Assembly: GCF_000002985.6 (NCBI RefSeq)
Contig: NC_003280.10
Span: forward strand, 1,798,001 to 1,862,000
Length of the DNA stretch: 64,000 bases
Reading direction: 5' to 3'
Source of the DNA: Caenorhabditis elegans
Taxonomy: Eukaryota > Nematoda > Chromadorea > Rhabditida > Rhabditidae
Positions 1 through 64,000 of the stretch are shown here, in pieces. Position numbers and translations under genes: made by a program. A model generated the notes under the pieces. That model had not been told where the DNA came from and made no database searches. It saw only the letters and a program-made list of their open reading frames with translations. Positions within the stretch are counted from its first letter, which is position 1; each line of letters begins with the position of its first letter.

Positions 1-1070
1 TCTGAAAGAGTGAAATTTTACAATTTATGTTGTTTTTGTCTCAAATTGAACATAAGTCTGCAAGAATACACCATTTGACATTATTCGCAGTAAACCAAAT
101 GTGCCAAATAGTGCGACAAATGTTTTGTCAGTTGACAGCATTTTTAGTAGACAACTGAAATTTGAGCTACAGGCTAGAGTTTGGAATAGTATGAAATGAA
201 ATTTTAACAGCGTCTGAGTATATAAACACAACGTAGCTCAGAAACCAGAAGAGATACAGGAAAATGGTTAACACCAGAAATGTAGCTCGTAGTGTGTTTA
301 TCAGTATTGCAATATTTAATTTTTTCTAACTTTTAAGTTTCTTGAGTAAACACCGTTCAAAGTTGAAAATAACTTTTCTAATTGTAAGTTTTTTTTGGGA
401 TTATGAACAGAGCGCCATCAATAGGCGACAAACCAGATTGTATGAAAAAATCAAAAAGCTGTTTAATATCTTGATAAATCAGAGCAAATTAATACCTAAA
501 CTTAAAAAAAAACTTGAAAAATTCAAAAAAAAAACGTTTTTCTTCAGCCATCGTGAGAGTTTGAAGATGGGATATGTTTTTAAGGTGTCCAATATGGCTG
601 ATATTGATAAGCAAATATGTTTGCTTGTAGATATAGTGTTTGAAAGTGAAATACTTTAGTAGCTATATGTTTGAATCAGTTAGCCATAACTGTGTGTCAT
701 CAAAACAAAAAGGAGACGATATGTAGTCGTAAAACTATGAACAAGTGTGGGTGTTTACAACCTCACTCTGGGAAGAAATATTTGAATTCTGCAATTAGTT
801 TATTGTTGTTTTACAACCATTTCAATCACAAATTGGCAATTTTTGAAATCGGAGTATTTTTGTGAGAACGGTCCACAGCTTAATTTAAACCTATTTCACT
901 ACAAATTAATACTCTCCTATTGGATCCCAAAATAAAACCGTTCAAGCCACTTTTAGTGCTTAACACAATACAAAATGCTGTGTGAATTATTTCTTATTCA
1001 AAATATCTGACCAGAAATAGTACTTAATAAGAATTCCAATGAAAAAATGAATAAAATTATAAAATTTTCT
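1..1070. other. Intergenic, no supported gene
   Basis: AT-rich spacer. A plus-strand frame at 342-659 is open for 105 codons, but it does not begin with ATG, is lysine/phenylalanine-rich and resembles no family I know. I do not call it a gene. Nothing else is evident here. Confidence 0.5.
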
Positions 1071-1225
1071 GAAAAGGTAGTATTTAAGCAACAAAAGTAG
1101 TATTTTAGCAATTGCAGTATTCTAGCAATAGTAGTATTCTAGCAATTTGGTAGTATTCTAGCAAAGGTAGTATTCTAGCAATAGTAGTATTCAAGCAAAA
1201 GTAGTATTAACACAAGGTAGTATTT
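1071..1225. repeat. Short tandem repeat (GTAGTATTCTAGCAA-type)
   Basis: About nine imperfect copies of a 15-19 bp unit around GTAGTATTCTAGCAA run head to tail, with inner copies closest to consensus. It lies just upstream of the first MATH exon and may have replaced the missing upstream part of that gene. Confidence 0.8.
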
Positions 1226-1272
1226 CAGTATTTGCCGATTTTTTTTTGTTAGATTTGCATTAACAATTTTAG

Positions 1273-1805
1273 AATCGTTGGTGGAAAAAAATCCCGAATC
1301 GAAGAAAGTTGTACTTTTGAAGTCTTTTCCTGTTTCAGGTCTTAAAGAGGGGAGAATACTTTCTGCTCCTGTCGAACAATTATTCAATGCTACATGGTAA
1401 GCTGAAAAAACCGGTTTGAATTAAAAACGTGCTTGCAGGAAAATAGCAACATTTCAATGGAAAGGTTTTCTTGCTGTTGAACTTGATTGTAAAGAGAACA
1501 CCTGTAACACTGAAAATTTCCCTTTGAACACCAATCTCTGGTTTAAGTTAGTGTCAGCCAACGGAAGGAGTTTAACAAAAGGCATTAAAAAAACAATAAA
1601 AGGAGATGTTACTACTAGAATTTTCAAGTTCATCAGATGGGATGATATGGAAGCTGATTATATGGTCAACGGTTGGGTAGATGTCGAAGTTCATGTTGAG
1701 ATTTTGAGTATCTCCGGTGCGGAGATAGATCAAACGCAAAGTTTGAATAATTTACAATCGTCGATTTCCGACCTTGTCCTGAATGAAGAAGTATATCACA
1801 CGTAA
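1273..1805 (+). CDS. MATH-domain unit 1, 5'-partial gene
   Basis: Exons 1273-1396 and 1439-1805 encode one MATH (meprin and TRAF homology) unit. The first exon gives the opening strand and ends at a W codon split by the intron, as in every MATH unit in this window. The second carries the family signature with FIRWDDMEADYMVNGWVDVE. The open frame ends at 1805 after a short unrelated tail. The first exon begins at an acceptor (ATTTTAG), so an upstream exon with the start codon is expected, but upstream there is only a tandem repeat. By comparison with the two-MATH genes at 31-35 kb this is probably the second MATH of a gene that lost its first half. MATH proteins bind peptides; nematode ones are mostly orphans or BTB partners for CUL3. 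No BTB domain is seen. Confidence 0.6.
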
Positions 1806-1845
1806 TAATATGTACTTGAACAGTGCTAGAATGAGTATTATTCAG

Positions 1846-2262
1846 AAGAAGCTTTCACCTAGGTTGTCTGTCCTTCAAAGCATCAAGTTTTATAAACGGT
1901 CAGGAATACTGGAGCTTCACACATTGGCGGTATAATATTCCATGGTTAGTTGTAATACATTATTTCACCAGTTTCACTATTCAGGAGGATTCGAGCAAGA
2001 AAAACGTGGGATTTTCTTTAGATCTTTTTATTCTGCAATAAGGAACTTTGTATGACTTCAAATTGGCTTATCGAAACTGAATGCACGTTCCGATTGGTTT
2101 CCCCAAATGGGAAAATCATGAAGCAAACGTCGAAACTTGTTTTTGAAAAACCAGGAGGTCAAGGAATCAATAGATTCATTCGATGGACCGATATGATGGC
2201 TCATTACTCAGTCGACAACCACGTCATCATAGATGCCTATGTAAAAATTGAAAAAATCCAAG
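1846..2262 (+). pseudogene. MATH unit 2, in-frame stop
   Basis: Exons 1846-1944 and 1985-2262 match the two-exon layout of a MATH unit. The first ends YNIPW with the W codon split by the intron. In the second, the expected frame opens RIRARKTWDFL and then meets TAG at 2019-2021. It is open again afterwards and carries the rest of the domain, including LIETECTFRLVSPNGK and FIRWTDMMAHYSVDNHVII. Intact paralogues have glycine or a similar residue in place of the stop. The unit ends in phase 1 at 2262, which would join unit 3, so units 2-4 look like one former gene. A downstream ATG at 2052 could still start a truncated product. Confidence 0.65.
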
Positions 2263-2387
2263 GTTTGTGGAATACACAAAAGGCCCCACTATGAGTAAAA
2301 GTCTTTATGACCTGCAGTTTTTCAATATCCATCTGGGAAAGCTCTTATCTAAAAAATACCAATAACAAGCAAAGTTAGTATTTTCAG

Positions 2388-2852
2388 AATACTCTCGCGA
2401 AACTCATTTCACTGAAAAAAGTTGTTCACTGTCGCACACCATCAGAAATGTTTCAAGTATGGAAGCAGGAAGGGAAGTTTTTAGTAGATCAGAAGAATGG
2501 TATGGAGTTTTATGGTAAGCTTGATAATCAGCTCTAACCTAGTAGTTTATTAGTTCCAAATATGTCCATTTAAGGAGTATATCTATAAAAAATAACAATG
2601 GATTTGCTTCATTAATGTTAAACTGTGAAAACGAGCTCATTGAGAAAGAACGGTGGGCAATTCAAGCTAGCTACCAACTTTCGCTTGTTTATTGTCATGG
2701 AAACCGCATCACTTTGAATAATTTTGAATACATTTTTGAAACCCCCGGTTCAAACGGAGAACCAAAAATGATACCATGGAAGACTTTGTTACGTTATTTG
2801 ACTTATGACAGTGTCACAATTGAGGCTCGTATAATTTTTATTCGGGATATAG
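2388..2852 (+). CDS. MATH unit 3
   Basis: Exons 2388-2514 and 2575-2852. The first exon reads SLSHTIRNVSSMEAGREVF, the usual MATH opening, and ends in a split W codon. The second has a TTTAAG acceptor, weaker than its neighbours, and encodes the middle and end of the domain (WAIQASYQLSLVY, then YDSVTIEARIIFIRD). No lesion is visible. It joins unit 4 in phase 1. With no start codon of its own and a stop in unit 2, it is probably expressed only if transcription starts internally; it may be part of a decaying multi-MATH gene. Confidence 0.55.
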
Positions 2853-2895
2853 GTTTGTCACATTCTTGTTTTCTTTCAAATGCAAAAGTGTTCAG

Positions 2896-3377
2896 ATTCT
2901 TCACTAGAAAATGCGTTTTCAATGTCCCATACTCTCCAAAGCATGTCGAATATGAAAGAAGGAGAGTCTCACTTCAGAAATTCATCATGATATTCCATGG
3001 TACATATGTTCACAGTTTTATCTTGAATCAGATATATTTTCAGGAGAATTTCTGTGAAAAAAGAACAAATGTGCATTTTGGTATATCTTCATTGTGACAA
3101 ATTCGTGTGCAACGATGAACACTGGTCCGTTCAAACTGAAGTTCAGCTTATGTTGGTGTCAGAAACTGGAAGAACTTTAACTGACCGAGTCACTCATATC
3201 TTCGAGAGACCCGAAGGAATCTGTTGGACAAAAAGCTTGAAGTGGGAAGATTTGGAGAAAGACTTCATGGTTGATGACAGTGTTAGGATTGAAGCTCGTG
3301 TCAAAGTAATAGAGTTGAAAGAAGTCGGCAATGAAGAGGTCACAGAAGAAGTGAATCAGATTATTGCAACAATGTGA
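2896..3377 (+). pseudogene. MATH unit 4, apparent frameshift
   Basis: Exons 2896-2999 and 3044-3377. The first exon opens SMSHTLQSMSNMKEGESHF in the frame set by unit 3, but the closing D-I-P-W before the intron (EIHHDIPW) is in another frame, so a one-base indel lies near 2974. In the original frame a TGA follows at once. The second exon is intact: LHCDKFVCNDEHWSVQ, then KWEDLEKDFMVDDSVRIEAR, with an acidic tail ending at 3377. The damage supports units 2-4 being a pseudogene. Confidence 0.55.
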
Positions 3378-4250
3378 TCGTGCAATTTTCGCTTAAACTA
3401 TAACATTCCATAGCTTGAAACATATAAAATTATTTGAAACAAGAAGTTTCAGTACAGTACTGACAGCCAAAGTTAAAAAGTGGTCAACACTCCTCCCTGG
3501 GTACGCCCTAGGGGCACCCATACTGTACACACCACAGTACCACTGAATACAACCGGCTCTCAGCAGCTTCAAAATACCATTTTTCAAATTAATTTTTCAA
3601 TTAATCCCAATGGAATTGTGTCGAGTTATATTTTGTAATAGTAAAATTTTTAAAAAAATTAAACATCATAATTTCAAACTAACGGTAGATCTAAAAGGCA
3701 TTTTGTATGTTGAAATTTAAATATTGAGTGAAGGATTACTACATCGAGTGTAGCGTAACCATTTTGGACTACACAAGAATGAGTTAGTGTATTCCGTTTT
3801 TTTTTTTGGAACACTGAAACTTTTTCTTAAAAATCGTATTTGAATGATGCGCGAGAAAGAACTTGAAGGAGGGATGGCAGTAAATAGTGAAAAATAAGAG
3901 GAATATTGAAAAGCAACCACCAGTCGCTCAAAAAAAACAGGAGGAATAAGATTCGTTAGTGTTCCGCAGTTGCCTAAGATGCTGTTATTGAGAAGATTTA
4001 TTTTTTAAAAAAGTATTGTACAGAAAAAACTGACGACTCTCACAAACTACAAACAAACTAAAAAGAAACTCAATCTTTTATACGGAAGTATGTACGTAAT
4101 ATGTATTTAATGTTGAGTAGAATATGTTTGAGTAATGGTAGTCTGGATCTTTGAAGGTTTTCTTCCATACGCATTTGATCGACGACACGCGAAGCAGAAG
4201 ATTTCTGGAATTTTGGACATAGAAAATAAGAAGCCTAAACCAACTACATT
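3378..4250. other. Intergenic, 870 bp
   Basis: No gene is supported. The stretch 3455-3560 is GC-richer than its surroundings, with inverted AGTACAGTACTGACAG / ACTGTACACACCACAGTAC motifs, and looks like a fragment of a dispersed repeat. Plus-strand 4200-4250 may hold the antisense of a last exon of the neighbouring receptor gene. Confidence 0.5.
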
Positions 4251-5302
4251 TCACCTACTTTTCACGGCATTCCGGTATTTGTTGACAACAACCATAATAA
4301 CTATTGCATCCACTGTCGGAAAAAAGGAAATTGCGCACAAAAATGTGCCCGTCGGAAAACTGATCGCTTGATTCAAAAACGGATGGTACAGTATAAAAGT
4401 GAGCGGGGTGAAGAGGAATATGGTTGGCGCAACGATCTGAATGATGAGGGTCCGGAAGAACTGCCGGTGAACAGAGCGCAACGATTCCGACATCATTTTC
4501 ATGTTCTCCTCCATTTTGAGGCACATAACCGCCGCACAGAAGATGATAATCGAGAATTGGATGAAATTTGCCGTGGAGTTGAACCACCTAAAATGACCAT
4601 CCTTGTCGTAGGCGACTAGCGTGAATGCAGGCACATTATCAATATCAATTCCGTATTGCATACTCATTTCGTGTCTAGAATATCTAGTTTAATAAGCAGC
4701 CGACATCGGTCAAGGCCCGCGTGAACCTATCACCTGAGAAAATCCTTCGCAAAGTCATCAACTGGAGAAAACATGTATATCGAACCTCCCCATATCATGC
4801 CAAACCCTGCACAGTATGTCAAAACTAACAAAATCCTCCATCCTTCAAAGATCTTGAGCCCATCTTGATAAAATATCGCACAATATCGATAAACAAATTG
4901 CACGGAGAGCATGCAAATGGTGGAGGCGTATACACCCGTGTAAAAAACTAAAAATATCTTCATATAGTAGACACTCAATCCGAAAGGCTGTTCGATGGAG
5001 TACAGTAGCCAGCTTCCGGTGTAAGAATGCACATTCTAAACTTTCCATAGCTACATAGTTTGTAATTGCTATCCTAAAATTACCGGACAGAGTGTCGCTT
5101 CCACAATCGTAAAAAATATTCCAAGCGATAAAAACATAATCACCAGATACTTGTATCTTCCAACATTCTTATTACTAAAGAACACTGTAATCAGAATTAG
5201 AAGGGTGCCGAAGAATGAGGTGGTACAGAAGCCGAGTTGCGAAATCCGTTTGGCAATCAGCATGGCACCTTCGTAGGGGTAGCTTTGGTTAGAGGTGCTC
5301 AT
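4251..5302 (-). CDS. str-family seven-transmembrane chemoreceptor
   Basis: Three exons on the minus strand: 5302-5084, 5035-4734 and 4674-4251, about 312 residues. The order of hydrophobic segments and landmarks fits the nematode STR/SRJ superfamily: TM1 after RISQLGFCTTSFFG, then GRYKYLVIMFLSLGIFF, then the TM3 signature CMLSVQFVYRYCAIF, a C-terminal TM6-TM7 block (QIVAPTIFLFTPLTF, TVDAIVIMVVVNKYRNAVK). Members are G-protein-coupled odorant or pheromone receptors of sensory cilia. I chose the ATG at 5302 because it sits just before the first membrane segment; an in-frame ATG further up also exists. The last exon may be spliced: after NAVK there is a GTAGGT donor and an ATTCCAG acceptor near 4203, which would replace the stop at 4251 by a tail of about 35 residues. 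Confidence 0.85.
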
Positions 5303-6170
5303 TGTTTTTGAATTTTTTTTCTCATAATTGGTTCTATTTAAGTCACTCAAGGAACGGACGGAGCCGCAGCTAGTATTAGTGTCCAAAAATGAGAGTACAA
5401 AACAAATTCTATTTGATAAATCATTTTTCTGGGAGTGAGAATTATTCCAAGACTACAATGTTACAATGTATTTTTTGTCTATATATATAATTGCAATTTA
5501 ATGGTCTAGAAGGTAGGTGTTTTTTGATTCGTCTTTTTTGTCAGTTATTTGAGATATAAATAATTTTTTGCAGGAAGTGAGAATTGTACCAAGAAACCAG
5601 TTTGTTTTTCCTCTTTTTATTATTTTGAATTAATGGTTTTGGAAGTTATTATATGTATTTTTCGTGGAAAGAGAATTGTCGAGAAGACCATTCTTTGAGA
5701 AAGTAAAATACAAAGCTATAGTTTTCAAAATTTTCGGATATTTTTAAAAGTTAGGTGTCAACATGGTCTCAGTGACCCGCTGGAAAAAAACGCTCTTTCA
5801 GAAAAATCAGACTAGGTGAGTTACACAATTGGAGTACAAAATAAAGGACAACGCTTTAAGGGTTGTCTAGCCGATGAAAAGCTGGAATTGTTATCCACTG
5901 GCCTTTTTGTTAGTTACTTGACAAATATTTTTGGCAGGAAATGAGAATTATTAAAAGGAAACTATTTGTTTTTTGTCTATTTATGATGATCTTTGTCTTG
6001 TCAGGAGAATCGCCGAAAAGACGAGTGTTTGAGAAATTAAAATAAAGTCCAATTTGAAAGAGTACCTACAATGAATTCTGAAGCAGAAGAGAACTTGATC
6101 TGAAAGTTTCCCTTTTTAGTGGGCCTTTTTGGGCCTTGGTCCAAAATGGAGCTGTAAAAATGGAAAAATG
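5303..6170. repeat. Intergenic with degenerate internal duplication
   Basis: No gene is seen. Two stretches, about 5535-5710 and 5900-6045, share blocks in the same order (GTTAGTTA, GCAGGAARTGAGAATT, a GTCTAT-rich stretch, then GAGAAgacc...TTTGAGAAA), suggesting an old tandem duplication of roughly 370 bp. Confidence 0.4.
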
Positions 6171-6208
6171 TATTCAGAAACAGAAACAATTACAGAAAAG
6201 TAAAATTT

Positions 6209-7455
6209 TCAAGCAATATAAACTACAACTTTCTGAGGGGTCTCCACATAGTCCCATTGACTCGTTTCGACGTTCCAGCGGCACACCCCGCTCCACTTTC
6301 TCCCACTGATCGGTTCCTTCCCACTGAATCCAAGTTCGTGGGAGTTGCAAGCCAAGAAGGCCCTGTAGACAATCGGGATCACCAAGATATTGATCCATGG
6401 GCATACTGGGATCGCGTAATCGAATGCGATCATCACACAGAAATTCGGCAAGGAAGATGTGTCTACATAGCAAAGGCCAATGTAGTAGGCCTCGGTGATA
6501 GCGAAGAAGATAGCCATGAACATTTTCTGGGAGTACGTAGCCTTGGTGGTTTTCAACAAGGTGTAGTTCATTGGGGAGCATGTTTCAGAGAGTTGCTCCA
6601 CGAGCAGGACAAGCAAATTACACACGGCATAGCCCATTAGGGCGGTGATGGTTACCTGTAAGAGAACAAAATTTATAAAAGTGTCGGTACACATTAAAGG
6701 TGAAGTAGCGCCAGTGGGGAAAATGTTTAAAGGGGGAGTAGAGTTTGTGGGTATTTTGCTTAAATAGACGAAAACTGGTCCAAAACCACCGAATTTCATA
6801 ATGAGACTTCACAAAAAATTTCCAAAAATTTTTTATGGTCGGTCAAAATTTCGAGAAAAAAGAGCCAAAGTTTGCTAAAATCTGAAATTTCGCACATTTT
6901 TCTTTGTCACAGCCGCTGGGTTTTAGTTTTTCTGAAATTATCACTTTTTAATCCTTATTTTGGTAATTTATCTCGCGGAATTTCGTTGATTGAGACAACT
7001 TTTAGGCCGATAGGCATCCAATTTTGATTATTTTTGGATGCCTATCAGCTCGAAATGTGTCTCAATCAACGAATTTCCGCGAGATAAGTTAGTGGTTTTG
7101 GACCAGTTTTAGTCTATTTAAGCAAAATTCCCACAAACTCTACTCCCCCAAAATTCCCACAAACTCTACTCCCCCAAAGAAAAAACTCACGTTAGCCCAA
7201 TAGCTGTAAATTCCAATAAAAGGGTTCACTGTGATCAGGAAGTTCACGAGAATCACCACGATCGGTAGCTCACCACGCCCAATGAAATGGCTTTCAATAG
7301 TGTGCTGGTCGCATACGCTTGCTACTTTTTTCACAACACGCCAACAACAAATGCCAAGACCAATGTTTAAAACATTGACAACATCTGGAGTACAGACCTT
7401 GCTGGTGTTCAGAATACTGGAGAAACCGAGAAAGAAAATGAGAAGCGTCTGACGT
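6209..7455 (-). pseudogene. Multi-pass membrane family, copy A (damaged 5' end)
   Basis: First of five minus-strand paralogues. Exon 2 (6655-6209, 148 codons) is fully open: a membrane segment VTITALMGYAVCNLLVLLV, KTTKATYSQKMFMAIFFAIT, a membrane segment near ILVIPIVYRAF, and the family C-terminal motif SGVCRWNVETSQWDYVE. Exon 1 ends at 7190 with GIYSYWAN before a GTGAGT donor, and its frame can be followed back to about 7455, where a TGA precedes it with no ATG. The ATG at 7470 is in another frame, so the start was lost through a frameshift. A 440-bp inverted-repeat element lies in the intron. I do not recognise the family by name; it looks like a nematode-specific 6-7 TM protein. Confidence 0.6.
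6732..7175. mobile_element. Foldback/MITE-like element in intron of copy A
   Basis: Terminal inverted repeats of about 65 bp start GGGGGAGTAGAGTTTGTGGG on the left (6732) and end with the complement at 7150. The outer 25 bp of the right end is tandemly duplicated to 7175. A second inner hairpin (about 6970-7085) has arms built on TCTCGCGGAATTTCGTTGATTG and GATAGGCATCCAA. No coding capacity. It lies entirely in the intron and leaves the donor at 7190 intact. Confidence 0.7.
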
Positions 7456-7710
7456 CACCGGCATTGTTTGTTTCAGATGATAATGACAAAACTCAAATAT
7501 GACGTACAGTGTCTGCCAATTCGAAATTTCTGAAAGAGACCCTCAAATTGGGTTCTACAATGAATTGAGAGGCAGAAGAGAACTTGATCTGAAATGTTCC
7601 CTTTTCAATGGGCCTTCTCGGGTTGGTCTGAAGTAAATGAATACAAATGTTAACTGTGAAGATGGAAAAATGTATTCAGAAACAGAAACAATTACAGAAA
7701 ATTAAACATT

Positions 7711-8458
7711 TTAAGAAATCGAAAGCACAGCCTTCTGAGGATCCTCCACATAGTCCCATTGACTCGTTTCGACGTTCCAGCGGCACACCCCGCTCCACTG
7801 CCTTCCACTGATCGGTTCCTTCCCACTGAATCCAAGTTCGTGGGAGTTGAAAGCCCAGAAGGCCCTGTAGACAATCGGAATCACCAGGATATTAATCCAT
7901 GGGCATACTGGGATCGCGTAATGGAATGCGATCATCACACAGAAATTAGGCAAGGAAGATGTGTCTACATAGCAAAGGCCAATGTAGTAGGCCTCGGTGA
8001 TAGCGAAGAAGATAGCCATGAACATTTTCTGAGAGTACGTAGCCTTGGTGGTTTTCAACAAAGTGTAGTTCATTGGGGAGCATGTTTCAGAGAGTTGCTC
8101 CACGAGCAGGACAAGCAAATTACACACGGCATAGCCCATGTTGAAGAAAATCGAAGAAAATCACTGCGAACGCTAGGTAATAACGTATATTGAAATGGCT
8201 TTTAATGGTATGCTGTTTGCAAACTTTACATAGTGTGATTATGACACCCCAAATTAACAATTTCAACTCAACGCCTAGAGCAATGCGGATGAGAGCATTT
8301 TGTGAAAATTGAGTACAGCTGTTGTCGCTATACAAAATGCTGTGCAAGCCAAGGAAAGCAATAAGAGACGTGGCAATTAATAGGTAAACATTGTAGATTA
8401 ACAAGGAAACGTTGGCTTGCTCCTTTGCAAAAAGAAGAAGACGTTTGAAGGACTCCAT
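7711..8458 (-). pseudogene. Multi-pass membrane family, copy B (exon-fusing deletion)
   Basis: Exon 1 starts at ATG 8458 (MESFKRLLLFAKEQANV) and reads through two membrane segments to FAVIFFDFLQH at 8141. There it joins directly into the middle of exon 2 (MGYAVCNLLVLLVEQL), which is then open to 7711. The end of exon 1, the intron and the first residues of exon 2 are missing, and the junction is out of frame: the exon 1 frame stops about five codons later. The exon 2 part and its downstream flank are nearly identical to copy A over about 580 bp (6066-6647 versus 7555-8139), so this is a recent tandem duplicate that then suffered the deletion. Confidence 0.75.
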
Positions 8459-8723
8459 TTGATGGACTGGAAGACTGGAATAAGGGAAAGAGATTGATGA
8501 GAGTGGGTGGGGAGGTAGACGCGCAAAAGTAGATCAATCGGTGTAGTGCAGCTCTCTGGGAGTTTACCTGACCTTTGGGGAGATCTGGAAGAGAGGCCAA
8601 CAATGGGTGGGAAACCTACTCCTCTTCGCAAGCATTTATCTTGAATACACCATTTTTAATTTAGGGTCTCACGGGCTGCAAGAGCGTACGTTACGGACAA
8701 TACGTGTCTTACGGACCATGCAA

Positions 8724-9117
8724 CAGGGCTGTGCGGCAACCGAGATTTTCGGCAACCGGCAATTGCCGAAGTTGCCGAACCCAAAAATTTTCGGCAACCG
8801 GCAATTGCCGAAGTTGCCAAACCCAAAAAATTTCGGCAACCGGCAACTTTTCGGTAACCGGCAACCAGGTTTCGAAGTTTTTTTGTTGAAATTACATTTT
8901 TGAAGGTTTTGGAAAAAAGTATGGTCGTTTTTTTGTTTACAGTGAAATTATAGCATTTTCAGGCTCTCTGAATACTTTTTTCTAAGCTTCAAAATGTTTG
9001 ACATTGATATCGGCAGTTGCCGAAGTTGCCGAAAAAAAGTTCGGCAGTTGCCGAAGTTGCCGAACTCAAAAATTTTCGGCAACCGGCAACTTGGTTGCCG
9101 GTTGCCGCACAGCCTTG
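8724..9117. mobile_element. hAT-like MITE with CGGCAACCGGCAA repeats
   Basis: A 394-bp element has ends CAGGGCTGTGCGGCAACC and the complement of CAAGGCTGTGCGGCAACC. It is flanked by the near-perfect 8-bp duplication CCATGCAA/CCATGCAG (8716-8723, 9118-9125), as expected for hAT transposons. The interior is made of repeats of TTCGGCAACCGGCAATTGCCGAAGTTGCCG. No protein is encoded. A relative lies at 55248-55578, and an element with the same ends but another interior lies at 55848-56258. Confidence 0.75.
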
Positions 9118-9406
9118 CCATGCAGGTCTAACGGACTTTACGAACCAACAGATATCTTTAAAATACTGATTCGGAGTCCGGTCTGATCTGTCAGACTTTG
9201 GTTGATCTGGAATTCATTATAGCTTTAGAAAAATGACTGAAAATTGTTTATTGAGATGTAGAGATTAAAAATTGAGAACGTTTGTATTCTATAGAAACGA
9301 AAAAATAAAAAATAAATCTGAAAATCTGAAACAAAGCTCTACAAAAAAAAACGTTTTATTCTGAGGTAGAAGTTTATAACAAACAGAAATATGTAGATTA
9401 TTATTA

Positions 9407-10294
9407 TTAAATTAGTAATTTTAACTTCACCAAAAACGCGTCTTCTTCTCTCAGTGGAGCCTCTTCATGCACCCATGTCTCAGATTTCTCATGCCAACTG
9501 CACACTCCTCTCTGCAGATTTCCATCACTGGCCTCTTTACTAAAAGCAAGTTGGTCCGAGTTGTAAGCCAAACAAGCCACGTAGACAATCGGCATGACTA
9601 TTATGTTGAGGATTGGGCAGGAGACATAAGTTGTGTAGTAGAATCCAATAATCACCTTCTCGTCTCGCACTAAACTTGTATCCACGGAGCATAAAAGTAT
9701 GCAGTAGAGTTCTGTGAGTGCGAAAAACAGAATCAGAAATATTTTCTGAGCATTGGTTGTTTTGGTTGTGCTCATCAGACTGTAGTGAATCGGAGAGAAG
9801 ATTTCTTTAAGCTGGGTTAAGACTACAAGGAGCAAGTAGAACAGGACCCCTACGAGGAGATTGGTCACGAGTACCTGGAAATTAGAAAATTACAGATGTT
9901 AGTAAACCCAGAGAAAAAAAAAACTCACCTGCGCCCAACTACTGTACAGTCCTATAATGGCATTAACTGGGAGCAAAATGTTCAAGGAAAGCATTCCAGC
10001 CGGCAATCCGTACAGTCTTGAATAGAAACTTTTAATTGAGTGCTGTTCCTTCCAGTACACCAATGTAACAGACAGCGTAAGAACCATGAGAAGCCCCCAG
10101 AACATTCCGTTAAAATAGGCCGCTTCACGCGTAATTTTGTCACTGGTCCCTGTTTCGTGCAAAATATTGATTAAACTAAAGCACATGAGAATTGCAACAT
10201 TATGAAGTTGGTAAGTATAGATGAATAAATGAGAAGTGCCGATGATCTTGTTTTTACAGCGAACTTCATTGGGAAGTTTTTTCAGGAAGGCCAT
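9407..10294 (-). CDS. Multi-pass membrane family, copy C (intact)
   Basis: Two exons, 10294-9929 and 9874-9407, give 277 residues with no lesion. Hydrophobic segments lie near residues 24-45 (LFIYTYQLHNVAILMCF), 62-85, 95-120 (ending GLYSSWAQ at the exon boundary), 123-142 (VLVTNLLVGVLFYLLLVV), 165-185 and 205-228 (ILNIIVMPIVYVACLAY). The soluble tail carries the family motif GVCSWHEKSETW and ends in basic residues. The splice sites are a GTGAGT donor and a TTTCCAG acceptor, and the intron position is the same in copies A, D and E. I cannot assign a named family. Number of helices and tandem expansion next to a str gene are compatible with a chemosensory or surface protein, but that is inference. 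This is the only copy without damage or insertion. Confidence 0.75.
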
Positions 10295-10631
10295 GGAAGA
10301 TTTGTACTGACAGAGTGAGAGCTGAGAGTGAAGAAGAGCTTAAGAGAAGAGAGAGGTGAGAGACGAGAGCTAGAGTGCACAACACGTGACATAAACTAAA
10401 GAAACATAGGAAGACAAGTGCACATGTTTGCATATTAAGGAAGCTCAAAATTCTGAGAATGCGTACTGCGCAACATATTTGACGCGCAAAATATCTCGTA
10501 GCGAAAATTTTATTTTTTGGTACCTGAAAGTTTTGGTTTCGAACAATAGGAGGTATTTATTGAGATGTACATATATTGGTTTTCAGAAAATATTCAAAAA
10601 ATTACATTGTAAATCAAAAAATTTATCAAAT

Positions 10632-13600
10632 CTACACAACGACCTTTGTCTCCACATACTCCCATCTTCCAGATGCCTCATTCCAACTGCACATGCCACT
10701 CCACTTCCGTTTACTTGTAGGCTCAAGCCCACTGAATGCAAGCTCATCAGTGTTATAGGCCAAGCAGGCCACGTAGACTATCGGTACCGCTGCGATATTC
10801 AGGAACGGGCAGATAGAATGAGCCCTGTGGAGAAATCCGGCAAGTCCAGTTTGATAGCACAGGCCTATGTAGTAGACCTCGGTGAGTGTGAAGAAGAGGG
10901 CGATTAGGGCGAGCTGGGATTCGGTGGCCTTGGCGGTTTTTGGCAAAGTGTAGTGAATCGGGGAATTGGACATTCGTTGGGCAAATCCGATGGGGAAGTA
11001 GAATGTTATGGTGAGGATTGCGGTGAAGACGATTACCTGAAAATTTGGAACTTGTTCTTACTTACTTACTTAGGATACTTAGACGATCCGTTCTTCAGGA
11101 ATTCGTGGTATTCCTGCGGATCACAGCAAGCCATTCTTTTCGGTCCTTGGCTATAGTGGACCAGGGGGTGATGACTTCTCCGTCTGCGTCACGAGTGGTG
11201 ATCTCCTTTCGCAGCGAATCAGTCCATCGCATCGGCGGCCTTCCAACAGGCCTTTTCCATCCATATGGGCGCCATTCTGTCATCAACGTGGTCCATCTTC
11301 CGTCTCTTCTTCTCGCAACATGTCCAGCCCATCCTAGCTTCCTCTTTTTCACGAAGTTGAGCGGATCTCTTACTTGAGACATCACTCGGATGTCTTCTCG
11401 ATGGAAATCTCGCTCTCGTTGTTGGGTGAGTGTTATCCCAACAAGCCGTCTTTCTAGGGAGGCATGTGTGATTCGTACTCGTTCAGATAGAGCTTTGGTG
11501 AATGTCCAGGCTTCTGAACCGTAGGTGAGCGCTGGAAGGACAATTGAGTCGAACAGATTCGCACGAATCTTCTTGTCGGTGATGGAGTCGGTGGCATTCT
11601 TGATTCCATTGAATGCAGCCCAGGCTGCTCGACGTCTTCGGTGGATTTCCGGCATCAAGTTGTTTTGGGCGTTGATTTGACGACCGAGGTAGATGTACTC
11701 GTCGACGTCGTCGAGCTGGGTGGTGGGGGAAGGGCTACCGAAGTAGACTTTACTGGGGTCAGCGAATCGGTTTCGCAAGACTTTCGTCTTCCCAGTATTG
11801 ATCTCGAGACCTACTTCAGAGCATTTTTGTACGAGTTCTTGGAGCATTTTGCTGGCAGTATTCGGATGATTGGCGATAAGCACAATATCGTCAGCAAATC
11901 TGAGGTTCGTTAGATTTCTGCCATTCACTCTCATTCCAGGGATCGTATCGTAATCCTCAGCTTCTCCTTTCAATTCAATCCAGGAAAGCTTTCGGAAAAC
12001 GTGTTCGAGGCAAGCGGAGAAGAGATTCGGAGAGATGGGGTCTCCTTGTCGAACTCCTTTGGTCACTGGTACTGTGACTGGCCTGTGGAATGGGGCAAAA
12101 TTTGTGGTACAATTTTTATAACACTCTTTCAGTAGATCAATATAGGCTCCATCTGCACCTTGCTCGTCGAGACTTTTCCAGATTGCCTGGTGTTCAACAC
12201 TGTCAAATGCCTTCTTGAAATCTATGAACACAAGTGTCAGTGGGATCTGGTATTCCCTGCCGACTTCAAGAAGTCTTTGGAGCGAGTGGATGTGATCGAT
12301 CGTAGAGAAAGATCGTCGGAATCCGGCCTGCTCGACAGGTTGAGCCTCATCAAGGGATCTTCGCATTCTATTCAGCAGACACTTAGTGAATACTTTGTAG
12401 AGTACGGGTAGTAGGCAGATGGGCCTATAGTTTTCCAAATTCTCACGGTCACCTTTCTTGAAGATGAGAGTGGTTTTGGAGGTTTTCCAGGGTTTCGGTA
12501 CATTTCTGCTGTGGAGGTACCTGTTGAATCGATCCGTTATCAGGTCAATGACGTTATCGTGGCAAGATTTCAAGAAATCTGCACTGATTTTGCCTTGGCC
12601 TGCAGTTTTACCATTCGGGAAGGAACGGAGAACATGACGAATTTCTTCCGGGAGAAACGGCGGTGGAGTTGCCGTGGCGGGTATTGAAGATGTTTGAGAG
12701 TTGCTCACAGCGCTTTTGAAGAGCTCCGTGTAGAACTTCTCAATCTCCTGCTCCATTTTCACCCTGGAAGTGATTCTTTCACCAGTAGAGGTTGATTTGA
12801 GGCATGGGATAGCTGACTTATATTCGTTGATGTCCCTAGCAACTCTTTTCAAACTCTTTTTCTGGTTCGCAGCAGATAGAAGGCGAGTACTGGCAAAAGC
12901 TTCATGGTCTTTCTGGACTGCTTCACGACATTTGTCTGAAATAGATTTGAATTGAGGATCATTTCTATCCATAAAACGTCTTTTGTTCAGCAGTTTTCGG
13001 GTTTCCTCCGAAAGTCTGTTGGATGAGTGGTTGGCCGGTCGAACGATAGCTTGGTCTTGGAGTTCTTTTAGTGACTGAATCAGATTATCATAGTCGATAT
13101 CTAAATCAGGATCACTCTGAACCGTGACTGTTGCTGAGGGGGTCCAACACTCTTTTCGAGGATTGCGGTGAAGACGATTACCTGAAAATTTGGAACTTGT
13201 TCACGATATATTATCCTTATGTACAGGTAGAGCTAGATTAACATCCCTGAGCCAATACTCTTCTGGAGGACCCCCCCCCCCCCCCTTGGAACAGTACCCC
13301 CCTCTCAACAGTACTCCCACCCCCTAGCTAAACACTCCCAGTAAAAACTCACATTGCTCCAACTGCTGTACACATCGATTGTGATATTCAACAAAAACAT
13401 CATGTTCAGGCAAATCACCGCCCCTGCTAATGAATACCGATACGTGAAGAAGCTCTCAACAGTATGCGGCTTTTTTGAGACCGCTGCTCGGTAGCACGTC
13501 AAGACTAGAACGATCAGAAAAGCGTAGACCGCGGTTAACTTGGCCAGGCTGGAAGTGAGGTCACCATCGTCGTAGAATAAGATGATAAAGTGGAGAAGAC

Positions 13601-13673
13601 TAAGGTACCAGACAATTTTCGTGGCGAGAATTAGGTGGGAATAGTAGAATCGTAAGGGGATAGTAGGTCTCAT
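10632..13673 (-). CDS. Multi-pass membrane family, copy D, with RTE-1 in its intron
   Basis: Exon 1 is 13673-13353 (107 codons, MRPTIPLRFYYSHLI to DVYSSWSN) and exon 2 is 11036-10632 (VIVFTAILTITFYFPIG to the tail motif SGMCSWNEASGRWEYVE), giving 241 residues with both exons open and in phase. The intron of 2.3 kb holds a 2.1-kb RTE-1 fragment. Its 45-bp target duplication contains the intron's 3' splice site (TTTTCAG) and the first 24 bases of exon 2. Two acceptors therefore exist, at 13181 and 11036. Use of the downstream one removes the element and restores the normal mRNA; use of the upstream one runs into RTE-1 sequence and a stop. The gene can therefore still be functional. A run of 15 C also lies in the intron at 13271. 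Confidence 0.75.
11013..11057. repeat. Target-site duplication of RTE-1, copy next to exon 2
   Basis: 45 bp identical to 13158-13202. On the minus strand it contains the acceptor TTTTCAG followed by GTAATCGTCTTCACCGC, the beginning of exon 2 of copy D. This copy leads into the real exon. Confidence 0.95.
11058..13157 (-). mobile_element. RTE-1 non-LTR retrotransposon, 5'-truncated
   Basis: A 2.1-kb insertion lies between two perfect 45-bp direct copies (11013-11057 and 13158-13202). The element is in the same orientation as its host gene. Its 3' end is a very short tail after the ORF, finishing in the simple repeat TAAG/TAAGTAAGTAAG (11058-11075 on the minus strand), a hallmark of RTE-type elements. 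The 5' end starts within the coding region, so most of the endonuclease is absent. Long exact target duplication and an uninterrupted reading frame indicate a young insertion. Confidence 0.9.
11095..13157 (-). CDS. RTE-1 reverse transcriptase (N-truncated ORF)
   Basis: The frame is open without a stop from the truncation point at 13157 to 11095, about 687 codons; the first ATG is at 12972. Reverse-transcriptase blocks appear in order: a template-grip region near QAGFRRSFSTIDHIHS, catalytic block A with FIDFKKAFDSVEH, block B with GVRQGDPISPNLF, the catalytic FADDIVLIAN, then GLEINTGKTKVL and a thumb region. After it comes the RTE-type C-terminal region including LGWAGHVARRRDGRW and GRPPMRWTDSL. 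The protein would copy its own RNA at a nicked target site. It lacks the upstream APE endonuclease, so this copy cannot move autonomously. It has no promoter of its own and would be transcribed only within the host intron. Confidence 0.9.
13158..13202. repeat. Target-site duplication of RTE-1, copy next to exon 1
   Basis: Second copy of the 45-bp duplication. On the minus strand it offers a decoy acceptor and 24 bases of exon 2, then passes into RTE-1 and meets an in-frame TAG after about 27 codons. Confidence 0.95.
13271..13285. repeat. 15-base poly-C (poly-G on minus strand)
   Basis: An uninterrupted run of 15 C lies in the intron of copy D. The complementary G tract can form a quadruplex. 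In C. elegans such tracts are known to be unstable without the DOG-1/FANCJ helicase. Confidence 0.95.
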
Positions 13674-15429
13674 TTTTTAACTGCCAGGAAAGACTGAGCT
13701 GGCTGGGTGGGAGAGAAGAAGGACTGGCTGGGTGGCAGCTGTTGACCTGGTGTAGGGAAACTAAAGTGTAACTACTTCCATTGTTTTATAGTGGAAGTGA
13801 GACCAGGACGGAAAAAATCTGTTAAATTTTCTACCCAAAACCCTTTTTGAAATCCCGGGATTCAATTTTGAAATTTGTTTTAGGCAGTGTGTTTTGTACA
13901 AGGTTTTCGAATAGCTGAACTGTTTTCCTAGAAGATTTTGAAATAAAACCTGAATGCTAAACTGGTCCTGCAACTTTAAAATCCATAATTTTGAAACAAC
14001 TTACGATTTATAGTTATTTATTGAGATAAGATTATTGAGCAATAGTTCAAAAAAAACATTTCAGTTCAACGAGTTTTTTAGACACATGAAAATTAAAAAA
14101 AAATCAACAAGGTTCAGGTACAACTTTCTTAACATTTAAAGGATCCTCTTTCTTTTTCGGAACAGTTTCCACATAGTCCCATCTTCCAGACTTCTCATCC
14201 CAACTGCAAACTCCGTACCGTTCTTCTCCACTGATCGGGTCCTCCTCCCAGAAGGCAAGTTTTTCGGAGTTATAAGCTATACAAGCTTGGCCAAGTATCA
14301 AAATTGACGCGATATTAATAACCGGGCAGTAGGATAGAAGTGAATTGAAAAATGTACGAGGCGTCAATTTTTAATAGCAACGATGAATGTAGAAGGCCTC
14401 GGCGATCAGGAAGAACAAAATTATGAACAATATCTGAAGTTTGGTGGGTTTGGTGGTGTCTAATACATTGTAGTAGATTGAGGAGTTTGAGATTCTTTCA
14501 GCAATTCCTATAGGGAAATATAATACCAGTGATGTGACTGCGGTGATGGTAATGATCTGAAAAATGATTATCGAATGGAAAGTGAAAAAAAATATTAATA
14601 GGTAGATCAACTCACATTAATCCAACTGCTGTAAACGTCAATTGTCATTTTTACAGAAAGCATCAGATTCAAGAAAATGAAAACAACCGCCAACATGTAC
14701 CAGTAGACAAGAGGCAAATACTCTTTTACTACCTCATCTTTTACTACGTTGCTCTTTTACTACGGTTTACTCTTTTACTACGGCCGTATCTTTTACTACG
14801 TTTTCCAATTTCGATTTTTTACTACGAAATGTATCTTTTACTACGGTCGTTTTTTTTACTACGGTTTCCGAATTTGATTTTTTACTACGAATCGTATCTT
14901 TTACTACGGCCGTTTTTTTTACTACAATGGCAGGTTGGATTTATTACTACGTTTTGTATCTTTTACTACGATTAACGATTTTTACTACCTAATGAAAAGA
15001 AGAATATCAGAAGTTGGAATTTGAAAGTTACCTTGTAGCAGATTTTAGGTATAATTACAATTTCATTCTGAAATCAACATGAAAGTTTCATAGCTGTGTT
15101 CTTTCTCCAACTTTTGAAATATACTACTGTCTGAGCGGTTTTTAACTGAATCCTACGATATCATAACGGGAAAATGAAATTTATGAAAATTTTCCAAACA
15201 AAACTATAAATTAAGCACTAATCAGTTATTGTAGAAAAATTCTAAATCTGTCGTTTTTGAAAACATTCATGTCAACTTTGTGATTTGGCATAATATTAAG
15301 AAACTCGACAAGTAGGGCTCTATATCCACATATTTTTTCGAGCAGAGGGAATGTGAAAAATTGATCAATCGCAAACTTGTTAGCTCAAGATAAGGAACGC
15401 TTTTCCCGTGCAAACTATTTGAAAAAAAA

Positions 15430-15508
15430 ATCTGAATGAATCCAGATTCGAACCAGCAATGACACTACTGAAAAGCGCGCGCTTTACCACTTCTCCAAAC
15501 AGGCGAGT
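15430..15508 (-). ncRNA. tRNA-like segment in left arm of foldback element
   Basis: Mirror copy of 17146-17224. On the minus strand it carries an A-box-like GAGAAGTGGTAAAGCG and, 40 bases further, an almost perfect B box GGTTCGAATCT, the internal promoter of RNA polymerase III genes. The T-arm stem is imperfect and I cannot fold a proper acceptor stem, so a functional tRNA is unlikely; a tRNA-derived promoter is plausible. Confidence 0.45.
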
Positions 15509-17145
15509 GGCGGCCGCCGTTCCCAGGAATATGTGAAACCAACCGAGCTGTACGAAGTAGGAAGCTTCAATTACTTTTTCAGATATTTAGTTCTGAAAAC
15601 TTTGTTAACTCTCCTTATCAACAACTAAATGACCCTTTTTGTAGTTATTTCTACTGGAAATAATGTGCCTGTAAATAATATCCTGTTTATAAACGTTGTT
15701 GCCCAATGAATACCTACCCTTGACCTGAAATTTATCTTGAAAACTACTTTTTTGAGTGTATTTTTAAACATTCTACAAATTCCACTGAATAACAGCTCGG
15801 GAACTTCTGCGATTCCTCGAATAAGTTATTTTCAAAAAAAAATTAGGCCCAAAATTTGTTTCTGAAAAACGGCCCCAATCTTGTATTTTCCAGTAATAAA
15901 TGCAATCTGAATTTTTTTCGAAATTATTTTTCGCATGGAATGTCTGTTTTTGGGCCTTAATCGCACTTTTTTGTCAATTTTGCTTTAAAAAAATATGAAG
16001 TGTCGTCCAATAAAATGCACGGTACGCAAAAGTACGCAAACACCAACGTGTACCGTACTCAGGAATTTTTTCAATTTCGATTTTTAAATAACAAAAAGCG
16101 ACGAAAAAGTTACGTTTAAAGCCGGAAAATGGGATTTTGATACGAAAAATTATTTTTAAAAATATACTGATTATATAAACTTTTGGAAAAATAAGAATTG
16201 TAGTGGTTTTTGAGAAAAACATTTTAGGCCCAAAGATTATTTTCATATGCTTCATTTCTGTATCTCGTATCAACGTTCATGTACAATTTTCTAACTGAAT
16301 ATACAACTAAACACACAATATATTTAGAATTGAGATGGTTTCAGAAAATATTTTAGGCCAGAATGTATATTTTGCTCCAAAATACAAAAAAAACAAGCAT
16401 ACTTATCGTTTTTTTGTGCTCAAAATTAAATGGTCATATGCTCGACATGAAAAACCGACAAAATAGTCGGAGAACTTCAGTTTCGTAGAGAATTTCACAG
16501 TTTGATATGAGGAGATATACAGTTTTGGATTGGAATGCTTATCAACTTCATGCAAACTCAGTTTCATTATGGTCTTCGAGGAGGCGCGATGACTTTAACA
16601 TGGCTGGTGTAGTGGTAGTGAGTGGAGTTTGCATCCTACATGTCATATGCTCAAACCTTGCCAGACAAATTGTTTTTTGTTCCGACAGAGTGTACTGAAT
16701 TAATATATTTTAAATATTTTAAAGTCATTAGAATCCTATTTCACCATGTTTTACGCGAGTTTCCGGTTTTCGATCCAAAAAAATTTCCAGATTTTTTTTG
16801 TTGGAATTTCTTCAAAATATATTTAACTTCATGGAAAAAAACACAATTTTGGTAATTCTACAAGTTTCGACATTCACATCACATTTTCAGTCTAAAAATC
16901 ACCTAATTAGAGTTGATTGAGCATAGAGACATCCTACTTTCATAGACTTATAACTCTGTTGGCGTTTGATTGATATTATTTACAGGCACATTATTTCCAG
17001 TAGAAATAACTACAAAAAGGGCCATTTAGTTGTTGATAAGGAGAGTTAACAAAGTTTTCAGAACTAAATATCTGAAAAAGTAATTGAAGCTTCCTACTTC
17101 GTACAGCTCGGTTGGTTTCACATATTCCTGGGAACGGCGGCCGCC

Positions 17146-17224
17146 ACTCGCCTGTTTGGAGAAGTGGTAAAGCGCGCGCTTTTCAGTAGTGTCATTGCTG
17201 GTTCGAATCTGGATTCATTCAGAT
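17146..17224 (+). ncRNA. tRNA-like segment in right arm of foldback element
   Basis: A-box-like GAGAAGTGGTAAAGCG at about 17160 and B box GGTTCGAATCT at 17200-17210, spaced as in tRNA genes. The GC-rich palindrome GGCGGCCGCC lies just upstream. In both arms the two copies would transcribe outwards from the loop toward the element ends. Confidence 0.45.
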
Positions 17225-18329
17225 TTTTTTTTCAAATAGTTTGCACGGGAAAAGCGTTCCTTATCTTGAGCTAACAAGTTTGCGATTGATCAATTTTTCA
17301 CATTCCCTCTGCTCGAAAAAATATGTGGATATAGAGCCCTACTTGTCGAGTTTCTTAATATTATGCCAAATCACAAAGTTGACATGAATGTTTTCAAAAA
17401 CGACAGATTTAGAATTTTTCTACAATAACTGATTAGTGCTTAATTTATAGTTTTGTTTGGAAAATTTTCATAAATTTCATTTTCCCGTTATGATATCGTA
17501 GGATTCAGTTAAAAACCGCTCAGACAGTAGTATATTTCAAAAGTTGGAGAAAGAACACAGCTATGAAACTTTCATGTTGATTTCAGAATGAAATTGTAAT
17601 TATACCTAAAATCTGCTACAAGGTAACTTTCAAATTCCAACTTCTGATATTCTTCTTTTCATTAGGTAGTAAAAATCGTTAATCGTAGTAAAAGATACAA
17701 AACGTAGTAATAAATCCAACCTGCCATTGTAGTAAAAAAAACGGCCGTAGTAAAAGATACGATTCGTAGTAAAAAATCAAATTCGGAAACCGTAGTAAAA
17801 AAAACGACCGTAGTAAAAGATACATTTCGTAGTAAAAAATCGAAATTGGAAAACGTAGTAAAAAATACGGCCGTAGTAAAAGAGTAAACCGTAGTAAAAG
17901 AGCAACGTAGTAAAAGATGAGGTAGTAAAAGAGTATTTGCCTAGACAAGATAGCTTTCAATAGTATGCCGCTTTTTTGAAAATGCCTTTCGAAAGAATAA
18001 CAAACAAAGAGAAATCAACCACCCGTACACTGCGGCCAATCTTTTCAGACTAGAAGTGAATTTGGCATCGTCATAGTAGAGAAATATGAGATGAAGTCAG
18101 CAAGTGCAGCCAAAAATTTCAGCAACGAGAATCAAGTGGTGAAGGTAGTAGTGAAACGGAATAGTAGGCCTCTTTTTGGAGGATATTGTGAGATTTTTGG
18201 ATGGCGCAAGTTTTATAGCAACCATTGGAAGAGGTGAATGACTGGGTGGGAGAGAAAAGAAACTGGGTGTTTGGCGGGCAGCTGGGCAGCTGTTGACCTA
18301 AACTAAAGTGTAAATGTCCCCATTGAATA

Positions 18330-19250
18330 AAAAATACCTGTTGTAGTAAAGATAGTGAAGATAATTTTGTAGTTTCAAAGTTTTAATTCTATTCAATATC
18401 CATTACGCGAGCTGTAACTCTGTCAAAAACTGACGTAACTTTAGAACCTAATTAGCTACAAAAATGTTAAATACATTTTCTGAAAGTTAAATTCATGGGA
18501 ATTTTTTTGGTATTTTTTCAAATTAAAATTCCATGTTTCCTGTGAAATATTACAGTTTGCATATAACTACTGTTTTCAACTGAAAAATGCTAGGTTGAAT
18601 TCAATCTTTTCATATTTTCAGCTGGAACTGTAAATTTTAATGTTATGTTTAATATGCAAAATAACACAGTTAACTTATTTCTTAAAGTTTCATCAAAATT
18701 TGGAATAAAATTTTTTTTCAATTTTTTCGAATTTTTTTGTTGAGAAAATTGAAGAAAAAAAATGTTGTCGCAATTTGTTCAAGTGTATTGAATTAATTAA
18801 AGTATTTACAACCAGTTACTCACAAAAGTTGTGCTGAAAGTTTGCTAAGTTATTAGAAAAACTAAAAAGAAATTAACGAAATTTAGTACTACATAAATTA
18901 AAAAGTCTTCACAAAATTAAAAATTTCTGAATAATAAAACTAAATTCGCAGATTTATTGTAGTGCATCAAAAAAAGTTATCTACGTTTTTCTTCTAAAAA
19001 TTGGCAAAAATTATACTTTACTGTGCACATCCCTACCCCTGAGGATTAAATTTTTAAGTAATGCGTTTGTTTCAAGTTTTTAGGTAAAATTACAATCCAC
19101 TTACCTATTTCCTGGTCATTTTGGGATCATGCAATTATTACTTTCTTTCATGAAAAATAATTGTTTTAAAGTTGTGGCCAATTTAAAGGTGTCAGCTGCT
19201 GTATCTTTTCCGGGAACGGTACCCATTTACAGCCCGTGGAATACACATAA
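18330..19250. repeat. Intergenic with dispersed repeat (related to 50590-51190)
   Basis: No gene. The stretch 18400-18620 shares, in inverted orientation, blocks such as TACATTTTCTGAAAG, TAGCTACAAAAATG and GTTTTCAACTGAAAA with 50950-51180, and both copies lie near a TACCCATTTACAG motif (19218, 51167). It appears to be an old interspersed repeat. Confidence 0.5.
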
Positions 19251-19280
19251 AACAGAATCAATCCAATCAGTAAACTTTAT

Positions 19281-20319
19281 TCAATCCTCCAAATTCTCCC
19301 AAACAAACATACAGCATAAACCATTAATCACATCCCGTTTCCAGCCTAATTCCCAATAGAAAGTTGCCCGCATCCCGTCATCCCTTCTTATGTCAAATTT
19401 TCGAGTATGTGGATGCAGGTGGTAATTGTTTTCCTGAACTCCATGATGCTCTTCCATCGATGGCTGATAGTCGATTCCGTTGGAAATGACAGCTTCGTTG
19501 TAGCCGGCCCCATTGTTGAATTGATTTATCACAAAGCCACAGAGCATCTCGTTTGAGCCAGCTATCCAGTGCTTCAGGAACAAGTTGATTTGACGGTTCG
19601 GCAGGGACATATTGGTAAGTTGGATGAACCAAGCATTCGAAGCCAACAAGTCATTCAGTTGGACTTGTGCGCCATCGCTGTTCTCCATCGTGAATTTTTC
19701 AACATTTCGAGCAATTATTCGTTGATAGTTAGGTCCTACCGGGAGATTAAATCCGAAACAAATCTCATCAACATTTGGAAGACTGCCGAACATCTGGATA
19801 TCCGGGAGATGATCTCCATTTAGGTGAAGCTTGGTAACATGTAGCCCGGTTAGATTTCTGTAGCAGGCTCTCATGTCAAACCCTTCGTTATAAGCGAAAA
19901 TGCTCAACTGGTCAATACTGTTACTATCCGTCAGTTCCATACAGTGATCGATCCACTGTCGAGGTGTCACTCTTGGTGAACACCAGTTGGTAGTGACAAA
20001 GTATCCAGAGTCTTCAGGATCCTTACACCCCATTTCTAAAATTCCAACAGAGGATCCAATATTGAGACGGAGTGAGCCTAGGTCTATTTGTACGCAGGTT
20101 TCCACGCGAATCGTTATCTCGTCACCAAAAACTTGAAGCACGCTGATGAGCCGTTTGGTTCTCTCAGTGAGCAGTGAGAACCAGAATCTGAAATTTTGTT
20201 AATTTTTTCCACAAAAAAAACTGAAGAATTCTGAAAACTCACTGCGTTGTGGGGTCCATATGACGTAGAACTTTCGATAGCTCATTTTTTGGCAGACGGA
20301 GGAGAGAAAACGAAGACAT
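19281..20319 (-). CDS. F-box protein with FBA_2 domain (fbxb-type)
   Basis: Exons 20319-20243 and 20187-19281 give 327 residues. Exon 1 encodes the start of a degenerate F-box (SLLRLPKNELSKVLRHMDP) and the intron interrupts it; exon 2 continues FWFSLLTERTKRLISVL. The rest is a nematode FBA_2-type region: a beta-rich centre, then LHVTKLHLNGDHLPDIQMF and the landmark LFLKHWIAGSNEML near residue 260. F-box proteins tether substrates to SKP1/CUL1 ubiquitin ligases and the FBA_2 region is thought to choose the substrate. The short intron has clean GTGAGT and TTTCAG sites. An AATAAA lies just past the stop. Compared with its relatives at 49-57 kb it is more diverged and lacks their shared upstream block. 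Confidence 0.85.
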
Positions 20320-20519
20320 GGTTGCTAATAATGGGCCGAATGAAGGAAAGACGTCGGTGCGCGCAATTGGAGGTAGGCTGAGGTCAGGCCACTCTCCCAT
20401 GATGGTGGTCGATAATGCTACACTTTTCAGAAAACTGGGTGAGCCTAGGAGGGGCCTCCAGATGGTGTCTCTAGATGGAGCACTTTCAGATGGGGGCTTT
20501 TAGATTTTTTGTTTTTGGT

Positions 20520-20830
20520 CGGAAACTATTTTTGCAACATTCTTGTACCAGAAAATACTACACAAATTGTGCTAGCTCGCACGGAAGTTTATTTTAAAAA
20601 TTCCGAAATTGACCAAAAGCCGTTTTTTCAAAAATACAAAAGTACGTCAAAATCTTATGAAAAACTTCTTTTTTCTATTAGAAAACTGTTCAGCATAGTC
20701 AAATGTACCTGAAAATATCAAAAAAATTGTGCTAGCTCGTACGGAAGTTTATTTTTAAAAAATTCAGAATTTGACCAAAAGCTGTTTTTTTTCAAAAATT
20801 CAAAAGTGCATCAAAATCATATGAAGTGTT
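20520..20830. repeat. Two-copy tandem repeat, about 170-bp period
   Basis: Two near-identical stretches, about 20565-20660 and 20730-20826, share AAATTGTGCTAGCTCG, CGGAAGTTTATTTT, TTGACCAAAAGC and a CAAAAGTRCRTCAAAATC end. It fills the space between the two divergent-class F-box genes. No coding potential. Confidence 0.7.
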
Positions 20831-20957
20831 TTTCTATTCAATAAAACTGTTTAGTATAGCCTCACATTTTTTGCACCTTTTTTGCACATTTTTTGCACAT
20901 TTTTTGCACATTTTTTTTTGATTTTTTTGCGTTTTAATAAAAACAATAAAATGTTTA

Positions 20958-22002
20958 TTAACGAATGGAACAAGAAAAAACTTCATCAAAAATAGTAATT
21001 CGGAACGTATGACTATCGTTTGTCCACAAAAAATCCTCTTCCTCATCAGAATTGAACACTTTTGCGATTTCTTTCGGCGTTGAATTCGAATCTCGAAAAC
21101 TGATAATACAACTTTGGAATGCACTTCTGTGAAGGAGATCCTTAAATGTATTTAATTTTAAATCAATAATTTTTGTCTAAAACTCACATCTCGTATCCGA
21201 ATAGCATCTTGCACTAAAAACTTATCAACTGCAATATTAAAGTTCTCAAATCGGAACATGTGCTCAATTTGCTCCTTTCCTAATGGAGCAGCAATGCTGT
21301 AAAAGGTAAAGCTTTTCAAGTTTTTCCATTGCTCCAAATCCCTGATTCGATCGAATCCCTCCGATGATTGAGCCAAGAAAATTTCAATTTTTTCGAGCTT
21401 TTGAGCATTGAAATACGGGAGAATTGAATGAGCTTCTTCGATTGAAAAACGACTTAATTTGATATGCTCCGTGTGCACAGGTCCAGCTTTTCTCAAGACT
21501 TCCAGAAGAAGTGGAACATGCTCAGGCATGAAAAGTTCCAAAGTTGAGATAGAATTCTTCAATAAAAGCTCCAAATCCTTGAAAGCTATTGATATAAAAT
21601 TTTCGCCTGGGAAAATTTTTTCTTGTCCATTAAAAGTCACAATTGTTCCAGTTCCACCATTTTCTGCATACTTGATTTTTTGTCCATTTAAATTTAATTC
21701 AGCAAATCCGTCAACTTGAAATTTGACGAAATCTATATCAATTCCAAACTTGTCCACTGCTGCTCTCAAGCTTTTGCACACTTTTCGGGAAGTTAGGCTG
21801 GAAATGTATTTTTTCTGGCTTTTGACCGCACATTTTCATATTTAATTTCCAAAAAAAATTGAAAAAACGTGGGAAAGTTGAGATTTTAGGCTCCAAGAGA
21901 AAAAATAACTCACAGATCCAGAAGCTCAAGTTTTTCCAGAATTTGGTTAGCAACTCCAATAGGCATATTGAGCAAAGTTGGAGATTTGTGCAGTTTCAGC
22001 AT
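20958..22002 (-). CDS. F-box protein with FTH domain (fbxa-type)
   Basis: Exons 22002-21914, 21797-21188 and 21140-20958 total 293 residues, all phases consistent. Exon 1 and the start of exon 2 form the F-box (LLNMPIGVANQILEKLELLD then LTSRKVCKSLRAAVDKFGID). Residues about 150-290 form the FTH (DUF38) domain, with AHSILPYFNAQKLEKIEIF, LEQWKNLKSFTF and the closing segment including EEEDFLWTNDSHTFRITIF. The protein should bind SKP1-like SKR proteins through the F-box, and a target through FTH. The last intron has a TTTAAG acceptor, slightly weak, but the exon after it matches the expected FTH ending, which supports it. AATAAA follows directly after the TAA stop. Confidence 0.88.
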
Positions 22003-23544
22003 TTTTAAGTGTTTTTCTGTGGAAAAAGTATGAAATGAAAAGGTTTTAAAATTTCGCAATATGGCGCCATAGGCAACATCTGCTATAGAGGTTTAGAGAA
22101 AAAAAGGAAACGGAAAATATTTCTTTTGAGAGATTTAGACGTCAAAGTCCTCAAGCACCTGCTTGATTTTTTCCTTATCGGAAAAAAAACTTGATAAGAT
22201 TGATAAGAAACTGATTTTTCTCTGCAAGCTCATATTATATTATCGAAAATGCTTTTATTTAAAAAATGGTTGAAACAGATTTTTTTAAATAAAAAAAGTG
22301 AGTCACAATTGAATTATCGAATTTATAATCTACTCAGAAGTGCAATACAACAGATTTTTTCTCGTGGCCGTTCGTAGCGTGGTGATAAGATCCAGATCAA
22401 GATTATTTTTTGGTCTTCTAAAAGGTTGGAAATTGCGGCGATAATGATATCCTCTTCTATGTTTTGTTGCTCTCTGTTTTTATCTCAGGGCGTTGTATAC
22501 GAACTGCTTTTTTCTGACCATTTCGTCCAGAGTTTTTGGGTCTGGTGAGTATTTCCAATTTTTTTCCTCTTGGAGGCCGTTGAAGACAAAATGGGATGGC
22601 AAATCTATAATTCGATAGCTTTAGTCGGACATTTTTAAGAACTTGATTCAACCGTACCTCACTCAATTTTCAATATTTTTTCGTTTCGCGCTGTTTTGCC
22701 TGGTTTTTTAATGACGATATTTTGAAGACCTGAAATTTTACACTTGTAGCAACCAAATTTGTGGCGAGCAATAAAAAAAACTTACCAATCATTTTGAAGA
22801 ACCGTGGAGAAATTTAGCAATAAATCAATAAAAGCAACAAAAAAATATAAGGGACAGCCATTCCGTAGGCCGTCTTGGAGGAATAATGAGGGGAGAGATA
22901 GGTAGAATGGGGGTCCAGTGGTGACCCCGACAGATGGCAAATATTGCGGTTTGACCACTAAGAGTGTGTAAATGAAGAGACGCAGACTTGAGCACCGCTC
23001 ACAAATTAAATAGTCCCAGCTCTTTGAGCCCATGAGCTGTCGGCACACTTACAAAATCCCATTTTTCTCATCGATGTGTTAAAGTTTTTCTTACGAAAAT
23101 TTATACAGATATGTAGAGAAAATTTTGTAATTTCTGAGAATACATTTGCTTTTAATTAAAATATTTTGGAAGTTGCTCAAAAACTGCCGTAAATTCAAAA
23201 TGTGCTGAGTGAGTGACAAACGGGATTCTAGAAAGATTTCTTGATTTTTGAATAATGTGAAATTATTTGCAACAAATACAAAAATTATACAAATTCATTA
23301 AATAAATTAAAATACATTTAACAACAGTCGGTAGCGTATGCAGTAGAAATAAAAAAACACTTGATTTATTTTCGACTATGAGCTTGTCTGTACGTGCTTG
23401 CAGGGCTGGCATACCTATTGATGCGGAGAGATTTCCCATGAGAAGGTGCCGTGCACCTGTCAGAAGGGATGGTCAGTGAGTCGATAGGTGTGCCATATTA
23501 CTTGTCTCCTGCTCTTTTTATTCCCCATTTTCTGCTACAAAAAA
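22003..23544. other. Intergenic, 1.5 kb
   Basis: No firm gene. A minus-strand frame at 22666-22457 is open for 69 codons and very basic (RPPRGKKLEILTRPKNSGR). A second short basic frame follows near 22460-22330. They could be the last exons of a small gene, but I see no start or homology. The end near 22860-23050 is GC-richer. Confidence 0.4.
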
Positions 23545-25001
23545 ATGGTCTTCTCGAAACCACTGTCATATCCAAATGTGGAAATTCTTATCCGATTTTT
23601 GGATCCCAGTTTGAGGTAAGCGTTTTTTTTTCAGCTATACGCATAAGTAAGGCCGATTTTAGGCTCTCCAATTGAAACTCAAAATCCGTCGGCCGCCGAC
23701 ATCTCACGAGTTTTACGATTACACATTAGTGGGGCGCAGAACTCGTGACATGTCGGCTGCTGATATTGATTGGGGTTGTGGTCGTGTCAGGCTGTCCCAT
23801 CGCGGTTTGATCTACTAGAAAAAGCGCAATCATTCGAGAAAACTGCGTCTAGACGCGTCTCGATTCCCGCAATTCTCGTAGATCAAAGTGATATGGGACA
23901 ATTTGACACCACGTGGCTAATTCCAGAGAGCGGCGAATTACTGTCGGGCAAGCAGGATAAATCTAGACCCATATTCCAGATTCCGACTCTCCCGCCAGTG
24001 TCCATCAATTAGATCATGCGAGAAGAAACATCCTTTCATTCTAAAATTTTTGGCGTTAAATAAACATAGCATCACACTGAATGCAACTAGCTATCAGCTG
24101 GCAATCTTCCAGGATTCTGACATCCCACTTGAATTACCATTTGATGTGGATGTCCGGGGAAGCAGGGATATGAATTTGGTGGTCGAAAAACGAAGAGAGG
24201 AAATTTTGATCGATGGTAGATTTCATAGATTTCATAGATTTAATGGGCAGAATCCTGTGAGTCCAGGCGCCGCCCAATGTAATCAATTTATTCAGCTAAC
24301 AGTTGGAAGTTATATCGAGAGGATGATGTATTCTAGAAAGCTCCATGATGCTTTATTTTACATGATCAAGAAGCTTCTAGTGGGAAAGCTTTCTATTAAA
24401 GCCCACAAATTTTGCCTAAGAAGCTCAGGCATACTCCGAATCCCTCAAAGCCTGAAAATTCAAACAAAACATGTTCAACTAGAAGGTCCGCACATTGAGC
24501 AACTATTGAAAGTTTTACCTTTTTTACTCGATACCGGAGGCACACCCCTATCGTCTTTCACATTTTCGGAGACATTGGTGACAACTGAAAAACTTGATTT
24601 TGACATTGTTCGGACCGCTGGGATTTTGATTTTCCAGTGGTCAACATTGATTAATTTATTTGATTTGCGGCACAGGAGGGTTTATTTCAAGCGGGTTGGA
24701 CTGGAGTTCATCTTACAAGTTATCCGGAATTTTTTGGAGCATGGAAGGGATTTTGACACTCATTATTCATTTGAAGGGATAAATGAGCAAGCGATTTTTA
24801 AGGCACTTGAGTTGCAGACCCGTGTTTATAAAGAGTAAGTTGTCTTGTGTTAGATATGTATATTGTAGGTTTTTCTATTGCAGAATAAGGCATAACTGTG
24901 TCACTTTTTACAAGGAAAACTTCATGGATATTGTGGTCAGTTACAATGTGAACACGTGCATTTTGGATGTGAAAGTTCAGAGACAAGAGTTTTTTGTTTA
25001 A
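23545..25001 (+). CDS. F-box C-type protein (DUF3557-like)
   Basis: Exons 23545-23615, 23980-24834 and 24884-25001 give 347 residues. Exon 1 encodes the short N-terminal F-box-like segment KPLSYPNVEILIRFLDPSLR. It joins exon 2 in phase to FRLSRQCPSIRSCEKKHPFI, which is just the expected continuation, so the gene looks intact. Next come the DUF3557-like landmarks: LNKHSITLNATSYQLAIF, then LPFDVDVRGSRDMN, a central region, and near the end FKRVGLEFILQVIRNFLEHG. Family assignment rests on memory of this nematode class (fbxc) and is moderately sure. A 127-bp inverted-repeat element lies in intron 1. AATAAA follows at about 25020. If the first intron were missed, the second exon would look like a start-less fragment. 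Confidence 0.75.
23690..23910. mobile_element. MITE-like inverted repeats in fbxc-type intron
   Basis: The outer part, about 23784-23910, has ends GTGTCAGGCTGTCCCAT and ATGGGACAATTTGACAC (inverted, a few mismatches) and inner CGGTTTGATCTAC / GTAGATCAAA arms. The same design occurs at 50416-50570. Upstream, 23695-23757 is a separate short palindrome (GCCGACATCTCACGAG / CTCGTGACATGTCGGC). Confidence 0.6.
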
Positions 25002-26639
25002 GCTCTAATTTAATTAAATCAATAAAAATAATTTGTTAATTTTATTTTTACACATTTTTTGGCTGACCGTCATGGATCAAGGCCTGAATATCTCAAAAAC
25101 AGCACGGTTAAGTATAATTCTTAGTTTGGTATCTGAAAGAGCATAGTTGCTAACATTTTTTGGTGAATTTTAGGAAAATTTGTGGGTATGGTCTTTTAGA
25201 AACTTTCGGTTTCTTCAAGATTTTCGAATTTAGTACGGAAATTCATGGAACCCTTTTTGGTTTTACGAATAATCAAGCACGTTTTAAGCACTATTTGTGT
25301 GAAAAATTTGCCAAATTTGGCTCAAAGAGCAAAATTTGACAAAGTCAAACGAATCATGACTGAAAAAAATTTCGATTATTTTTCCGCCGAAATTTCTAAA
25401 AGCAATCTCGATTTCAAGTAATTTCTCATTATTTCAAACCTAAAGATAAGCCAAAGCCTCCTGCCTTTATGTACTTTTAGTCCAAATTTAAGCCATACTG
25501 GGACTAGAAAGATTTACTTTCCCTGAACCAAGATTCACCCCCCCCCCCCCCCATATTTTTGGAAAAAACATTTAAACTTCTCACTTTTGTTTGATTTTTC
25601 AGTGGTGTATTTTCCAAGCGTATGTAAATGTGAATCACCTATTTTATTATCAATTTACCACCCACATCTCAATGAAGTGTTTAAACAGTGCCTAAACTGT
25701 CTTCCCAAGTTTCGAACCTTATCAATTTTCTCTTTCTGAGTCTCGCAAATTTTCATTTCACCCGGTACTTTAAGGCGATCGCTTACATTTTGTGTGGCGC
25801 CGGTCTGTTATCAGTTTTTATATGTGCCTGTGTGCGTGTGTGTTGTGCATGAAGAGTCGTTTATTATGACTTTTCTAACCAACTTGATTTAGTCTTCAAT
25901 CGCTCTTCTCACTATTTTTACAGGAATACTGTTGCTTTATGTATAAGGAATAATTTTAATTTTATTATCATTTTTATTAGAAATAATTTTAATTAAACTC
26001 TCATCTCAACTTTCGAAATTTCCATCTCAAATTTTTTCCGTGAATTTTTCCACTACTTTAGAGGCCTGTATGGTTTTGTTGAAATAGTGTTTTTGCAAAC
26101 TTTCAATGTTATTCAAAATATTTAAGGGTAGGTAAACATTTTAGGAAAGTTTTCGAAAATTTCTTTGCCGCATACTGGCGAGAAATTATCCAAAAACGGT
26201 ATTTATGGGTTTCGATCCCCCCAAAAAGTACCCCAAAGGATTAAAAGGATTAAAGGACGATCCGTTCTTCAAGTGCTATGCACTGCGGATCTGGGATTCA
26301 GGTACACTGCCTGGTGGTGATCCCTCACTTTTCATAATTTTTACCTGTCCTTGAAAAGTTTCAGCATCTGGTGCAATTATAGAGGCCTCGAAATTAGTGA
26401 AAAAATGTACTGAAAAATGTTTAGATCAAAATTAAAGGCTCAACATTTTGCAGTGACCACCCTTCAGTATATATTTTTCAAATGACACATGTCTCGTTTT
26501 GAAATGTAACGGTAAAATGAAAACATTTTTTTAGACAAAAAACCTTGCATCTCTGTTGTTCTCATTGTTAAAATTTTGCTTGCACAAAAGTGTACTCGAA
26601 ATACGGTTTTTACTCTTAACATTTACAGAAAAAGGCATA
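25002..26639. other. Intergenic, 1.6 kb, with poly-C and RTE-1 scrap
   Basis: No gene is supported. It contains a 15-base C run (25538-25552). It also has a short piece, GGACGATCCGTTCTTCA (26258-26274), matching the complement of the RTE-1 3' end seen at 11085. The rest is AT-rich sequence without open frames of interest. Confidence 0.5.
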
Positions 26640-27961
26640 ATGGCCAACCAAGATCAAAACTATTTAGGACCACGGACTCATCCTCCAAATCTTCAAAAAT
26701 CTACATCATGTGAGTTTATGACATATGTATAAATAAAATTTAAAATGTATTAATTTTCAGTTTCTGGTGCAAAATTGCACTATCAGTATCAGTACACTGG
26801 AAAAGAACAAAAAACGAGCAGTTCCAAAGATGAATCCCGTGTACATCATTCTGAAAGTAGAAGTCCACGTTTGTCAAAACACTTGGCAGAGGATGATGGA
26901 AGTGGATCAACACTGGACCAACGTTTATCAAGGCAATTAACAGTTGATTATGGTGGTGGCTCAACAGTGGATCAACGATCGCAGCTGGGAACTTCGGGCA
27001 CAAAGTATCTCACAACTGTGCAATCATCAAACTTAGACTCGGCTGCTTCACCACTATCTTTCTCTGGGCACACAGCACCATCAAAAATAGCTGTAGTACG
27101 TGAAACTCTGCCCGTGTCTTCTCAAGCAAGCATATTTCCAACGAGCTACAGGAGCTCTCAGTATCCATTCCTAAATCCGTCCACGAAAGTAACTACGACT
27201 CCGCCAATACAACAATCACATCTTGGCACAAGCCGTCTCACAACTGTGCAATCATCGAACTTAGACAGAAGTCCTTCACCGTCACGATCGAGATATATGA
27301 ACAGTCGAGATCGTCGTAAAACAACAACAATCATCCCATCTTCAATTCCACAGTCCAGTGAGTATAAATCAGCTTTCCAAAGGGAAGCCCCAGCAGTGTA
27401 CTTCAATCAACATACAGAATCTCAATCAACATACAAGCCTCTGCCCATGAGCTCTCAGACGCAAAATAGGAATCTCACAATAGGATACACTCCAAATCAG
27501 TTTCAAGAAATTGAAAGAGCTCAGCGGGAATTCAAGAATCAGAAGAAACAGGAGGAAGAAATTCGGGCTAAACTTGATCGGAGAAGAATTGAAGAATCGC
27601 AGCGGCTGGAAGCAGAAAGGTTCGCATTGGAAGCAACAATGGTTGATGAAGATGAAGACGTGGCAAAGTTTATCCGCAATCCTGAAGAAAGATTCAAAGA
27701 CTCACGTGATTCAAAAAAACTTGAATGGCGCTCTCGTAGGGCGCCAAATCAACCAGAGCGTAGGTATTCCATTTTAGAAACAATATATCTCCACTTTTTG
27801 ATTTTACAGAGGTGTGCGGCGAATCATGCGAAAATGCCAAGCTCGGCAAATTCGGAAAATTTGCCAAGCTCAGCAAATATGGCAAATTTGCCAGGCTCGG
27901 CAAATTCGGCAAATTTGCCACGCTCGGCAAATTCAGCAAATATTATAGTAAAAAATGTTTA
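26640..27961 (+). CDS. Unrecognised charged, Ser/Gln-rich, coiled-coil protein
   Basis: Exon 1 is 26640-26709 (MANQDQNYLGPRTHPPNLQ), followed by an intron with GTGAGT and TTTTCAG; exon 2 starts at 26761. About 300 residues are low-complexity, rich in Ser, Gln, Thr and Arg, with a twice-used stretch around LTTVQSSNLD. Residues about 275-340 form a strongly charged coiled coil (FQEIERAQREFKNQKKQEE, then RRRIEESQRLEAERFALEA). The end is ambiguous. Unspliced, the frame stops at 27961 after repeats of SSANSANLP. If a GTAGGT donor at 27754 and the TTTACAG ending 27809 are used, the tail reads instead as repeats of KLGKFGKFA and stops near 28000. I cannot name a function. The first ATG is close after an acceptor-free AT-rich stretch. 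Confidence 0.6.
27836..27950. repeat. Tandem repeat (GGCAAATTTGCC type) in coding 3' end
   Basis: About four copies of a 27-30 bp unit of the form AAGCTCGGCAAATTCGGCAA lie at the end of the unknown gene. The palindromic core GGCAAATTTGCC recurs. Confidence 0.8.
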
Positions 27962-28089
27962 ACAAATTCTAAATTTTATATGATTTTTTGAAATTTAGAA
28001 AAAGCTCAATGTTTGTAAATTTTTTTTGGAAGTCATTTATCAAAAAAAAAACAATTCTCCTTTGAATTTTATGGCTTACTTGTTTTTCA

Positions 28090-28168
28090 AATATTATATT
28101 ATATTATATTATAATATTATATATTATAATATTATATATATAATATTATAATATTAAATATTATAATA
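28090..28168. repeat. AT-only palindromic microsatellite
   Basis: A stretch of about 75 bases made only of TATTATA/TAATATTATA motifs, self-complementary over much of its length. Confidence 0.85.
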
Positions 28169-28499
28169 GTGGAGTGGCACCAAAAATTTTGAATTTTTTC
28201 AAAGTTTCCAGTCAAAGTTCTGGCACACTGCCAAATTTTTGAAAAATATATGTTTTTAAAGAAATCCAAAGCAATGTCGCATGTTCTGACCTCTAGAGTG
28301 TTTTGGCACACTTAATTAATATAAAATTAAAGTATAAAAATCGTAGGAAATTTTTTTTGGTCGACTTCCAAAATTATGAATGGCAAAACTGAGTAATTGT
28401 ACCTTTTTGACAGTAAATAAAAAATTTTCAATTTTTCTCGAAAAGTTTTACTATGATATTTGGTTACTATGATACTCTTTCTGTACTAAGCCTCTTCGT

Positions 28500-29278
28500 G
28501 GCGAAAGGGATCAACAGATAACCACTTCAACAAACTCGATGATTTCGTCACATCGAGAGTGGCTTGGTTTGGAACCAAGTGCAAATTATCTGGCCAAGAA
28601 GTACACCGTCTCACGCAGGTCAGAGGTAGTGTCGAATACTCTCTGTCCGGGCGGCTCTAGATTGGCAGGTCATTATAGAGTATCTAGAGACACAACTTTT
28701 GCTCTAAACAGCAACCCACCCTGCCTCAGTCCTCCGCATCCGGCCTCTGCAAAGGGAAAGACAGTTCCTGGAGCACGTCGGAAGAGGCGATCTAATCTCG
28801 GAGTCCAAACCATCTGTCAATCGGACTTGGAAATTAAGAAGCCGCGGGACAAAACAAGAAGAACTGACTATCGCGTGTGCACATTCAACTGCAGGTCCTT
28901 GTCTTCGGATGATCGACTTGCTGAGCTGCTAGAAGAGACGAGGCGGATCCAATTCGACGTCATCGGATTGTGTGAAACCAAACGAGCAGCCGAAGCACAC
29001 TTGATACATCAGGACGGTACCGGTGTCTTCTTAGGCAAACGGAATGAAAGTTCTGTATCCGGAGGGGTCGGCTTCATAGTTCAAAGCACCCTCCTTCCCA
29101 AAATCGTAGAAATACGATTTCTCAGTCACCGCATCGGCTTACTCACCTTCAAAGTGAGCCGAAAATTCAACTGCACGGTGATTCAAGTCTATGCTCCAAC
29201 TGCGGACTCAGACCTTGAGGAAATCTGCGACTTCTACGACAGTGTTGTAGACGTCTTCAGAGAGTGCCGAAGCAAGTA
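28500..29278 (+). mobile_element. RTE-1 5' fragment: APE endonuclease part
   Basis: The open frame 28539-29278 has, after a basic leader, the apurinic-endonuclease motifs of RTE-type non-LTR elements: CTFNCRSLSS, VIGLCETKR and VIQVYAPTADSD. It stops abruptly at 29278, before the GDFN and SDH blocks and before the reverse transcriptase, exactly where the palindromic Tc3-like element starts. Loss of the 3' end is unusual for this class, whose copies are normally 5'-truncated, so it was probably cut off by later rearrangement. It complements the 5'-truncated copy at 11 kb. Confidence 0.85.
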
Positions 29279-30884
29279 CAGTGCTCCACATAATGATACG
29301 GCCACCCCCAAATTTTGATATAACTCAAAACTGGGTTGAGATAGCAAAACATAGTTTCTTGTGAAAATGTTCGCTGTACTGACTAGCTTACAGATAAGTA
29401 TTGGAAGTATACCTGAACCGTTCGTAAAAAAGATAAACCATTTTTTCATGAAAAACCATTTTTAAAAATCCACAAAATGATACGGCCGCCCTTGGTTTTT
29501 GTTATATTTTTCCGTTTTCTTTGCAATTTTTTTTTGCAAAGCGTTAGTTTTCATGTTCGTTCGTGTTTTTACAGCTATGGGTCGTGGAATAACTTTAAAT
29601 GACTACAAAAAAGGACAAATTGAGCAAAATTATCTCAAGGCTTCTCGCATCGTTAGATTTCTCGTGATTTGAAACGTTTGAGAGATATGATCACTCGATA
29701 TGCTTTCAATCCTGCCGCTTATTGCACCAAAAAGTGTTCTGGTCCCCCACCACTTCTTTCTGGTAGAGACAAGCTAGATATCGTTCGTCGAGCATCCAAT
29801 TGAACAGTACCTTGCTCAAAAATTAGGAGCGAGATGAATCTGGCAGTGTCTGTTGAGACCGTACGACATTTTTTTTTTGAAATCTCAGTTTAACAAAAGA
29901 CGAAAATTAAGAAAGGCTCCTTTCATTACCAAAAAAACCGCCAAAACCATATTCAGTTTGCTTAAAACATCCAGAGAACTAACTGGAGACAAGTGAGGAT
30001 TACGGTATAATCATTCAAGCCAATTTTTTAGTTTCAGTTCATCTTCAGTGACGAGAAAAAGTTCAACTGTGATAAACCGGATGGCTACCGTGATTACTGG
30101 CACGATTTGAGAAAAGAAAAGTTGAACTGAAACTAAAAAATTGGCTTGAATGATTATACCGTAATCCTCACTTGTCTCCAGTTAGTTCTCTGGATGTTTT
30201 AAGCAAACGGAATATGGTTTTGGCGGTTTTTTTGGTAATGAAAGGAGCCTTTCTTAATTTTCGTCTTTTGTTAAACTGAGATTTCAAAAAAAAAATGTCG
30301 TACGGTCTCAACAGACACTGCCAGATTCATCTCGCTCCTAATTTTTGAGCAAGGTACTGTTCAATTGGATGCTCGACGAACGATATATCGCTTGTCTCTA
30401 CCAGAAAGAAGTGGTGGGGGACCAGAACACTTTTTGGTGCAATAAGCGGCAGGATTGGAAGCATATCGAGTGATCATATCTCTCGAAAGTTTCAAATCAC
30501 GAAAAATCTGACGATTCGAGAAGCCTTGAGATAATTTGGCACAATTTGTCCTTTTTCGTAGTCAGTTGAAGTTATTCCACGACAACATAGCTGTAAAAAC
30601 ACAAACGAACATGAAACTTAACGTTTAGCAAAAAAAATTGCAAAGAAAACGAAAAAGACAACAAAAACCAAGGGTGGCCGTATCATTTTGTGGATTTTTT
30701 AATATGGTTTTTCATGAAAAAATGGTTTATCTTTTTTACGAACGGTTCAGTTATATTTCCAATACTTATCTGAAAGCAAGTTAGTATAGCAAACATTTTC
30801 ACAAGAAACTATGTTTTGCTATCTCAACCCAGTTTTGAGTTATACCAAAATTTGGGGGTGGCCGTATCATTATGTGGAGCACTG
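29279..30884. mobile_element. Palindromic Tc1/Tc3-like element (two 5' halves)
   Basis: A 1,606-bp element has ends CAGTGCTCCACATAATGATA, flanked by TA on both sides (29277-29278, 30885-30886). The arms 29279-30041 and 30123-30884 are inverted copies. Each contains the beginning of a transposase (MGRGITLNDYKKGQIEQNY, the helix-turn-helix end), followed by stops and frameshifts. The 81-bp loop carries a piece of the catalytic core resembling Tc3 (SDEKKFNCDKPDG, then DYWHDLRKEKL), present only once. It is therefore not an intact transposon but two left halves joined head to head. The left flank is RTE-1 and the right flank is the upstream region of a MATH gene. Confidence 0.85.
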
Positions 30885-30936
30885 TAGTAACTTTGCCCAA
30901 AAAAGTAGTCAAAAATCAACCTTTTCAGTACGTACA

Positions 30937-32024
30937 ATGCCCAATTCTTGCAAAGAGTTTTCCATCAGCGAAAATGTTAAAAATATCTCACGATTTGTGG
31001 ACGGAGAACGCTACCACACCAACTTAGAAGACCGATTCAATATTCCATGGTTAGTTTAACAAACTATTTTTGAAGTTAATATGGAGCATGTTTTAGGCGG
31101 ATAAGGATCGAGAAGACAAATGATAATTTCCAGTTGTATTTAAGATGCGAAAAGGAAGAATGTGAAAACAGAAAATGGTCGATTGAAACTGAAATTACAT
31201 TGAAATTGGTGTCACACAATGGAAAAAGTTTGATGAAAAACTGGAAATACACATTTGCAAAGCCGACAGGGCGTGGATTTGAGTTTATCAGTTGGAAGGA
31301 GTTGGAAAGTGATTATGTTGTGGATGATAGTATCGTGGTTGAAGCACATGTTAAGATATTAAACATTTTGGGTTAGTTATTATTGAATTCAAAAATCAAA
31401 TACCTTTGGTTATGCTTTCATATTCTGATTAATTTTTTTCATCCGTCTTAAAAAACTGATTTCAGATTCTCCGTGCACTGAAACAATGAACCAGAAAACC
31501 TTTATGTTGAATCACACTGTTCAAAATGTTTCAAACATTAAAGAAAGAGGTATATATACTACCAACGTAGAAACACATTACAATATTCCTTGGTTAGTTA
31601 TTTAAAATTACTATTTCAATATAGCTCTGTTAAATTCAGGAGAATAGAAATTCAAAGAAGAGAAGGTTTTTTTGGAATGTATCTACAATGTGAAAAAAAG
31701 CATTTTGACAGCAAGGACTGGTCTATTGAGGTGGAACTTGTTCTAACATTGAAGTCTTCAAATGGCCAAAGATTGTCTTTTACGGCATCAAGCACGCTTA
31801 ACGAGCCTGCTAGTTACGGTTATGATAAATTAATTCGATGGGATGATATGGAGAGAAAGTATGCGGTCAACGACAGTATCATAATTGAAGCGCGTGTCAA
31901 AATTATAAAAATGACCGGATTTGAAGAGCGGCCACCTGTTGGAAGACTATCTGGAATTGTAATTCCAGTAGGAGATCGGGAATATTCAATGGAGGAGTGG
32001 ATGGAGATGGCTTTTGGATGTTAA
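30937..32024 (+). CDS. Double MATH-domain protein 1
   Basis: Four exons, 30937-31049, 31097-31371, 31466-31592 and 31640-32024, give 299 residues. Each MATH domain is split over two exons at the same W codon. Domain 1 runs FSISENVKNISRFVDG to WKELESDYVVDDSIVVEAHV; domain 2 runs LNHTVQNVSNIKE to RWDDMERKYAVNDSIIIEAR. A conserved tail ends EYSMEEWMEMAFGC. There is no BTB or protease domain. A TTTTCAG lies 8 bases before the ATG, suggesting a trans-splice site or an unseen 5' exon. Only about 50 bp of the family's usual upstream sequence remain; beyond that lies the Tc3-like palindrome. AATAAA is present after the stop. MATH domains bind short peptides of partner proteins. Confidence 0.88.
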
Positions 32025-32099
32025 TTTTGTAACTTGTAATATCCAAATTGGTCCAGTTTTATTTTTTCTAATTCTAAATAAAATGATTTCAAGTTTACA

Positions 32100-32646
32100 A
32101 AAATGTGGATGTAAAATATACTTAAAGAAATAACTTTATGGTGCTGATTTTCCTTATCAATATTTGAAAGTATGTCACTATATTTTTTCTCACAATTTAT
32201 AAAACGAATAAAGAGAATAGAGCCGTGATCAACCTCTCAACCGCATTAAAGTACAGCTCCGAATGTCAGGAAACTCAGAGCTCCAATGTAAGCAGTGTGG
32301 GAGAAAGCATTGAGACTCATAAGACTTGGTAAACCTCGAAACACTAAAATGCCATCAGGAGAAAAATTTTCTCTACGCACTGATAACGAGCATAATGCTT
32401 GCTGGTTTGTCCAATTATTTTCCATTGACTGAATCATATCGATTTTATTGCTACTCCTTACTCACATTTTGCTCACTTTTATTTTTTAGTGGTGAAGCGC
32501 ATTCCGATTTTTTTGCTCAATTTTATTGCTATATTTGTTTATTTATGCTTCCCACGGTCACAAGTCATCTATTGTTTTGTTTTTATAATTATATTTGTAA
32601 CTTTGCCTTAAAAAAATAGTCGAAAATTTCTGTTTCAGTGCGTGCA
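32100..32646. repeat. Spacer, copy 1 of duplicated MATH upstream region
   Basis: Aligns throughout with 33795-34352 (e.g. AATGTGGATGTAAAA, CTTATGGTGCTGATTTTCC, CTGATAACGAGCATAATG, TCATATCGATTTTATTGC). This shows that the duplication unit of the MATH genes includes gene plus about 550 bp upstream. No gene inside. Confidence 0.75.
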
Positions 32647-33732
32647 ATGCCCAATTCCTGCAAAGAGTTTGTGATAAGCGAAAATGTTAAAAATATCTCG
32701 CGATTTGTGAATGGAGAGAACTACTACACAAACTTAGAAGACCGATTCAATATTCCATGGTTTACTAAACCAAATATTATTTTCAACGGAGTTAAACATG
32801 TTTCAGGCGGATTAATATCAAGAAGATGAGTGGGAATTTTGAATTTTACCTGCGCTGTGAAAAAGAAGAATGTGAAAACAGAAAATGGTCGATTGAAACT
32901 GAATATACATTGAAATTGGTGTCACACAATGGGAAAAGTTTAAAGAAAAACTCGAAGGACACATTCGAAAAATTTACAGGGCATGGATGGAGTAAATGTA
33001 TTAGTTGGAAGGATCTCGAAAGTGATTATTTAGTTGATGATAGTATCGTGGTTGAAGCACATGTTAAGATAATAAACAGTTTGGGTTAGTTATCATTGAA
33101 TTCAATAGTCATAACTTTTGTCTATGCTCCATATAGTGTTTGAATTATTTCATCCGCAAAAAACTATTTACAGATTCTCCGTGCACTGAAACTGGGGTCC
33201 AGAAAACTTTTCTGTTGAGGCACACCGTTCAAAATGTTTCAAGCATTAAAGAAGGAGGTATATACACTACCAAAGTAGAAACACATTACAATATTCTTTG
33301 GTTAGTTATTTAAAATCAATACTCCTGAATAGTTTTGTTAAATTCAGGGAAATGAACATAGAGAGAAAAGAAGGGTTTTTTGGATTCTATCTACAATGTG
33401 AAAAAAAGCATTTTGACAGCAAGAACTGGTCTATTGAACTGGAATATGCTCTCACATTGAAGTCTTCAAATGGCCAAAGATTGTCTTTTACGGCATCACG
33501 CACGTTTAACGAGCCTGCTAGTTACGGTTATGATAAATTCATCAGATGGGATGACATGGAGAGAAAGTATGCGATCAACGACAGTATCATAATTGAAGCT
33601 CGAGTCAAAATTATAAAAATGACTGGATTTGAAGAGCGGCCAGCTGTTGGAAGACTATCTGGAACTTTAATTCCAGTAGGAGATCGGGAATATTCAATGG
33701 AAGAATGGATGGAGTTGGCGTTTGGATGTTAA
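32647..33732 (+). CDS. Double MATH-domain protein 2
   Basis: Exons 32647-32759, 32807-33084, 33174-33300 and 33348-33732, 300 residues, with the same four-exon plan as its neighbours. Domain 1 carries SKCISWKDLESDYLVDDSIV; domain 2 carries FIRWDDMERKYAINDSIIIE and the tail EYSMEEWMELAFGC. Identity to genes 1 and 3 is high in both exons and introns, so the array is recent. TGTTTCAG lies 8 bases before the ATG. The upstream region is a full copy of the family's spacer, so this gene and gene 3 should be regulated alike. All splice sites are standard and no lesion is visible. Confidence 0.9.
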
Positions 33733-33779
33733 TTTTGTAACTTGTAACATGTAAATTTGTTCAACAATAGTTTCTAGTC

Positions 33780-34352
33780 CCTAATAAAATCATTTCAAAC
33801 TTTACAAAAATGTGGATGTAAAAAATACTTACAGAAATAACTTCATGGTGCTGATTTTCCTTATCAATATTGAAAAGTATGCCAGTATATTTTTTCTCAC
33901 AGTTTATAAAACTAATAAAGAGAACGGAGCAGCCTCTCAACTACTTTAAAGTACGGCTCTGAAAGTCAGGAAACTCAGAGCTCCAATGTAAGCAGTGTTG
34001 AGGAAAGCATTTTGACTCATAAGACTTAGCATACCTTGAAACATTAAAATGCCATCACAGAAAAATTTTCTCTATGCACTGATAACGAGCATAATGTTTG
34101 CTGGTTTGTCCAATTCTTTCCACTGACTGAATCATATCGATTTTATTGCTACTCCTTATTCACATTTTGCTCACTTTTATTTTTTAGTGATGAAACGAGT
34201 TCTGATTTTTTACGCCTAATTTTATTTTTACATTCGCTTTTTTCTATTTCCCACTTTAGTGTTCACAATGCTCTTTTGTTTTGATTTAATTATAATATGT
34301 AGTAACTTTGCCCGAAAAAAGTAGTCAAAAATCAACCTTTTCAGTACTCATA
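33780..34352. repeat. Spacer, copy 2 of duplicated MATH upstream region
   Basis: Homologous to 32100-32646, differing by small indels and substitutions. It includes the AATAAA of the gene before it and the presumed promoter of the gene after it. Confidence 0.75.
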
Positions 34353-35436
34353 ATGTCCAATTCCTGCAAAGAGTTTTCAATCAGCGAAAATGTAAAAAAT
34401 ATCTCGCGATTTGTGGATGGAGAGAGCTACTACAACAACTTAGAAGACCGATTCAATATTCCATGGTTAGTTAAACGAACTATTTTCGAACTCACTTTGA
34501 AGCGTGTTTCAGGAGAATGACCCTTGAGAGGAAAAATTATCAGTGTGGTTTTTATTTAAGATGCGAAAAAGAAGAATGTGAAGCCAGAAAATGGTCGATT
34601 GAAACTGAATATACATTGAAATTGGTGTCACAGAATGGAAAAAGTTTGATGAAAAACTCGAAATACACATTTGAAAAGCCGAAATCATATGGTTGGATTA
34701 ATTTTCTCAGTTGGAAGGAATTGGAAAGTGATTATGTAGTTGATGATAGTATCGTGGTTGAAGCACATGTTAAGATCATAAACATTTTGGGTTAGTTATC
34801 ATTAAATTCAAAAGTCCTCTGTCTACTTCATATTGTGATTGAATTATTTCATCCGCTTTAAAAACAACTAATTTCAGATTCTCCGTGCACTGAAACAAGG
34901 GCCCAAAAAACTTTTCTGTTTAATCACACTGTTCGAAATATTTCAAGAATTAAAAAAAGAAGTAACTATTACACCAATGTAGAAACACATTTCAAAATTC
35001 CTTGGTTAGTTATTTAAAATGAATACTCCTGAATAATTTTGTTAAATTCAGGAAAATTCAAATTCAACGAATTAATGGATTTTTTGGAGTGTTTCTACGA
35101 TGTGAAAAACAACGATTTGATAGCAAAAGCTGGGCTATTGAAGTGGAATATGTTCTAACATTGAAGTCTTCGAATGGCCAAAGATTGTCATTAACAGGAA
35201 CTACCACGTTTAACGAGCCCACTGGTTACGGTTATGAAAAATTCATTCGATGGGATGATATGGAGAGAAAGTACGCGATCAACGACAGCATCGTAATTGA
35301 AGCTCGAGTCAAAATTATGAAGATGACTGGATTTGAAGATCTGCCACCTAATGTAAAATTATCTGGAATTGTAATTCCAGTTGGAGATCGGGAATATTCA
35401 ATGGAGGAGTGGATGGAGTTGGCGTTTGGTTGTTAG
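34353..35436 (+). CDS. Double MATH-domain protein 3
   Basis: Exons 34353-34465, 34513-34790, 34878-35004 and 35052-35436, 300 residues. Domain 1 begins FSISENVKNISRFVDG and contains LRCEKEECEARKWSIETEY and SWKELESDYVVDDSIVVEA. Domain 2 contains LRCEKQRFDSKSWAIEVEY and FIRWDDMERKYAINDSIVIE, and the tail is EYSMEEWMELAFGC. It is intact, with a TTTTCAG 9 bases before the ATG and AATAAA shortly after the stop. Its second domain differs most from those of its neighbours in the 5' part, suggesting that gene conversion has not homogenised it completely. Last of the tandem set; the next gene is on the other strand. Confidence 0.9.
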
Positions 35437-35626
35437 TTTTGTAGTGGAGTGTATGTGAATTTGTTCAGATTTTTTGTTTTTTTTCTGTTTTTTCTAACCC
35501 TAAATAAAATCATTGCTCAAATCAGTGGTCATGAGAAATTCAAGAAAAACAGTTTTTATTCATTTTTATATTGTCAGTGCAGTAAAAAAAGAAGGATTGT
35601 ACGAGTTTCTGCGTACTAGAAAACAA

Positions 35627-37783
35627 TCATCTCCGTGAAACACGTTTGAACATAAATTTTTTTGCTCTTCGATAATATCGAATTTGAAGATCCTCCATAC
35701 TATATGTGTAGGGAAAAAACCAAATTTCAGGTTGATCGGATGATATACCGTCAACTCTGCGAAACGGAACTCCCAAGAAGTTCTCTTCGAATATTATGTC
35801 ATCGACATCTGTCTTGTAGAGCTTGGCTTTGAATTGACGGAAATTGGTAGACAATAAGAATTTCTGAAAAATGTTCAATGATGCATACGCAAACCAGCAT
35901 TGGGGAGTTTATAATTAGATAGAATAGTTTAACTGACCTCTTTCAAATATAAGACATCTTCCAATGTAATTGAATATAAAAATATGTCAACTTTTGAAAA
36001 ATGAACCAACTTCTCAAGATCACATTCCACTTCGAAACTTTGTATCTTCAACTCATCTGCATTTATCCATTGCTGTAAGCATATTTGCCCTTCAATATGT
36101 CCTATGGTTCGGGATGTCACCCAGGGAGTCGGTTGAATTTCAATTGTTTTAATTGCAACGGGATTCAAATTTTGTAGTACTTGCTCCGCTCTTTTCAAAC
36201 TAGACGTTGTTATATTCAGTTTCTCTACTGGAATCAAAGCGCCACGTAAGAAGATATATTTATTAAATATTTCAACAAACTGATCTTCACTCAACTTCCA
36301 ATCTTCGATTTTAGTATTACTATAATTCACCATTTTCCATGGCTCTGAAGTGATACAAAGTTTTTTCAAAGTAGATGTTTGATGCTTCAAAAGTTGAATC
36401 AAATCGTCTGAGAAACTATTAATGTCCGCTTTGTACTTATAGTTCAACGAAGGAATGTTACTTCTATCTGTACCAGGAGTATTATATAAAATTGTTGTGT
36501 CATTGTTTCTGCCAAACAATTCAACCAATATGAATCCAGGCCCAACAGAAATTTTCATTGCCACCAATTTGGGGTCCGGCTTGAGAAGATCAACACAACG
36601 ACGACTTCCACTAAAAACTCTACGAAGCACTACCCTGAAACAAGGAGATTGTTTTTCTAAAAGTAAGCAAAATCACTTACAATTCAGCAAAATCGAAATT
36701 TTGAATAATTTTTTCCACAATCAACCGATTGGACAGACATAACATTGCAGACTTCACTTGGGTTTGAGTTGAAAAATCAATTAGTAGAACAAATGTCCCA
36801 CTTTGCAAAGTTTAATTCAATCCACTGTGTGACAATCACTCACCCTTATATTCCTCTCCTTTTTCTTATCGGGTAATTTATAAATAGAAATTGTCTTCAA
36901 GCAGGGAATGTGTACAAGCTTGAATTCATTTCCAATCAATCGAACTTGCTCGTCAGATTTATTAATTTGCTTTTCACCAATCACACTGTCCAATAATTGT
37001 TCTATGACGTGTTCGTTCAAATAGTAGTAGTTACCACAAAAATATTTCGAACACGGGGAGTTGGAAAACATCTGCAACAGTTTAAAATAGACTAGGCTTT
37101 CGATTTTCTCACGTTACGTTTACAAGCGCTCGTATGTCATCTTCAGAAATGTTCGAGATTGGCATTGTTACTTCTTCAAAGTGGGTGAAATTTTTGAAAG
37201 GTATGTTAACAAAAAAACCTCCAAGTTCAATTTTACTTAAACTTTTCCAATGATCCATATTCACAATACTTTCAAAATCAAATATCTCTTCAGAATGATT
37301 TAAATAGTGGATGCCCAATTCTTTCAATCTGTTTGGATTAAAATATGATAATACTGAACGCAGTTGAGAGACATTTAGAAATTGCAAATAGAGTGAGTGG
37401 ACATAAATGGGACTTTTTGTTGTTTGTGAATGAATCTTAAATTGCTCACAAACTCGATTGACAGTATCGACTTCATCCACATCACCAAATCCATAAATTA
37501 TCCGAATTTTCAAATCTTCCACAAATTTGGCTTCTGACAAAATATTGAACAAGTCCTCACATGCCATATCAATGTAGTTTTTGTCTTTTACAAGTCTCTT
37601 GTTGTATTCTGTTACTTCTATTAGTGTATCATCTTCTTTATCACTATAAGATATGTAGGTCTTGTTCAAATAGTTTGCAAATTTTAGTCCAAGCTCCACA
37701 CAATCCTCCGTTGTCACTAAAATTGATAATTCCCTTATAGCGGAATAGTTTAAGACTTGCAACAATTCAAATGCATATGACAT
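35627..37783 (-). CDS. FTH / F-box / FTH protein 1
   Basis: Five exons: 37783-37118, 37071-36844, about 36751-36681, 36634-35938 and 35863-35627, about 632 residues. It consists of an N-terminal FTH unit (RSVLSYFNPNRLKELGIHYL, MDHWKSLSKIELGGFF), an F-box in the middle split by an intron (LSNRLIVEKIIQNFDFAEL then VVLRRVFSGSRRCVDLLKP), and a second FTH unit ending PEIWFFPYTYSMEDLQIRYY. The architecture is shared with three neighbours. Exon 3 lacks a good acceptor: where paralogues have TTTCAG this copy has only AAACCCAAG/GTGAAG, so correct splicing is doubtful. A TTTTCAG lies 6 bases before the ATG. It is one of a head-to-head pair with the next gene. Confidence 0.75.
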
Positions 37784-38511
37784 TATTTTCTGAAAACTTG
37801 CAAGTTAGAGAGATAATAAAAGTACTGTGCAAAGAAAGCAAGAGATGTTGAAGTATGTGCGGACTGAATAGTTTAGGGGTATGGATTTTTCAAACAAAAA
37901 TTCAAAAACATATGTTCCGTTAAAAATTGGTTGACATATGACAGAGAAAGTTAGAAAATAAATCAAAAATGCCACGTGGCACGCAATTGTGAAGAATGAC
38001 TTAATTATTGGATCATGTTTTTTTGAATTTTTGTTTAAAAATCCACATCGTGCTCCAGAGGTAATTATGTTAACAGCTAGCAAGAAATTATGCTAGCTGG
38101 TAAAAATAAAATTGATAAACATTAGGAAGAAAATGATGACCGTGAGACACCTCTGATAATAAAAAACGTACATGACACAAAAAGTGAACATAGGTTTCAA
38201 AGAGAATAAAACTATATTTTTTGTTAGAATAAGAAAATATTAAACTCAAATTATGCAAAACAAAAAAGCAGAAAAATAATTCTCCTACGTCTCAAAGTAA
38301 TGTGCAACATTGTTTACAACTTTCTTTCACTATTCTATGCCACCCTTATCAGTTAACATTTTTGAGCATATGAGGAAATTGATTTCTTGCTAACTGTTAA
38401 TTTGATTTGCTCTGGGTTTTAATATATAATTCCTAGCTGTTGCTTCATTTTTACAGTAGTTTGATCATTTTCTCTATAATTTCTTCCTAATTTCTAATTT
38501 TTCAGAAAGAA
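37784..38511. promoter_or_regulatory. Divergent intergenic region of FTH pair 1
   Basis: 728 bp between two head-to-head genes. Minus-strand 38083-37805 is open for 92 codons with hydrophobic content, but the equivalent region of the second pair is not conserved as protein. I take it as the shared promoter region. Confidence 0.5.
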
Positions 38512-41500
38512 ATGTCATATGCGTTCAAATTGTTGCAAGCCACGAATAACTTTACTATAACCACATTAAGCGTGAGGTTCCACTGCAGGGAGAACCACGT
38601 AGATCTCGTATTGGATTTTGAAAACCATTTCAAGCTATCCAAAGTTACTTATACATTCAAGGAAGAAGACACACTGGTAGAAGTGACTGAATACAATAAA
38701 TTGCTTGTGAAAGAAAAACACTACATTAAAGTAGTGTGCGACGATTTGCTTTATATCTTGAAAAATGCAAAATTTGCGGAAAAACTAGATATTGGAATAT
38801 CGTCTTTTAATGATGATGAAGAAAGTGTGGCAGCGGTAAATCGTATTTATAAGCAATTTCGCAATCGATCAGAAACGGCAGAAGGAGCACTTTTTGTGCA
38901 CTCACTCGGTCTCCAGGTCGAAAATGTCTCTCAACTACGTTCCGTTTTGCCATGCTTCAATCCAAACAAATTGAAAGAATTGATTATCCACAATAAAACA
39001 ATCCGAGAGAAGACAATCGATTTTAGAGATATTGTAGAAACCGATCATTGGAAGAATGCAACACACATTAAATTAGAAGGTGTTTCCGTTCCATTTGACA
39101 ATTTTAGCCATTGTGAGGATGTAAGAATACATGCGTCAAAAGTTTCTGCAAATGACATACAAACTCTGGTGGAGGTAAAGTGTTCATTCAGAACCTCATT
39201 TTATATTAGGGGAAGGAATAAGTTTTGTCGTTTTTTCTCAATTTTAATTTTTTCTCGAATTTTTTTTCTAGTTAAATAGAAGACTGTTAGCAATGACAAG
39301 CCTATCAGTATCAGCCTCATCAGGCTCCTTCAAGAATATTTCCAGCTCGAAACTATGACAACAAAAAAAAATTTTTTTTTTCGATTTTTTCGAATTCGTT
39401 GTGAAACCAAAATGTTAATATGCCCTGATGTATTAGACAGTTAGTTAAATACATTTGTGCAATAACAGCTCCAGGCGCCCTCTTTTGGTAGCGCTATATA
39501 TATTTAAAGTGCCAAAAATGCTTGCAAAAATGACTTTTTTAACTTTGAGCGGCTCTAACTTGAGGCACGTGAAAGATACAAAAAAGTAATCAATTACAAC
39601 ATTAACAAACGTATCAATAGCTACATTTTATTAGTTGATCACTTTTTTGTATATGCACTGGTTGCTGAGCTACGATGAGTTTTAGTGGAGCTGGTCCAAT
39701 TTTTCAAAATTCCTTTCTTCTCACTTTATGACCCGTAACTCCAAAACCAGTTGACCGATCGAAAAATGTTCAACTAACAAAACTTTTATCTGTTTAATAT
39801 AAACATTTCACATTTTAAAATTTTTTAATATCTCTCTTGCTGACAACGATATGAGTCATTTTAGGAAATGTGTGAAAATTAAAAAAAAAATTCCGAAAAA
39901 ACAATCGAAAAAAATTGAAAAGAAATTTTTTCTGAGATAAACCTCTAAATATTTTTGAATATGAGTGTCTACCTGCTGACTGAAAAATTGCATACGTTTT
40001 CGCTGATCTGCGTTACTTTTTGGGGGAGAAAAATCCAAATATTGAACAATTTTCCTATTTTTTCAAAACTACGTGTTTTATTTTTTTGATGGCTTTTAAC
40101 TTTGCAAACATAAGTAAAATACAAAATGTACAAATGATTACATGTTTATAATAAACAGATAAAAATTTTGTTAGTTGAACATTTTTCGATCGGTCAACTG
40201 GTTTTGGAGTTACGGGTCATAAAGTGAGAAGAAAGGAATTTTGAAAAATAGGACCAGCTCCACTAAAACTCATCGTAGCTCAGCAACCAGTGCATATACA
40301 AAAAAGTGATCAACTGATAAAATGTAGCTAATGATTCGTTTGTTAATGTTGTAATTGATTACTTTTTTTATCTTTCACGTGCCTCAAGTTAGAGCCGCTC
40401 AAAGTTAAAAAAGTCATTTTTGCAAGCATTTTTGGCACTTTAAATATATATAGCGCTACCAAAAGAGGGCGCCTGGAGCTGTTATTGCACAAATGTATTT
40501 AACTAACTGTCTAATACATCAGGGCATATTAACATTTTGGTTTCACAACGAATTCGAAAAAATCGAAAAAAAAATTTTTTTTTCGTTGTTACAATTTTGA
40601 GCTGGAAATATTCTTAGAGGTGTCTGATATGGCTGATATCGATAGGCTTGTCATTGCTAACAGTCTTCTATATAACTACAAAAAAACATTTGAGAAAAAA
40701 TTAAAATTGAGAAAAAACGACAAAACTTATTCCTTCCCCTAATAATTTCAAAAAGTTACAGATTGCCTACAAAGGCTCAAGTCTTCGTTTCTTTTATGTT
40801 CGCTGTGATTCTTTTGACGAAGACGTTACTGAACAACTTTTGGACAGTTTAATTGGAAAAACGCAAACTAACAAGTTTGGGAAACCAGTTCGATTGATTG
40901 GAGATAAACTCGAGTTTGTACACAACCCCACCTGGAAAACAATTGGTTTATTCGAATTATCTGATAAGAAAGATGATGAGAGTATGGAGGTGAGTCCCCC
41001 CCTCCAGTTCGCTTGAACTCGCAATTTGATTACAGGATTTGACTACCACTGTCACTGGATCATCTAAAGCCGCAACGTTGTGTTTTTCCAACCGATTAAT
41101 TATGGAAAAAATTGTGAAACATCTTGATTTTTTTGAGATGTGGGTGATTTTGCTTTACTCTTTGAATAAAACTCGTCGTTTCAGGGTAGTTCTTCGTAAA
41201 GTTTCTCGAGGAAGTCGCCAATGTGTTGAGTTTTTTAAGCCAGACCCTCAATTGATGGCAATTAAAATTTCTGTGAAACCTGGGTTTATATTTCTCGAAG
41301 TGTTTGACAGAAGCGACTGCATAACAATTTTATATTCAGCTCCTGGCTCAGATATTGAAGAAAGTACCTTTACATATACGGAACATAAATCGGACATTAA
41401 CAATTTTTCAAGCGACTTGGTTCACATTTTAAAAAATCAGACGTCTGCTTTGAAAGAACTTCATGTTACGTTAGAACCATCGTGTGGTTGGGATATGGAT

Positions 41501-42210
41501 TTTATGGCAGAACAACGTTCCATTTTATCTGATTGGCAGTTGAGTGGAGATCAATTTATTGAAACGTTGAATAGAACTTTCTTCTCGTGTGGCACCTTGT
41601 TTCCAGTAGAGAAGTTCATTTTGACAACAATATGTTTGAAACAAGCTGCGCTAACACTTCAAAACGTAGATCCCGTTACATTAAAATCAATTGAACTTCG
41701 ATCAAATTCATTTCTAAATATTGTACAACCCTTTGATGACCTCGCAAGCTTGGAGCAATGTAAAAATGCAGATGAATTGAAGATGGAAAATTTTCGAGTG
41801 CAATGTGGTCTTGAGAAGTTGATTCATTTTGCGAAAGTTGATATAGGACTATATTCAATTTCCCTGGAAGATGTCTTATATCTGAAAGAGGTCAGTTTAA
41901 TTATTTCAGTTTTTTTCATTGCAAGTTTAAGGCTTGGTTAAAAATGTTTTAAACTTTTCAGAAATTCCTAATGTCTTCCAAATTCCGCCAGTTTAAAGCG
42001 GCGTTTCATGAAACTGATGTCAATAATTCAATTTTCGAAGTTAACTTCTTGGGAGCTCCACGACGCAGAGTTGACGATATTACAAATGTTTCAGAAGGTC
42101 AACCTAGTGTGTGGTTCTTTCCGTACGCAAGAACTATGGAGGATCTTCAAATTCGATATTATCGAATGCCAAAATTATTCATGTTTAATCGCGTTCCAAG
42201 ACAGTTTTGA
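38512..42210 (+). CDS. FTH / F-box / FTH protein 2
   Basis: Exons 38512-39174, 40762-40989, 41036-41139, 41185-41890 and 41962-42210 give 649 residues with all phases consistent. FTH 1 (residues about 150-297) has RSVLPCFNPNKLKELIIHN and TDHWKNATHIKLEGV, and closes with LEFVHNPTWKTIGLFELSD. The F-box (about 305-350) reads FSNRLIMEKIVKHLDFFEM then VVLRKVSRGSRQCVEFFKP. FTH 2 (about 490-649) has LEQCKNADELKMENFRVQ and ends VWFFPYARTMEDLQIRYYR. The F-box should contact SKP1-like proteins; two FTH units could bind one large or two different substrates. Intron 1 is 1.6 kb and almost entirely a foldback transposon. Paralogues have a short intron there, so the insertion came later. Confidence 0.85.
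39206..40742. mobile_element. Foldback transposon, Tc4/Tc5-like ends, in intron 1
   Basis: A 1.54-kb palindrome has ends TTAGGGGAAGGAATAAG and about 600-bp arms, about 90% alike by eye, around a roughly 330-bp centre (39815-40145). The flanks fit a TA duplication, or a TNA one if the end is GGGGAAGG. The terminal bases recall C. elegans Tc4/Tc5, which are also foldback-type. Landmarks present in both arms: GACTGTTAGCAATGACAAGCC, GCTCCAGGCGCCCTCTTTTG, GGAGTTACGGGTCATAAAG. No transposase ORF. It is inside the intron of an apparently intact gene. Confidence 0.8.
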
Positions 42211-42479
42211 TGGCTACCAACTAACTTTGTTTTTTTTTTCTGACAATAGTTTTTAATTCATGCGTACAGTTTCACTATTAAATACAGTTCCAAATGTGTT
42301 GTTTATCATCAAAATTCCAAACAAACTGAATATTGGAAAATACATGTAACCTGAAAATATACAACAATTGTGATGGAAGAGTTCTTAGTTTAAAAAAAAT
42401 CAATTTATTCAATAAAGAAATAGTACCGTTGGAGGATGTCCAAAAATGTGGCATGGATTTTCTGCGAGTTAGAAAACAA

Positions 42480-44936
42480 TCATCTCCGTTGAACACGCTT
42501 GAACATAAATTCTTTTGCTTTCCGATAATATCGAATTTGAAGATCTTCCATACTATCTGGGTAAGGAAAAAACCAGATATCAGGTTGGCCTGATGATATA
42601 TCTTCAACTCTGCGGAACGGAGCTCCCAAGAAGTTATCTTCATATATTGAGTCATTGACATCTGTTTCTGAGAAGTCGGTTTTGAATTGACAAAAATTGG
42701 AAGATGATAGGAGTTTCTGAAAATTCATAATCAGTTTCAATGCACAATCTTGGTTATTTTCGTATTATTAACCTACATTAACATTATTTTAACTTATAAA
42801 CTCTAATGTGTAGAATAATTTTGTTTTTTTTTAGAAATAAAGTGTGTCTAATCTAATTATCATGAATATTTTGATGCTATTTTATTGTATTTTTCTAAAT
42901 TGTGTTTCTTATATGTGCGCAAGTACCCAATAATGCAGCATTAAACCTGTAATAAGAATGTCATTTGAAAGAATTCAACTAACCTCTTTCAGATATAAGA
43001 CATCTTCCGATGAAATTGATCTTAACCTTATGTCAACCTTTGAAAAATGAACCAACTTCTCAATATCACACTCCACTACACAATTTTCTATTTCCAATTC
43101 ATTTGCATTTCTCCATTGCTCCAAGCTTGCGAGGTCATTAATTGACTGCACATCTGGCACAGAAAACTTGTTTAATTTGGTTGAATTTGAGTATGGTAAG
43201 ACGGAACGAGAGACATCTACTGATTGCAAACAGGCTTCCAAAAAAGACATTGTTCGAAGTGCAATTGTTTTTATTGCAACAGGATCCAAGTTTTCAAGAA
43301 TTTGCGTGGTTCTTGTTAAACATGTTGTTGTCAAATTTAATTTCTCTACTGCAAGCATGTTGTCACGTGAGGAGAAAGTTGCTTGAAACATTCCAATAAA
43401 CTGATCTACACTCAACTGCCAATCTTCCATCTTCGTAGTATTATAATAATTACGTTCGTTCAATGGCTTTAGAGTAGCACAAAGTTCTTTCAAAGCAGTC
43501 TTTTGATTCTTCAAAAGTTGAACCAAGTCGTCTGACAAATTGTTAATGTCCGCTTTGTGATCAATTTTCAAAAAGGAAGTGGCTACACGTGTACCAGGAT
43601 ATTTATATAAAATTGATGTGTTATTGTATCTGCCAAACACGTCAACTATTATGTATGCAGTTTTCATCGTAATGTTCATTGCCACCAATTTGGGGTCTGG
43701 CTTAAGGAAATCAACACAACGACGACTTCCACGAGAAACTCTACGAAGCACTACCCTGAAACATACGTCGTTTGTTTCTAAAAATGAACAAATTGGGCTG
43801 GACTTACAATTCAGCAAAATCAAAATGTCGAACAATTTTTTCCATAATCAGTCGGTTGGATAAACATAACATCGCTGATTTTGATGGCAGACTGGTTAGT
43901 ACTTTAGAAGTCTGAAATAGGAATTTGTGTAGAGTCAAAATTGAAAAACTAAATTAAGCGTCGATGTACATAATTTACAATAGTTTATCAATTACCTACC
44001 TCCATACTCACATCGTTCTTATCAGAGATTTTATAAATATAAATTGACTTGCAAAACGATTCGTGGACAAACTCGATCTTATTTTCAATCAATCGAACTA
44101 GTTTCCCAGACTTATTTATTTGCTGTTCACCATATAACTTGTCCAAAAATTGTTCTGTGACGTGTTTGTTCAAACAGCTGTAGTCAATATGAAAATGTCT
44201 CGAACTTGGGGAGATGGAACAAATCTGCAACTGTTTCAAATATATTGTTTTTCAGAATTGCTCACGTTACGTTCACAAGCGTTTGTATGTCATCTGCTGA
44301 AATACGCTTGACTTTCAATGTTACATCTTCGCAGTGGCTGAAGTTTTCAAAAGGTATGTTAACAAAGAAACCGTAAAGGCTAATTATCTTTGCATTCTTC
44401 CAATGATCCATTTCCACAATACTTCCAAAATCTAATATCTTTTTAACCCGTTTAAAATTGAAGATTCTCAATTCTTTTATACTGGTTGGATTGAAAGATG
44501 TTAATATGGAATGCAGCTGAGAGACATTTTCAAATTGTAAATGGAGTGAGCGAGCATAAATTGGATTTTTTGTCGTTTGTGAATGATTTTTAAACTGTTC
44601 ATAAACACAATTCGCAATTCCTACGGTTTCCTCATTGTGGTGGTTGTATCGTATACAAATTTCGATATCTTCCCCAAATCTGGCATTTGTCAAAAAATGA
44701 AATAAGTCTTCGCGCGCCACATCAATGTAGTTTTTGTCTTCAACTAGCCGCTTGTTGTATCTTGTTACTCCTAATAGTGTATCCTCTTCTTTATAAATAT
44801 AAAATATATTGACCTTTTTCACAAGACTTTCAAATTTTAGTCCAAGTTGCACAAAATCGTTCTTTGACGCGAAAATTGTTAATTCCCTTATAGCGTCATT
44901 GTTTAAGACTTGCAACAATTCGAATGCATATGACAT
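42480..44936 (-). CDS. FTH / F-box / FTH protein 3
   Basis: Exons 44936-44271, 44224-44000, 43911-43808, 43755-42984 and 42716-42480 give 667 residues. It has the same order as its neighbours: FTH 1 with HSILTSFNPTSIKELRIFNF and MDHWKNAKIISLYGFF; F-box with LSNRLIMEKIVRHFDFAEL then VVLRRVSRGSRRCVDFLKP; FTH 2 with RSVLPYSNSTKLNKFSVPDV, LEQWRNANELEIENCVVE and the ending DIWFFPYPDSMEDLQIRYYR. Exon 4 is about 70 bases longer than in paralogues and retains the classic FTH strand RSVLPYSNS that the others lost, so this copy may be nearest the ancestral form. A TTTTCAG stands 6 bases before the ATG. The frame is also open upstream of it, but splicing argues for the ATG at 44936. Confidence 0.87.
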
Positions 44937-45588
44937 TGCTATCTGAAAAATTGAAAATTTAGAGAGATAATAGCAGGAAAGAAAATATTTAAAGACTGTA
45001 AAATATATCAAATAGCATACAAATGTAAGCAGGCAGAAGGTTATGAATATCGATCTCTTCGTACGCTCAAAAGTGTTTACTGATAAGGGGACTGACTTTT
45101 TCATGACAATAGACAACCACGTGAAAATCTGATAAGGACTACATTTGGTTGAGGTTGTATTTTTATTTGTATTTTTTAGAGTTATAATGCAAAATCGGGC
45201 TCCGCTATAATGGTAATATTTATTATGCTGTAAAGCAAATTTTGCTTTTTTCTTTCTAATTTAAATTATTTTATATTTTCTAGAATATTTCCTCAAATAA
45301 TATTTGAATAAATAATCAATTATTTTTACATTTTGTCATTGTTACACATATTTTATTGAACTTTGCTTGAACTAGACCAGCATCCTGCGTACATCTTCAT
45401 TATTATTAAGGTTCCTTTTTTTACAGCCCCCAACATACTACGCACTTGAATTTAGATTTGTTCTTACAAGTTTTTGCAGGAAATTCAAAAATTCTGGAAA
45501 TTAGAAAAATATTCCAGAACCTTTTGGAAGACTAAAAAAAATCTTGAATTCTCTGAAAAGTTCTAATTATCTAATTTTTCAGAAATCA
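44937..45588. promoter_or_regulatory. Divergent intergenic region of FTH pair 2
   Basis: 652 bp between head-to-head genes, AT-rich, with no gene. As in pair 1, both start codons directly follow a TTTTCAG acceptor. Confidence 0.5.
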
Positions 45589-48183
45589 ATGTCATATGCA
45601 TTCAAATTGCTAGGAATCGCAAACGAGTCGACTCTAACCGTGTTATCTCTACGTCTTGCTTTCAATCATTTTGTAGAACTCAGATTGGAATTTGAGGAAT
45701 ATCCAAATAGGTCTACAATAATATATAGATATAAAGAAGACGACACGCAACTCGAATTGGCACAATACAAGAAAATCCTTCTGCAAGAGAAAAACTACAT
45801 TGATGTTGTGTGCGAAGACTTGGCAAATATCTTGAAAAGCTCGAGGTTCGCCGAAAATATCAAAGTGCGAGTAGACTACTTTGACTCAGATTATGTGGAC
45901 AGCGAACCGTTTGTGAATCGGGTTTATGAACAATTTCGGATTAACACGACGGAACTCTTTGCTTGCACGCTCCACCTGCAAGCAGATCATGTTTCTCAAC
46001 TACGATTCGCCTTAAAATGTTTTAATCCAAGCAAATTGCTAAGATTGCATATTTCCGGTTCGAACAGAAATACGCTAGATTTAGAAGACATTGTGAAGAT
46101 GGAGCATTGGAAAAATGCAAAAATCATTGAACTTTTCGGCTTCATTGTTTCCATACCATTTGACAATTTTCGCCATTTTGACTTTGCATTTTGTAAAGCT
46201 TCAAGAATATCTACAGATGACATAACGACGCTTGTAAAGGTAGAACTTAAAGTTTTGAAACTATTTTCTATTTCAAGAATTTGCAGAATGCTTCCAGTGC
46301 GTCACGTCTTCACACTTTTATAATTTACTACGTTTGTCTGGACGAAGACGTTACAGAATCATTTTTGAACAATTTGATAGGTGAAAAACGAATCAATCAG
46401 TCTGGTGAGGAAGTTCGATTTATTCAAAATGATCTAGAATTTGTGCACAAATCCAAAGGATTCAAAATTTTAACTCCCTCGCGTCAATTTTCAGATGGAG
46501 ATAAGTTGTGGCCTGTTCAGGTGAGTAACTCTTTGTTAGAGGGGAAAAAATGTGCTCCTAAGAATCAATCAAAAATTTGAATCGCGAAAGAATTTTAAAA
46601 ACCAACAGTTTTTCCCTGTTTGAATTCCCTCCAAAATGAAAACTGCGACCAATCAGCGATTTGCTCCACCCCTTTACCAACCAATCAGGTAGAGTGTGCA
46701 GAGTTCCAAGACGCTGATTGGTCCGAAATTGAGTGTGGCTTTTCCCAGACCAATCAGCGTCTTCGAACTCTACCCTCTTCGTCTGATTGGTTTGAAAAGG
46801 GGCGGAGCGAGTCGCTGATTGGTCGCAGTTCTCATTTTGGGGGAATTCAAAAACATTAACCAATCGTTGATTCTTTCGCGATTATTTTGGTTTTCTTTTG
46901 TGGTTTTTCTGAATCAAAGACAATATATATATTTTTTAAAGCAAAAAAAGCCAATTTATGCAACATTGGATAATTTTTTTACAGCGTCTTATGAAGGAAT
47001 ATTTTCTTAGCAAAATGCAACCCCACATTGATAGCAGGACGGAATCATCAACGTCGTGGTTATCATGTTTTCGGAACCCGGTGATAATGGAGCACATTGT
47101 GCATGGCCTCGACTTTTATGAGTTGTAAGAGAGAACTTGCTAAATTCTGAGCGCAACTCTCATACTTTCAGAGTAGTGCTCCGTAAAGTCTCTTATGAAA
47201 TTCGCCAGTGCATTGAATATATCAAACCTGACCCCAAATTGGTTGCAATAAAAATTCGCGTGGAAACTGAAGTTATCTACATGGAAGTATTCGGCAGAAA
47301 CAATCACAAAAAAATTGTATACACTCCTCGTCCTGTCGTACGGAGTGACAAAATGTGCCAACAGGCGCAAATGCTTGAAGCGGATATTAGAGATTTTTCA
47401 AACGATTTTTATACCATTTTGGAAAACCAGAAGTCTGTCTTGGAAGGGTTTCGTGTCATCCTAAAGCCATTCAATGGGTTACCTGAATTTCGTGAAATTC
47501 GCAAATTGCTGACTCTTGCCCCGAAGATCTCTTTAAATCAATTTATGATAAAACTGCTGGAAGGGATCATCAAACGGGTCGTTTTTCTTCCAGTAGAAAA
47601 AATGACCATTGAAACTGACGAGTTAGAGCTTATGGCTCGAATACTTCTACTCTCAGACTCCAGCTCGATAAAAGTAATTGAATTGAGAAGACGCTACCCG
47701 TCTGGTTTTATCTTAAATGAATTTATGGAACAGCTCGCAAGTCTGGCGCATTGGAGAAATGCAGAAGAATTTATGATCAATATTTTCCTGCCAAGTTCGA
47801 GCATTAAAACGGTAATTCACTTTGCAAAAGTCGATATAAGATTGGAGGCAATTTCAATGGAAGATGTTTTATATTTGAAGGAGGTTAGTTTTGCAGGTTT
47901 GATAGGTTTTGCAGGTTTGATAGGTAATAAACTTTTTTTTCAGAAATTCCTATTGTCTTCTAAATTCCGTCAATTCAAAGCCGAGTTCACCGACACTGAC
48001 GTTGATGAATCCATTTTTGAAGTTAACTTTTTGGGAGAGCCATTCCGCAGAATCGACGACCCCACCACAAATTTACCGAACGTTTGGCGTTTCCGCTACC
48101 CTGGTTGCAGAGAGAACCTCCAAATCAGATATTACCAGAATCGGAAAATTTTTATGTTCAATAGAGTTCCTACACAATTTTGA
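45589..48183 (+). CDS. FTH / F-box / FTH protein 4
   Basis: Exons 45589-46239, 46287-46520, 46985-47124, 47172-47883 and 47944-48183, 658 residues. FTH 1 has RFALKCFNPSKLLRLHISG and MEHWKNAKIIELFGFIV; the F-box spans FRNPVIMEHIVHGLDFYEL then VVLRKVSYEIRQCIEYIKP; FTH 2 has LAHWRNAEEFMINIF and ends NVWRFRYPGCRENLQIRYYQ. Exon 3 starts 36 bases earlier than in paralogues, probably because the insertion of a 304-bp MITE in intron 2 displaced the acceptor. Near the exon 4 donor the sequence GTTTTGCAGGTTTGATAG is tandemly duplicated. AATAAA follows at 48216. It is the most diverged member of the four and is otherwise intact. Confidence 0.85.
46580..46883. mobile_element. MITE with six CCAATCAG motifs in intron 2
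   Basis: Inverted ends AATCGCGAAAGAA / TTCTTTCGCGATT lie at 46580 and 46871-46883. Inside are six copies of CCAATCAGCG or its complement in both orientations, arranged symmetrically so that the whole 304 bp folds back. No coding capacity. Confidence 0.75.
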
Positions 48184-49097
48184 TGATGATTCTGAGATTG
48201 AGGCTTTGTTTTGTGAATAAATTTCAAACATTGTTTTCTGGCGGTAATGTTGGTAGAGAAGTAAATTTGAAAAAATGGTTATATATTGTACTGGGGCGGA
48301 AGTGTGCATGGCATACCAAAACAGACATAAAATTGGAACCATAGTAACTAGTGGAGAGTTATTTCCATTACACACTGGCGAAAATTCCTTGGTCGCAGAG
48401 AACCAATTGAATCGGAAAGAGGCGAACAATCAATTTGTTGGCTCAATAAATGTACAGTAAATTGTTAGAAAAAAACACAAAAGTGCAGCAATTTACATAA
48501 CTTGTGAGCGACTTAGAACGGTGCAGTTTTTAATTTCATAAAAATTTATTTATGACTTTCACCCGAGTAATTTTAACCTCTACAAACTATCACATAATAA
48601 AAGAGAACTCTTCGTTTAAATCATCTACATCATCCTCACATCCAGTCATCTCCACAATGTTCGCGCAAACTTCAATAATGATACTGTCGTTCACCATAAA
48701 TCTCTCCTCCATATCCTTCCATCTGATTCTACTTTAACAGCTAGCCTAACCCTAAGCCTACGCGCAAGCCTAAGCCTAAGCCTAAAATTAGGCATATGAC
48801 TAAAACTAAGCCTAAGCCCGAGCCTACACCGAAGCCCAACAAAAATAAGAAACCTGAGACACAAGCCGGCAAAGTGTAACAATTCTTATTTTTGAACCTT
48901 TTTTGTCTCTCGTGATCCTAGTTAATGTTGAGAAAAAATCATTTAAATTGGTTTTTCATAAAGTTTAAACGAATTTTTTTGACTCCATACTTATTTATTC
49001 GATCTACGGTAGCTTCTATAGCAAAAATGAGCATATATAAAATAGGAAAATTTAACAGAGAGTCAAACATTTTTTCACTAATAACAATAAAATTATT
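48184..49097. other. Intergenic, 0.9 kb
   Basis: No gene is supported. It contains the telomere-like repeat listed separately. Plus-strand 48552-48737 is open but has no resemblance to any family. Confidence 0.5.
48743..48838. repeat. Interstitial telomere-type repeat (GCCTAA)n
   Basis: About a dozen perfect or degenerate units of GCCTAA, the complement of the nematode telomere repeat TTAGGC, e.g. GCAAGCCTAAGCCTAAGCCT at 48765, with one unit inverted (AATTAGGC). Confidence 0.85.
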
Positions 49098-50154
49098 TCA
49101 CAATTTTCTTGAGCAAGCACAACAGCAATCATCGCAAAGTGGAGAATTGTCCAGATTAGCAACCAAGTAGAAGTTTTGACTTCTTGCATCCACCGAAGCC
49201 GATACTTCAATTCCGTCGTTGCGAAGAAATTCGAAGCTATCAATCGAAAAGCCATCTTCGTAGAATGTCAAAGAGTGAGACGTTTGGTACTTGATACCTT
49301 TCAGCAAGACCTCTTTGTAGTCCTCTTTGTTGTCCCCTGCCAATGCAATATGAGCTTCTTCCAGTCTAGGATTTGACCCATTGATGAAATGTTTGATAAA
49401 TAGATTCAAATCGGATAAAGTGAATGGGTGCTCGATTTTCAGTTCGTTGGCGTTGCATGAGAGCAGATCGTCAAGTCCGATGGCACATCCTTCAGTAAGC
49501 TCCAGGCGATTCAAGTTCTCGGAACACATAGCTCTGAACTGCTCACCAAGGAGAGCTCTGTCGGCAATGTTGATACTCATGGCGTCACGGTAGTAGAGAT
49601 CGAACATCTTTGGGTTGTTCTCTCCCATCACGATCCTCCACAGCTTGATTCCTTTCAGCTCGTCGCAGATCGCAAATTCATCCATAACAAACAACTGGTC
49701 AATTTCCTGAAGATCCAGAGCGACGAGCAAATTCTCAACGCAACGTCTCATCGAAAAGCTTTCATTGAGCAATGTCCAATTCGTAAAGTGCTCCTCAATG
49801 TCGTCTGAAGGAGGGCTGAACAAGAACCGGCAGCATCCATTGGCAGACCAGACAATTATAGCCATCAGGTGATCCAGAACTACGCGCACATTTCCTGATT
49901 CGATGTTCAGAAGCTTTCCGGATGTTGGAGAGATCAGGCAGAAGTTCATTCTGAAAATGAGTATTTTAGTAAGCATAGAAAATAACTCAAAGTTAAACTC
50001 ACAAATCCGAGAACTCAAAATTCTGAAGAGTGGCACGAAGGGCCTTCGGTGGAAGACGGAGGATGGGGAACGGCGGAGAGGAGACGGAGAAAGAAGTTGG
50101 AGGTTGAATATTCAAAGTGCTGACGGAATTTGGCGAGATGAGTGAGAAGCTCAT
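49098..50154 (-). CDS. F-box/FBA_2 protein with scrambled N-terminus (fbxb-type)
   Basis: Exons 50154-50003 and 49950-49098 give 334 residues. The C-terminal 280 residues are a normal FBA_2-type region, with LLNESFSMRRCVENLLVALD, FDLYYRDAMSINIADRALLG and LNLFIKHFINGSNPRLEEAH. Exon 1 is odd: it begins MSFSLISPNSVSTLNIQ, which is the start of exon 2 of a sister gene, and then runs directly into the F-box exon (PFPILRLPPKALRATLQNF) without its ATG. Further upstream (50210-50155) are the first eight codons of a regular F-box exon cut off into intron-end sequence. The gene is thus made of 1.5 copies, joined in frame. Start at 50154 is inferred because the acceptor TTTCAG directly precedes it. Confidence 0.7.
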
Positions 50155-50415
50155 TCTGAAATTTATTATTTTAGTAAGGATAGAAGGATCGGGAACGGCG
50201 GAGAGGTCATGGCTGGCGGAAAAATGAAGAATGAATGAGGAGAGCGGGTGGCTAGGTATCGACTCATCAGATTTGCCTTCCTGGGAAGATCCTTGCCTCT
50301 TGCACCCTCTCGCGTTCACCCACTATTTCTCACCAACTGTCTGACTGTCGTGCACTCTCTCACGTCAATTTGGCGCGCTCTTCTACTGATCACTCCAAAT
50401 TCACAGAGCTGAAAG

Positions 50416-50570
50416 GTGTACCTATCGGTTTGATCTACGAGAATCGCGGGAATTCAGACGCAGACTTCTTCACTGGTTTTTGCATGATTGAGAGGGTTCA
50501 AGTCACACTTTTTTGGGAAAACAATTCCCGCATTTTTTGTAGATCAAAGCGAAATAAGACCTGACGCCAC
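50416..50570. mobile_element. MITE-like inverted repeat (GTTTGATCTAC ends)
   Basis: Left arm CGGTTTGATCTACGAGAATCG and right arm TTTTTGTAGATCAAAGCGAA enclose a CGGGAATTC/TTCCCGC hairpin. It is a relative of the element in the fbxc-type intron at 23784-23910. Confidence 0.6.
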
Positions 50571-50579
50571 GTGGTACCT

Positions 50580-51200
50580 CTGACTGTAATCTATGAAACG
50601 AGCACAGTAAAGTATTATTTTTAGTTAATTTTTTTGAAAGGACATAGAAGAAAACTATATTTTTTGGTGCAATTAAAAAATCTGTTTTAATTTTGTCAAG
50701 ATTTTTGATTTAAATAGTACTAAATTTCTTCGAATTCTTTTTGGTTTTTCTAATCATCTAGCAAGTTTTTAGCACAATTTTTGTAAATAATTTGTACGTT
50801 AAATAAATCAATTTGAAACGTTTGAAAAATAATTTTTGGTAAATTTTCTCAAAAAAAAATTTTTATTCCAATTTTGATGAAACTTAGAACATAAGTTAAT
50901 TGTGTCATTTTCCATATAAAAAATAACATTTCAATTTACGATTCTTACTGAGAATTTCAAAAGATTAAATTAAACTTTGTGTTTTTCAGTTGAAAACTGC
51001 AGTTTCACATATTCAAACTGCTATATCTCAAAGAAAACACGGAATATTGTTTTCAAAAAATACCAAAAACATTTCAATAAATGTACCTTTCAGAAAATAT
51101 ATTTAGCATTTTTGTAGCAGATCAGGTTATGAAGTTGTGTCAGTTTTTGCCGACGCTACCCATTTACAGGCAGTGATTACTCACAGCCCATCTTGGAGGA
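50580..51200. repeat. Dispersed repeat, inverted relative of 18400-18620
   Basis: See the blocks listed at 18330. No coding frame. It fills the space between two fbxb-type genes. Confidence 0.5.
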
Positions 51201-51441
51201 CGTTGGAGAACGTTAGAAGGCCATGCTAACTAAGATATTTGATAATTGAAATAAAGTGTGTTTTTCAATAAATTAAATGAATGTGATTGTTTTGCAGCGG
51301 CCGACATTTTTTGAGTTCTGCTTCGTACTACAGTCTCTAGTTCGGCCAAAAAGTTCACTCAAACTCAATATTTATGCGAAGATTTGTTCATGAATACAAT
51401 TAGAAAAAAATGAAAACGATACATAGAAATAACTACTCAAA

Positions 51442-52398
51442 TTAAGTACAACTGCAATGATGACTGAATGAGTATGTTGTTAAATAGAACCAGCGACGTA
51501 TTGGATCCACAAATACTATCACGTTGGTTCTATCGTTTTGTTGAAACTCCAAACCATTGCTCGAACTGCCATCTGCATAAATTCTGGAAAAGTTAGACGT
51601 CCGGTAGTTGATACCGTTTAGCAAAACTTTTTCGTAGTTCTCAAAAGTTCCCTCTTCCATAGCAATATTCATTTCCTTTAAGCTCGGATTTGACCCGTTG
51701 ATGAAATGTCTCAGAAACAGATTCAAATTGGAAAAGGAGAATGGGCGAGCAATGTTGGTTTTGATAGCATTGCTGGCTATTATATCGTCAAGTCCAATGA
51801 CACATTCTGCGAGAAACTCCAGGCAGTCCAAGTTCTCTGAGAACAGAGCCCTGGACTGCTCGCCGAAGATAGCTCTATCGGCAATACTGATTTCCTTGGC
51901 GTCCCGGTAGTACAGATCGAACATCTTTAGGTTTTTCACGTTCATCGTAATCATTTTGAATTTGAATCCCTTCAGTTCGTCGCAGTCAACATGCTCCTTG
52001 GAAATAACCAACTTTTCAACTTCCTGAAGATCCAAGGCGACCAACAAATTCTCAACGCACTTTTTCACCGAGAAGCTTTCATTAAGCCATCTACACTGTG
52101 GAAAGACCTTGATCCTGTCAATTTGATCCGATGGAGGATTCAAATAAAAAATGACAAAACCGGCAACTATAGTTATAACATTGTCCAGAATCACGTACAC
52201 AGATGCTGCTCCGGTGTTCAGAGGTCTTACGGATGTTGGTGAGATCAGGGAGAAACTCATTCTGAAAGTTAAAATTTCTTGTATTGTTAGAACAAATTAA
52301 CAAGGTTGAACTCACAAATCCACAAAATCAAAAGTTTGTAGAGTAGCATGAAGGGCCTTCGATGGAAGACGGAGGATGGGGAAAGACGGAGCAGACAT
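51442..52398 (-). CDS. F-box/FBA_2 protein (fbxb-type)
   Basis: Exons 52398-52316 and 52261-51442, 300 residues, with clean GTGAGT and TTTCAG sites. Exon 1 is the first half of the F-box, FPILRLPSKALHATLQTFDF. Exon 2 continues MSFSLISPTSVRPLN, then the FBA_2 landmarks: LNESFSVKKCVENLLVALDL, FDLYYRDAKEISIADRAIFG and LNLFLRHFINGSNPSLKEM. The expected role is substrate choice for an SCF-type ubiquitin ligase. A CCCAG acceptor lies two bases before the ATG, suggesting SL trans-splicing, and the 80 bp upstream are conserved with the genes at 50.2 and 56.4 kb. It is intact and closely related to the gene at 56394-57327, which is on the opposite strand. Confidence 0.9.
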
Positions 52399-52491
52399 GA
52401 CTGGGAGAATAATGAATAATGAATGAGGAGAGATAGAATGGGATGGATAGGTATCGATTCTTCAGATTTGCGCTCCCGAGATGATGATCAG

Positions 52492-52573
52492 GGTTAATAG
52501 TGTGAAAAGGATTAGGTGAGAACCTTGCAAAATGACTACTATAAGGGTTCTTACCTGAACATTTTCACACTAT
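52492..52573. repeat. Hairpin, 28-bp arms
   Basis: ATAGTGTGAAAAGGATTAGGTGAGAACC and, after about 18 bases, its imperfect complement GGTTCTTACCTGAACATTTTCACACTAT. It lies upstream of the fbxb-type gene at 51.4-52.4 kb; no terminator or MITE flank is seen. Confidence 0.7.
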
Positions 52574-52979
52574 GGGGTAACAGGTGAGAACGTCTTACTA
52601 GGAAGTGTCAATCAATTGGGTGGAAATTTCTCACAATCAATACGAAAAAGAACCGATTCTTGCAGTGATTCATATGAAAATACCTGCTCTGTAAAACCTG
52701 AAATTCTGAGAAAAAACGTGTTCAAAAATTCTCACTGGGAGAATTCCTTTTATAGGGCAAGTGTCAGGATAAAAAAGCAAAAGTTAAATGGAAGATCAGA
52801 TTTTGCTAAACCAAATATTTTTAAGGCCCCTCATCTAAATAGGCCAAAAAATAGGCCTCTCATCTCTGATGCGGACCCAAAAAATCTAGAATTTTCCGGA
52901 GTGAATTTTCAAAACTGGGGACAATATTTTCTAACGATGCCTAGGGAAAATCTAGTTGTATGTTATTATATCATCACCT

Positions 52980-53150
52980 GTCCTGATAAGATCCTTATCA
53001 TTACGCAGTGTATAGATCATCTTATCTTGTTGGTTCTCTTATCAAGAAGCTTGTCTAGTCTTCCGAAAGATAGACTATGTTGATCTTCATGTGATCCTGT
53101 ATCAACTGATCTGTCTGGTTCAATTTGTTTCTAGTTGTTTCTCTTATCAT
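52980..53150. promoter_or_regulatory. GATA-site cluster upstream of secreted-protein gene
   Basis: Five GATAAG/CTTATC cores lie within 165 bp (52985, 52993, 53021, 53038, 53143), two of them as a TGATAAG...CTTATCA pair. In Caenorhabditis, TGATAA-type sites are bound by intestinal GATA factors such as ELT-2, so intestinal expression is a reasonable prediction. Confidence 0.55.
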
Positions 53151-53713
53151 ATCTTTCCGCTAGACTTGGAAACATTTGCGCAGCTGGATTTTCGATTACG
53201 AGGATAATAAGTACACATTTTGCCATTTAGCTTCACAGTCGCTATGAACTTCTATTTTATATCCGTGTGTTCTATTATTTCATCCTTGGCGGTTTTAACA
53301 GAAAGTTGTATGCGAATGGTTCCACCAGAGGACGTTTATATTTCGAGCACATTAGCTCCGGAGGTGAACCCTCCTACCACCACATTGGCTCCAGAGACTG
53401 CTGCTCCTACTACACATGCTGAGACTGGCATGACTGAGGTATTTTGTTATACTTCGATTGAAGTAGATCTGAAAGTGTGGCCAATAAACAGATACTTGTA
53501 GGAAATGATGACACCAACGCCTGCAGTGGAACTTTCAACTGTAACAGGTAAGTTATCAGAAGGGTATCCCCTGAGATTAGTTGGTTTCCAGATAAAGTAT
53601 GCCCAGGGATTTCAGCAGAGTGTCCAGATCTGAAACTGCAATTCTACAGTGAGTCGGTTTTTTGTCTCCATTTTAACTTGTTCTTGTCCGGCAATTCCAG
53701 AGCACCCCCACCC

Positions 53714-53748
<35 letters not shown>

Positions 53749-53969
53749 CCTGTATATACCTATATATACCTATATATGTAAAGATCCCATTTTTTAAGCT
53801 AAACAGGTTTTATCAAAAACGTTCCTAAAATGATAAGACTTAAATGACAAGATAGACAGAACGAGCGTTTCTTATCTAGTGATTGATAAGCCTCGGTATT
53901 CTTTGATCGAAAGTGCTATCAGTCGATCTCTGTGCTTGGTCGGAAGACTAGACAAGCTTCTTGATAAGA
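53037..53969. repeat. Perfect 29-bp inverted repeat pair
   Basis: 53037-53065 (TCTTATCAAGAAGCTTGTCT...) and 53941-53969 are exact complements, about 0.9 kb apart. They bracket the first three exons of the secreted-protein gene; the right copy is in its intron 3. Confidence 0.9.
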
Positions 53970-54483
53970 AATACTTTGTGGTGATACGGGTCTTATCATG
54001 ATAGTTGGTGATCTAACAGGCCAGATCTTTGACAAAAAATAGCTATGACTAGACTACCCATGTTTAGACTAGGTTAAAATACTTTTAAAAGAAATTTCAG
54101 CACCAGTAGACACTATAGAACAAGATGGCTGCTCGGTCCTAAAATGCCCAGCAGGCGGGAAACCATATGCGACCACACATTTCTCGAAAAGTGAAATTCC
54201 GAAACCGCCAACTACCAACGACGAAGATGAATTTGTGAGTGGTCCTTAGAGTGTATTTATAGTTTCTTTCAAGTTTTAGACTATTTATAAAGCCGTCGAA
54301 GCTGAAGATTTGGATAAGATCTTCGTTGATATATTTGGGATCACATGTGAAGGCGGGGTGTGGAAGGCGTCAGTGTATCCGAATGGGATTCTGACGTTCG
54401 GAATCGATTATGAGCCAGATTATGATGGCATGGATGGTGCATATGATGGGTTGAAATCTGAAATTGATAGGATGTACTGTTAA
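53244..54483 (+). CDS. Secreted Thr/Pro-linker, Cys-rich protein (DUF281/C6-like)
   Basis: Exons 53244-53438, 53502-53547, 53592-53648, 54101-54234 and 54280-54483 give 211 residues with all phases matching. Residues 1-20 form a signal peptide (MNFYFISVCSIISSLAVLT). A Thr/Pro/Glu-rich linker follows (EVNPPTTTLAPETAAPTTH), then a Cys-containing part (KVCPGISAECPD, DGCSVLKCPAGGK) and a C-terminal region with a single late C pair (ITCEGGVWKAS...MYC). The layout is typical of nematode secreted proteins with DUF281 or C6 domains, but I am unsure which. A TA microsatellite (53719-53777) is in intron 3. GATA sites upstream suggest gut expression. Part of its last exon and 3' flank is duplicated at 55579-55725. 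Confidence 0.7.
53719..53777. repeat. TA microsatellite
   Basis: TATATATA runs, then imperfect TATATACC units, inside an intron. Confidence 0.95.
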
Positions 54484-54807
54484 ATTGATGTTTTTATTTG
54501 AGCTCCTAATAATATTTCCTACAGTTTTCAAAAAGTATGCTATCTAACCCATTTTATTTAAAAATTTTGCTGAAATTGTACAGAATTTCATTTTCAACAC
54601 AGTAGAAGCCATACCCGGAAGCTTACTAGATTCACTTTTCCAGTCGAAAATATTTTCCCCGAAACACCTGCATATCGGCTTCCAAAAACAAGCAGCACAA
54701 TAGGATTGTCTGAAAATCCGGCCGGAATAACATGTTTTTATTAGACACACCTCTATTGTCAGTGCTCCATATAAAAAGAGCCCTGTAACCGGCAACTTTC
54801 ATTCAAC

Positions 54808-55074
54808 ATGAATTTCATCGTCTACCTCCTCGTCCTCATCGCCTGGGCTCCAAGCTTTGGATTGTCTCAAGGCTCTCCAGCAGCTGTAAGTTTTGCAGAC
54901 TCGATTCCAGCTTTTTAGAGATTTTTTTGATTTTTCCAGGGTTCTGCAGCGCCTACAGGAGGGGTTAATGCTGGAGTAGATGTAAACGCTGAAATTGAGG
55001 ATCCGGAAACGGGACTTTTTGTCGGAATACTTGGCAGTGGTTTCGGTGGCTCGGGCAAAGGAGGATTATTTTAA
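54808..55074 (+). CDS. Small secreted Gly-rich peptide
   Basis: Exons 54808-54885 and 54940-55074 encode 70 residues. The first 20 form a strong signal peptide (MNFIVYLLVLIAWAPSFGLS). The mature part is short and acidic in the middle (AEIEDPETGLFVGILG), with a Gly-rich end (SGFGGSGKGGLF). The intron has GTAAGT and TTTCCAG. AATAAA follows at 55109. I do not recognise a named family. Size, secretion and glycine content are compatible with a peptide effector or antimicrobial-like peptide, but nothing proves this. No cysteines. It lies directly downstream of another secreted-protein gene in the same orientation; the 325-bp gap is too long for a typical operon. Confidence 0.65.
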
Positions 55075-55247
55075 TGTTGCCATTGGGATTTAATATTTGA
55101 ATGTTTGAAATAAATTGAGTATTAATTTTGATTACCAAGATTTTTTTCTCGAGAAATTACAGTTTTTATAGAAAATTTAAAAAGTTACCAATTTTAAAAG
55201 TTACCTTTAAAAAATCTATATTTATCAAAAAAATAAATAGGAACCCA

Positions 55248-55578
55248 GAAATTTTCGGCAACCAGCAACTTTCGATTGCCGAAATTTCGGCAACTTTTCG
55301 GCAACTGGCAACCAAGTTTTGAAGTTTTTTTGTTGAAATTATATTTTTTGAGCGTTTTGGCAAGAAATAATGGTCGTTTTCTCGTTTACGGCTAAATATT
55401 GGCATTTTTCAGGCTCTCCGAATGCTTTTTCTGAGCTACAGAATGTTTGACATTGATATCGGCAGTTGCCGAAGTTGCCGATTCCAAAAAATTTCGGCAA
55501 CCGGCAACTTTTGATTACCGAAACTTCGGCAACTTTTAGGCAACCGGCAACTCGGTTGCCGGTTGCCGCAGAGCCCTG
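55248..55578. mobile_element. hAT-like MITE relic (CGGCAACC repeats)
   Basis: The same CGGCAACCGGCAACTTTCGATTGCCGAA-type interior as the element at 8724-9117. The right end, CAGAGCCCTG, is recognisable but the left end is missing, and no target duplication can be defined. Confidence 0.6.
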
Positions 55579-55725
55579 GATGGTACATATGATGAGTTGA
55601 ACTGATGTTTTGATTTGTGCTCCTAATAAAATTTCATAAGGTTTTCAAAAAGTATGCTATCTAGCCCATTTTATTCAAAAATTTTGCTGAAATTGTACAG
55701 ATTTTCATTTTCAACACCTTAGTCC
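55579..55725 (+). pseudogene. Duplicated 3' end of secreted-protein gene
   Basis: Starts GATGGTACATATGATGAGTTG and follows 54433-54600 through the 3' flank (GTTTTCAAAAAGTATGCTATCT, TTTTGCTGAAATTGTACAG), with a deletion of about 28 bases across the original stop. A fragment only. Confidence 0.75.
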
Positions 55726-55847
55726 CTATATCTAGAAACTTTGAACTTTTTATACACTTGTTGCAGAATAATTATGAACATAAAAATTTGTCAGTTTTCG
55801 AATATCCCCAAAAAGTGCTGTGCATTCTTGGTGCGAACCGTCAAAAC

Positions 55848-56258
55848 CAGGGCTGTTTTTTTTGTTTATTTGGTTTTTTGTTTTTTTGGTTTTTTTGGTT
55901 TTTTGAGACCAAAAAAACAAAAAAAAACCAAAAAATAAATTACAACACTGATTCAGCAAAAATTAAACAAATAAGAACAAAAAACCATCTGTTTGTTCAA
56001 TTTTTATTATTTTATGAAGAATATTTCATGAAAAATTTTGGTTTTGTCCCGTTTGATATCAAACATTGAATTTTTTTTTGTTTTTTTGTTTTTTTGTTTT
56101 TTTGGTTTTTTTGGTTTTTTTGAAAAATTCGATTTTTTGTTTTTTGTTTTTTGGTCCAAAGTTCGACCAAAAAATTTTTTGTTTTTTGGTCCAAAGTTCG
56201 ACCAAAAAATTTTTTGTTTTTTGTTTTTTGGTCGAAATTTTTTTTTGCAACAGCCCTG
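55848..56258. mobile_element. hAT-like MITE, T/G-rich palindrome
   Basis: The ends CAGGGCTGTT and complement are flanked by GTCAAAAC (55840-55847) and GTCAGAAC (56259-56266), an 8-bp duplication with one mismatch. The interior is almost pure TTTTTTGGTTTTTT on the plus strand, with a complementary AAAAAACC part on the left, so it can fold. The ends match those of the element at 8724. Confidence 0.75.
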
Positions 56259-56393
56259 GTCAGAACATCCACAAATGGGGCCAGATGTATGGGAAGAGCA
56301 CGACCCTGCTTCCCGGGAGTCTGAATATAAAATCGATTACCTAGCCGTTCCATTTTGTCTATCCTCATTCATTATTCATTTATTCCTACAGCC

Positions 56394-57327
56394 ATGTCTT
56401 CTCCATCTTTCCCCGTCCTTCGCCTACCATCGAAGGCCCTTCGTGCTACCCTTCAAAATTTTGCAATTATCGACTTGTAAGTTGTATTTTATTTCTACTA
56501 TGATACATTAAAAGATCATTTTCAGATTAAGTTTCTCACTTGTCTCACCAAATTCCGTCAGATCATTGAATATCCGAGCAGCAAATGTGAGCGTAACACT
56601 CGATTTTATAGAAATCTTTCTTGTAGAGGCTGCCGGCACACACTCTATGTTCTATATAAAACCGAAATCACATCAAAATCGGGAATTTCCAATTCATCCA
56701 GTATGCCGATGGCTTAATCGAAATTTTTCAATAGAAAAAATTATCAAGAATTTTCTCGTTGCCTTGAATCTTCTGGAAGTGAAACAGTTACGCGTTTCTA
56801 AAGAAGACGCAACCTGTGGCAAACTGACAGGAATCAAATTTAAACACGTTACAATGGTAGAGAGAAACCGTCCGATCTTTGATCGTTTTTATCGTGACTC
56901 CGATAGTCTCACCCTTTACGACCGAGCTCTTCTCGGTGAGCAAACTAGAGCCATCTTCTCCGAAAACGTGAACAGCCTTGTGTTAATTCCTTCGTTTGTC
57001 GTGGATTTCAACGATCTGTTGGCGATTAATGCTACTAAAGTGGACATCGGTCGGTCATTCACATTATCCAACTTGAATCTGTTTCTCAGACATTTTATCA
57101 ATGGATCAAATCCAAGGCTGAAGGAAATTCATGTTTCATTAAAAGGAAACAACCTCGAGGACTTTAAGACCACTCTGCTAAACAGTATCAAATATTGGAC
57201 GTCTTCCATATCCAAAACTTACGAAGATGGTCGATCAATTGACGGGTTAGGATTTCTACGGATCGATGGAGTCGAAGTGACCATTTTTGTGGATCCGATT
57301 AGACACAGCTATGAACTAACTTGTTGA
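56394..57327 (+). CDS. F-box/FBA_2 protein (fbxb-type)
   Basis: Exons 56394-56476 and 56526-57327 give 294 residues. F-box start FPVLRLPSKALRATLQNFAI, then LSFSLVSPNSVRSLNIRA. FBA_2 landmarks are LNRNFSIEKIIKNFLVALNL, FDRFYRDSDSLTLYDRALLG and LNLFLRHFINGSNPRLKEIH. It is intact, with GTAAGT and TTTTCAG splice sites and AATAAA after the stop. A CTACAG acceptor lies two bases before the ATG. The upstream 80 bp, containing ATCGATTACCTAGCC and CCTCATTCATTATTCATT, match the two minus-strand relatives at 50 and 52 kb, so the three genes probably share regulation. It is inverted relative to them. Expected function: SCF ubiquitin-ligase substrate adaptor. Confidence 0.9.
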
Positions 57328-57399
57328 CTTATTGAATTGAATAAATTATTCGATGAAAATAAAATTGGAACACTTTGTTCGGAGATTTTTGTTTGCATG

Positions 57400-57853
57400 C
57401 CTTTTGCGGAGCGGTAGCTCCAGAAAACGGCCCAAAATAAACACCCTGAAAACCCAAATAAATAACAGAACAGGTATGTGCTAAGTCATCATTTATCTCC
57501 GTGTTGCTGATTAGTCAATCAGCAACACAAATCACACAAAGGCCAATTATCAAGGGACGGGATGAATCAATTAACCAAAACCAAAACAACAATTAAAAGA
57601 ACTCCAAAGCGACAACCATCAGAACTCCGTGTCGACCGCGTCGACCGCCGGCGGCGTTTCCTTCGTGGGTGGTAAGATGTGCAGGTGGAGTACGGTAGAT
57701 GGCGGCAATTCAAACGGTCCCGGGGCGTCTCGTGGTGTGAAGGCGATGAAGATAACGACTTTTAACAGAGATAATTGTGTAATTAAACGGGAAAAGATAC
57801 AAATGTGAAAGTCGTGAAGAAGGGAATATTTATTATTCACTGAGTTCGCGACA
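57400..57853 (-). repeat. 3' LTR start (minus strand) with polypurine tract
   Basis: On the minus strand the polypurine tract GGGGCCGGGAG (57864-57854) is followed at once by TGTCGCGAACTCAGTGAATA, with AATAAATA inside, as expected for the start of a 3' LTR with its poly-A signal. The far end is not defined and no second LTR is visible in the window, so the lower limit is a guess. Confidence 0.5.
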
Positions 57854-58372
57854 CTCCCGGCCCCAAAAAGATGGCACGTAGGGACATCTCGGTTCACGGT
57901 AGCCTTATCTGGGATAGTATCTTTCTTGGTCACAATTATCTCAATAGCAAATTTATTTCTGGAGACAATATCAACGTTGTGATAAGCAACTCCAATTTTG
58001 ACATTTTTTGGCAGTCTCTCGCCGTGAACACTATTTCCAACTGTTTCAGTACCATAGGTTCCAATTTTTGATAGAGCATAATCTTTTCTGGCTGATGTGC
58101 TCCATTTCAATTCTTCTGAAGTTCCCGAAATATTTTCTTTTGGTGGTTCAGTTTTTGATGCTGCTTCTGCAAGCGGATTTAACTTAGGAATGTATTTTCC
58201 TTTCGTTTCAAGTATACAACCATCTTGATGGTTTATATCATTAGACATTTTTGGTTTCCTGACATCATTGTGTCTGATTAAAATTCCAACTTTTTCGGAA
58301 TCCTTGCCAACAGGCGTCACTGCTGGCTGATTTGCTCCCCGTGGAGCACGAATTTTTTTAACGAACAAGTCT

Positions 58373-59797
58373 CTAATGAGACGAGCTCGACTCACTATCG
58401 TATCCAGAGTTTCCATGACCAAATTCTTCCGGGAGGTCACCCTCGTTCCGAAACCCATTTTCTGAGGTATCATCACCATCCGTCCACTCCTCAACTTCGT
58501 TTGCCTCGTCTTCCAGATCAAAATTCTTTAGACCTTTCTTTTCATCTCTATACTCATTGATGGCCATTTTGGCATTGATCTTTCTATCAATCCATCTTTC
58601 CACTTTGTGAAATTCACCATTGAACTTGGAGCTCTGAGTCTTGATGAGCACGTCTTCTGCAATAGAGGATGGCAATTTCCCAATAATCGATTGATAAATC
58701 GATGGAGTATCAACGTTCAGTCCACGATTTTTCATGTCATACACCAGAGATGTAATAATTCCAATGTCAAGTTTCATCTGATCATAGTTTTCCTGGTCAA
58801 TTTTGGCGTTTCTAAATCTCTTTTCAATTTCATCCAATGGTCGAGCATTCGACAAAAAGTTATGATCCAGAATTTTCCAAGCAACCTTGTAGTTGCCACT
58901 GGTGATTTGCAGTCCACTCAATAGCGACTGAGCTCTTCCCGTGACACAGCTTTTCAATTGGATCAACTTCGACTTCTTTGAAAGTTCTGGATTTTTTCCG
59001 TATCCCTCCATGAAAATGATCTTCCATTCCTCATACTCAAGCTTGTTTACACCGTCGAATTTCTTTGGTTCTTGGAGCTTCATCTTCAGATAACGCTTTT
59101 GTGTACGCTCCTGTTGGGCAGTTGTCGACGTTTTCAATAGTTCCGAACTGGATGTATCACTTCTAACACTATCTTTCAATACAACAACGCTACCATCGCT
59201 GTAGCTTTCCATCGCATCTGAGTCATCACTACTGTACTTTGTTTCAGCGTATCTCTTTTTCTTATTACCATAACATGGCTTCTTGTTGCTGGCTTCAAAA
59301 ACGTCCAATCTTGTTTCAAGAGCTTTTAAGCTATCCAAAATCAGTTTCATGTTCTGTTCATTTGGATTCACAAGAATCTTTGCTTGAGAACCTTCCTTCT
59401 TGCTTTCAATCGGAGATTCTGGCAATGAATCAATGATACCTTCTAGCTCAGTTCTCATGTAACCAAGTCTTTTGGCAAGTTTAACAAACTCTTTTTGAGC
59501 TGCGTGTTCTTGCAAACTCTTAGTGTTCCGAGTCACCAACTCCAGATTTGCCGATATTTCAGCGTTTTTCCGGATCATCTTTGTGATCCAATCATCAAGA
59601 TTCTCTAGAATCTTCAAGATCCCAACAACGTCGACGTGATTCTTGAGAATCTCGTCTCGTTTCAGTTCCGGTTGGATAATTCCAACTTTAACGTCAATCA
59701 GTATCTCCTGGGAGACCTTCAAAACTTCATTTGCAGTGTTTCCCCACTGATCAATTTGCTGTTTTAGCGGCACCATTGCCGCATTCACCTTCGCCAT
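58373..59797 (-). CDS. Pao/BEL-type gag-like protein (DUF1759)
   Basis: 474 residues from ATG 59797. Residues 1-170 are helical and coiled-coil-like (QQIDQWGNTANEVLKVSQEI, LAKRLGYMRTELEGIIDSL). After a Ser/Asp-rich hinge comes a DUF1759-type region, typical of Pao/BEL retrotransposon gag: MKLQEPKKFDGVNKLEYEEW, LIQLKSCVTGRAQSLLSGL, then SIIGKLPSSIAEDVLIKTQS. The end is acidic with no zinc knuckle. No protease, reverse transcriptase or integrase follows; 500 bp downstream a polypurine tract and LTR begin. The upstream sequence has a TTTCAG 27 bases before the ATG. It is either an internally deleted element or a gag-derived host gene. An overlapping frame (58521-57857) is open and basic, perhaps the remnant of the next region. 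Confidence 0.75.
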   Translation of the reverse strand: MAKVNAAMVPLKQQIDQWGNTANEVLKVSQEILIDVKVGIIQPELKRDEILKNHVDVVGILKILENLDDWITKMIRKNAEISANLELVTRNTKSLQEHAAQKEFVKLAKRLGYMRTELEGIIDSLPESPIESKKEGSQAKILVNPNEQNMKLILDSLKALETRLDVFEASNKKPCYGNKKKRYAETKYSSDDSDAMESYSDGSVVVLKDSVRSDTSSSELLKTSTTAQQERTQKRYLKMKLQEPKKFDGVNKLEYEEWKIIFMEGYGKNPELSKKSKLIQLKSCVTGRAQSLLSGLQITSGNYKVAWKILDHNFLSNARPLDEIEKRFRNAKIDQENYDQMKLDIGIITSLVYDMKNRGLNVDTPSIYQSIIGKLPSSIAEDVLIKTQSSKFNGEFHKVERWIDRKINAKMAINEYRDEKKGLKNFDLEDEANEVEEWTDGDDTSENGFRNEGDLPEEFGHGNSGYDSESSSSH

Positions 59798-60648
59798 AAT
59801 ACCGTTCGAGTCGATTGATAGTTCTGAAATACAAAATGATAATTATCTTGAACCACCTTGGGCAAAAAATTATCACGATAAACCAAGAAACAAAATTGCA
59901 AAGAAAATAACTTGAAAATAAAATATGCGAAAACTCTAATGAATTCCAAGATTACTGCAGTCTCTCGAAAACCATCATGATATTCCAGTTGGTCTGATAA
60001 GCGTAGATCTGGCCGGATACTACAGCCAACAGGTCCTACTGTGAGTACGTGCAACTTTCAATTCAATTCAATCCTTTCTCATTTGCTCTTAACTCCGATT
60101 CAGAAACGACCTGGTCTTGTCTCAATAGAATATCATCCATCTTGACGGCTTTGGTTTCTTATCTGATTTGCTGGACCATTTCAGATATTCCAGTTTCCAT
60201 TTCACCCACACTAACTTTTGAGTTAGACTCTTTCCGTTCTTCTGGATTGTTTCACATTTCCAGTTCCAAGTTCCTCATCGGGTTTGCTGAGTTCCCGTTC
60301 AGAAACGTCTCAGAATTTCCCAGGTGCTATGATTAAGCCCTAATCCGCAGAAAGGGGGATCCTCTTAATCTAGCTATTCCACATCCCAATTATGGGTCCC
60401 ATGGTAACCATTGAACGTAGTTCCACCTTCTATTTTGTTCCTTTCCTTCATTTACTACTTTCTCTGAAATCTCATATCCGCCCTTTTTGTTTTTTGCACA
60501 AACAACAAAAAAAAAAAACTTCAAATGAGACTTGGTTATCCAAATTTCTTTGAATTTCCAATCACCATTCCATGTGCGTTCCATAAACATACACTATACA
60601 ACTAAGGTCAGCTCATTTCATCTGAATACAGCTCCTAGTTAATTTTCC
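59798..60648. other. Upstream region of gag ORF, no gene seen
   Basis: No LTR copy corresponding to 57400-57853 is recognisable. Plus-strand open frames are low in information. A few degenerate hairpin-unit-like pieces (CTCTTTCCGTTCTTCTGG, CAGAAACG) precede the array. Confidence 0.4.
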
Positions 60649-61256
60649 AATAAGACTCTCAGTAAATATCGAGAGAATTTCCAATGTTTCCAACAAAATC
60701 GATTTCCAGTTCCAATAAGACTCTCAGTAAGTATCGAGAGAATGCTCTACATTCACTTTGAATTTCTTTTCCAATTTCAATAAGACTCTCAGTAAGTATC
60801 GAGAGAATTCCACATTCACTTTGAATGCCCGTTCCAATTTCAGTAAAACTCTCTATAAGTATCGAGAGAATGTTCCAAAGAATTCAATTCCAATTTTCAA
60901 TAAGACTCCCAGTAGGTATCGAGAGAATATTACACATTCATTTTGAATGCCCATTCCAATTTCAATAAGACTCTCAGTAAGTATCGAGAGAATTTGTCAC
61001 AGCTACACAAGAATGCAAGCTTAATTTCCAGTAAGACTTCCAGTTAACTTTGGAAGAATTTCCTCAATTACTCTTTGGAGTAAGTTCCAACTTCAATAAG
61101 ACTCCCTGTAAGTATCGGGAGAATTTGTCCATGTTCCTCTGTATCCTCTTTTTCATTTACCATAAAACTTTCAGTAAATATCGAAAGAGTTTCCATGTTA
61201 CTTTATACCATCTATGTTCCATTACCATAAGACTTTCAGTAAATATCGAAAGAATT
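60649..61256 (+). repeat. 65-bp tandem array with co-varying hairpins, block 1
   Basis: Ten units start at about 60649, 60714, 60779, 60842, 60899, 60964, 61030, 61095, 61161 and 61227; spacing is 57-66, mostly 65-66. Each has the core AAGACTCTCAGTAAGTATCG plus AGAGAAT. The 5-bp stem changes in step on both sides: CTCTC/GAGAG, CTTCC/GGAAG, CTCCC/GGGAG, CTTTC/GAAAG, always with a 10-base loop. Only the unit at 60899 has a mismatch. The spacers are AT-rich and less conserved. The strand is given by the GTAAGTATC loop, which looks like a splice donor. Confidence 0.9.
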
Positions 61257-61284
61257 TCATAAGCTTATGCTTGTACTCAGCTTC

Positions 61285-61917
61285 ATTTTCCCAATTTTCC
61301 AGTTTTTCCAGTTTTTCCAGTTTTTCAATTCCCAGGTTTCCAATTCTAGTTTTTCCAGTTTCTCCAGTTTTTCAATTCCCAGATTTCCAGTTCCAGTTTT
61401 CCCAGTTTTCCAAGTTTTCCAATTTCCAGTTTTCCAGTTTTGGATCTCCAGCTTTTCAGTTTCCAGTTTTCTGGTTTTCCAAATTTTCTGTTCCAGATTT
61501 CCAGTTTGTCATTTTTTTTTCAGTTCCAGATTCCAGTTTCCTAGGTTTCCTAGATTCCGATTTCCAGATTTTCCAGGTTTCCAGTTTCTAAGTTCCCAGT
61601 TTTCCAGTTCCAGTTTCCAGTTATCTGGTTTTCCAGTTTCCCAGTTTTTACAGGTTTCAGTGTTCCAGGTTTCCAATTTTCCAATTTCCAGCCAACCAGT
61701 TTTTCAGTTCCAGATTTCTAGCTTTCCAAATTTTCCAATTCCAGATTCCAGCTTGCCAGTTTTCAGGTCTCTAGTTTTCCATTTTCCAGTTCCAATTTCC
61801 AGATTTCCAGATTTCCACTAATCCAGTTCCACAGATCCTCTTTCCCAGTTCCAGTTTTCCTAGCTTTTCAGATTTCCCAGTTCCCAGTTCCAGTTCCAGT
61901 ACCAGTTTCCAGTTTTC
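61285..61917 (+). repeat. TTTTTCCAG-rich low-complexity block
   Basis: About 630 bp of degenerate (TTT)TTCCAG units, interrupting the hairpin array. Long open frames cross it only because stop codons are rare in such sequence. Each TTTCCAG resembles a 3' splice site. Confidence 0.9.
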
Positions 61918-62015
61918 CATAAGACTCCCATTAAGTATCGGGAGAATTTTTTCAAATCACTCATAGGAATTATACCTCATATTCAGTATGACTCCCAGTA
62001 AATTTCGGGAGAATG
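61918..62015 (+). repeat. 65-bp tandem array with hairpins, block 2
   Basis: Two more units, at 61919 and 61985 (66 apart), both with the CTCCC/GGGAG stem and a 10-base loop (ATTAAGTATC, AGTAAATTTC). Confidence 0.85.
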
Positions 62016-62700
62016 GCCCGATGTACTGTAGCATATGAACACACTACCTAACTATTTTTTTTCTAGGTTTCATTCCAATTTCAGAATAAGTTCTTCCTTC
62101 GACATCTGATCTCAATTTGTCGAATTTCAACGTTTTCCCGATCTAGAATTCGATTTTCGTATTCTAGAATTTGGCTCCATATTTCAATTTTTGACTCAAA
62201 TATTCCATTTATGGCCGTATTCCAACACTCAACATGTCAAGCCATAGTTTCAAATTCATTGATAATTGTATTCCTTTTCCTAGGGACACTTCACAATTTC
62301 ATATTCGAAAAATTATTTTTGTTCCGAAATCCAGTGACAATTCCTCTCAAAAAATTTCCAAAATATCCAATTTCTAGTGATTCTTTTTTAGAATAACACT
62401 CCCAATTTCCATTTTCCTGCTATTTCCCATGCTTGACATTCCATCTTACTTTCTGAAAGCATTCTAAGTTCAAGATCCAGACACACTGAGCAACAATTTT
62501 GTTCCAATAATCATTGAAAATTTATTTCAAAGTTTCCTTCCAATCAAACATTTGATCCCATATTATGCTTCCTACTTCTGAGGAAGTCATTCCATTTCAT
62601 GTATTTCTCAATACAAAACACTCGATTCATAAATTAATTTATTTAAATAAATTAATTTTTATTGAAGGCACATTTTTTATTTAGAAATATTTAAATTCTT
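62016..62700. other. Intergenic, AT-rich, with 28-bp palindrome
   Basis: No gene is supported. A perfect palindrome AAATTAATTTATTT/AAATAAATTAATTT lies near 62632-62660. Confidence 0.5.
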
Positions 62701-63081
62701 CGTTTATCCCGGAGTCTTGTGATTCGCTGGCGAATTTTCCCGATCCGACTGTGCTCCAATTTCTTTCCGATTTGTGAAGTCTTCTTGCCTGTTCTGACTC
62801 GTTGCTGGACCACACCGTCTGAAAATTATCGATTCAATAATGATAATATTCCATTAATTTTCAGGATTATATCCGCAATTTTTCATTAAAAATTGTTTAT
62901 TTTCCGTCAAAATTTCTCTCTGTCGAAGTGAGAATTGTCTTTTAAATTTAAAGACAAGATTTCTTTTTATTTTCATAATTTTCCGAATTTTTTAAAACTT
63001 TTTTTAAATTAATACCTCGGAATTCTTTGCTTCCGTCGGTTGGACCTTCTCTGGTTCTCCGATTTCCTGATCCTTTCCATA
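62687..63081 (-). CDS. Possible last exons of an unknown basic/acidic protein
   Basis: Minus-strand frame ending GKFASESQDSGINEEFKYF (62687), joined through a TTTTCAG acceptor (62820) and a GTATTA donor (63015) to EPEKVQPTEAKNSE upstream. The splice pair is plausible and an AATAAA follows the stop, but I find no start and no family. Frames further upstream, to 63386, are open in pieces. Confidence 0.3.
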
Positions 63082-63747
63082 CGATGTCTTTTCAGGCCAG
63101 CATCTGGTCCTTTTCGTCCTTTTTCTCTGCTTTTATGGAGAATTTCGTCGCCAAATCCGTGGAATTTCCCTTTTTCCGTCGTTCATCCAATATCAGCCGA
63201 GATTTTCGCCGGAAAATCCTTTGTTCTTCTTTGAGGCTTCCATTGGAACATTTCTGTGTTTATTGATTTCTCCAGCGATTCCTGTAGTTCCGCAGCTTGG
63301 CCGGTCCGTTTCTCGAATTTTTCGTCGCTCTTTGGCTGAAAACACTTGATTTCAAGGTTAATCGGCGGAAAAACGACAATTTTCAACGGAAATTACGATT
63401 TGTGAAGGAATTATCGATTCAATCACATCAAAAACGCATCAATTCAACTTAAATTGAAAGAAAACATCTGAAATTGACAAAGATTTCTTCAAAAATGCCA
63501 ATTTAAATTCATTCTTGCCGGCTGATGGAAAAGACCGCATATTCTCTGCGTCTCCCACTTTTGTGTGCTCTCTCACCACTTTTTTGCGGTGGAGCGCACA
63601 TTCTCTTCCTGTGTCTCTTCTAAAAAATGGAATCTCTCGTGTTTTCCAGATTTTAATAAGAATTTGGATCTCAAAACCGCTATTTTAACGGAATTTTGAG
63701 CATTTTCCTGGACGAAATGAAAATTCGGGCATAGATTACCCTATAAT
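63082..63747. other. No supported gene
   Basis: Short charged minus-strand frames (63386-63183) without start, family or convincing splice sites. The stretch 63530-63620 is a CTCTC/TGTGCTC-rich segment of the promoter type common in nematodes. Confidence 0.35.
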
Positions 63748-64000
63748 TTACATCACGGCACTGTTTTTTCCGATTTCCGCCTGTAAAAATGTCATTTTAC
63801 AGGTCGAAAGTATTTTCCGAAGATAACCCCGTCCCTTTTGAGGTTTCCAGTAATTTTTTCGCTCCATGAGCGTTTCCAAATGAATTTTTCCATTCAGAAG
63901 GATCCAAGTTGCCTTGTTTGGCTCGTAGCCGCCCAAGGTCTTTTTTCCAGGTGATTTCGCCTCTTCGGAGCATCATCCAGAAGAGGTCTTTTATTTTTGA
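63748..64000 (-). CDS. Partial exon of unknown gene at window edge
   Basis: From the right edge a minus-strand frame reads LFWMMLRRGEITWKKDLGRL, NLDPSEWKNSFG and up to SSENTFDL at 63785, where a GTAAAA donor-like sequence occurs. The other frame (MGGYEPNKATWILLNGKIHL) is also open. Which is real cannot be told without the neighbouring sequence. Confidence 0.3.

Follow-up and report, generated by a model that had tools for sequence, protein, structure and literature searches.

What keeps the arms of a repeated stem complementary in a tandem array of Caenorhabditis elegans? The array lies in the 64,000-nucleotide stretch of DNA analysed here (the window; chromosome II, 1,798,001-1,862,000), and a preliminary description based on its letters reported twelve units with four versions of a five-pair stem, the partner arm changing along with its mate in eleven of them. 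All of this was found again. The twelve units are located on the plus strand, follow the pattern CTYYC-N10-GRRAG and start 57-67 bp apart, the single exception being the gap between units 10 and 11. Units 1-10, in steps of 57-66 bp, span 60652-61256 and units 11-12 span 61921-62015, separated by 664 bp rich in TTTTCCAG. While the plus-strand arms form Watson-Crick pairs in 11 of the 12 units, the lone exception, unit 5 (60902-60929; CTCCC/GAGAG), has a C-A mismatch there and a U-G pair on the minus strand. The covariation originally described thus stands, with the odd unit pairing as a wobble on the opposite strand. The stem varies at two positions only, and all four combinations are present. 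Elsewhere in the window, two TTTTACTACG-type arrays of 63-bp repeats (14719-14970 and 17684-17935) are oppositely oriented, with about 2.7 kb between them.

Self-comparison extended past the window showed that the array is part of a minus-strand LTR retrotransposon. Because of this location, we rejected both a position within a host gene and a stand-alone satellite. The 3' LTR (57402-57853, minus strand) is 99.8% identical over 453 bp to its direct-repeat partner, the 5' LTR, which is found just beyond the window at window-equivalent positions 64065-64517 on the same strand. The element measures 7116 bp and is flanked on both sides by the 5-bp target-site duplication ATGCC (ends set by eye). 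In minus-strand reading, a primer-binding-site-like sequence follows the upstream LTR and a G-rich tract precedes the other LTR. The former, TGGTGCATCGAACC, immediately follows the 5' LTR in each of the three array-bearing copies of the element; this putative primer-binding site starts with TGG, as does the complement of the tRNA CCA end. An open frame at 58373-59842 (minus strand, 489 residues) holds the gag gene, with its ATG at 59797 and a DUF1759 match (PF03564, E 1.7e-9). A putative nematode-type 3' splice site, TATTTCAG, recognised from the sequence only, is located 26 nt upstream of this ATG (59824-59831, minus strand). The 5' leader, from the primer-binding site to gag, comprises about 4.2 kb of the minus strand (59825-64000, continuing to 64064 outside the window). 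The array therefore occupies the sense leader, upstream of gag. This setting had been missed by the preliminary description and changes the biology of the tandem array, which itself was correctly recognised. Genes related to one another were observed on both flanks of the retrotransposon, at 49098-50111 (minus), 51442-52296 (minus), 56512-57327 (plus) and, beyond the window, 64655-65565; the frames at 49098-50111 and 56512-57327 match the F-box-associated domain FBA_2, and the other two were called related by DNA similarity alone.

Two further array-bearing copies were found on chromosome V. The copy at 17.15 Mb is full-length (about 11.7 kb), about 69-81% identical to the window copy by blocks, and carries four units and the remnant of a fifth. 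Its pol matches the Pao peptidase (PF05380, E 9.8e-53), RVT_1 and Integrase_H2C2, its gag contains DUF1759, and matches to rve (E 9.2e-5) and Asp_protease_2 (E 8.3e-5) fell below their cut-offs. Judged from these domains, the family is BEL/Pao, since the full-length copy encodes a DUF1759 gag together with a pol that has Pao peptidase, reverse transcriptase and integrase zinc-binding matches. An equivalent putative 3' splice site, TTTTCAG, precedes its gag ATG by 24 nt. The gag frame of the window copy is shorter than that of the full-length copy, to which it is 71% identical over residues 184-479 and 54% over residues 14-147. A CCHC-type knuckle (CxxCxxxxHxxxxC) was seen by eye in the translated full-length gag frame and is absent from that of the window copy, which also misses about 4.7 kb of pol. 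The leader of the full-length copy contains an extra open frame of 222 residues (stretch L046, 6257-6925, minus strand) that gave no Pfam match and lies in a stretch unmatched in the window copy.

The copy at 20.18 Mb has seven units. Stops interrupt its gag, and it shows a gap where the window copy misses pol; it is 90-95% identical to the window copy in the main blocks and 78-80% in the blocks that cover the array. Target-site duplications of the three array-bearing copies, read by eye, are ATGCC, AGTGT and AGATA. On contig C4 we detected an LTR-bounded remnant (stretch L065, 15194001-15196800) with its own target-site duplication, ACAGA. Like the window copy it is arranged without pol; the leader is missing, and no primer-binding site was visible by eye. 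Since the primer-binding site is missing too, the leader was likely deleted after insertion. The window and C4 copies share the pol-deleted arrangement at separate sites and with different target-site duplications, which indicates from the sequences that the pol-less form of the element has moved.

The 12, 7 and 4 units of the window, 20.18 Mb and 17.15 Mb copies add up to 23, and their sense alignment is free of gaps. Read as minus-strand RNA, hairpins 1 (60656-60675), 2 (60721-60740), 3 (60786-60805) and 6 (60971-60990) have the stem CUCUCG/UGAGAG, hairpins 9 (61168-61187) and 10 (61233-61252) have CUUUCG/UGAAAG, and hairpins 11 (61925-61944) and 12 (61992-62011) have CUCCCG/UGGGAG. In hairpin 7 (61037-61056; CUUCCA/UGGAAG) the sixth pair is A-U, and in hairpins 4 (60849-60868; CUCUC/GAGAG) and 8 (61102-61121; CUCCC/GGGAG) it is G-A. 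Hairpin 5 (60906-60925; CUCUCG/UGGGAG) contains the U-G wobble. Counting this one U-G, the five-pair stem is kept in all 23 units (18 distinct sequences). The sixth pair hardly covaries: among the 18 distinct units it is G-U in 14, A-U in one and broken (G-A) in three. The eight-base loop reads AUAYUUAC in 13 of the 23 units, with near-variants in the remaining ones; its commonest forms are AUACUUAC (7 of 23) and AUAUUUAC (6 of 23). The hairpins are flanked by conserved AUUC on the 5' side and UCUUAUUG on the 3' side. Core, loop and flanks are common to the units, whereas the spacer sequence varies along the array. Hairpins 10 and 11 are separated by a low-complexity block (61285-61915, minus strand) of sense CUGGAAAA-type repeats, which is shorter in both chromosome V copies. 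On the plus strand this TTTTCCAG-type block looks like repeated 3' splice sites.

The covariation of the arms also holds once the phylogeny of the units is modelled. In the alignment, 97.2% of stem cells are paired versus 89.8% in shuffles, and 14 stem cells are double-changed versus 5.2; none of 500 shuffles reached either value. Two other measures of the same test did not discriminate (double-change pairs, 2 versus 1.6; further pair types, 4 versus 4.8). On a tree from which the stem columns were left out, three steps are needed in each column of the pair 13/28, all of them joint, and the pair 14/27 requires four steps, with three in column 14 and four in column 27. We then used a tree-preserving null, in which changes were placed at random on the tree, for 666 column pairs at least four positions apart. 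Under this null the two variable stem pairs rank first and second of all 666, with E values of 0.01 and 0.135 after average-product correction and of 0.2 and 0.955 with the uncorrected G-statistic. The joint probability that both variable pairs are fully paired is 0.003; over 60 bootstrap trees it has a median of 0.002 and a maximum of 0.011. Thus, the covariation is significant, although it concerns two of the five strict stem pairs and rests on few events, three to four parsimony steps per stem column. A compensatory change can also be seen directly. The flanks of unit 12 are alignable in all three copies, and its stem is CUCCC/GGGAG in two of them and CUUCC/GGAAG in the third, the 17.15 Mb copy (CUUCCG/UGGAAG with the sixth pair). 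This difference between orthologous units is a compensatory double change; across units 9-12, the stems of the window and 17.15 Mb copies differ in nothing else.

The two strands do not pair equally well. The sense strand pairs 105 of 108 cells versus 90 of 108 for the antisense strand, and the sixth pair, with 15 sense versus one antisense cell, supplies 14 of this difference of 15. The hairpins are weak when taken singly (-2.7 to -7.5 kcal/mol in their best form); of the 14 that were folded, most did not outperform shuffled sequences, whichever strand was used. Since the z-scores range from +0.08 to -1.99 for the sense strand versus +0.47 to -1.93 for the other, folding energy favours neither. 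Folded in isolation, unit II_2 and partly unit V17_12 preferred another pairing. We rejected a second hairpin in the inter-unit spacers, as their summed folding was not better than that of shuffles (p 0.09); folding was best in spacers 3 (p 0.065) and 5 (p 0.015).

Rates of change between copies were compared with strict spacer counts, in which the leader upstream of unit 12 was kept out of the spacers. Against the 17.15 Mb copy (units 9-12), differences amount to 9 of 124 positions in the cores, 8 of 68 in the spacers and 50 of 173 in the adjoining leader; against the 20.18 Mb copy they amount to 4 of 186, 7 of 138 and 25 of 268, respectively. The cores change more slowly than the leader beside them (17.15 Mb copy, p 3e-6; 20.18 Mb copy, p 0.002), but against the strict spacers the difference falls short of significance (p 0.30 and p 0.21, respectively), and the idea that the hairpin cores evolve slowly compared with their spacers was dropped. 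The array region as a whole is slow relative to its surroundings, and between copies its hairpins are not significantly slower than its spacers.

Can a mutational process account for the covarying arms? Duplication of units combined with template switching between arms could mimic covariation without selection. To the credit of this explanation, the units are duplicated, the events are few, the uncorrected G-statistic is weak, and the comparison between copies gave no significant difference in rate between cores and strict spacers. However, the tree-preserving joint probability of about 0.002-0.003 argues against it, and arm copying leaves unexplained why loop and flanks are common to the units. 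As a control for arm copying at other palindromes, we counted distinct changed pair sites in the other 5-bp stems of the element between the window copy and the chromosome V copies. Compared with the 17.15 Mb copy, 61 of 102 changed pairs were broken on one side, 27 became wobbles, eight were changed on both sides and still paired, and six were changed on both sides and unpaired. The corresponding numbers for the 20.18 Mb copy were 32, 13, two and one of 48. Other stems of the element thus mostly break when they change, which disfavours general template switching, the alternative that the preliminary description had itself put forward. The double-changed control pairs do keep pairing slightly above expectation (8 of 14 versus 5.4 expected, and 2 of 3 versus 1.3), and this small excess points toward copying. 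A direct comparison of the fates of stem changes in the array with those in the other stems (Fisher p 2e-7) was set aside as biased, because its cells do not represent independent events and the stems had been picked for their pairing. Taken together, we consider a purely mutational or genealogical origin improbable. We find it quite improbable, too, that the array acts at the DNA level, either as cruciforms or by binding a host protein to the leader, in the way that the Su(Hw) sites of gypsy do. Tandem units that share a core while their spacers vary would suit such an array, the folding energies favour neither strand, and a precedent exists in gypsy, whose 5' untranslated region has 12 sites (PMC2374998). 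Yet an array of protein sites does not need arms that change together, and the strands are not equivalent, with 90 versus 105 paired cells, chiefly owing to the sixth pair. Selection on the hairpin shape at the RNA level is thus moderately supported by the phylogeny-aware null, the double change in unit 12 and the better pairing of the minus strand. Of the two folded forms offered by the preliminary description, RNA or a DNA cruciform, this favours minus-strand RNA.

We searched the genome (100,286,401 bases in 7 contigs) for further units with a 28-base degenerate pattern, allowing up to three mismatches and using the reversed pattern as control. The pattern gave 72 matches versus 31 for the control. 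Twenty-three of the 72 were the units at the three loci (0-2 mismatches), three others had two mismatches and 46 had three. With the matches of 0-2 mismatches being mostly these 23 units, a hairpin family dispersed elsewhere in the genome was rejected. Four of the weak three-mismatch matches, on contig C1 (14686517-14687225, minus strand), recur in steps of about 200-240 bp with the core AGAACTTTCTAGAAATTTCGAAAAA and appear to form a separate tandem repeat. A model of the unit, run against 26 sequence stretches, recovered the 23 units from which it was built and a truncated part of unit 12 (stretch L039) but no further ones; the best other match scored 18.8 bits (E 0.21). This search took in short flanks (L059-L062) of four more distant gag loci, one each on contigs C1 and C5 and two on C6. 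On contig C6, the stretches searched (L057, L066) beside a related gag (37% identity) contained no such units. The distant gag relative on contig C1 (11444493-11444894, stretch L061; 29% identity) falls inside the chromosome I interval 11438000-11449000 that the consulted part of PMC4367959 gives as Cer16-2 in WS190 coordinates. The preliminary description knew of no named family with such a design; an Rfam search of both strands of the window with 4227 families returned no match above the gathering score.

Which function would select for such hairpins? The explanation we prefer, and hold tentatively, is that the leader of this BEL/Pao element carries the repeats as a row of short, cis-acting RNA hairpins, most likely bound by Gag for packaging. 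The gag mRNA would be made by splicing or trans-splicing at the putative 3' splice site before gag, which would strip the leader from it, and with the leader removed in this way the hairpins would mark full-length RNA only. On such unspliced retroelement RNA Gag is the obvious reader, which makes packaging the first choice and control of export or splicing the second; the packaging role is an inference. Gag would bind the hairpins in multiple copies through its CCHC knuckle and so select genomic RNA for particles. The letters of the stem could vary within pyrimidine and purine limits, while its shape, the near-fixed loop and the flanks would be kept for recognition. A near-fixed loop, fixed flanks, a stem of which only the shape matters and a variable copy number fit multivalent RNA recognition. 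Because they retain the hairpins, internally deleted copies without pol and knuckle could be carried in trans. Weighing on the other side are the weak single hairpins, the small number of changes behind the covariation, the similar rates of cores and spacers, the lack of units in the stretches searched at the C6 gag locus, and the C4 copy, which has a target-site duplication without a leader. The fuller proposal of a clustered array, in which Gag picks its RNA through 4-12 tandem hairpins in a leader removed by splicing and pol-deleted copies hitch-hike, is possible, if somewhat doubtful.

The same structural evidence, covariation and sense pairing, applies if the hairpins are selected as RNA for a role other than packaging, in the manner of a constitutive transport element: unspliced RNA might depend on them for export, stability or translation, or for control of its splicing. 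Such a role would also suit their position, as the leader probably serves as an intron or outron. However, no feature separates it from packaging, and the multiplicity of 4 to 12 hairpins suits either; we regard it as unlikely, though well worth keeping in mind. A further explanation takes the loop for a splice-site mimic, with the hairpins acting as U1-like decoys in sense or as shielded donors in antisense that capture or imitate splicing signals. The loop AUAYUUAC of 13 of the 23 units invites this thought, as AUACUUAC is complementary to GUAAGUAU, which resembles a 5' splice site, and the two commonest loops, AUACUUAC and AUAUUUAC, both have complements of this type. A U1 gene of the genome starts with AAACUUACCUGG (boundary of the Rfam match) and shares ACUUAC with the loop. 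Yet exact AUACUUAC occurs in just 7 of the 23 units, unit 7 (AAGUUAAC) does not fit, and the match to U1 is near but inexact. Exact mimicry of U1 was rejected since AAACUUACCUGG is not an exact match, and splice-site mimicry in general appears highly improbable.

Among known systems, as far as the portions of the sources consulted here describe them, the closest analogues in working to packaging hairpins would be retroviral psi (PMC5035971) and the multiple packaging signals of small RNA viruses (PMC3662417). Psi is structured leader RNA upstream of gag that is recognised by Gag (PMC5035971). The array shares this position, and a conserved RNA structure and recognition by Gag would be further likenesses. 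It differs from psi in its many near-identical hairpins in a row and in its probable restriction to unspliced RNA, whereas psi of RSV is present on spliced and unspliced RNA (PMC5035971). In MS2 and STNV, multiple stem-loops spread over the genomes are bound by capsid proteins (PMC3662417). Several hairpins with a recurring loop motif are common to these viruses and to the array, but here they are clustered in the leader of a retrotransposon rather than spread genome-wide in unrelated viruses. The closest analogue in layout is the insulator of Drosophila gypsy, an LTR element whose leader likewise repeats one unit about twelve times; the insulator comprises 12 Su(Hw) sites, each with a 12-bp DNA-binding consensus, and short AT-rich separators (PMC2374998). 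Unlike the present array with its covarying arms, gypsy carries a DNA array with a consensus that has none. By its Pao peptidase and DUF1759 gag, the host element belongs with the C. elegans BEL/Pao (Cer) elements (PMC1858694, PMC3118150). In the consulted portions of PMC1858694, PMC4367959 and PMC3118150, a hairpin array is not mentioned for C. elegans LTR or BEL/Pao elements, and the main text of PMC3118150 contains neither the whole words packaging, leader and untranslated nor the phrase tandem repeat. Our search of the open-access literature by titles and abstract starts found no paper that apparently describes cis-acting RNA signals of BEL/Pao elements. Within this literature, the hairpin-array design appears undescribed.

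Our results indicate that the array is a real feature, most probably selected as RNA, in a known kind of mobile element. If it is such a cis-acting signal, C. elegans, a standard laboratory species, offers natural variants of it with 4, 7 and 12 units and with four stem versions, and these variants could be used to test how BEL/Pao elements pick out their genomic RNA and what allows defective copies to spread.
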